32,068 nucleotides of DNA, from the IMG/VR virus record IMGVR_UViG_3300036719_000721, positions 1-32,068 of that record. One strand, written 5' to 3'. Below, piece after piece: positions 1 through 32,068 of the stretch (position 1 is the first letter of the stretch; the number at the start of each line of letters is the position of its first letter). The notes below the pieces were generated by a model. That model saw nothing but the letters and a program-made list of their open reading frames with translations. It did no database searches and had not been told where the DNA came from. Both the position numbers and the translations under genes were made by a program. The stretch is from a virus.

Positions 1-120
1 GCGGGTGGCGATGTGCTGTTCATAAGCCCAGTGTTCATCGTTGTATGGCACGCCTGAAAGATTGGCGTCGTGCCCCCACTTTTCAACAAGTTCCAGTGGC
101 ACGGTGATGGGGTGGGTCAT
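1..120 (-). CDS. Hypothetical protein, 3' part cut off by window edge
   Basis: The first 40 codons of a gene that runs off the left edge. The ATG at 120 overlaps the stop of the preceding gene (ATGA), so the two are probably translationally coupled. The visible start MTHPITVPLELVEKWG resembles small phage and cyanobacterial proteins that open with a Pro-rich 'ITPPPELVxxW' segment; that likeness is from memory and gives no function. It sits at the distal end of the early-type operon that starts near 3200. No function is assigned. Confidence 0.6.
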   Translation of the reverse strand, partial: MTHPITVPLELVEKWGHDANLSGVPYNDEHWAYEQHIATR

Positions 121-356
121 TGTGTCATCCTCCAACAATAAGAAAGGTGCGCCCGTTGAATGTCCTCCTTTATGATCAATAGATGTTTCTGACCAGTCAT
201 TGCTGCTGCTCGGAAGATCTCTACCACCATCATCCTTTCAGTTGGTGTAAGACTGTTGCTGCCCCGTCTTTTAATCTTTTCAATGATGCGACCAATCTCA
301 GGTGGATGGTTGTCACCTCGTGGTCTTTCCTTTGTTGCTGGCATCTTTCTAGTCAT
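117..356 (-). CDS. Hypothetical basic early protein, 79 aa
   Basis: A 79-residue basic protein beginning MTRKMPATKERPRGDNHPPE. The N-terminal 35 residues are rich in Arg, Lys and Pro. Residues about 36-65 look helical (LTPTERMMVVEIFRAAAMTG). Its start overlaps the end of the upstream gene by 8 nt (ATGACTAG), and its own stop overlaps the next ATG, which supports a real coupled gene. I do not recognise a family. A nucleic-acid-binding role would fit the charge but is only inference. Confidence 0.6.
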   Translation of the reverse strand: MTRKMPATKERPRGDNHPPEIGRIIEKIKRRGSNSLTPTERMMVVEIFRAAAMTGQKHLLIIKEDIQRAHLSYCWRMTQ

Positions 357-690
357 GGAGAATGAGACTCGGAAAGCTGGACAGTGAGTTAATGAACACT
401 GCCTCCTGATCGAACTGTTCGCAGTACTCCTTTGCTATCTTATGAACATCAATAGCATCAAAGTACTGCTCACTCGTAACCGTCACGATACTAATATCCT
501 CAGGATCACCATTCCAATAGCCAATGCTTTGAGTAATCGAAAACGATTTGAACCGAGGAACAATGTTCTGCTTGACAAACTTGTTAAAGAGCTTGTCAGT
601 AACTCGTCTCGTTTCTTCATGCCCAAGCTGTGGTGTTGGAATGACTCTACCAAGGTAGATCTGATAGGTTGTTGCGGTGGATGGGACCAT
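349..690 (-). CDS. Hypothetical protein, 113 aa (DUF3574-like feel)
   Basis: A 113-residue protein. The segment TYQIYLGRVIPTPQLG, followed by a long helix and VPRFKSFSITQSIGYW, recalls the DUF3574 pattern (strand, helix, 'PRF...G.W', strand). The C-terminal DVHKIAKEYCEQFDQEAVF would then be the last helix and strand. This resemblance is unverified. There are no membrane segments or obvious catalytic motifs. It overlaps the next gene by 8 nt and follows the previous one after 54 nt. No strong ribosome binding site is visible before the ATG at 690. Confidence 0.6.
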   Translation of the reverse strand: MVPSTATTYQIYLGRVIPTPQLGHEETRRVTDKLFNKFVKQNIVPRFKSFSITQSIGYWNGDPEDISIVTVTSEQYFDAIDVHKIAKEYCEQFDQEAVFINSLSSFPSLILHD

Positions 691-744
691 TGATGCTAAC
701 CAACAATGATAAAGGGCAAACGATACGGACGACTATCCTTTGAT

Positions 745-975
745 TTACGATAGTTCGATGAGCCTTTTGAGTCCTTTGATGTAGGCTTTGGAGTAGCCGA
801 CTTTGTAGGAAGCTGAGAGGGTTTCATCGCAAAGGCAAGCAATAGTTTTGTTACAGTAGTCAATCATCATACGCTTGAGCCACGAGTCGGCATCTTCATC
901 AACATTGTTCTGTGGTGGCCACACATAAGCGGCTGCATCAACATCTGGGTAGACAGTAGCAGGTGAGATGTTCAT
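745..975 (-). CDS. Hypothetical protein, 76 aa
   Basis: A 76-residue acidic protein with a short proline-containing N-terminus and a mostly helical C-terminal half (residues about 30-76, ending YIKGLKRLIELS). Three cysteines lie between residues 41 and 49 (YCNKTIACLCDE); their spacing does not match a standard zinc-binding motif I know. A GAGG element stands just upstream of the ATG at 975, and the gene follows its neighbour by 9 nt. The family is not recognised. Confidence 0.6.
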   Translation of the reverse strand: MNISPATVYPDVDAAAYVWPPQNNVDEDADSWLKRMMIDYCNKTIACLCDETLSASYKVGYSKAYIKGLKRLIELS

Positions 976-984
976 GGAATAACC

Positions 985-1248
985 TCAGTTCTGTTCAAAA
1001 GGAACTTGATCAATCAGATCTTCAAGTTCAGCATCTTTGTAATGTTGAATTTGAGGACCGGTTGAATCAAAATCTTCATCAGTGTTACGCTTCTGTACCC
1101 AAATGTTGTTGTCACAGAGTTCACAGCCAAGCCCAATGGCAGCATACTTTGCAAAGAGATTCTCAATGGTGCGATACTCACTCTTAGCAATAGAAGACAG
1201 AACGTAATGTTGCTTCTCAGTCAGACTGATGCGGATTGAATAGTCCAT
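985..1248 (-). CDS. Ribbon-helix-helix-like DNA-binding protein, 87 aa
   Basis: I place the start at 1248 (MDYSIRISLTEKQ) rather than at an in-frame ATG 111 nt upstream, because the upstream extension reads poorly and overlaps another possible frame. Residues 3-9 (YSIRISL) form a short polar/hydrophobic strand. They are followed by two helices (about 10-22 and 26-39, TIENLFAKYAAIG), the layout of Arc/MetJ/CopG ribbon-helix-helix proteins. The acidic C-terminus (residues 55-87) is unlike the fold and may be a separate tail. If the reading is right, it would bind dyad operators as a dimer. The repeat array at 3253-3350 upstream of the same operon is an obvious candidate target, but that link is inference. 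Confidence 0.55.
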   Translation of the reverse strand: MDYSIRISLTEKQHYVLSSIAKSEYRTIENLFAKYAAIGLGCELCDNNIWVQKRNTDEDFDSTGPQIQHYKDAELEDLIDQVPFEQN

Positions 1249-1271
1249 GAGATGTGATAGAGAGGCTGGGC

Positions 1272-1340
1272 TTAGGTGCGTCCCTCGCCTCTCTTGAACA
1301 TACAATACAGACCCCAGCCCCATAGTGCAACCCCAAACAT
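1272..1340 (-). CDS. Possible tiny membrane peptide, 22 aa or longer
   Basis: This frame stays open from 1424 to the TAA at 1272. It encodes a clear hydrophobic segment (LSVLTMFGVALWGWGLYCMF) followed by a positive tail (KRGEGRT), the pattern of a single-pass N-out/C-in segment. The only ATG is at 1340 and would give 22 residues. A 50-residue version would need an unusual start such as ATT or ATC. No good ribosome binding site is seen. It could also be a fragment of an older gene. Confidence 0.25.
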   Translation of the reverse strand: MFGVALWGWGLYCMFKRGEGRT

Positions 1341-1441
1341 GGTCAGAACTGATAGCCATTGCTTATAGGTCTGCCCAGTCGTGATAAGGTTCCTGATGCG
1401 GCTTGTGAGAATGGTACGGATGTACTACTGCTTGGGCAAAT

Positions 1442-1474
1442 AAAAAAACCGGGGCCCGATGAAGGAACCCCGGT
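1442..1474 (-). terminator. Rho-independent terminator
   Basis: Read on the minus strand: ACCGGGG, a 13-nt loop, CCCCGGT (7-bp stem, 1448-1474), then a run of seven T. It closes the transcript after the gene ending at 1510 and separates it from the RHH-like gene and its followers, so those downstream genes may need read-through or their own promoter. Confidence 0.85.
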
Positions 1475-1509
1475 CTGTGTCGCCGGTGATAATGAATAGG
1501 ATTAGCCAT

Positions 1510-2004
1510 TCACATCAGCTTAGCTAGTTTCTGTGCTGGGAAACTACCGGTGCTGATTGTAACTGCCGCCTGACAGGCTACCTCAGACCATAACAGCCAG
1601 TGTATCTCAGGCGGTGCTGATTCTATGTGGGCAAGGGTTACTGATAGTTCACCCATGAAGGTAGCATCAGCATTGACCTTATGGTGGATCCAGTCATGCA
1701 CAGCCCTGAACATAAGGTTTTGTTGTGTTGACATAAGATCAGGGTTTGGCTCATTGTTAAGCCTACTGATTGGAAGCCACCTAACCTCACCAGGCAAGAC
1801 AACTTTATCAAGTGCTGCCATTGCCTCATCGATGCTAACCTCCCGCGTTACAAATAAGGGTTCGATTCGCTCAGCCCGCATCTTAGTGAACTGATCGATT
1901 AACCACAGCCTAAAGGCCTTACGCTCTGCCAGTGTTGGGACGGTGTTCGGTGCATCCATCCATGCTTGACTCAGTGTCGTCGGGGTCAGCGTTGTCTGTC
2001 TCAT
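1510..2004 (-). CDS. Hypothetical early protein, 164 aa
   Basis: The start at 2004 (MRQTTLTPTTLSQAW) is preferred over an upstream in-frame codon because GGGAGG stands about 9 nt before this ATG. The protein is mostly helical. Residues near 113-119 contain AVHDWIHH, and the C-terminal half carries an SVTLAHIES...WLLWSEVACQAA helix pair. The His-rich HDWIHH could bind a metal, but I cannot place it in a named family. It follows the 2062-2694 gene by 57 nt, and the terminator at 1442-1474 lies downstream, making this the last gene of the first early transcript. Confidence 0.6.
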   Translation of the reverse strand: MRQTTLTPTTLSQAWMDAPNTVPTLAERKAFRLWLIDQFTKMRAERIEPLFVTREVSIDEAMAALDKVVLPGEVRWLPISRLNNEPNPDLMSTQQNLMFRAVHDWIHHKVNADATFMGELSVTLAHIESAPPEIHWLLWSEVACQAAVTISTGSFPAQKLAKLM

Positions 2005-2061
2005 TGTCGGGGACCTCCCACAAATGAAAGAATAATTGATCAGCAACATAATCTAAATCTG

Positions 2062-2694
2062 TCACCCTTTCAGTAGCCTCCGGTATGTAACCCAAGTAAC
2101 AACCTGAACTTGTGTTGGTGTTAGTTTGTGGCCGCAGATCTCATAGGATCGATCAGCCACTAAGCAATAGGCTCGTTGGATTGTTTCATAGAGTGATGCG
2201 CTAATCGCTGGTGTCTTTGATGTTGGTATGCGTTGGCCGATAAAGACAGAGTATGCGTGGCCATCAACACAGACAGCGTTAGGATCGCCCATGATTGACC
2301 GATAGAATGCCGTTACTTTACGACCCTTGAGGATGGACACGATAGCCTCACTGTCTAGTGATTCAGTGTCCAATGAAAGAATGTCGATCGCTTTTTGTTT
2401 GTTTGTGTTGTAGGTACAAACCCTTGTCAGGCTGAGATCGTGATCACTGAGATAAGCGTTAATCAGCTTGTCAGCATCCTGACAATTCCTCTCCCACTTG
2501 TTGTTGGGTGATAGTGCTGCGATCACGCCGATAGCCTGGCCCATTGTGATGTCATAGGCTGCGATTAGTTGAACGCCGAACCTATGGGCCCGAGCGTACC
2601 ACTCTTTACCCTCAAAGATATCCGCCTCAGTAGCAAGACTGAGAATGCCTGTGATGTTGCGCGTGTTGGCGCGATGCTTTACCCGGTTTGCCAT
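2062..2694 (-). CDS. Conserved phage-type protein, possibly helix-hairpin-helix/glycosylase-like, 210 aa
   Basis: A 210-residue soluble protein. Residues about 54-75 contain IGVIAALSPNNKWERNCQDA, and about 139-155 contain AVCVDGHAYSVFIGQR. This pair ('ALSP..xW.RN' followed by a 'V.VD.HA' segment) recalls a protein family common in actinobacteriophages and cyanophages that I remember as helix-hairpin-helix or DNA-glycosylase-like (DUF7178-type). That assignment is from memory and uncertain. KGRKVTAFYRSIMGD before the second motif would be the hairpin-containing helix. There is no visible Shine-Dalgarno sequence: the leader before the ATG at 2694 is CA-rich. Confidence 0.6.
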   Translation of the reverse strand: MANRVKHRANTRNITGILSLATEADIFEGKEWYARAHRFGVQLIAAYDITMGQAIGVIAALSPNNKWERNCQDADKLINAYLSDHDLSLTRVCTYNTNKQKAIDILSLDTESLDSEAIVSILKGRKVTAFYRSIMGDPNAVCVDGHAYSVFIGQRIPTSKTPAISASLYETIQRAYCLVADRSYEICGHKLTPTQVQVVTWVTYRRLLKG

Positions 2695-2729
2695 GATGTT
2701 GGATGCGTGGTTGTTGGTGTGGCTTGTGA

Positions 2730-2900
2730 TCAGTCAGTAAACTCATCAGTCAAGTAGTCCAGATTCTCGCGCAGTTCGGTTATGTTCATCCCGCGCAGAA
2801 TCATTGATAGCACGTCATGTTCACCGTAGCGGTCACCCATCTCCAAGATTGCAATCCTGATCTCCTGGGCCGTCAGTGATGAGGCAAAGGTGCTGTTCAT
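2730..2900 (-). CDS. Small hypothetical early protein, 56 aa
   Basis: The gap between two longer genes contains an uninterrupted 56-codon frame starting MNSTFASSLTAQEIRIAILE and ending LDYLTDEFTD. It is acidic and predicted to be all-helical. The frame is tidy and lies in the same direction as its neighbours, separated from the next gene by 35 nt. The leader upstream (2901-2940) is a CA/CAA-rich stretch without a Shine-Dalgarno sequence. No family is recognised. Confidence 0.55.
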   Translation of the reverse strand: MNSTFASSLTAQEIRIAILEMGDRYGEHDVLSMILRGMNITELRENLDYLTDEFTD

Positions 2901-2940
2901 GGTGTGTTGTGTGTGCGTGTGTTGTTGTTGTTGTGGTTGG
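2901..2940. repeat. Low-complexity GT/GTT tract (CA/CAA-rich leader)
   Basis: On the plus strand GT, GTG and GTT units dominate, including four or five successive GTT units. As RNA from the minus strand it is an unstructured CA/CAA-rich leader directly in front of the ATG at 2900. Such leaders can help translation without a Shine-Dalgarno sequence, for example through ribosomal protein S1; that role is inferred. Confidence 0.6.
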
Positions 2941-2974
2941 GCAGCTTTTGAGACGGCCGCCCCTTTGATTGCTA

Positions 2975-3181
2975 TTAGGTGTTCGGGTTAAAGCCCGCAG
3001 GTTGGATGGTCAGGGCGGCTGATGCATAAAGCTGATCAGCGGCCAGGGCGTGGGAATAGCAATCCTGATACGGGCCGCTATGCACCGCCTCCCAACCACC
3101 GTCGGCAGGACACACCCATAGGCAATAAATGGGCACACCCCGGCCATTGGAGCTGGCTTTGCCCTTGGGTTGGTTGTTCAT
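2975..3181 (-). CDS. Small hypothetical protein, first early gene, 68 aa
   Basis: A 68-residue frame starting MNNQPKGKASSNGRG and continuing VPIYCLWVCPADGGW, then a helix (DCYSHALAADQLYASAAL). It is the first gene after the sigma70-like promoter at 3206-3234, whose predicted start site leaves a leader of only about 18 nt. An overlapping ATG eight bases upstream opens a three-codon micro-frame (ATG AAT CAA TGA) whose stop overlaps the real ATG. Function unknown. The composition is plausible for a real small protein, but I recognise no relatives. Confidence 0.5.
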   Translation of the reverse strand: MNNQPKGKASSNGRGVPIYCLWVCPADGGWEAVHSGPYQDCYSHALAADQLYASAALTIQPAGFNPNT

Positions 3182-3205
3182 TGATTCATTGATTGAACTG
3201 ATCCA

Positions 3206-3234
3206 ACAATACAGGGTCTGTCAACCAGTGTCAA
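3206..3234 (-). promoter_or_regulatory. Sigma70-like promoter, early transcript
   Basis: On the minus strand TTGACA (3229-3234) is followed after 17 bp by TATTGT (3206-3211), a perfect -35 and a good -10 with ideal spacing. Transcription would start near 3199, just before the ATG at 3181. A second TTGACA lies inside the spacer. It is probably read by the host RNA polymerase and would drive the genes from 3181 leftward. Confidence 0.7.
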
Positions 3235-3252
3235 GCCAACCAAGCAAAGTAG

Positions 3253-3350
3253 TACAGCTGTATTGCCGGAGGCTTGTGAACAGTACAAACGTACTGATCG
3301 GATACAGATTTTTTGAGAAAATACGAATCCATATCGATACGAATCCGTAT
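3253..3350. promoter_or_regulatory. Array of dyad repeats (operator-like)
   Basis: Four dyads lie just upstream of the early promoter: TACAGCTGTA at 3253-3262, CAGTAC-AAAC-GTACTG at 3281-3296, ATACG-AATC-CATAT at 3321-3334 and ATACG-AATC-CGTAT at 3337-3350. The last two are a direct repeat with a 16-bp period, and three of the four share a 4-nt centre. A further partial copy (ATACATCCGTAC) follows near 3374. The arrangement suits a dimeric regulator or an iteron-like origin element. The sites lie between two promoters and could regulate both. Confidence 0.6.
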
Positions 3351-3492
3351 CAGTAACGCACAGGTTGAAACTAATACATCCGTACCACTGATTGCCTCCT
3401 GTAGTGCGCCAGACTACCGGCCCTGGCCCCCACCCATGCGCCTTGAGAGCCCCCAGACCCCCGCCATGGGGGGTACCGGCCGCCGCAGCCAC

Positions 3493-3521
3493 CGTATAAG
3501 GACTTCAGAAATTTGTGTCAA
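3493..3521 (-). promoter_or_regulatory. Sigma70-like promoter, upstream copy
   Basis: On the minus strand TTGACA (3516-3521), a 17-bp spacer, then TATACG (3493-3498). The transcript would cross a GC-rich stretch (about 3415-3480) with the hairpin ACCCCC-CATGGC-GGGGGT and several G-runs, then the dyad array, before reaching the gene at 3181. The stretch 3182-3629 contains no convincing gene. Besides the two promoters and the repeats I see only these hairpins and G-runs. Confidence 0.6.
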
Positions 3522-3629
3522 AATTTACGGGTGCCTGTATATGCCCCTTGGAGGACCCTCAAGGGAGTCGGAGGTGTATTGACACCTACGAGGAGCTTGA
3601 GGGATCTTCCAGAGCCTTCTAGGCCTCTC

Positions 3630-3797
3630 TCACGTCCCAGGAGCCACAGGCGGATACTCCTCATCCAGATTCATCGGAGAAGGAACGTAGCCTTTGGCAA
3701 ACAGAACCCGCTGAGCCTCCTCGTAGTAAGGGCTATCCTTAGGCGCAACAGCTATCACTTTACGAGCCTGGTCCACGGTCAAATCAATCTTGGTCAC
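3630..3797 (-). CDS. Small hypothetical protein downstream of thyX, 55 aa
   Basis: The frame starts at GTG 3797, overlapping the thyX stop (GTGA). AGGAGG stands about 8 nt upstream, a strong ribosome binding site that decides this start. The product is 55 residues and acidic: a helix (VDQARKVIAV), then DSPYYEEAQRVLFAKGYVPS and a proline-rich tail. Coupling to thyX suggests co-expression. No family is recognised. Confidence 0.65.
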   Translation of the reverse strand: MTKIDLTVDQARKVIAVAPKDSPYYEEAQRVLFAKGYVPSPMNLDEEYPPVAPGT

Positions 3798-4432
3798 TGT
3801 TGGTCCTCCTGAATCACGTTGAAGATGCTTGGAATGTGCTTACAAAGAATGCTGGCAATCTCTTGGGCAATGATCCGATGCTCCAGCTGAGTCTCCGGTC
3901 CACGCCGCACCTGAAGGTAATGGAGCCACGACCGCAGCGTTCCACTCATGTAGAGCCGGGTGGGACTGCTCATGGGAAGGATCTTCCTGGCACACTCCTT
4001 TGCCACCCCAAGCTCAAGCAGCCGCTGATACGCAAGCGTTGATTCTTTAATCACGTTGGCACAGAGCTGGTCTGCCTCAGCAATTGCTTCCAGGTCAAGG
4101 TCATCGATACTGTTCTGCCGATTGGTCAGGTCCTGACGCCTCCAAGCGGGAAGCTCCGGCCTTACTTGTACCTCCGCATACCGCTGACTGAACTCCTGAA
4201 AGGAGAAGCTACGATGCCTCAGGATCTGTGCGCTAATATCACGGGTCGTGTTTATTTCTACGCAGCAGCTGGCCATCTCAAACGGACTCCAGTGCTTATG
4301 CTTGATCAGATACTTAAGCAGCCGTTCTGGGCTCTTGTTCTCTTCTTGGGACTTAGGGTTGGATACACGGGCACAGTAGGTAATGATGGATTCTGCGTCG
4401 GGTGTGATCCAGACAAGCTTTGCTTGGGGCAT
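3794..4432 (-). CDS. thyX: Flavin-dependent thymidylate synthase ThyX
   Basis: This enzyme makes dTMP from dUMP using methylenetetrahydrofolate, FAD and NADPH, supplying thymidylate for phage DNA synthesis. The ThyX signature RHR-x7-S is present as RHRSFSFQEFS at residues 72-82, followed by QRY. The C-terminal block LRSWLHYLQVR with the following Gln/His/Arg residues (about 170-187) matches the dUMP-binding end of the family. At 212 residues it has the normal length. The leader upstream is pyrimidine-rich with no Shine-Dalgarno sequence. Position after the terminase and before the early promoters is unusual compared with cyanophages that carry thyX near the replication genes. The 55-aa gene follows by a 4-nt overlap. 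Confidence 0.95.
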   Translation of the reverse strand: MPQAKLVWITPDAESIITYCARVSNPKSQEENKSPERLLKYLIKHKHWSPFEMASCCVEINTTRDISAQILRHRSFSFQEFSQRYAEVQVRPELPAWRRQDLTNRQNSIDDLDLEAIAEADQLCANVIKESTLAYQRLLELGVAKECARKILPMSSPTRLYMSGTLRSWLHYLQVRRGPETQLEHRIIAQEIASILCKHIPSIFNVIQEDQQ

Positions 4433-4514
4433 ACGAAGGAGTAAGTGGTAGGTGGTAGGAGAAAGTAGGGGTAGGTAAGGGGAAGGTAATAGCTGTTGCT
4501 ATTGCTGGTGTGGC

Positions 4515-4555
4515 TATAGTAATATAGTGAGCAACTATTGACTCACTTGTCTTTC
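4515..4555 (-). promoter_or_regulatory. Possible promoter/operator for thyX
   Basis: On the minus strand GTGAG-TCAATAGTTG-CTCAC is an interrupted dyad (with CAA/TTG pairing inside). It runs into CTCACTATATTACTATAG, which contains -10-like hexamers (TATATT, TACTAT) but only poor -35 matches. The nine bases CTCACTATA are identical to the core of the T7 class promoter, but the rest does not match. A perfect hairpin AATAGC-AACA-GCTATT follows at 4488-4503. Confidence 0.35.
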
Positions 4556-4722
4556 CGAAGGTCTTCGACTCCACTCGCCCCCAAGAGGGGCTCCTGGACT
4601 CTTGCCCTCAACAAGTCTAGCAATAGTCGTCCGACTCACGCAATTACATTTACGGTAGTCGGCTCCGCGTCAGTCCCCCTATCGGGGGCCTAACTTGGTC
4701 TTCGGGGCGCCGCTAGCGCGGC
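4556..4722. other. Hairpin cluster in gene-free stretch after the terminase
   Basis: The 349 nt between terminase stop and thyX start hold no convincing gene. Perfect or near-perfect hairpins follow one another: CGAAG/CTTCG at 4556-4567, GCCCC/GGGGC at 4577-4591, a GACT.TTG/CAA.AGTC stem from about 4597, AGTCG/CGACT at 4625-4636, CCCCC-TATC-GGGGG at 4675-4688, and GCCGC-TAGC-GCGGC at 4709-4722. None has a T-run, so they are not ordinary terminators. Possible roles are concatemer junction/packaging signal, origin or RNA processing. Confidence 0.55.
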
Positions 4723-4734
4723 TTCCTCAGAGGT

Positions 4735-4762
4735 CCCCCTCTCCCCTTAACCCCTCTCCCCC
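4735..4762 (-). other. G-quadruplex-type mirror repeat
   Basis: The minus strand reads G5-AGA-G4-TTAA-G4-AGA-G5: four runs of at least four guanines with loops of 3, 4 and 3 nt, and near-perfect mirror symmetry about the TTAA centre. It begins 20 nt after the large terminase stop codon and is preceded by the palindrome CCCCTATAGGGG. It can form a G-quadruplex on one strand and an i-motif on the other. Confidence 0.7.
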
Positions 4763-4781
4763 TATAGGGGCAAGTACCCTT

Positions 4782-6524
4782 TTAGGGAATCCATGAATAA
4801 ACCGTTGTGTCTACTGGGATTTCTGTGTCATTTGCGAAGGACTTTCCGGCGACCAGCATGTCGGTTGCGAGGACGGGTTGATCAAAGAACATGGTGATCA
4901 TTCTGTCCCACTCCTGACGCTTCTCTTGGATCAGTGCTTCCTTTGAGGATATGGCAAGGATGTCTTGAAAGTACTTGACTCCAAGGGCAAGTGCGTCTAC
5001 CCGGTCATCGTGCTTGACAGCCCCCTTTTCCCGACACATCCTGGTCAGCTGATACATCAGCATTCGAGGCAACCTCTCTTCTGGGGCCATGTCGTTGTTT
5101 GACTGGTAGTCCCAAGTGATGAGACGTTGGTCAATGACCAGCCTATGCTGATTGAGAACCGGTTCCAGTGTATCAATGATTCGGTCTTCCTTTCGAGTGG
5201 TGGCGCGTGTCTCCTCAAAGTTCATGCCGACCTTCATTTCGATAGCATGTTTCTTCAGCAGCTCCATGATGGCACCGTCACCGAAGTTGGATTCGATCAG
5301 ACACGTCTTTGACCCGAACTGCCGAGACCTACGCAGTATTTCTCTAAGAGTGGCGTCGGAGTATCCGTCTTGGGTCGCATAGATGTCCCGAATGTAAATA
5401 AAACCATTGATCTGAGAAAGAATGATGGATACCGTTTCGTCCTTTCCTCGGCCTGAGGGGTCCACAGCGGTGATGGTCTCATTCCACGGTATGAACTCAC
5501 CGGTTGCCTTTGGTCTATGCCACCGGTCACCGGGAAGCGCAACGGCAGGAAGATCAAGAAGGGTCTCCTTGTCAGCACCCCATACCAGATCAGACGGACC
5601 ACGAGCAGGGTCCAAAGATAGGACGGAGAAATCAGAAAGCTTAAGGGGAAACTTAAGGGCATCCGAAAGGCTCGTGTCAAGCATGAACTGGAGCATAAAG
5701 TTGCTCCGAGACATCGACTGTTCCCTTTCCAAGAGGTTGATCTCGGAGAAGCGGGTATCCGTTGGGGTCCAGGAAAGTTTGTCTAGCCCCTGCTCATCGA
5801 TGTCCTGTTGAAGGTCCTCCGCAAGAATGTCTTCGTACCCGACAAGGGACTTAGGGTAGCGAGCAGGCCACACGAACGGCTTATAATTGCGTTCTCTCAG
5901 GGTACGATAGATAGTAAACGTGGTTTGAGGCGTGCCAAGAAACACGATCCTACTGTCTTCCTTTGGTGTCAGCACTGACTCACCCTCCGTCACGAGCTGC
6001 AATAGCTTCTCTCGCATGAGGTCCGTAGCAGAGTTGCTTGGGACTTCCACGTCATCAAAGATGATCAGGTCAGCCCGGCTTCCCGTTAATTGTCCGGTTA
6101 TTCCAACGCTTTTGACGGATGGTGACTGAGCAGGCCGACACCCACGAACATCAAAGGATACCCGGCTCCACCGCTGGTCATCGTCCTGTGGGGTCAGGTG
6201 GTTTAACCAAGAGATCTCAATAAGACACTTCTGACAAAAGATGGTGAAGTCATCGGCTCGCTGCTTGCTGGCCGACACAACCATGATCTTCTTGTCTCTG
6301 TCCCGAAACAGGATCCACAGCGTAAAGGCAGCAGCAATCCACGACTTACCAAGACCACGAAACGCCTGGATCTGAAGACGCTTTGGTCCATCTTGGAGGT
6401 ACCTGGCAATGGCAATCTGTGCTCTTGTTGGACGAGGCAGGTCTAGCGACTTCCATACAAGAGTCAAGAAGAGTGGGAAGCTGGCCCTCAGACGGTCCTC
6501 TAAGGCCGCTGTTTTATCGGTCAT
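4782..6524 (-). CDS. Large terminase subunit / DNA maturase B (T7 gp19-like)
   Basis: The motor and nuclease that packages and cuts concatemeric DNA at the portal. The ATPase domain shows a Walker A-like loop AFRGLGKSW (residues 54-62) and Walker B DLIIFDDVE (152-160). The RNase H-like nuclease shows AVDPSGRGKDE (Asp355), LIESNFG (Glu411) and HDDRVDAL (Asp506/507). At 580 residues from the ATG at 6524 it is about the size of T7 gp19 (586). A GTG 12 nt upstream is an alternative start. It is the last late gene before the structured stretch at 4433-4781. Confidence 0.95.
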   Translation of the reverse strand: MTDKTAALEDRLRASFPLFLTLVWKSLDLPRPTRAQIAIARYLQDGPKRLQIQAFRGLGKSWIAAAFTLWILFRDRDKKIMVVSASKQRADDFTIFCQKCLIEISWLNHLTPQDDDQRWSRVSFDVRGCRPAQSPSVKSVGITGQLTGSRADLIIFDDVEVPSNSATDLMREKLLQLVTEGESVLTPKEDSRIVFLGTPQTTFTIYRTLRERNYKPFVWPARYPKSLVGYEDILAEDLQQDIDEQGLDKLSWTPTDTRFSEINLLEREQSMSRSNFMLQFMLDTSLSDALKFPLKLSDFSVLSLDPARGPSDLVWGADKETLLDLPAVALPGDRWHRPKATGEFIPWNETITAVDPSGRGKDETVSIILSQINGFIYIRDIYATQDGYSDATLREILRRSRQFGSKTCLIESNFGDGAIMELLKKHAIEMKVGMNFEETRATTRKEDRIIDTLEPVLNQHRLVIDQRLITWDYQSNNDMAPEERLPRMLMYQLTRMCREKGAVKHDDRVDALALGVKYFQDILAISSKEALIQEKRQEWDRMITMFFDQPVLATDMLVAGKSFANDTEIPVDTTVYSWIP

Positions 6525-6586
6525 GATAGGATGCACCTAAACAATAGTAAAGGGGCCTTGGAGAAGCTCCTAGACCCCTGTGAGAC

Positions 6587-6721
6587 TTACTTACGCTTGC
6601 GGCTCTTGCCAGCCTTACTGAGGGCGATGGCAATTGCTTGCTTATTTGGGTAGCCTTCCTTAGAAAGCTTCCGGATGTTTTTAGAAACTGTTTTTGTGGA
6701 TTTACCCTTTGAGAGGGGCAT
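6587..6721 (-). CDS. Small basic conserved phage protein, 44 aa (DUF6496-like)
   Basis: The 44-residue frame starts at 6721 with a TAATG overlap to the preceding gene. The text [19 protein letters not shown], then [17 protein letters not shown], closely follows a small protein found in many phages ('MPLKKGKSxxxISxNIxxLxxxGxPxxQAxAIAL.KA'), which I remember as DUF6496; the name is unverified. It ends in a basic KSRKRK tail. It lies directly upstream of the large terminase. Function is unknown; DNA binding is plausible from the charge. Confidence 0.8.
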
Positions 6722-7575
6722 TACTTCTCACCGCGAATCTTGGTGTTGTACTTCTTACCACGCCAGGTGAAGGTGCTTTTGCCAGCCTTACGGGCAGCAG
6801 CAAAGGACGAGTCAAAGCTAGAAGCACCACTGCCGCCGGAGGACGCCTTACGAGGACCCACAACGGGGCTACCCTTAATGGCGGATGCCTTCTTCACGGC
6901 AGCCTCACGAGCGCCCTTAAAGCGGGACGTGGAGCCCTTAGCAGCGGCCTGTGCCCGACGACGACGGCCTTCGTCTTTGCTGTTGACGCCAGGAAGAGCA
7001 TCATCCAGCTTACGAGCAACTGGCTTAAGCGCACGACCAAGAGCTTGTCCGGCCTTGGTGGCAAGAGGGCTCAGGGTTGCATCAGCAGCCACACCAACAG
7101 CAGCAGACAAGGGACCACGGGTAAGGCGGGCCCGAGCAAGAGTGCTGCCCATACGGCCCATGGCCTGCTTAGCACCACGAGCAGCCTGAGCAGCCTTACG
7201 GATCTCTTGGCCACGCTTGGCAGCAGCACGCACCTGACCGGAATCACCAGGGGTACGCATTTGTTGGGCCCCTTGACGGGGCAGGTTCTGACCAGCACGG
7301 GCAGAGTTGGGCAGAGTCACGGCCTTGCCCTTTGTAGCTACGGGCTTGCCTTGTGCCTGACGACGCGCCTGAACGGCCTTGGCACGGATCTGACGCATGG
7401 CAGGGCTGTTGCCGTTCGTGATGGCACGAGGCTGACGGCCATCTGGTTTAGCAGCGGGCTTCGAACCAGCACCCTTGGTGCCGCTCAGCTGGGGACCGCC
7501 CTTGGCGATCTTTTGCATCTGAGCTTTGCGTCGCTGCTGGGTCAGCATTGACGGGCCTTTCTTTTTAGGAGCCAT
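6721..7575 (-). CDS. Lys/Arg/Ala-rich protein, probable virion or DNA-binding, 284 aa
   Basis: A 284-residue strongly basic protein beginning [20 protein letters not shown]. It is rich in Ala, Lys, Arg, Gly and Ser and low in aromatic residues until the end. Residues about 130-200 form an Ala-rich helical stretch that might interact with membrane or DNA. The last 30 residues form a distinct small module ([20 protein letters not shown]), recalling a C-terminal 'F..AR..G..tF.w.Gk.Y.T' motif seen in several phage structural proteins. It is coupled (TAATG) to the 44-aa gene. A histone-like or packaged-DNA role is inference. Confidence 0.65.
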
Positions 7576-7586
7576 AATACTTAACC

Positions 7587-8087
7587 TCAGGCGTTGATGG
7601 GACCGGAAGTCGTAGCCACAGTAACGGAGAAACCGGAACCAGTACCACCAATGTTGGCAGCAGCAGCACTCAGCACTTCGCCCACGTCATAAGCAGAACC
7701 GCCGTTGACGATGGTCACGACTGTCACAGCACCACCAGCAACGGTGATGTTAGCGGTAGCGCCAGTGCCCGTACCGCCGGTCAGAGCAACACCGGTATAG
7801 CTGCCAGTGGTGTAAAGGGTACCACCAACCAGGGTGTTAACAGTCAGGATGCGGCCTTGAACGGTCTCAACGCGGGTAGCACGCCCAACGCTGGTGGTGG
7901 TCACAGCCTTGTCAGTCAGGGCGATAGCATAGATGGCATCTTCTGCTTCCTTGACGTTGGTGGCAGCAGTGATACCAGAAGAGGTTTTGGTGGCCAGGGT
8001 CTTAACATTTTCCAGCTGGCAGCGACGGCCGGGGGCACTGGAAATATCGCCGTAGGCGGAAACGAGTTCAGCAGCTTTGGTAGCCAT
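7587..8087 (-). CDS. Glycine/threonine-rich probable virion protein, 166 aa
   Basis: The ATG at 8087 (MATKAAELVSAYGDIS) is preferred over a GTG three codons upstream. Residues 1-75 form a small mixed domain. From about residue 76 the sequence is Gly-, Thr- and Val-rich, alternating like beta strands (GTGTGATANITVAGG, VTVVTIVNGGSAYDVGEVL). This matches a beta-rich repeat common in phage head-decoration and tail proteins, where 'GG.V..V.V.NGG.GY.VGD.L' recurs. The composition and position among late genes argue for a virion surface or decoration protein. There is no direct T7 counterpart. Confidence 0.6.
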   Translation of the reverse strand: MATKAAELVSAYGDISSAPGRRCQLENVKTLATKTSSGITAATNVKEAEDAIYAIALTDKAVTTTSVGRATRVETVQGRILTVNTLVGGTLYTTGSYTGVALTGGTGTGATANITVAGGAVTVVTIVNGGSAYDVGEVLSAAAANIGGTGSGFSVTVATTSGPINA

Positions 8088-8107
8088 AATAATCACTCAA
8101 AAAAGGG

Positions 8108-8425
8108 TTAGCTTGCGGTCCAAGAAAGGACCTTGGAAAAGTTGGAGGTGTCAAAGGAGTCTTGACCGACCCACCAGGACAACCAGTGGTTCGAACCTTT
8201 GGACTGGTTGCAATTTAGGCAGGCGGGCACAACATTATGGGTAGTGTCGTGACCACCTCTGGCCTTAGGATGGACATGATCGAGCGTTAGATTTTCAGAT
8301 GAGCCACAATAGACACACTGGTTGTTCCAATGTTCCTTAATGGCTGTCCTCCACATACGCTTGGCTTCGGCTGCGGTCATGGCCTTAAGAAAGTAGAGGT
8401 ATTCAGAAGGATCTTTGAGAGGCAT
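8108..8425 (-). CDS. HNH endonuclease, 105 aa
   Basis: A compact HNH nuclease. Two CxxC pairs (CVYC at residues 37-40, CLNC at 69-72) bracket the active site: LDHVHP (Asp49-His50), then N64 in HNVVPACLNCNQSKGSN. The pairs form the structural zinc site, and His50 with the later residues binds the catalytic metal. It stands between terminase-region genes. HNH proteins near terminases can be packaging partners in other phages, but a free-standing homing-type nuclease is equally possible. It has no T7 equivalent. Confidence 0.9.
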   Translation of the reverse strand: MPLKDPSEYLYFLKAMTAAEAKRMWRTAIKEHWNNQCVYCGSSENLTLDHVHPKARGGHDTTHNVVPACLNCNQSKGSNHWLSWWVGQDSFDTSNFSKVLSWTAS

Positions 8426-8443
8426 GAGGCCTACTTCGGTGGT

Positions 8444-8593
8444 TTACTTCTTCTTTTTGGGGAATCCTGCTTTCATGTTGGCATACGCCTGGGGCGACAC
8501 CGTGCTCTTGCTCTTTGGACGGCTGGTCCCTGCCTTGCGACGCTTGTTCATGTTAGCGTAGAGGCCGGGGGGCTTGGCGTTTCCTTTGTTCAT
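8444..8593 (-). CDS. Small basic conserved phage protein, 49 aa
   Basis: A 49-residue frame starting at 8593, where its ATG overlaps the preceding stop (ATGA). The sequence carries LYANMNKRRKAGTSRPKSKS, then TVSPQAYANMKAGFPKKKK. The phrase 'YANMxxxxxAGTSR.KSKSTxSxxAYANM.AGF' is one I know from many marine phage genomes, always in a tiny basic protein without an assigned role. YANM occurs twice (residues 12-15 and 37-40). With a net charge well above +10 it probably binds DNA or a negatively charged partner. Confidence 0.75.
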   Translation of the reverse strand: MNKGNAKPPGLYANMNKRRKAGTSRPKSKSTVSPQAYANMKAGFPKKKK

Positions 8594-8856
8594 TTGCGGG
8601 TACTCTTGCCGTTGTGACCGTTTCTGGCTCGGTTTTTGGATGGCGATTCAAGCACCATGCGGCCATCCTTTGTATGTGATAGGTCGGCACCACCCTTGCT
8701 GGCAATGCCGCGCCGTCTCCGTTCTGTCCACCGCTCTTCCGAAGCATTCTTAACGGTGGGCTTTTTATTCAGTTTGCGTTGGTAGGCAGCCTTTTTGGCA
8801 GCCGCCTTTGGATTTGCCGCATAATACTTAGCGGACTTACTTTTTGCTTGCGCCAT
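8590..8856 (-). CDS. Basic conserved phage protein, 88 aa
   Basis: The start at 8856 (MAQAKSKSAKYYAANPKAAA) lies inside the end of the upstream gene (20-nt overlap). An ATG 87 nt further upstream would add unrelated-looking residues and is not used. The 88-residue product is rich in Lys, Arg and Ala. Its C-terminal segment (GGADLSHTKDGRMVLESPSK, then NRARNGHNGKSTRK) resembles a short tail found in several phage and large-virus proteins ('DvSHkKDG...NR.RNG.nGkST'). Function unknown. It belongs to a run of small basic genes next to the terminase. Confidence 0.7.
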   Translation of the reverse strand: MAQAKSKSAKYYAANPKAAAKKAAYQRKLNKKPTVKNASEERWTERRRRGIASKGGADLSHTKDGRMVLESPSKNRARNGHNGKSTRK

Positions 8857-9049
8857 TGTTAAAATAAACGTACTGTTCAAGGCGCTCAAGGCGTTGATCT
8901 GCCTCACCTGCTCGGTGAACAAGCACATCAACGGACTTAGCAATGTTATGAAGCGTCAGCAGGTGCCATCCGAACAATCCCAATGCTGCTGTAGCAATGA
9001 TATTTCGGATAATCTCCTGGTGGTCCTCATCTGATGGCCCGTTCGACAT
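8837..9049 (-). CDS. Single-pass membrane protein, spanin- or holin-like, 70 aa
   Basis: The start at 9049 (MSNGPSDEDHQEIIRN) overlaps the small terminase gene by 23 nt. A membrane segment covers about residues 16-33 (NIIATAALGLFGWHLLTL). It is followed by an amphipathic, probably coiled-coil stretch (39-62, VDVLVHRAGEADQRLERLEQ) and a short basic tail. Position directly after the small terminase is that of T7 18.5, the inner-membrane spanin, and the topology (short N-terminus, one segment, coiled coil) fits an i-spanin. It is short for one, and no partner lipoprotein was found, so a holin-like role remains possible. Confidence 0.55.
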   Translation of the reverse strand: MSNGPSDEDHQEIIRNIIATAALGLFGWHLLTLHNIAKSVDVLVHRAGEADQRLERLEQYVYFNNGASKK

Positions 9050-9257
9050 CCTCCATCTCCAATTCGAGTGATTCAAAGAGGGCAGCAAGAGGAGATCCAG
9101 TCACAGGCAGCCCTGTAATGTTGTTCTTGGACAACCAATCGGCTGCGGCTTTAAGATCTTGGGTGGTGGCAACGCCGCTCTTGATGCGGTCGATCAATTC
9201 GTTGGTGACGAGGCCGTGAAGCTCGTTGAATTGATCTTCAGTGGCTCTCATTGTCAT
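9027..9257 (-). CDS. Small terminase subunit / DNA maturase A (T7 gp18-like)
   Basis: A 76-residue helical protein. The pattern LHGLVTNELIDRIKSGVATT, then QDLKAAADWLSKNNI, is that of small terminase proteins of marine podoviruses ('LH..v...L..RI.sG.aTa.DL..A...L..N.I'). A short acidic tail follows (ESLELEMEDVE). It would recognise concatemer DNA and regulate the large terminase. Its ATG overlaps the preceding stop (TGATG). The position matches T7 gene 18, although the large terminase is about 2.5 kb downstream rather than nearly adjacent. Confidence 0.75.
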   Translation of the reverse strand: MTMRATEDQFNELHGLVTNELIDRIKSGVATTQDLKAAADWLSKNNITGLPVTGSPLAALFESLELEMEDVERAIR

Positions 9258-9598
9258 CAGTTTACCAGTTCAGTGATGAACAGGGTAGTACTAGCACCAG
9301 TTCCTTGAATGGCAGCAATGTTAGCGCCAATTGGAACGGCCAAAGTAATGCGTTCACCAGTCTTCAAGTAATGAGTAGTGGCGGAAGCAGTTTGAGCACC
9401 GACTCCAATCTGGTAATGACAATGAGTACCACCAGTACAAATAAGGGAAACAAACCGACACGTTGAAGTCAACGCCAAATTGACACTGGATGCACCAAGT
9501 GTAATGGTACGAGCAGTTCCCACTTCAAAAGCAGTTGTGGTATCGCTGCTCAGAAAGGTTCCAGCAGTAGTTGTACCGCCAGTAGTAAGTGAAGCCAT
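9257..9598 (-). CDS. Small Thr/Gly-rich beta protein, probable virion component, 113 aa
   Basis: A 113-residue protein with alternating Thr, Ala, Gly and Val typical of all-beta virion proteins (MASLTTGGTTTAGTFLSSDT; then TARTITLGASSVNLALTSTC). Its GTHCHYQIGVGAQTASATTH stretch and the closing IGANIAAIQGTGASTTLFIT suggest a single jelly-roll-like domain. No motif of enzymatic activity is seen. It is joined to the endolysin gene and to the small terminase by TAATG and TGATG junctions. A decoration or tail-associated role is inferred from composition and late position. Confidence 0.6.
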   Translation of the reverse strand: MASLTTGGTTTAGTFLSSDTTTAFEVGTARTITLGASSVNLALTSTCRFVSLICTGGTHCHYQIGVGAQTASATTHYLKTGERITLAVPIGANIAAIQGTGASTTLFITELVN

Positions 9599-10578
9599 TA
9601 GTTATTCTCCTCAATGAGGCGGATGAGTTTGCTAGGGTAGGACGGATCTGTCGCGTAGCCTTCGCTTTGGAGCAGCTGACAGCACTCCTTCCACGACGTA
9701 GCCCGGTTGACACCCTTGTAGCCCCGATAATCTTTGTACCACATCGTGATGAGGTGGTCGATACAAGCAGTAGGGGTAGGGTAGTCCTTGAAGGTGGCCA
9801 CAACCGTGGTCCAACGGCCATTCAGGAACTCCTTTGTTTCCTGATTTGTTCCCGGAGTGCCCTTGATGCCGAAAAAGTTGTTCTTTCCAGAGGTGTGCTT
9901 GCCCCATCCGGACTCAAGAGCCCACTGAGCTGCCACAACCTCTGGAAACTTAGCCCCACAGGCCTTGGCAACGGCCCTTACGCCCTTCCAAGAGTTCTCA
10001 AAGGGAATAGATGTGGGGGCAATCTTGACCTCTTCAATGCGGCGGAGGTCCATGAACCAGGCTTCACCGCCGTGTGTCCACCGTGGAAGCCAATTCTTCC
10101 AGGTATAGCTGACACTTTTGCCGCCAATACCACGGCGAGGGTAGCCTCCAGCGAGGTTATCCAGCTCTCCGTAGGGGTCATGGAAGATGCCATGGGTTTC
10201 GGTTGCTCCGATCAAAAGAATCCAGTGACCACCGCCCCTAGGTGAAGTTGAAGGGCCATGATGAAGGAAGCCAACAGGCACCGGAAGGCCAGCACCAAGG
10301 CGATCGTAGAGGCTTTGGAGGTTGCCGTTCTTATGGAACGTGGCCTTAACTTTGTAATCGGCTGCTGCTTTGATCTGTGACTGTGGGTTCGTGGTGTCCC
10401 CATACTTGAGGACAGTTCTCAGGTAGTCATCGTCAGCATTGACCCCAGACAAAGCGGAAGGCCATAGGTATTTGACACCCATGGCCATCGTGCTGGAGAA
10501 GCACATCCTGTCTGCGTGGGCCGTGCGACTATCTGTTTGTGGGTAGTACTGGGCAACCGGCAGGAGGATGTGTGTCAC
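9598..10578 (-). CDS. Two-domain endolysin: C39-like peptidase plus glucosaminidase
   Basis: The start is GTG at 10578, overlapping the previous stop (GTGA). Residues 1-180 look like a papain-fold C39-type peptidase: Cys26 in DRMCFSSTMAMG, His118 in GGGHWILLIGA, Asp134 in HDPYGE. Residues about 195-326 are a glycoside hydrolase family 73-like N-acetylglucosaminidase (FlgJ type), with VVAAQWALESGWGKH containing the likely catalytic Glu222, then KNNFFGIKG. The pair could cut both peptide cross-links and glycan strands of peptidoglycan for lysis. T7 uses an amidase instead. No signal peptide is present, so release would need a holin. Confidence 0.85.
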   Translation of the reverse strand: MTHILLPVAQYYPQTDSRTAHADRMCFSSTMAMGVKYLWPSALSGVNADDDYLRTVLKYGDTTNPQSQIKAAADYKVKATFHKNGNLQSLYDRLGAGLPVPVGFLHHGPSTSPRGGGHWILLIGATETHGIFHDPYGELDNLAGGYPRRGIGGKSVSYTWKNWLPRWTHGGEAWFMDLRRIEEVKIAPTSIPFENSWKGVRAVAKACGAKFPEVVAAQWALESGWGKHTSGKNNFFGIKGTPGTNQETKEFLNGRWTTVVATFKDYPTPTACIDHLITMWYKDYRGYKGVNRATSWKECCQLLQSEGYATDPSYPSKLIRLIEENN

Positions 10579-10772
10579 CGGAGGGAATCCTTAAATTTAC
10601 GGATTTTGTCGTCCTCAGACCGAAGGGGCTTCAGCAGAGTGACGACTTTAAGAAAGACCTGAACAACGCTATTGGAGCGATACTTGCTCAGTCCAATGAC
10701 CTCGGACGCAATAAAGAGTCCGAAGAAGATGGCAGCTTCATAAGAAAGCTTAAGGCCGAAGATGGTGATCAT
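10575..10772 (-). CDS. Small membrane protein next to endolysin, candidate holin, 65 aa
   Basis: A 65-residue protein: MITIFGLKLSYEAAIFFGLF, IASEVIGLSK, then a second moderately hydrophobic stretch (VVQVFLKVVTLLK, residues 36-48) and a charged tail (SEDDKIRKFKDSLR). One clear membrane segment covers about residues 12-27. It lies immediately before the endolysin gene and overlaps both neighbours by 4 nt, the place where a holin is expected (T7 17.5 lies before the small terminase). Family not recognised; the holin call rests on size, hydrophobicity and position. Confidence 0.5.
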   Translation of the reverse strand: MITIFGLKLSYEAAIFFGLFIASEVIGLSKYRSNSVVQVFLKVVTLLKPLRSEDDKIRKFKDSLR

Positions 10773-10900
10773 TTGCCTTGTCCTCGTGATTGTTTACGAG
10801 AGTGATTTGGTAGGGAATGTTGCCCCTGCCCCTGTCTAGTCTTTTTCGGGGGGCCGGGGACGTGGACGACCTTGTTAAGGGCGCCTTTAGGCTTGGACAT
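10769..10900 (-). CDS. Tiny basic conserved phage protein, 43 aa
   Basis: A 43-residue frame from ATG 10900 (14 nt inside the upstream gene) to a TGA overlapping the next ATG. It begins MSKPKGALNKVVHVPGPPKK and then TRQGQGQHSL, continuing Ser/Arg/Lys-rich. The phrase 'GxLNKVxHxPGPPKKTRQG' recurs, as I remember it, in tiny proteins of cyanophages, both podo- and myoviruses, which supports the cyanophage reading. Function unknown; very high positive charge. Confidence 0.7.
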   Translation of the reverse strand: MSKPKGALNKVVHVPGPPKKTRQGQGQHSLPNHSRKQSRGQGK

Positions 10901-11207
10901 CGTTCACCCAGGGCAGACCCGCAGCACGGGTAGGTTGACGCTGCTCATCCAGTTGAGCTTGAAGAGCTGCTTCAATTTCGGCAACCTTTTCAGGGCCGAA
11001 CTTGTCCTTGATCCAACCGATAACGGTCTGCTCCGTCAATTCCGAGAAGGGGACAAGTTCCGACTCAGGACGCTCAAGCCCAAGCGAACCATAGGCACCA
11101 GCAGAATAGGTGTCATCGGTTGCATTAACGGTGTAGTGAACGGTAAACACATAACCGTCTGCCGTCTCGCGCTCAAGCTGAGCAACGTTCCAATTAAAAG
11201 CAGTCAT
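10887..11207 (-). CDS. Conserved cyanophage-type protein, 106 aa (DUF7936-like)
   Basis: A 106-residue protein. The first half is beta-rich (FNWNVAQLERETADGYVFTV, HYTVNATDDTYSAGAYGSLG). The second half is helical (ELTEQTVIGWIKDKFGPEKV, then AEIEAALQAQLDEQ). A 'W.v..Ler...dG.V....Y.V.A.D..Y.a..yG' protein of about this length is common in marine cyanophage genomes, and I associate it with DUF7936; the label is unverified. A closing helix with Gln/Arg and the terminal PWVNDVQA are also typical. Its ATG overlaps the integrase stop (TAATG). No function is known to me. Confidence 0.7.
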   Translation of the reverse strand: MTAFNWNVAQLERETADGYVFTVHYTVNATDDTYSAGAYGSLGLERPESELVPFSELTEQTVIGWIKDKFGPEKVAEIEAALQAQLDEQRQPTRAAGLPWVNDVQA

Positions 11208-12064
11208 TAGAGAACAGGAATTTCGTAGGTTTGAGTGGTGTTGGCATAGTGACGCCAGATAACGTCTGCCGTATTTCCAGCCCAGGATGCAACCTGAGCA
11301 ACAGGAATGCCTGCCTCGATCCAGCGACTAATTGCTGTATGACGCAGATCGTAGGGGCGATAGAGGTGGGTAATCAGGTCCGCAGCACGGAGCCGATCCA
11401 TCTTTTTGCGAAAGTAACTCTGAAACGAGGACCTATCCCAAGGAAAGAGATACTCTTCGTTCTGATCCAAGGTGTCAAGGATCTCTTTGCACTTCGCATT
11501 GAGGGGTACCCAACGCTTCTTATTCGTTTTTGTGCTGTTTTTAAGGCCGTGGGTCAGGGTAAAGTTCTTGTGGACCAGGATCTTATCGTCCTTAATGTCG
11601 TTCCAAGTAAGGGCCCTGACCTCGCCGGTCCTCATGGCAGTCTGGAGCATAAACTCCGCGTAGGTGGCCCAGTTGGTGGACCGGTAGGTTTGCTTTGCCT
11701 CAAGGGCAACCATCACCAGACCGATCTCGTCCCTGGGAATCACCACGATTTCTTCGTCCTTTTGTGGAGCCTTGGGCATCCGGAAGGTCATGATCGGATT
11801 TCGTGCGATGATAGCAATGTCCTCTTGGCTGGCCCAGCGGTAGAGGGCCTTAAGGTACATGGCCACCCGCCTTGCCGACTGAACCGGCTGCTGCTGGAGA
11901 ACCCAGGTCAGAATCAGGCGACCCTCGGTCTCAAAATTCTGGTGGGGACAGCGGCTGAGCCAGTTCCGGGCTTGGCGGTAGTCGGACGTGAGGCTTGTGG
12001 CCGACAGGGAAATGGACCGTTCCGCAACGAACTGGTCCCAGGCAGACATGAGGGTGAGGGCCAT
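11207..12064 (-). CDS. int: Tyrosine-family integrase
   Basis: A site-specific recombinase that would insert phage DNA at a host attachment site through a covalent phosphotyrosine. Residues about 1-90 form a core-binding-type helical domain (SAWDQFVAERSISLSATSLT). The catalytic domain shows Arg145 (AMRTGEVRAL), a Lys-rich turn (about 179-183), Arg241 in YDLRHTAISRW and Tyr273 in RHYANTTQ. Two usual positions differ: the His of 'HxxR' is Tyr238, and the His/Trp before the Tyr appears as Asn264 (WAGNT). Both occur in some phage integrases. An upstream TTG at 12109 would add 15 residues; I prefer the ATG at 12064. Integrase genes in T7-like cyanophages such as P-SSP7 are the closest precedent. 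Confidence 0.9.
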   Translation of the reverse strand: MALTLMSAWDQFVAERSISLSATSLTSDYRQARNWLSRCPHQNFETEGRLILTWVLQQQPVQSARRVAMYLKALYRWASQEDIAIIARNPIMTFRMPKAPQKDEEIVVIPRDEIGLVMVALEAKQTYRSTNWATYAEFMLQTAMRTGEVRALTWNDIKDDKILVHKNFTLTHGLKNSTKTNKKRWVPLNAKCKEILDTLDQNEEYLFPWDRSSFQSYFRKKMDRLRAADLITHLYRPYDLRHTAISRWIEAGIPVAQVASWAGNTADVIWRHYANTTQTYEIPVL

Positions 12065-12090
12065 GGAGCTAGAAGGTGAACTACCCCCTA

Positions 12091-12124
12091 ACGGTACACG
12101 GCCCGTCAACCCCTGTCAACCCCC
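12091..12124 (-). promoter_or_regulatory. Candidate promoter and tandem repeat before int
   Basis: Two adjacent 10-bp copies (plus strand GTCAACCCCT and GTCAACCCCC, 12105-12124) stand upstream of the integrase. On the minus strand the repeat junction makes TTGACA (12114-12119), and 17 bp later TACCGT (12091-12096) could be a weak -10. A separate promoter would let int be expressed apart from the late genes. The repeats might also be recombinase arm sites. Confidence 0.4.
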
Positions 12125-12137
12125 GAAGTGAGTAGGA

Positions 12138-12386
12138 CTACTCTCCCTGGCTCAGTGATGCTTGATATGCCGCAACTACCTCGGGGGTCCATAGCGCACC
12201 GGCAACTGCCTGTAGCTCTGTGCAGTCGCCTGTTACGTCGTCGCCGGGGACGCGGACGTGGCGGTGATAGGTCTTGCCAACTTGCTCGCCATCCTTCTCG
12301 ATGATGTCAGCGCGGCGGCACTGGATGATCGAGAAAGGCGGAATGATTTCGAGCTGGTGCTCGTGACGTTCAGTGAAAGTAGCCAT
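12138..12386 (-). CDS. Conserved cyanophage-type protein after the tail fibre, 82 aa
   Basis: An 82-residue protein: FTERHEHQLEIIPPFSIIQC, RRADIIEKDGEQVGKTYHRH, then PGDD and a C-terminal helix ending WTPEVVAAYQASLSQ. The beta-rich first half with 'Y.R.V..PGDD' and the final 'vWTpeviaAYqasi' tail match a small protein I associate with the fibre region of many cyanophages. GGAGGA lies 8 nt before the ATG. It is expressed with, or just after, the fibre. A fibre chaperone or virion role is a guess. Confidence 0.7.
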   Translation of the reverse strand: MATFTERHEHQLEIIPPFSIIQCRRADIIEKDGEQVGKTYHRHVRVPGDDVTGDCTELQAVAGALWTPEVVAAYQASLSQGE

Positions 12387-12447
12387 TAGGAATGTCCTCC
12401 AGACATAACGGGTTTAGGCGTAGTTTTGAGCCATTGCGGGCTAAAGA

Positions 12448-15012
12448 TTAAACAGACCAATAAGTGATCGACCACTGAAACGAAAAGCTTGCGTCTGTCA
12501 TGTCAGCGGAATTTAAATTTGCTCCAGTAGTAACACCACTATTATTCGAATATTTTTTTAGATCTATTGTGGATGTGTTTGGTTGAATTAATGCTCCCAG
12601 CGGAAAGCCGGAACCATTGAATATATTTGGATTACCAAGTAAATATCCTTGAAAAAAATTACCAATATTGGGGGTGGCAAAAGGAAGACCTGTCACAGTA
12701 ACTGGGTTAGCACCAGAGCCAGCACTGCATCTTATTTGACAATACCCGACAAGCGTAACTTGATTGCCCACTTTTGTGTATCTTGCGACATTAGATGTAG
12801 TTGTAAAAGTTGCTCCGGTTGCATTAAACACAGGCGTCCAAGTTCCCTCCTCGTAATCATCCAGCGTATTTGCATTACTTGCTGCAACTGCTGTTGCCGG
12901 GAAGGTGATGCCGCCAGACAGTTCCAAAACGCCACCGTTGGCAGTGGCGGTAGTCGTGCCAACTAACAGGCGTCCACTTGAGTCGCACCTGAATCTTTCG
13001 CTGCCATCAGTGGCAAACACCAACGCATTTGTGCTTCCGTGTTGATACTGAACATAGCCACGGTATGCGTCTGCTCCACTGGTTCCATCTGCAAATGCAA
13101 TGGTTCCAGAGTTTGAGGTGCCAGAGACAATGGTTACACCTTGATCACCGCTTGAGCCGACAACAAGCTGGTTAAACCCAGCGTTATAACTGCCAGGCCC
13201 AGTATTGCCAATCCCTAAGCGGCCTGAGGAGTCAATCCTAGCCGCTTCTGTCCCACCGGCAGTTCGGAAAATTAATGGAGAAGCACCAATAGACAAACTC
13301 GTATAGGTGTCACCTACATCATTAATGCCAATTAATGAGTTTCCGTATGTTGGGTGGCTATATATCCAAGTGTTCTTGTCGGTGCCGCTTTTAACGTGCA
13401 AATTAGCATTAGGCGTCGTAGTCCCCAGACCTAAGCGGCCCGAGCTGTCGATACGAAGACGCTCAGTACTGTTGGTGGCAATAGCAACAGCATTCGCAGC
13501 AGGCAGATAAGTACCGTTAGTGGGTACCGAGCTTCCGGTAGGAATCAGAGCAGCAGCACTGGAGGTTCCAGTGGTAACGACGTTCTGGCTGCCGAAGTTA
13601 GGACTGATCTTGGTACCAGCAATAGCAGCAGAGGCATTAACATCACCATCAACAATGGTTCCGTCAAGAATCATCGTGCTGGTAACAGTACCAGTGTCAG
13701 CAGCAGTAATAGCTGTTCCAGTTACTTTTGCTTTGTCAATGCTTCCAGCGAGCATTGTGTTAGTAACGCTTCCCGTATCTCCAGTTGTAACAACCGTTCC
13801 AGTGACGTTTGGAAGCGTAATGGTCCTATCAGCAGTCGGATCCACAACTGCCACCGTCGTTTCAAAGGCATTCGCAGTGGAACCTTCAAACGTCAGAGAG
13901 CCAGTAGTTCCGATCTCCAGGTTGCCGGTGACTGTACCACCCTGAAGCTTCAGATACCGAGTTTCCGAGTCATTGGCAAAGTAGCCAAGGAAGGTAAAGA
14001 TACCAGGAGGGGCATCATACCGCAGACGGAAGGTCAGACCAGGGGCACCAACCAGACCAACAGTCACACCAGTGATCAGAGCCGAGGACTCCGCACCAGT
14101 AGAATCGGTCAGCTCAAAGTAGTCACCGTTTGTCGGGGTGAGAGCTGCCAGAGCAGTCAGGTTAGCAACCGGAGTGTAGATCACAGCACTGGCCACAGCC
14201 GCAATCGCACTATTAGCAGTACTAATAGCAGTATTGGAGTTGCTCAGAGCCGTGTTAGCGGTGCTCAGGGCGTTGTTTGCCGTTGTCGTGGCTGCATTAG
14301 CCGTAGCAACAGCTGTGGTAGCATTGGAGGATGCTGTGTTGGCAGTGGTAACGGCGTTGCTGGCATTCGTGGATGCCGTGTTGGCCGTACTGATTGCTGT
14401 GGTAGAGTTGCTGAGAGCTGTATTGGCTGTGCTGGTGGCAGCATTGGCCGTTGATACAGCTGTACTAGCAGCAGAGCTGGCAGCATTTGCCGTGGTAACC
14501 GCAGCAGAGGCGTTTGAAGAGGCAGTGTTGGCCGTCGAAACAGCAGACGCAGCACTGGCATTGGCTGCGTTTGCCGTTGACACAGCAGAGTTGGCCGTGC
14601 TAACAGCAGTAGACGAGTTGCTGAGGGCGGTATTGGAAGTACTGAGAGCCGTGTTGGCTGTGGTCAGTGCCGTGTTAGAGGTGGTCGTGGCACTGTTGGC
14701 TGTATTGCTAGACTCTTGTCCAAGATACAGCAGCTGATCAAAGTCACTATTGAGATCAGACGCTCGGATGGACGACCCTGGCGAAAAGACGGCCTGAAGG
14801 GTCGAATCATCCGTTTCCCGATAAATCCGAATAGCTACCCCTGCTCCAGGGGCTGTGGTAAATTGAATTGTGGTTGCGTTAGCAAAGGTATATGCAGTTG
14901 TAGGAGAGCCGTTAAGGGAAACCTTTACGTCACTCTGGTCAAGATATGGGAAAGTAAAAGAATACAGGGTGGTCGAACCATTCCCTGTATAGCTATTCGA
15001 TGTAATGGCCAT
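12448..15012 (-). CDS. Tail fibre protein (T7 gp17-like N-terminus)
   Basis: An 854-residue fibre. Residues 1-100 match the T7 gp17 N-terminal tail-attachment domain (YSFTFPYLDQSDVKVSLNG, ASDLNSDFDQLLYLGQE). Residues 102-276 are a low-complexity rod of about 7-residue units rich in Ala, Thr, Asn and Ser. Residues 300-500 hold beta-type modules. Three copies of DSSGRL (522-527, 594-599, 678-683), the first two followed by GLG or GIG, mark repeated shaft segments typical of cyanophage fibres. The tip begins near TLDDYEEGTWTPVF (716-729). There is no obvious auto-cleavage chaperone. It is longer than T7 gp17 (553). Its ATG overlaps the gp16-like stop (TAATG). Confidence 0.9.
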   Translation of the reverse strand: MAITSNSYTGNGSTTLYSFTFPYLDQSDVKVSLNGSPTTAYTFANATTIQFTTAPGAGVAIRIYRETDDSTLQAVFSPGSSIRASDLNSDFDQLLYLGQESSNTANSATTTSNTALTTANTALSTSNTALSNSSTAVSTANSAVSTANAANASAASAVSTANTASSNASAAVTTANAASSAASTAVSTANAATSTANTALSNSTTAISTANTASTNASNAVTTANTASSNATTAVATANAATTTANNALSTANTALSNSNTAISTANSAIAAVASAVIYTPVANLTALAALTPTNGDYFELTDSTGAESSALITGVTVGLVGAPGLTFRLRYDAPPGIFTFLGYFANDSETRYLKLQGGTVTGNLEIGTTGSLTFEGSTANAFETTVAVVDPTADRTITLPNVTGTVVTTGDTGSVTNTMLAGSIDKAKVTGTAITAADTGTVTSTMILDGTIVDGDVNASAAIAGTKISPNFGSQNVVTTGTSSAAALIPTGSSVPTNGTYLPAANAVAIATNSTERLRIDSSGRLGLGTTTPNANLHVKSGTDKNTWIYSHPTYGNSLIGINDVGDTYTSLSIGASPLIFRTAGGTEAARIDSSGRLGIGNTGPGSYNAGFNQLVVGSSGDQGVTIVSGTSNSGTIAFADGTSGADAYRGYVQYQHGSTNALVFATDGSERFRCDSSGRLLVGTTTATANGGVLELSGGITFPATAVAASNANTLDDYEEGTWTPVFNATGATFTTTSNVARYTKVGNQVTLVGYCQIRCSAGSGANPVTVTGLPFATPNIGNFFQGYLLGNPNIFNGSGFPLGALIQPNTSTIDLKKYSNNSGVTTGANLNSADMTDASFSFQWSITYWSV
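14185..14709. repeat. Degenerate 21-bp periodic repeat in the tail fibre gene
   Basis: This stretch encodes fibre residues about 102-276. Near-identical units of roughly 21 bp (7 codons: patterns such as STANTAL and SNSTTAI) recur more than 20 times with third-position drift. The protein pattern (Ala at regular spacing, Thr/Ser/Asn between) fits a long trimeric rod. Such DNA is prone to unequal recombination, so rod length may vary between relatives. Confidence 0.8.
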
Positions 15013-18000
15013 TAGAACTCCAGAAGAGATTCAAGTTCAGGATTGGGTCCAAAGTCACCTTGAAGGGCACGAATATCACGGTCACGGCTCTTAGCCACGA
15101 GCGCACGATACTCAGGGTCTTCCTCAAAGAGACGGCGAAGAGCAGCCTTCTTAAACTGACTAACAATGTTATTGATCTGTTTAATGTGCGGAGGCGCTGG
15201 TCCTTCTTCACCAGTGATAACCATGTCAGCCGTAATGGGCCGACCTTTGTATGCGTTGGCCATTGCCTTCCAGGAAGGATTATCAAAGGCCTTCTTCAAC
15301 TCACTACGCAGTCCAGAAGATGCAAGAATCTCTGCCAACCGTTCCCGTTGTTGCGGAAGCAGTTCAACATTATCTGTGCCTCTCTTGAGGATTTGATTTG
15401 TTGGGTATCCAATCTCCGTCAGCTTACGCACCACCGGATCATTATCGGCATCGTAAACACGAATGGGACTCACGGCATTGAAGATGCCACCACCAGTGCT
15501 ACGGATCTTCTTGCCGGTAATGGGGCTGGTCACGGTTGCCAGATCACGGCCAAAGCCAGGAGCTGCCGAAACCAACATACGATCCAGTTCCCCACGGGTT
15601 TCCTTGAGATACGGATCCAAGGAGTTGGCAAAGGCACGCCTAACACCGGAGTACGGAAGAACCGTGTTGACGGAGTTAAGGAGGAAGTTCATTCCGCTAG
15701 GATCTGTGAGAGCCTTTGGATTGAGCATTTCTCCAAGCGTTGCAATACCAGCAAGGAAACTCTTGTCGGTATACGATGCCATGATGGAATACTGAAGCTG
15801 ACGCAGGACATTGCCTGCCGCTTCCGCACCACCAACCTTCACAAGCCTCATTGCATCAGCAACAATGGCAAGCATCGAGTTGACGGGTTCAAAGGAGGCA
15901 TAAGACACCCACTTATCGCCCACCTTGATGGACATAGCAGGACGACCTTCTTCCCTCCAGGCCTGACGTTCGGCTTGATCAAATGGAAGGTTTCCAGTGA
16001 TGTCGGTTGACAAACCAAGCATGACCATGGTACCAACCAACAGAGTTCCGGTTGCTTCCCTTCCCTCCATCTCAGCAATCAAAAGCTGGTCTCCACTCTT
16101 CAATGCTGCCTGATAGGTTTCACTGAATTGACGGATGCCACGGCTAACGATTGGCATATGCTCCAGACCATAACCAAGCAGGTTGGCAGGAGTACGAATA
16201 AAGGGAATGAACAGGCGTCCAAGACCAAGGGGTGCTTGATCAACCGCGTTGGCAATGCTATTAACCCAAGAGGATGGCTCATTCTGGAAGGAAACACGCT
16301 CGGCGTAGTCAAGCAGATCCTTATCAACGATGCGTCCCGTCTGAGGGTCAATGCCCTTAGAAAAGCCATCAATGTACTTGTTGAACAGTGTATCCACATC
16401 AGCATCATCTGCCGAGTGAGCCATTGCCTCATACATTGCCTTGGAGTGCATCCGATACCGAGCCGACATTCCCTTAAAGAAGTCATCTCCAGCCATCAGA
16501 GCACGGCTAGGCCAGGACAGCCATGGATTGTTCAGAGCCTTGTAGGTGTTGTAAAGTAGACCAGCAGCCACCTTCTCACCATCAGTTCTAGCAGCAAGAT
16601 TCATTTGCTCCAGAATGGCTCTGGTTTCAAAGTCATCCACCACGAACTTCTGATTGAAGTTAACCGAGTCTCCAGTACGTAGCGTTGTCAGAGCAGTCTG
16701 CCAGGAGTCTCCGATGCTGTTGAACATGCCATGGAGGCCAGCAACAGAACTTGCCCGCAGGTTCTTATCATTCTTCAACACACCACGCAGGTATGTCGAG
16801 AATGGACGCTCCAGCAACGAATAGGTATTACCAAAGGTGTTGCGGAGGTGGGTAATAGGACCAGACAGCATCGACTGATACATGCTGGTTGTCAGAGCGT
16901 TGATGCCCTGTCTAACAGCAACCGCACCAAATCGAACGGTCTTGGATGGATCACCACCAGCAAGAACCATCGCTTGGATCAGCTTATCCAGCTCTTCCTG
17001 TGCCTTTGGATCACTGCTGCGTTGGAGCTGCTTAACGCGAAGTGCCCACTCACGGATCTGACCACGAGTAATCTCAGCATTGGCTCCTTCCGCAACATCA
17101 TCAAACACCTCAGCATTTGACTTGAAGATGTTCAGGGTAGAACCAGTCTTGTATGCTGTGTATTTGTGGAAGTCAAGCAGGGTAACCAAACGATCAACAA
17201 TACGATCATAGGTATTGCCAGTCAGTTCTCCGCTTTCCCGCAAAGCCGCAGCGTTGGTTGCAAGCTCGTTAATCTGAAGTGCCGTGTCACGAATGAGAGC
17301 TTTAGTGACAAGGATACCCTTCTTTGAAAGGACCTTACCAGTCACATTTTCTGGATCAATCAGCTCTGCCTGCCTCATCAGATCGATGAGCTGCTCGTTG
17401 CTGGTTTCTCCATCAATCGCGGCTCGGAAGTTTTGAAGTTCCTCAGCAGCAGACTTAACAACTCCATTGACGGAGGTTCTTGCCTCAGCAGCAGCTTGTT
17501 GGAGATCGGTGCGCTTACTAATCTCACGAATCAGTTGCTCAGCATCTCCGGTAATGTTGGAGATCCTAAACTGAGCATCCGTCATCATGTGGGTAGCGCC
17601 CCTCACCGTACCAGGCGGTAGGTCCACCCCAGCAGCCCTTGCACCGGGCGTTGAATAGGCTTCGTACTGTTGGGCCACGGCTCGTGTTGGATTACCCTCC
17701 ACGACCCTTGCAGCGGCCTCCTGTGGCAAAAGCTCCTTGGCATCGTCTGGATCATAGCCACGAGAAATGGCCTCATCCAGCTCTTCAATGTTCTTGTTGA
17801 CCGAATCAAGGGTTTCCTTGAGAGCAACAAACTGGGTATCGGTTTCATCAATACCAGACGCCCGCATGGCATCCAGCTGTTCGCCGTACCTTGTTTGAAG
17901 ACCAGTCAGTTCGTCCAGCTCCATCTGCTGGGCTTCACCCCACCGGTTGGCTTCAACTTCAACCGCCTTGACACGCTCAGCTTCGATCTCTTTTGCCTTG

Positions 18001-18980
18001 ACTTCGGTTGCTTTAAGACCGGCAACAACTGCTTCTTCCTTTGTAGCGCCTGCCTTCAGGGCTGCCTGCGCTGCTTTACGGCCAAACAAAAGGAATCCAG
18101 CTCCATCCACAACCGAACCAAAGACGCCACCCTCAAGGGTACCCTTCAGTTTAGAAGTAAAGATGTTATCATCATCATCAGAAGCAAGAGCAAGGAGGAA
18201 TGAATCCTTAACAGCACTGTCTTGGGGAAGCAGATCCTTGACCATCTTGGAGAAGTTGCCATCATCCTTAGTGGTCAGCATGAAGTCAGCCACAGCACCA
18301 GGAACAATGCCAGAAGCAATTGCACCACGGAGACCTACACCCTTTGTACCCAGCTGAACCAGGCTCTTTGGTAGGAACTTGGCAGCCTGACGGGTAATAA
18401 CAATCAGATTAGCAAGCTTGGCTGCCGTTTGTCCAATCTGTGTTTTTGGTTTGCGAATACCGAATGAGTAAGCAGCAGCAGTGTACCGATCACTAAACGG
18501 ATCTTCGGTAGGCTTGACTTTACCACCGGTAAGCTTAAGAGCCCCAGCCTTAAGGATGTCCCCAGTAAGATCCAAAGTATCCAGGGTGCTTTCAACAGCA
18601 CCAACACCAACGTTGGTGACCACCCGAATAGCTTCGGCTCCGAAACTTTTATCAGCTTCTATTTCTCGACGAGCACGAGCAGTAAGCCCAGTCTTTTCGG
18701 CTTCTGCACGCCTCTGAAGGTATCCTTCTTGAAGATTAGTACCAAAGGTGTTATCAATGGCACCAGTAACAGCTTCGGCGGCATCAAAGCCACTCATTGC
18801 CTGCTGAATGCCAGCAAGAGGATTGACCGTAGTAGGTCCTGTTTCCCCTTTCTTTACCTTTTGTTGCTCTTGAGCAGCTTCTTCAACGGCTTGGAACTTT
18901 TCTTGTTCCTTCTCGTATTGATCGCTAGTATAATACGGATCTGTTGGACCAGACCCAACAGGACCAGTTAATTGAGACAT
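15012..18980 (-). CDS. Internal virion protein D (T7 gp16-like)
   Basis: From the ATG at 18980 (MSQLTGPVGSGPTD) the product has 1322 residues, almost exactly T7 gp16 (1318). A longer frame would start inside the terminator at 19018-19047, so it is rejected. gp16 proteins leave the capsid at infection and help build the DNA conduit across the cell envelope. The N-terminal lytic transglycosylase seen in T7 gp16 is absent here; that activity is on the neighbouring gp15-like protein instead. Visible features are an Ala/Glu-rich coiled-coil stretch (after about residue 310) and several amphipathic helices in the second half. A CCCC-GCA-GGGG hairpin (18990-19000) lies just ahead of the ATG. Confidence 0.85.
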   Translation of the reverse strand: MSQLTGPVGSGPTDPYYTSDQYEKEQEKFQAVEEAAQEQQKVKKGETGPTTVNPLAGIQQAMSGFDAAEAVTGAIDNTFGTNLQEGYLQRRAEAEKTGLTARARREIEADKSFGAEAIRVVTNVGVGAVESTLDTLDLTGDILKAGALKLTGGKVKPTEDPFSDRYTAAAYSFGIRKPKTQIGQTAAKLANLIVITRQAAKFLPKSLVQLGTKGVGLRGAIASGIVPGAVADFMLTTKDDGNFSKMVKDLLPQDSAVKDSFLLALASDDDDNIFTSKLKGTLEGGVFGSVVDGAGFLLFGRKAAQAALKAGATKEEAVVAGLKATEVKAKEIEAERVKAVEVEANRWGEAQQMELDELTGLQTRYGEQLDAMRASGIDETDTQFVALKETLDSVNKNIEELDEAISRGYDPDDAKELLPQEAAARVVEGNPTRAVAQQYEAYSTPGARAAGVDLPPGTVRGATHMMTDAQFRISNITGDAEQLIREISKRTDLQQAAAEARTSVNGVVKSAAEELQNFRAAIDGETSNEQLIDLMRQAELIDPENVTGKVLSKKGILVTKALIRDTALQINELATNAAALRESGELTGNTYDRIVDRLVTLLDFHKYTAYKTGSTLNIFKSNAEVFDDVAEGANAEITRGQIREWALRVKQLQRSSDPKAQEELDKLIQAMVLAGGDPSKTVRFGAVAVRQGINALTTSMYQSMLSGPITHLRNTFGNTYSLLERPFSTYLRGVLKNDKNLRASSVAGLHGMFNSIGDSWQTALTTLRTGDSVNFNQKFVVDDFETRAILEQMNLAARTDGEKVAAGLLYNTYKALNNPWLSWPSRALMAGDDFFKGMSARYRMHSKAMYEAMAHSADDADVDTLFNKYIDGFSKGIDPQTGRIVDKDLLDYAERVSFQNEPSSWVNSIANAVDQAPLGLGRLFIPFIRTPANLLGYGLEHMPIVSRGIRQFSETYQAALKSGDQLLIAEMEGREATGTLLVGTMVMLGLSTDITGNLPFDQAERQAWREEGRPAMSIKVGDKWVSYASFEPVNSMLAIVADAMRLVKVGGAEAAGNVLRQLQYSIMASYTDKSFLAGIATLGEMLNPKALTDPSGMNFLLNSVNTVLPYSGVRRAFANSLDPYLKETRGELDRMLVSAAPGFGRDLATVTSPITGKKIRSTGGGIFNAVSPIRVYDADNDPVVRKLTEIGYPTNQILKRGTDNVELLPQQRERLAEILASSGLRSELKKAFDNPSWKAMANAYKGRPITADMVITGEEGPAPPHIKQINNIVSQFKKAALRRLFEEDPEYRALVAKSRDRDIRALQGDFGPNPELESLLEF

Positions 18981-19017
18981 ATTAAATACCCCCGCAGGGG
19001 ACAAAAGGTTGGCAAAT

Positions 19018-19047
19018 AAAAAAGGGGAACCAGCGCACCAGTTCCCC
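19018..19047 (-). terminator. Rho-independent terminator between gp15- and gp16-like genes
   Basis: On the minus strand GGGGAAC, a 10-nt loop, GTTCCCC (7-bp stem, 19024-19047), then six T. It begins 13 nt after the gp15-like stop codon. It lies between two late genes that must both be expressed, so it probably lowers gp16-like mRNA rather than stopping it. Confidence 0.85.
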
Positions 19048-19060
19048 AACAAAGAAATGA

Positions 19061-22000
19061 TTAAAGTCTACCAGACTGAATGCTTTGCTTGATCCGATTG
19101 GCCAACGGCTTCCACCTACGATAAGGGGTCATCGATGTGCTGCCTTTCGGAGCTGGAGCCAAGAAGTCAATGCTGGCAATGGTTCCATCTTGAGACACAA
19201 CACGTCCAGTACCACCCTGTTTGCCTAGCACGGAGCCAATCGATACTTGATCGCCTTCTCGTACATTAATCGCATCTAGGTGGGCATAAACCACATCAAC
19301 GGGTTCTCCAGTTTGGGTATCGGTTGATTCGACAACAATCATGTTGCCATAGTTCCCGTAATTTCGTCGGATCTCTTTGACCCTGCCAGGAAGCACTGCA
19401 CCGAATTGTTTATCCGCAAACCAAAGATCTAATCCAGGTTGAAAGGAGTTACCGGGTGTTTCAATCCGAACAGACTGAACATTGGTGGGAGAGAAGTTGG
19501 CCCGACCACCACGGGCCTGGCTAAAACCCTCTCGCTTGAGCTGAGAGTAAATACGACGGGCTTCACCCATGTATTGAAGGTAACGCTTGTCTCTAAAGGC
19601 ACCCCATGCACCTGTACCATCGGTACTCAGCATCTGTGCCATCACACGAGCGTTTGTTTCTGGATCCTTCAATTCTTCAGCACTACGAAGACCGTAACGC
19701 CTCAGACGATCAGGACCAAGATTACCAATCATGTTGATTTGCCAGAGTCCATAGGAATCATCTCCAGTTTGTGCGTTCTGATTACGAACACCGGAGTCAC
19801 CAGAAGACTCAGCCATGCCAACGGCTGCCATCAGAATAGCTCTTTCTGGATCAAGTCCATTTTGAAGAGCTAACTGAAGCATTTCCCTTGTGCCTACTCT
19901 TGCGCCTGGTTTCAGGTCAACAGCAGGCCCAGGACCTTTCCCGATTTCTCTGATCCGCGCCGCTCTTTGTTGTGCCTCTGCAATGCGTCGCAGCTGTAAC
20001 ATTTGGTCCAGGTAATTGTTGCTGGAAACCAGACGTTCGGTAGCGCGAGGGGCAACAGACTGAAACTCAGTAAAACGCTTCGCTTGCGGACTATTGGTAA
20101 TCGGGGTTGGGTCGAGATCATTAATTTGTGCTTGGTTGTTCAGCAGCTGGATCAAACCTCCGGGGTTGGATGTCGCAAGCGTCGCAGCTCGCGGCGTAGG
20201 AGGTTGGCCATTCAGAAAACGATTGATGTTGTCTTCTGTTTCTGCTTTGGACAGTTGCCGAGACCCACCAGAAGTGAGCCTACGGAGTTGGATGGTTCTA
20301 GGATCGAAACCACCCGCATCAGGGACATAGCCCCGAAGTGTTGATTTTATCTTATCAGGAGTGACCGCTGGGTTGCCGCTGATGGGACGAGTTGTCCAAT
20401 CCTTTGTGGTAGGGCTTTGTTGGAAGTAACGACCAACCACACGTGGCAACTGATTTGTCAGCAGCTGATTGATGTCATTATCCTCCAAAGGCTTGCCTTG
20501 ACGCCGTGCTGAATCGTATGCTTTGTAAGCAATATCAGCAAGATCGTTGGTTACTTGCTCAACATGGAAGGTGTGCTTGAGAGGAGTGCCGAATGGATTG
20601 AGGCTAATTGCTCCAGCTTCCCTAAGGTGTGCCTTGACTCCATCAGCAATGGTTTTACCGAACTGCTTCATAAAGTCATTACGGTCAGATCCAGTTGAAT
20701 AGTCATCCAACTCATCGACCATGTTAGCAGTGAGAAGACCTGCCTGGAAATCCTTATCAAGCTGTGCCTTTGATGGACGCTGTCCTTGAGCAATGCCTTG
20801 ACGGTACTGACGGTAGAGCGTATAATCCACATTCTCAGGCTCAGCAAGAAGCTCTCCACGCAATTGAAGTGCCCTGGAGCTGCCTTGATCCGCCAACAGG
20901 CCAAGCGTTTGAACCGTCTGCCGCTTGAGCAGCTTTAGCTCTTGAGCAGGCATGTTAACATCCTGCCGTGCCTTGATTAGGGTATCAATGGCGCGTGTTG
21001 CCAGCTTCTCTCGTTCTGCGTCTGCCCGCTGTTCAAGAGCAACGGCTCGATCGTTGATGCCATCCGCAGCAGCAGAAAACTGATCAGCATAGGCTGAACC
21101 AAGAGAAATGCTGTTTGGATCGTTGGCAATCTTGGGAACCTGAGCCAGATTAGCAAGAAGCGATTCAGCAACGTCCTTTGGAAGTGATTTGATGCCAGCA
21201 AGAGCCCGCTCAAGTGCCCTATCAGACGCAGCACCACGACTTAGTCCACCCTTGATCTGATAATCAGAGGTAAGCCGTTGGAAGCTTTCTGACATATCGC
21301 CAGAAGTCATTGAAGGGTTGCTGAACTCACTGATGGTTTGACCATCCAGATCGCTAACAGCATTTTCTCGGGCCTCCTTTGCCTTGCCCATCAATTGGTT
21401 GGTGGACAATTGACCACGAACTGCTTGAAGGGTAGGAGCCAGATGCTCAACAATGATAGCAGGGTTGACCTGCTTGACACCATAATCAGCAAGGAACTGC
21501 TGCTGAGCTACCTCAAGAGCGGCCTCAATTTCGGCTGGATTGGCTGCCTGGTTAGGAGCAATGAAGCGTCCATCAGGTAGAGGAACAATCGGCTGAGTGC
21601 CCTCCATAAACGACGAGAAGAAGGCTTGTGATTTGGATGCCGCCTTCTTGGCAGTACCAACAGCCTGGCCATATGCCCTCCATCCAGAGATGGCTTGGCT
21701 CTTGTTACGGAACTCTTCAGCAACAGCAATCTGTCCCTGACTTTCCAGAGTACTAGCAACAGAGTTATCAGCCTCAGCAGATTCCTTCAGGATCAAGGAA
21801 TCACGCCGATGCTTTTCCAAAAACTCAGGCTTTAGTTCAGCAGTACCATTGATAACATCTGCCAAACCAAGAGCATACTGTTCTTCGTTCTTGCGCTTGA
21901 CAGTGCTCTGGACAAACTCATTAAGAGTGCCACTAAACTGAGTCAGAGCCTGAATGTCAGTCTCAAGGTTACGAGCATACTGACGTTCTTGAAGATTCAG

Positions 22001-22144
22001 GATCTCCTTGTACTTGCCAACATCCCGCTGTCCTGACTCAAGGATCTGTTGGCTAGGATCGTAGACACGTCCAGGTCGAAACTCACCACCCTGCTGGTAG
22101 CCAGTCAGATTGATGCGTTCTCCTTTGGGTTCATAGATAGCCAT
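19061..22144 (-). CDS. Internal virion protein with transglycosylase and M23-like domains (gp15-like)
   Basis: A 1027-residue protein in the T7 gene 15 position (T7 gp15 is 747). The first 700 residues are long helices typical of internal core proteins. Residues about 751-875 form an SLT/lysozyme-like transglycosylase: AVGMAESSGDSG with catalytic Glu779, then YGLWQINM (798-805). Residues about 898-1000 resemble an M23 (LytM) domain: the first zinc His is Gln902 (FQPGLDL), Asp906 is kept, YAH is kept at 953-955, and the final HxH reads SID (991-993). Two zinc ligands are therefore missing and peptidase activity is unlikely; it may only bind peptidoglycan. It is coupled to gp14 by TAATG. Confidence 0.85.
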   Translation of the reverse strand: MAIYEPKGERINLTGYQQGGEFRPGRVYDPSQQILESGQRDVGKYKEILNLQERQYARNLETDIQALTQFSGTLNEFVQSTVKRKNEEQYALGLADVINGTAELKPEFLEKHRRDSLILKESAEADNSVASTLESQGQIAVAEEFRNKSQAISGWRAYGQAVGTAKKAASKSQAFFSSFMEGTQPIVPLPDGRFIAPNQAANPAEIEAALEVAQQQFLADYGVKQVNPAIIVEHLAPTLQAVRGQLSTNQLMGKAKEARENAVSDLDGQTISEFSNPSMTSGDMSESFQRLTSDYQIKGGLSRGAASDRALERALAGIKSLPKDVAESLLANLAQVPKIANDPNSISLGSAYADQFSAAADGINDRAVALEQRADAEREKLATRAIDTLIKARQDVNMPAQELKLLKRQTVQTLGLLADQGSSRALQLRGELLAEPENVDYTLYRQYRQGIAQGQRPSKAQLDKDFQAGLLTANMVDELDDYSTGSDRNDFMKQFGKTIADGVKAHLREAGAISLNPFGTPLKHTFHVEQVTNDLADIAYKAYDSARRQGKPLEDNDINQLLTNQLPRVVGRYFQQSPTTKDWTTRPISGNPAVTPDKIKSTLRGYVPDAGGFDPRTIQLRRLTSGGSRQLSKAETEDNINRFLNGQPPTPRAATLATSNPGGLIQLLNNQAQINDLDPTPITNSPQAKRFTEFQSVAPRATERLVSSNNYLDQMLQLRRIAEAQQRAARIREIGKGPGPAVDLKPGARVGTREMLQLALQNGLDPERAILMAAVGMAESSGDSGVRNQNAQTGDDSYGLWQINMIGNLGPDRLRRYGLRSAEELKDPETNARVMAQMLSTDGTGAWGAFRDKRYLQYMGEARRIYSQLKREGFSQARGGRANFSPTNVQSVRIETPGNSFQPGLDLWFADKQFGAVLPGRVKEIRRNYGNYGNMIVVESTDTQTGEPVDVVYAHLDAINVREGDQVSIGSVLGKQGGTGRVVSQDGTIASIDFLAPAPKGSTSMTPYRRWKPLANRIKQSIQSGRL

Positions 22145-22800
22145 TAACCTTTACCTCCAACCTTACCGGGTTTGTTTGAGGCATAGCTACTAACTCCACC
22201 TAGAATACCACCACCGATACCCGCAACCAGCGATCCAGCACTGACAGGAGCCTTGACTGGAGCAGGACCCTTAGACGGTTCAAGCATCCTTTGACTAGCA
22301 GCCAATAGATCCGAAGACTTCTGCTCAAGGAAGATGCTTTCCATTCCAAGAACGGATTCAGTTGTAGCGTAGCCTAGGTTAGTTCCTAGATTGGCTAGGT
22401 CCCTACCATACTCTCGTTGAGCATCGTTGATCATAAGACCAATTGACTGACCTGTACGACCAGCAGCAAGAGCTTGACCCTGGGCCTGCATCCGCTGAAC
22501 AAAGAGCACCTGAGCCTGTTGGGCGGCCTTGTCGTACTCACCCTTGAGCTTCAGTTGTTCCCGCTCGTAGCCTCGGTTGGCAGCCAGACGGTTCTGTTCG
22601 ATCTGTTGATTGTAGGCCTGTTGAGATGCCTCATATGCCCGCATATTAACGGCATACTCGTAATCTCTGGCTCGAATAGCGTTTTGATATTCGTACTCTG
22701 CTTGCTGTTGCTGGGCAGAATACGAAGCGATAGATCCAACGGCAGTAGAAGCAGCAGAAGCGATTGCTCCAACTACTGCCCATTCAACTCCGGTACACAT
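22144..22800 (-). CDS. Internal virion protein B (T7 gp14-like)
   Basis: A 218-residue protein starting MCTGVEWAVVGAIASAASTA with a hydrophobic, Ala/Gly-rich N-terminus that could enter a membrane. A long Gln/Ala/Tyr-rich coiled-coil follows (residues about 28-90, AEYEYQNAIRARDYEYAVNM), then a Gly-rich C-terminus (AGSLVAGIGGGILGGVSSYA). T7 gp14 (196 aa) has the same layout and forms the outer-membrane part of the ejection channel. It overlaps gp13 by 28 nt and the gp15-like gene by 1 nt. Confidence 0.8.
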   Translation of the reverse strand: MCTGVEWAVVGAIASAASTAVGSIASYSAQQQQAEYEYQNAIRARDYEYAVNMRAYEASQQAYNQQIEQNRLAANRGYEREQLKLKGEYDKAAQQAQVLFVQRMQAQGQALAAGRTGQSIGLMINDAQREYGRDLANLGTNLGYATTESVLGMESIFLEQKSSDLLAASQRMLEPSKGPAPVKAPVSAGSLVAGIGGGILGGVSSYASNKPGKVGGKG

Positions 22801-23255
22801 GATGTTAGTTTGGCAAATTCAACATAAGTTAATTGTTGTGGTCCGACACTGACATACGAAAGCTTCTTAAATCCAAGCATGTGGAGAAGTTTCATGTGCA
22901 TTCGGTTCCGTGGATCAGCGATGTTATGAAGCATCGTAAAGGAGGTCTGTTGATCGACCCATTTTTTTGCCTCCTTGAAGAATAGTTTTGGGTAGGGGCG
23001 AACATCGGGTGTGGTTAACATCCAGATAGCTCCACAAAGGGCATCTGTTCTGGATACCCCCGCTACCCCGCAAATCATACCATCTGGATTCCAGAAGGTA
23101 ACGGCAGACTCGGAAGCCATGACAGAATAAGGAAGGGCCTCAAGCGGATTAAGCCCGAGACCCTCGATTTCCTGCTTATCTTCTGGTTGCAGGTTTTCAG
23201 CAACATACAGCGCGTCAAGCCTACTGGCCGGATGGATCAGTTGCTTACAAATCAT
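22773..23255 (-). CDS. Internal virion protein A (T7 gp13-like), GNAT-like fold
   Basis: A 160-residue protein in the gene 13 position. SVMASESAVTFWNPDGMICG, VAGVSRTDALCGAIWMLTTP, then KKWVDQQTSFTMLHNIADPR and HMKLLHMLGFKKLSYVSVGP follow the GNAT acetyltransferase layout: a beta sheet, a long helix, and a final 'N..H.k.L..lGF' segment. T7 gp13 (138 aa) has the same features. It does not look catalytic, and in T7-like phages this protein assists virion morphogenesis. It overlaps gp12 by 4 nt (ATGA). Confidence 0.8.
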   Translation of the reverse strand: MICKQLIHPASRLDALYVAENLQPEDKQEIEGLGLNPLEALPYSVMASESAVTFWNPDGMICGVAGVSRTDALCGAIWMLTTPDVRPYPKLFFKEAKKWVDQQTSFTMLHNIADPRNRMHMKLLHMLGFKKLSYVSVGPQQLTYVEFAKLTSCVPELNGQ

Positions 23256-25933
23256 AGGGCTTTAATGCCTTTGTTATTGTAGGTGCCTTCCCATGTCAAG
23301 CTAACAAGAGCAAGGGGGAAGGGGCTGCTGCAGTTGAGTTGAAGCTCAACATACTTACCTGATGCCATCACTGGAATAATGTTCTCAGCAGAACGAAGCA
23401 TGGGTGGTTCGTTAAACTCACTAACATCACCAGTAATCTGAGGCAGTTCAAGGGTAAAGGTATTGCGTCCAATGACATCCAACACGGAGGTAAACGGTCC
23501 AGAGTTATGACTGTAGACTCGTACCCTGTGAATGGTTGGGATGTTCATGTTGTCCGACACCTTATCCTTGACCAAGTAGAAGTTTGGCAGCAGGCTGGTT
23601 GCGTCGATCTGGTAACCAAGAGCAAACTGTTGAGTGGTCTGATCACCATCCAGCTCCACATAATACTTCTGTCCTGCTGGAGCAGCAGCGTTGTATTGCA
23701 TCGTTGGATACTCTACAGCACCAGCGTTTGTAGGCGTGGTGGTAACGACACAGGGCTGAGCAGAAGCGATGTTGACGTTCTCTTTGAAGAAAATCTTGGT
23801 CACTTCATTTACCGAGTCATAGGTCTTGCTGGGGTTATAATCAACAAGATCCAATCGAAGGTCAATGTACTCATTTTCAAACTCAATGGCTCCACCAGGA
23901 CTCTCAGCCAGCAACAGCATACTACCAAGCACCGGACCGTTGTCGGCTTGGATAACAAAGAATACCTCGTCCTCACTGAAGGCAACGATATTCAACGCTG
24001 CTGGAAACTTCCACTTGAACCAGGAAGCAAGCTGCCGCTCATCTCCTTGGGTATAATACCTGAAGAGGTACACAGCATCAGGTTCTTGGATGGATCGAAT
24101 ACCAAACACCGAAGCACTAAGGCTATTTCTAAACTCCACAATTCCGGTAGGAATATAGGAAGGAATTACTTTTGTAAGCTGTGTGCTCTGAGGCTGCTGG
24201 TTTCTGGCAACTTGAATTTCCGTAACCAAGCTTGAGGTTGGGTTCTCCTCAATAAAGGCAATGGTTGCTCCAAGGTCAACAGGATTAATAGAAATCGATT
24301 GGCTGTAGTTGGAGATCAGGTTAAGTTCAGCAGTAGAGGCCGAGAAGGCTTCTGAGTTGGTCTGAAGAATGTACTGCGAGTTATCCGCAAACACAATCAA
24401 ACCATCGGCTTGCTGAATCCCATGACGGAACTGTGTGTTGACAGTGGAACCGGCTGAAATATCAATCGGATCGTTGGCAACAAGCGTAATAACCGTTGAA
24501 GCAAAGAAGTTTAGGTAGTCCCCAGCCTGTGAGCAGATAATGTTGGATTCACTCATCAACACCAGGCGGTTCTTAAAGAACGAAATGCCTGAGATTGGGA
24601 ATCCTACAAAGCTAGGATTAGGGTTGGTTTCCAGGTCTCCAACGGCACGATTTGCCCAGAACTGGGTGGCCCAACTGGTTCCTGAAATTGTAGCACTACC
24701 AACGGTTGTGATCTGAAAGACATCACCCTCGTTGTTGCTGACACTGTTCGTGGCTGTGTAGCCTTGTCCAGCACGAGCAATTCGAATGCCAGTGATCTGA
24801 CGGTTGGCGTTAACGGAGGTGACTTCAAGGCGCAGGTTGATTCCTGATCCACCATAGACAGCAAAGGATTGACCTAGGCTCCACCGAGCATTTCCAACAG
24901 AAGTGATGCTCACTGCCGTAGGAATGCCAGTAACAGTTGTGGAAGTCACAAAGGCTGCCGCAGCAGATGCGCTCAGTTCCCTAAAGGTATACGAACCGTT
25001 GGCCTCTTTGATAAGAGCGTGAGGCATGGTTGTTGGATTCAAACCAACAGACACACCAGGGGCGATTGTTTCTTCCCAGACACCAGCACCTTTGGATCCG
25101 CCATTGCTTGTTACAAACTTGACATAATAGTCATCGCCTGTGGAGTTATTATCCGCAGCAATCTGGATGACTTCTCCGTTAAGGAACTGCTTCGGAAGAT
25201 CCTGAGGACCATCAACCGTTCCCTTGTAAGCAACGATGCCAGTTCCAGACAGGCCACCCTTTGCCTCAATAGAAAAGTCTGCGTTGTTGACACGCTTGAC
25301 ATGGATAGCATTACCAATGCCAGTCGCAGTATAAATACCACCAGCGTTGATGGCACTTACCAGGCCAGCAATGATTGTATCCGCGTTGAGCGAGCTGCCA
25401 GAGGTGGTAGGGGTGTTGTATGAATACGTTGTCGTATCAAGCGTGATCTTGTACGTCGTGTCATAAGCAACACTGGTCAGGACCGCATAGCCAAAAGGAA
25501 TCTGAGTACTAGATAACGTAGCAGAAGCTGCAACATTAACAGTCCTATTAAGAAAGAAAACGTAATCATTAATCTGAAGGATGTCCAGATCGCTCTGCTT
25601 GGTGTGTGTTGCGTAGGTCTGAGCAGTACCAGACAAGGCGTTAAGCGTCTGCTGAATGCCGCTCTGAGCATCCCACAGCCTTACCGTACCATTAAATCCG
25701 ACCTGCATCAAAAGCTTATCATTCTGGCCCTTTGAGATGAGGAACCAAGTACCACCTGCCACACTGTTGTCCAGCTTACGAGTCAGTCGAATGCCGGGCC
25801 TCTTAAGCAAACCAAACGTTGGATCAGGGTAGTAGTTAGTGCATTCACGGAGCTGACCAGGAAGCTTCAAGGAGTCTGGTTGCTGCGATACACCACCAAT
25901 CAGACCAATAACTTTCTGAGATACAGCAGCCAT
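23252..25933 (-). CDS. Tail tubular protein B (T7 gp12-like nozzle)
   Basis: An 893-residue tail nozzle protein (T7 gp12: 794). The N-terminus VSQKVIGLIGGVSQQPDSLK, then LPGQLRECTNYYPDPTFGLLKRPG, is the family signature. SFVGFPISGISFFKNRLVLM and DPIDISAGSTVNTQFRHGIQ, further on, are further family-typical blocks of this beta-propeller-containing nozzle. It forms the six-fold tube at the end of the short tail and plugs or opens the DNA path. It is longer than T7 gp12 mainly through Ser/Thr/Gly-rich insertions in residues about 150-430. It starts 2 nt after gp11. Confidence 0.95.
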   Translation of the reverse strand: MAAVSQKVIGLIGGVSQQPDSLKLPGQLRECTNYYPDPTFGLLKRPGIRLTRKLDNSVAGGTWFLISKGQNDKLLMQVGFNGTVRLWDAQSGIQQTLNALSGTAQTYATHTKQSDLDILQINDYVFFLNRTVNVAASATLSSTQIPFGYAVLTSVAYDTTYKITLDTTTYSYNTPTTSGSSLNADTIIAGLVSAINAGGIYTATGIGNAIHVKRVNNADFSIEAKGGLSGTGIVAYKGTVDGPQDLPKQFLNGEVIQIAADNNSTGDDYYVKFVTSNGGSKGAGVWEETIAPGVSVGLNPTTMPHALIKEANGSYTFRELSASAAAAFVTSTTVTGIPTAVSITSVGNARWSLGQSFAVYGGSGINLRLEVTSVNANRQITGIRIARAGQGYTATNSVSNNEGDVFQITTVGSATISGTSWATQFWANRAVGDLETNPNPSFVGFPISGISFFKNRLVLMSESNIICSQAGDYLNFFASTVITLVANDPIDISAGSTVNTQFRHGIQQADGLIVFADNSQYILQTNSEAFSASTAELNLISNYSQSISINPVDLGATIAFIEENPTSSLVTEIQVARNQQPQSTQLTKVIPSYIPTGIVEFRNSLSASVFGIRSIQEPDAVYLFRYYTQGDERQLASWFKWKFPAALNIVAFSEDEVFFVIQADNGPVLGSMLLLAESPGGAIEFENEYIDLRLDLVDYNPSKTYDSVNEVTKIFFKENVNIASAQPCVVTTTPTNAGAVEYPTMQYNAAAPAGQKYYVELDGDQTTQQFALGYQIDATSLLPNFYLVKDKVSDNMNIPTIHRVRVYSHNSGPFTSVLDVIGRNTFTLELPQITGDVSEFNEPPMLRSAENIIPVMASGKYVELQLNCSSPFPLALVSLTWEGTYNNKGIKAL

Positions 25934-25935
25934 GA

Positions 25936-26535
25936 TTACCTAGCAATAGCACGAAATGGGGTGTAACTGATGTAGAAGTTCTGACCTGTTTCCAGACCAA
26001 AGATGTTTGCCTCTGAGGTGTTGGTATCATAGGCAATACAGTTTGCCCTGAGAACCCCCTCGTCGTTGGCATTGAAGGAGACCATCTCCTGAGACCCTAG
26101 GATTCTACCAGCAAGAACGCGGGTAGCCCTCTGGGTGATGTAATTCTTAAAGACCTGAGGCAGATCCTCAAAGTTAAACTTCCATACAATATCACACTTG
26201 ATGGTGGATCCAGCAGGGAAGGTGTAGGTGTGGTTTACCTTGTCGTACAGTTTACCATCACGCAATACGGTCTGGTATTTCTGATTGTTGGCAAACTTGT
26301 TATCTGAAATCTGAAGGACGTTGGTGGGAACAAAGATGTTACCATTCACATCAGCAGTCAGAGGATATTGAACTTCGGTATTGAAGTGCCATCCTTCGCC
26401 TTGGATCTCTGTGTTGACTGCTTCGAGTACATTCAGAGCAATAGCGATTTCAGGGTTAGCGACATCAAGGCTGACCACAGGAGCCTGCCCGATGCCAGAG
26501 AGCATCTGGTTGATTGCTTGGAGTTGAGTCGTCAT
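25936..26535 (-). CDS. Tail tubular protein A (T7 gp11-like gatekeeper)
   Basis: A 199-residue protein (T7 gp11: 196). LQAINQMLSGIGQAPV, then IALNVLEAVNTEIQGEGWHF and the NYITQRATRVLAGRILGS helix, are family-typical. It forms the adaptor ring between portal and nozzle. It follows the capsid gene with a terminator between them (26555-26585), as in T7 where T-phi separates genes 10 and 11. Confidence 0.95.
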   Translation of the reverse strand: MTTQLQAINQMLSGIGQAPVVSLDVANPEIAIALNVLEAVNTEIQGEGWHFNTEVQYPLTADVNGNIFVPTNVLQISDNKFANNQKYQTVLRDGKLYDKVNHTYTFPAGSTIKCDIVWKFNFEDLPQVFKNYITQRATRVLAGRILGSQEMVSFNANDEGVLRANCIAYDTNTSEANIFGLETGQNFYISYTPFRAIAR

Positions 26536-26554
26536 GGTTGTCGGGCAGGACTAT

Positions 26555-26585
26555 AAAAAAAAAGGAGGCCCCCGTAGAGACCTCC
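26555..26585 (-). terminator. Strong terminator after the capsid gene (T-phi position)
   Basis: On the minus strand a 9-bp stem (GGAGGTCTC with GGGGCCTCC, two G-T pairs) closed by the tetraloop TACG, followed by nine T. The c(UACG)g loop is an unusually stable RNA tetraloop. It sits 35 nt after the capsid stop and 20 nt before the gp11-like start. In T7 the terminator at the same place limits tail transcripts relative to capsid. Confidence 0.95.
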
Positions 26586-26620
26586 TAACCTATTCCAAAT
26601 TTTCTCCAAATTAGGAGTTA

Positions 26621-27619
26621 TCAGACGTTGCGGAAAGCACCGGCACAGGACACACGAACGGCACCAGCACCGTAGGCCAGACGGCCCACGATCACGTCGC
26701 CCTGATAGATGACCTTGGTGTCAGCACCAGTGGTCTGAACGCTAGGACCGATCGCCTCGACAACGCCAGCAGCGTCACGATGGAAGATCAGGCCACAGCT
26801 GTTGGTGAAGTTCGAAGCAACACCGTAGTTGTTGTTCTCACCGGTAACAGCAGCAGCGTCGATGTTGGCGCCAGAAGCCGAACCATACTTACCCAGGAAG
26901 GGGATGTTGTTCGACTTGTAGATCTTGATACCAGCGATCTCATAGAGACCTTCGCCGCTGTTCAGGCTACCACCGGCAGCACCGTACTCACGGTTCAGGA
27001 TGTTGGTATCGACCTGGCTGATCAGGGCGTAGTACTGACGAGGAGCCAGCACGGCCACACGACCATCCTTAGGAGCAGCGATCTCGTCCAGGCGAGCAGC
27101 GGCTTCAAAGAAACCGTCCACGAGGGCCTGAGCATCATACTCCTTGGAGGCACCCAGGTTGATCTGGAAGCCACCGGGTTCGCCGGTCACAGCAGCGGTC
27201 AGGCCCGAAGCACGGTCCAGAACGCGGAAGATACGACGGTCATAGAACTCAGCCAGAGCCTGGCCGATCTGACGGGCGATGGGGCCACGGATGTCATACT
27301 GGGCCAGGGTCTCGTCGAGGTTATCAACGAACGCCGAGGCGACCAGCAGGTCATCCATTGCGATGGTGGTCTCAGCAGCCGGAGGGTTGCCGGAACCCAG
27401 GATAGCATTACCAGGGGTGTGATACCCGGCCTGAATACGACCGGTATGAATGAATTGAGCTTCCTTACCGCCACGCAGGGTGCGGTTCATCACCAGGCCC
27501 TTAGCGATGGTGGAGTTGCGGAAAGCTTCGTACACTTCGCCCGTAAAGAGCTTCAGATAAAGGGCTTTCTTGTCACCGGCCTTATTAACCTGGCCGAGTT
27601 GAGTTACTGTTGCAGTCAT
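26621..27619 (-). CDS. Major capsid protein (T7 gp10-like)
   Basis: A 332-residue capsid protein (T7 gp10A: 345). KALYLKLFTGEVYEAFRNST and LRGGKEAQFIHTGRIQAGYH form the N-arm and E-loop of the HK97 fold. QIGQALAEFYDRRIFRVLDR is the spine helix. The C-terminal VGRLAYGAGAVRVSCAGAFR closes the A-domain. It ends in a tandem stop (TGA TAA), so a T7-style frameshifted longer form is not expected. No good Shine-Dalgarno sequence precedes the ATG. Instead the 391-nt stretch upstream is highly structured, which may control translation or stability. Confidence 0.95.
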   Translation of the reverse strand: MTATVTQLGQVNKAGDKKALYLKLFTGEVYEAFRNSTIAKGLVMNRTLRGGKEAQFIHTGRIQAGYHTPGNAILGSGNPPAAETTIAMDDLLVASAFVDNLDETLAQYDIRGPIARQIGQALAEFYDRRIFRVLDRASGLTAAVTGEPGGFQINLGASKEYDAQALVDGFFEAAARLDEIAAPKDGRVAVLAPRQYYALISQVDTNILNREYGAAGGSLNSGEGLYEIAGIKIYKSNNIPFLGKYGSASGANIDAAAVTGENNNYGVASNFTNSCGLIFHRDAAGVVEAIGPSVQTTGADTKVIYQGDVIVGRLAYGAGAVRVSCAGAFRNV

Positions 27620-27742
27620 TGTTTTAAGGAAAGAGAAGGTTTATCAGCTTTCCAAGTACTTGGGTTTTATCCGGATTTAAAGTATTTGGTTTTTAGGAAA
27701 TACGTCCGTTGTATTGGGTGTCTGCCGCAGCAGGCCAATACT

Positions 27743-27756
27743 CCAGTCATGACTGG
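27743..27756. promoter_or_regulatory. 14-bp perfect palindrome upstream of capsid gene
   Basis: CCAGTCATGACTGG is perfectly self-complementary, in the gene-free stretch 27620-28010. It could be an operator for a dimeric protein or a short hairpin in the mRNA leader. Confidence 0.5.
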
Positions 27757-27785
27757 GTTTTTAACGAGGTTGTCCCATCCTCAAA

Positions 27786-27856
27786 AGGTCGAGCTGGGTT
27801 TGCACCAGCACTGAGTTCCAGTTGTCCTGGCTGCCTCTACATTGGGCTATCGACCT
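27786..27856 (-). ncRNA. tRNA-like fold in the capsid leader
   Basis: Read on the minus strand, 71 nt fold like a tRNA. A perfect 7-bp acceptor stem (AGGTCGA with TCGACCT) is followed by the 2-nt linker TA and a D-arm-like GCC-loop-GGC. A perfect 5-bp T-stem (GCTGG with CCAGC) encloses a 7-nt loop TGCAAAC and abuts the acceptor strand with no gap. The T-loop keeps C56 and A58 but has G instead of T at 55. The anticodon arm is degenerate: CCAG-GACAA-CTGG with a 5-nt loop and no T33. No CCA is encoded. It is probably not a translating tRNA, but could be a decayed tRNA or a tRNA mimic recognised by RNase P or tRNA enzymes. Confidence 0.55.
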
Positions 27857-27860
27857 AGCG

Positions 27861-27971
27861 ACCCCTCTGTTTGTGCTTCCAATGGATAGGCATGAGGGGT
27901 GTTTTATTTAGTTGTCCGCGCCGAAGGGGCAGCGGGACGGTTCACCATCCACCGGGGAATCCAATCCGGTG
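27861..27971 (-). other. Further hairpins in the capsid leader
   Basis: Upstream of the tRNA-like fold, on the same RNA: CACCGG/CCGGTG around a 10-nt loop (27950-27971), a 9-bp stem with two bulges closed by CCTTC (27914-27938), and ACCCCTC/GAGGGGT around 26 nt (27861-27900). No T-run follows, so none is a plain terminator. I see no gene in 27620-28010 and no clear host promoter. Confidence 0.55.
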
Positions 27972-28010
27972 TACAATCGCCGTTTTGATGCCACGGACGC
28001 GGGCAGTTAA

Positions 28011-28856
28011 TCAGATCAGATCGCCGGAAGCAGCCAGCTTCGCCTCGATGTCAAGGCGGTACGCAGGATCATTCCGATAGCGAGGGTCAGAGATGGCACG
28101 GGCAAGTTCGGCTTGTGAACGGAATCCTTTGACGGAGTTACGAACGTTCTTACCAGAAACCTGTTGACCTTCAAAGCCAACAGTATCTTTGTAACGTTGA
28201 TTCAGAGCCTGAACCGCAAAGAAGATGGCGTCCTTGTTACCGCTGTTGACAACGTTATCATAGGCAGCCACCTCTTCGGGTTTCAGGTTCTCAGCAGCCC
28301 AAGCCAGGGTCTGTTTGTATGCTTCATCGCCTCCAACGGATTTGACAATAGCATCAGCATCAGCATCACTGAGGGCCTGCTGAACTGGAGTAACATTCTT
28401 TTGAAGCTCAAGATAGGCTTCAATCAGTTGCTCCGAGGGAAGTTCCTTCAGCTTTTGAAGCGTGTCAGCATTCAACTGCTTAGAGTTATTGAACCACTCA
28501 GCCGAAGCATCCTTCAGGAGCTGAGCAGTTTCTGACACCCCATCATCGCTGGAGTCTTCTGTTTCTTGGGAGTCATCACTCTCGGTTTGTTCATCCGAAG
28601 GCGATTCTTCTGTATCCTTCTGACCTAGCTTCTTTTGAAGTTCCAGGTATGCCTTTTCAAGGTCCTCTGCTGATTTGAATTTACCAGCATAGTTGAGTTC
28701 TGCTTCTGAGTCCCTACGAGCTTTGTCATAGGTCTCATTGCGAATCTCTTCTTCCTCGTCTTGAAGCCTACTGCCAAGCTCAAGAAGTCTTGCTTCTTCT
28801 GCTTCCCTAGCCTCCGTATCAGCTGGATCGGTGGGGTCAAAGGTGATTTCAGGCAT
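28011..28856 (-). CDS. Scaffolding protein (T7 gp9-like)
   Basis: A 281-residue acidic helical protein (T7 gp9: 307) directly upstream of the capsid gene. The N-terminal third is rich in Glu/Asp (ARLLELGSRLQDEEEEIRNE). A disordered stretch (about residues 79-107) is Ser/Glu/Asp-rich. The C-terminal basic helix-turn-helix (FRSQAELARAISDPRYRNDP, then AYRLDIEAKLAAS) is the usual capsid-binding end. 'FrsqaELarAIsDPRYr.DpAYR.dVe.KLa.S' is a signature I know from T7-group scaffolds. Confidence 0.9.
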   Translation of the reverse strand: MPEITFDPTDPADTEAREAEEARLLELGSRLQDEEEEIRNETYDKARRDSEAELNYAGKFKSAEDLEKAYLELQKKLGQKDTEESPSDEQTESDDSQETEDSSDDGVSETAQLLKDASAEWFNNSKQLNADTLQKLKELPSEQLIEAYLELQKNVTPVQQALSDADADAIVKSVGGDEAYKQTLAWAAENLKPEEVAAYDNVVNSGNKDAIFFAVQALNQRYKDTVGFEGQQVSGKNVRNSVKGFRSQAELARAISDPRYRNDPAYRLDIEAKLAASGDLI

Positions 28857-28865
28857 TGGTAATGA

Positions 28866-29087
28866 TTAGTGGATAACAAGGGTGACTTGGCCAAGACCAG
28901 GAACCACAATCTTATTTTGTGATACCCGAGCAATGTCGGTCTTGACCTTGGGGCGTCCAGCTGATTTACGACGGGTAGTTAGTTCGGTCGTATCATCATC
29001 CGAGATTTCATAGTCCTCAGGGTTGAGGCCCTGGAGGTCCGACTCTTGGAGTTTGCTGGCTTGCGCCGATGAAGTTTCTGACGGCAT
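28866..29087 (-). CDS. Small hypothetical protein overlapping the portal gene, 73 aa
   Basis: The start at 29087 (MPSETSSAQASKLQESDLQG) lies 71 nt inside the 3' end of the portal gene, in another frame. The product is acidic in its middle (NPEDYEISDDDTTEL), then basic (TRRKSAGRPKVKT), and ends VVPGLGQVTLVIH. The longer in-frame extension upstream has a portal-shadow composition and is rejected. Only 9 nt separate it from the scaffold gene. No family is recognised; it has no clear T7 counterpart in this position. Confidence 0.6.
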   Translation of the reverse strand: MPSETSSAQASKLQESDLQGLNPEDYEISDDDTTELTTRRKSAGRPKVKTDIARVSQNKIVVPGLGQVTLVIH

Positions 29088-30657
29088 CTGTTGCTTCAGG
29101 GTTCTTAGAAGGATCAAGGAGTGGGGCCTTAGCAAGATCACCCACTTGGTTGAGCATGGTTTGATTGACCATCTGCTGTTGAGCTTGTTGCTTCTCAGCA
29201 ACCATCTCTTCTGCGGTCTTAACCAGCTTAATGGTATCAATGCCTTGGGCAGCAGCGAGACGCTTGATGGCTTCTTCAGGGTTAATGAATTTGGCCATCA
29301 TCTCGGGGCCCAATGCCTGCGAAATGGTTTGAAGGAAGATGATCAGTGATTCCCGATCCTGACCACGGCCGATGCCTTCGACACCAGCAATGACAGTTGG
29401 GAACACAACACCCTTCGGTAGCTTAGGCAGATCGCCCGAGCGTTGAAGGATGAAGAGCTTACGTTGAAGGTAGGGCCTCAGCAGTTCAGTAGTCAGGGTA
29501 CCATAGATTCCCCCGAGCTGCTCATTGAGTTCCTGTTGGGTGGCTCTGATCTCTTCAGCAGTAGTGCGTTCGCTCTGCCTTACGGTAAGGATGAGGAACG
29601 CTTCACTCAGCCGTTGATTGAGCTGGGTGATCATCTGGTAAGCAGTAGCAAAGTCTGCCTGCTTCTGGACCTGTACGGCTGTTACGTCGTCGGCCCGCCC
29701 TTGGATGATCGCCCCATTTCCGGCCTTTGCCAGAGTAGAAGGCTTAACGGTAGCAGAAGGAGATACCAGAAAGACCACCTTAGCAGCAGCAGCGGAACCT
29801 TCCACCATTGCTTGCATAAGCCCTTCAAGGGACTTAAGGTCTCCAAGGTATTCTTCGATTCGTCCACGGCCATAGTCTTCACCATCAACAACGTTGAAGC
29901 GGAGGGGAAGCCAGGGGGTTGTAGTCTTAGGAGATTTGCCCTCTGATTGAGGAACAACTTCTCCATCAACCTCTTGCCTCCAACGCCACTGTCCATCCAT
30001 GAGTTTACCCCATGTATACACAGCAGCTTCGTCTTCTCCTACGGTCACATCAATGTTAGGAATACTGGTATTATCTCCAGTATGATTGACTGTGGTTGGA
30101 GATTGTCTAAATTGTTCAGGAAGGAACTGTCGATTGATTGATTCAACAGTAACGATCTCGGTAGGCTGACCCTCTCCATCACGGACGACCACAAAGCGGT
30201 CAAGAGGATAAAGCTTGATACCACTCGACCCCATGTAGACCAGGACATTCCCGGTTACAATCAGATGCTTCATTGCCTGGTGGAGGACCACACGATCCTG
30301 TGATTCGGCAATGTGCTGCATGATGACCCGCTCCATTTTGGAGAGGCTCAAGTCGATCTCTGATTTGATCTTAGCATCAAGATTTGGGTCCGAGGCGATC
30401 TTGCCATCATTGATCTGAAGCTTGAAGAACGTAGCCGTTACAGGGAACAGGCTAAGCATCAGCTTCGAGGCCATGACGTTGACGCCCTTAGCTCCGATTG
30501 ACTGCCAAGGAGTGGGAAGCTTTTGCCCATTGATAACCCCAGTAGGGGTCAGCAGGTAGGGCAGGGAAAGCTCCGCACACTCACGGGCAGTGTCAAGAAA
30601 GATCGTTCTGTCGCTCGCTAATCTAGCATAACGAGATGCGGCAGATTGATTTTCCAT
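29017..30657 (-). CDS. Portal / head-tail connector protein (T7 gp8-like)
   Basis: A 546-residue portal (T7 gp8: 535). The N-terminal ARECAELSLPYLLTPTG, WQSIGAKGVNVMASKLMLSL and FPVTATFFKLQI are the family signature. GRIEEYLGDLKSLEGLMQAM and VRQSERTTAEEIRATQQELN mark the wing and stem helices, and the C-terminal barrel and crown follow. It forms the twelve-fold ring through which DNA is packaged and ejected. It is joined to the preceding gene by TAATG. Confidence 0.95.
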   Translation of the reverse strand: MENQSAASRYARLASDRTIFLDTARECAELSLPYLLTPTGVINGQKLPTPWQSIGAKGVNVMASKLMLSLFPVTATFFKLQINDGKIASDPNLDAKIKSEIDLSLSKMERVIMQHIAESQDRVVLHQAMKHLIVTGNVLVYMGSSGIKLYPLDRFVVVRDGEGQPTEIVTVESINRQFLPEQFRQSPTTVNHTGDNTSIPNIDVTVGEDEAAVYTWGKLMDGQWRWRQEVDGEVVPQSEGKSPKTTTPWLPLRFNVVDGEDYGRGRIEEYLGDLKSLEGLMQAMVEGSAAAAKVVFLVSPSATVKPSTLAKAGNGAIIQGRADDVTAVQVQKQADFATAYQMITQLNQRLSEAFLILTVRQSERTTAEEIRATQQELNEQLGGIYGTLTTELLRPYLQRKLFILQRSGDLPKLPKGVVFPTVIAGVEGIGRGQDRESLIIFLQTISQALGPEMMAKFINPEEAIKRLAAAQGIDTIKLVKTAEEMVAEKQQAQQQMVNQTMLNQVGDLAKAPLLDPSKNPEATDAVRNFIGASQQTPRVGPPGPQP

Positions 30658-30938
30658 TACTTAGGAATGTTGAGACCAGTAGCAGCAGAACCACCGCTGG
30701 ACTGAGTGGAAGGGGTAACAGACAGCTGAGGCATCCGCAAACGGGCCGTACCACTGGCTGCTTGACGAGCTGCCGAACGGGTCGAGGCGGCGCTACGAAT
30801 GGTAGCAACACGCTCACCAGCAGAAGCAGGAGTCAGGGAAACAGGCGGCGGTGGAGCCGGAGCCGGGGGCTCAGGAGCTGGAGGAACAGGAGGAAGGGGA
30901 GGCGGCGGTGGAGCCGCTGGAGGCGACGCGAGGCACAT
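30657..30938 (-). CDS. Proline-rich virion-associated protein (T7 gp7.3-like)
   Basis: A 93-residue protein with a Cys-2/poly-proline N-terminus (MCLASPPAAPPPPPLPPVPP), an Ala/Arg/Ser-rich middle, and a C-terminus LRMPQLSVTPSTQSSGG followed by GLNIPK. Short proteins with Pro runs and a 'L.i...G.GLNIP' end occur just before the portal in many podoviruses. T7 gp7.3 (99 aa) has the comparable end LSVARSSGGGINI. In T7 this protein helps tail assembly and host adsorption. It lies 2 nt after the 65-aa gene. Confidence 0.7.
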   Translation of the reverse strand: MCLASPPAAPPPPPLPPVPPAPEPPAPAPPPPVSLTPASAGERVATIRSAASTRSAARQAASGTARLRMPQLSVTPSTQSSGGSAATGLNIPK

Positions 30939-30940
30939 GA

Positions 30941-31138
30941 TTAAATCTTTCCTTTGAGGTAGCGAATAACAGCGACGGCCCCTGCTTGAAAGGCCATCTG
31001 TCTTTCCGAAATGTTGTACTCCGGATAGGCATCTGGGTACATCTTATCAAGTTCTTCAATAAGCTTAACCAGATCTACCTTTCCCCCTATCACTCTGGAT
31101 AGAGGGAGTTCTTCGGTTTCAAGGTAGTCATTAGCCAT
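30941..31138 (-). CDS. Small hypothetical protein after nrdB-like gene, 65 aa
   Basis: The start at 31138 (MANDYLETEELPLSRVIGGK) overlaps the nrdB-like stop by 8 nt (ATGGCTAA); an upstream start would lie deep inside that gene. The 65-residue product has an acidic N-terminus and helices (VDLVKLIEELDKMYPDAYPE, then ERQMAFQAGAVAVIRYLKGK). It is not recognised, and could belong to either the nucleotide or the head operon. Confidence 0.65.
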   Translation of the reverse strand: MANDYLETEELPLSRVIGGKVDLVKLIEELDKMYPDAYPEYNISERQMAFQAGAVAVIRYLKGKI

Positions 31139-31859
31139 ATTGAGGCAGGTCAGTGTTGGCAGCCTCAAAGAACGCAGGCATCCGAGCACGCTGGGTATCG
31201 GACAGGCCAGGAGCCTTACCACGTTCGTAAAGGGAATCGGATTGCTTCAGCCAGAAGTCCTTGTCTAGATACTTGTTCTCAGACGAGGACAGGCCATCCA
31301 CTACCCATCCCACAGTCGCTCTGCGTAGTCGATTGAGGCTTGGTGTGGACTTGAGGCCCAGCTCGGAGCAGACCATCGAGTGGACGGCGACGTGAGTTTG
31401 CTCGTCTCTGCTGATGTCGGCTGCTGTGGTGCGGATGCCGATGTCTCCGTTGAATCGGAAGAAGGGAAGGATGACGAAGAAGACACTGCGTTCAAGAATC
31501 GCTGCCTTTAGGATAGGGTGTTCTGGGGCATCAAGCCAAGCCTTAAGGATATGTTTGGCCTCGGCTTCTGCTTTGTTGTCGGTACCGTGAGCAGCCACCA
31601 CATAGTTAAGGGCTTGGTCGTGGCGCTCTTCATCCAGTTGATTACTCTTGAGGGCCTCCACAACACCGGCAGTCGCTGGCAGTTCCTTTTCCAGACCTTG
31701 CTGGAGGAACTCGCGGACCGGTAGCTCCAGGTGGCGAAGGCCGAGGGCGCGACGAATCGATTCCTCAGAACCCTCAACCAGCTTACCAGCTTGAACAGCT
31801 ACGGGGGTCCACTTACGTTTACGGGCAATGACTTGGGCATAGGGGGACAGGGTATTCAT
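31131..31859 (-). CDS. nrdB: Short ribonucleotide reductase R2-like subunit
   Basis: A 242-residue ferritin-fold protein that would hold the dimetal cofactor of class I ribonucleotide reductase. Ligand motifs are seen: Glu45 or Glu50 as the first carboxylate, Glu77-x-x-His80 (LDEERHDQAL), Glu123 (ILERSVFF) and Glu153-x-x-His156 (RDEQTH). It is much shorter than classical R2 (about 375). The residue four after His80, where class Ia/Ib R2 has the radical tyrosine, is Leu84. A Tyr is at 86, two positions off. It may therefore use a metal-based radical (class Ic-like). It overlaps the large-subunit gene by 4 nt (ATGA), supporting a real R1-R2 pair. Confidence 0.8.
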   Translation of the reverse strand: MNTLSPYAQVIARKRKWTPVAVQAGKLVEGSEESIRRALGLRHLELPVREFLQQGLEKELPATAGVVEALKSNQLDEERHDQALNYVVAAHGTDNKAEAEAKHILKAWLDAPEHPILKAAILERSVFFVILPFFRFNGDIGIRTTAADISRDEQTHVAVHSMVCSELGLKSTPSLNRLRRATVGWVVDGLSSSENKYLDKDFWLKQSDSLYERGKAPGLSDTQRARMPAFFEAANTDLPQYG

Positions 31860-32068
31860 TCTCCGCAGGGGATACAGGGCTCATCGATTGGTTTAACTTT
31901 AGGACAACCACAATCAGGATCCACATCCTCCTCAAAGGAGAAGAGTTCCTTGTAGTCATCATCCAGGGCAGCCAGGGCATCATCCTTGGCTTGGGTATCA
32001 GGCATTACCTGAAGGGCGTAATAGAGGGAAGTCTGTGGTGAGGTGAGCCACTCCTGAAGGAACTGTTC
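31856..32068 (-). CDS. nrdA: Ribonucleotide reductase large subunit, C-terminal end only
   Basis: The last 70 codons of a gene entering from the right edge. The text ends VDPDCGCPKVKPIDEPCIPC, then GE and stop. A C-terminal CxxC on a flexible tail (here CIPC, plus an earlier CGC) is the dithiol relay that re-reduces the active site of ribonucleotide reductases. With the R2-like gene directly after it in the same operon, this is most likely the class I large subunit. A class II enzyme would not need that partner, but cannot be excluded from 70 residues. SPQTSLYYALQVMPDTQAKD is helical. Confidence 0.7.
   Translation of the reverse strand, partial: EQFLQEWLTSPQTSLYYALQVMPDTQAKDDALAALDDDYKELFSFEEDVDPDCGCPKVKPIDEPCIPCGE

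Follow-up and report, generated by a model that had tools for sequence, protein, structure and literature searches.

The minus strand of the window, the whole 32-kb virus record analyzed here (32,068 nucleotides), carries a tRNA-like fold at positions 27856 to 27786 that is real and conserved. The record, which derives from a freshwater cyanobacterial virus, is T7-like and encodes portal, head assembly, capsid and tail proteins, in that order along the minus strand, and the element lies in the 391-nt intergenic leader before the capsid gene (27619 to 26621). We believe that it probably acts as a tRNA-derived processing signal in a late polycistronic transcript, where one cut on its 5' side would free an abiF-type RNA and a second, 3' cut would free the capsid mRNA. 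The parts referred to below are as follows.

26621 to 27619, minus strand: major capsid protein gene (Pfam PF21703, phrog_267)
28011 to 28856, minus strand: head assembly (scaffold) gene, upstream of the capsid gene (phrog_1052, PF05396)
27861 to 27899, minus strand: diverged abiF RNA, an RF03085-like hairpin (Rfam match, 30.6 bits)
27857 to 27860, minus strand: spacer CGCT (same spacer and distance in other abiF-tRNA pairs)
3' end of the spacer at 27857 to 27860, minus strand: predicted RNase P cut
27786 to 27856, minus strand: tRNA-like element (fold, and covariation with homologues)
27856-27850 with 27792-27786, minus strand: acceptor stem of the element (fold, covariation)
27830-27827 with 27821-27818, minus strand: middle stem of the element, closing GACAA at 27826-27822 (fold, covariation)
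27809-27793, minus strand: T arm of the element, with loop TGCAAAC at 27804-27798 (fold, covariation)
27785, minus strand: discriminator-like base N73, a T (junction of N73 and then (C/A/T)TTG in relatives)
3' side of 27785, minus strand: predicted RNase Z-type cut
27755 to 27784, minus strand: start of the capsid leader, TTG plus an H-type pseudoknot (alignment reading)
27782-27779/27769-27766 and 27776-27774/27757-27755, minus strand: pseudoknot stems (concerted changes between relatives)

The tRNA geometry described in the original prediction was borne out on this strand. The acceptor AGGTCGA/TCGACCT pairs at 7 of 7 positions by Watson-Crick rules and is followed by a TA linker and a small D-type hairpin, and the T arm (GCTGG-TGCAAAC-CCAGC) reaches the acceptor strand without a gap and has, as stated then, a G at T-loop position 55. 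This fold is the minimum free energy structure of the element (−25.4 kcal/mol; z = −2.39, with 5 of 200 shuffles equally good) and also forms within a 371-nt leader. The combination of a perfect 7-bp stem with a gapless, perfect 5-bp/7-nt hairpin at tRNA spacing has an expectation of about 0.1 per window over both strands, and occurs once in this one, as the element itself; the fold alone is therefore only suggestive, and it is the relatives that make the element certain. On the basis of that expectation plus the conservation in relatives, a chance fold was rejected, as was a known ribozyme, for which Rfam gave just a weak Twister-sister overlap (18.6 bits).

Measured against the tRNA family (RF00005), the stacked 7-bp acceptor and 5-bp/7-nt T arm are there and a 7-nt anticodon loop with U33 is not, a GACAA pentaloop taking its place; the window yielded no ARAGORN call and no Rfam tRNA model match (≥29 bits), in agreement with the earlier statement that this is not an ordinary tRNA. 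The anticodon arm had been called broken. Its 5-nt loop is present as described, but taking it for a sign of decay was mistaken, as GACAA sits on a covarying stem in seven viral sequences. The G18G19 partner of the T-loop is missing from the window element, which counts against reading it as a processing signal.

In relatives, the same place before the major capsid gene (here called the slot) contains complete tRNAs, tRNA-like elements of about twenty other sequences, or fixed hairpins. Among 80 capsid relatives, the nearest carry the window-type element and others have very different tRNA-like sequences at that place. Complete tRNAs are found in NATL1A-7 (70.5 bits, annotated tRNA-Gly), L267 and L209, and the slot elements of L010 (45.3 bits) and L035 (36.8 bits) exceed the Rfam tRNA threshold, so that scores of slot relatives run from 36.8 to 70.5 bits; for the slot element as such Rfam holds no family, and a BLAST search in phages for tRNAs that could be close parents of the L010 and L209 elements gave just short or weak matches. 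In L009, L044, L059, L062 and L073, the middle arm is wholly lost; what persists is the acceptor, a T-loop of sequence TTCRA and a small hairpin whose loop is of the TGGT type. Unannotated tRNA-like elements also occupy the slot in the cultured marine phages Syn5, S-TIP28, S-TIP37, P60, S-CBP2 (the weakest acceptor among these phages), P-SSP7, P-SSP2, P-GSP1, S-SBP1 and S-CBP42. The junction is fixed: the element stops one or two bases 5' of TTGAGG in freshwater relatives and one or two bases before the TTG that opens the capsid leader in cyanopodoviruses. A descriptor scan returned 24 distinct matches in 127 kb of capsid leaders (73 loci), versus 31 in 4.4 Mb elsewhere, most of the latter being chance-like and inside genes and one being a leader moved away from its capsid gene by an insertion. 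By eye, TTCRA T-loops occur together with an unpaired GG in the D-like loop and TGCRA T-loops come without that GG (L190, L179, L198 and others), so that T-loop type and D-loop GG vary as would be expected if both sides of the elbow contact came and went together.

Where the slot holds a hairpin, it is in some relatives GGGGAC-TGCAAT-GTCCCC and in at least 120 IMG/VR contigs GGCACCTCRGAGTMGGACC, with a capsid gene shortly downstream in at least 113 of these. The latter hairpin (L203 to L322) belongs to no Rfam family; its loop is nearly invariant and its stem varies but stays paired. From their sequence, the slot hairpin loops may be readable as T-loop motifs (UNNRA) capping a stack some 11 bp long. 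One leader, L209, has both a hairpin followed by TTGCCCGTG... and a tRNA-Trp followed by TTGCCCGTG..., from which we take hairpin and tRNA to be interchangeable ahead of the same downstream module.

The capsid leader and its surroundings show several further features, those in the window all on the minus strand. The pseudoknot that follows TTG in the freshwater leader has two stems that, as read from the alignment, vary in step among relatives. Perfect palindromes are located at 27652-27663 (CCAAGTACTTGG) and 27743-27756 (CCAGTCATGACTGG) and stay perfect in relatives with GCGC, GATC, TCGA or CTAG as their centers, which exceeds the needs of a hairpin loop. At 27711-27741 there is a hairpin, its loop of the TRCG type and GAYA(A)CC on its 3' side, that is found again before the capsid genes of other phages, so that cyano-, pelagi- and roseophages all have it in their capsid leaders (HTVC011P [L324], HTVC019P [L323] and CRP-125 [L201]); pelagiphage and roseophage capsid leaders showed hairpins and the TRCG motif and no tRNA-like element by eye (pelagiphages also by the descriptor scan). 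A second structured element, TGCCCGCGTCCGTGG...GCGCGG, spans about 27905-28003; as the TTGCCCGTG module 3' of both L209 slot elements is related to it, the window may hold an older, duplicated leader. A terminator-like hairpin with a U-run (a weak sbrA match in Rfam) follows the capsid gene at 26556-26604. Finally, a homing-endonuclease-like gene (phrog_5046, annotated HNH, with a GEG motif by eye) is inserted between capsid leader and capsid gene in L019 (2596-2988), and similar inserts are present in L021, L023 to L026, L043, L045 and L056.

Compensatory changes in relatives, whose absence was to have decided against the original prediction, proved to be many. Across 21 slot types, 93.8% of acceptor and 97.1% of T-stem pairs form when each sequence keeps its own strands, compared to 50.9% and 67.8% when strands are swapped between sequences; because MAFFT failed to register the 5' strands of the short elements, stems were set by hand, and since they were picked for pairing, the 94% is optimistic. 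This choice has no bearing on the swap control, on the T-loop sequence or on the fixed junction. Between L059 and L073, for example, matched changes are seen both in the acceptor (GGGA/TCCC to GGAG/CTCC) and in the T stem. Seven viral elements of the GACAA class align nearly gap-free, with the GACAA invariant, and of their 19 pairs 12 have changes on both sides, amounting to 28 double-changed cells versus 9.6 in shuffles (28 was reached in 0 of 500). Middle stem and T stem are paired in all seven; the D-stem pairs are weaker (75%), with a register shift in the window and in L334. Of these seven, the window and L401 elements precede a capsid gene; near the elements of L328, L329, L334 and L335, the genes examined have primase, virion, tail and lysis functions; the seventh element is from L443.

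The earlier reading overlooked an abiF-type RNA directly 5' of the element, and with it probably half of the element's role. The family of the abiF RNA (RF03085), the antitoxin of AbiF, matches at 27899 to 27861 with 30.6 bits (E = 0.0011 over the 391-nt leader), which is below the gathering cutoff of 37; the alignment is full length and includes the outer and inner stems with the conserved loop segments. In the inner stem, AGC/GCU is changed to UGC/GCA, a form shared with S-CREM1. The unrelated siphovirus S-CBS4 has the same hairpin plus CGCT (34.3 bits), followed by a 7-bp/5-bp tRNA-like element, and full-strength abiF RNAs precede tRNA-like elements in L328 (52.8 bits), L334 and L336 (40.9 bits), the L334 element being a clear homologue of that in the window with a canonical T-loop. 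Full-strength abiF RNAs without a tRNA-like element occur as well (L332, 52.9 bits; L333, 55.7 bits). In S-CREM1, the abiF RNA, scored at 51.6 bits in its description (PMC9964418), lies 4 nt before a complete tRNA-Gly, and a 4-nt spacer, CRCU, separates clear abiF RNAs (41 to 53 bits) from the tRNA or tRNA-like element in other phages.

Of at least 51 distinct viral abiF-type RNAs, 19 have a tRNA or tRNA-like element after them (this group includes some that are closely related to each other), 11 have a U-run and 21 have neither, although two of these 21 (L416 and L513) look tRNA-like by eye. The spacer in the 19 is mostly TCRCT, and the distance from the CAAA core to the tRNA or tRNA-like element is 13 nt in most, the window included. 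Bacterial loci with an abiF RNA have an Abi_2 gene alongside, and in three cases read a U-run follows the hairpin. By contrast, Abi_2 (PF07751) was found in none of the 22 phage records with the abiF-tRNA arrangement, a set that includes several fragments and is separate from the window record; in the window, the neighbors of the RNA are capsid and head assembly genes, and no Abi_2 gene lies beside it. None of 45 matches to the hairpin pattern in bacterial genomes combined an abiF-type hairpin, CGCT and a tRNA-like unit. Many leaders have a slot element and no recognized abiF RNA (Syn5, P60 and S-TIP37, among others), and others have a non-tRNA hairpin, which may mean that the capsid role is distinct from the abiF role.

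The window element has the acceptor/T-stem stack, a U at −1 and no CCA, all features of an RNase P substrate, and its acceptor stem ends in T73 followed by TTG rather than CC, as in substrates of RNase Z. Slot elements in general are without CCA and have N73 followed by (C/A/T)TTG, with U at −1 in most intergenic ones. Cyanobacterial RNase P favors substrates without CCA (PMC4264200), and the enzyme measures the acceptor/T stack (PMC4919913) and cleaves model hairpins made of acceptor and T arm (PMC11143913); RNase Z cuts after N73, and a following C suppresses cutting (PMC7479834). In Syn5, whose slot element is at 19842 and whose capsid gene is at 20017, exact promoter copies are located just at 4929 and 44797, with none near the capsid gene; according to a published report, a single promoter lets the Syn5 polymerase transcribe over 37 kb (PMC3950665). 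The capsid gene of this phage group seems to have no promoter of its own. In the window, the one candidate for a Syn5-type promoter, a site with 3 mismatches outside the capsid leader, was at chance level and was rejected.

On the basis of the stack, the absent CCA, the U at −1, the N73 junction and the Syn5 promoter positions, our proposal is that RNase P makes one cut and that another follows 27785. The element would display the stacked acceptor and T-arm helix known to tRNA-maturing enzymes and would not be a translating tRNA. RNase P would cut at UCGCU/A, setting the 3' end of the small abiF-type RNA, and an RNase Z-type cut after N73 would define the 5' end of the capsid mRNA, with UUG and the pseudoknot. 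The earlier idea of a mimic that engages RNase P or RNase Z is, with many compensatory changes behind it, the best-supported mechanism, although both cuts are inferences of ours. In P-SSP7- and S-CBP42-type leaders, the 5' strand of the element overlaps the last part of the upstream gene, where cutting by RNase P would do damage and only the 3' cut makes sense. This layout favors a division of roles in which the 3' cut serves the capsid gene throughout and the 5' cut serves the abiF-type RNA. The freed RNA would most likely act as a toxin-free antitoxin mimic against host AbiF, an Abi_2 HEPN nuclease. Phage mimics of ToxI provide an analogy, in light of which a phage-borne antitoxin RNA without its toxin suggests a defense against AbiF. 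Tentatively, and with less confidence than in the processing signal itself, we speculate that toxin-free phage abiF RNAs are matured by host tRNA enzymes as the 5' leader of a tRNA and that some of these tRNAs were remade into a nontranslating element of the GACAA class that doubles as a capsid mRNA cut site.

Of the other explanations, the one that fares best, though we judge it unlikely, is that the element serves the capsid mRNA alone, through a 3'-side cut or as a stable block at a 5' or 3' end, and that the abiF-type hairpin has no antitoxin function. Slot elements, hairpins too, keep the fixed capsid-leader junction with or without an abiF RNA, and the L209 hairpin and tRNA both precede one downstream module; however, unrelated phages have an abiF RNA and a tRNA-like element at the same spacing with no adjoining capsid gene. 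Less plausible still would be a tRNA-like bait, bound or attacked through its GACAA loop by a host protein that binds or cuts tRNAs (e.g., a HEPN nuclease) and thereby shielding real tRNAs. While the invariance of the loop in seven viral sequences and the adjoining abiF RNA, the partner of a HEPN nuclease (PMC12373285), fit such a role, other slot elements do not have the GACAA loop, and some have no middle arm at all. A simple decayed tRNA, entertained in the original prediction, is very improbable as a functionless relic of an acquired phage tRNA gene: complete tRNAs do occupy the slot of some relatives and the window element has no anticodon loop of normal size, but the covariation of the acceptor, middle and T stems and the invariant loop contradict it, T and acceptor stems are maintained while other arms vary, unrelated phages keep GACAA, and other capsid leaders again show T-loops of the TGCRA type. 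We give hardly any credence to a host tRNA gene having given rise to the element as a site of integration or recombination, since, even though a tRNA-Leu segment is the attP of T7-like cyanophages and slot contents are exchanged between relatives, the known attP lies downstream of the integrase and not before the capsid gene (PMC8776855), and the elements covary rather than match a host tRNA exactly.

If the processing-signal reading is right, cyanopodoviruses, whose late genes are apparently on one long shared transcript (as reported for Syn5), would have a means of setting how much of their most abundant protein is made, and phages would have a general way to make a terminator-free antitoxin RNA by borrowing tRNA maturation. 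A search of the open-access literature found no paper combining abiF, tRNA and RNase P; abiF and tRNA-Gly are side by side in the S-CREM1 record, an adjacency that goes unmentioned in the passages of PMC9964418 consulted.

The proposed arrangement resembles the tRNA punctuation of mitochondria, where excision of tRNAs between genes by RNase P and RNase Z frees mRNAs, but here a single nontranslating tRNA-like element in a phage marks the junction of a small RNA and a capsid gene, and the cuts are predicted. In MALAT1/mascRNA and MEN-beta, a tRNA-like element similarly lies directly downstream of another RNA and RNase P makes the 3' end of the upstream RNA; in the present case, the setting is a bacterial virus, the upstream RNA is of the abiF type, and tRNA-like elements are swapped between relatives. 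The C4 antisense RNA of phages P1 and P7 and the his operon mRNA are likewise phage or bacterial non-tRNA transcripts matured by RNase P, without, however, an abiF RNA, a capsid leader or a recurrent tRNA slot. With the abiF RNA (RF03085) of the AbiF system, the window RNA shares a hairpin with AAGCCU..GCUCAAA segments; it differs in having no toxin gene, in a tRNA-like element that replaces the U-run and in a score below the cutoff. The T7 gene 10 region also has a capsid gene after a scaffold gene and a structured leader. T7 uses a promoter in that region, in contrast to Syn5, which has no promoter copy near its capsid gene. In summary, the component parts are of known kinds, and their combination and the capsid slot appear to be new.
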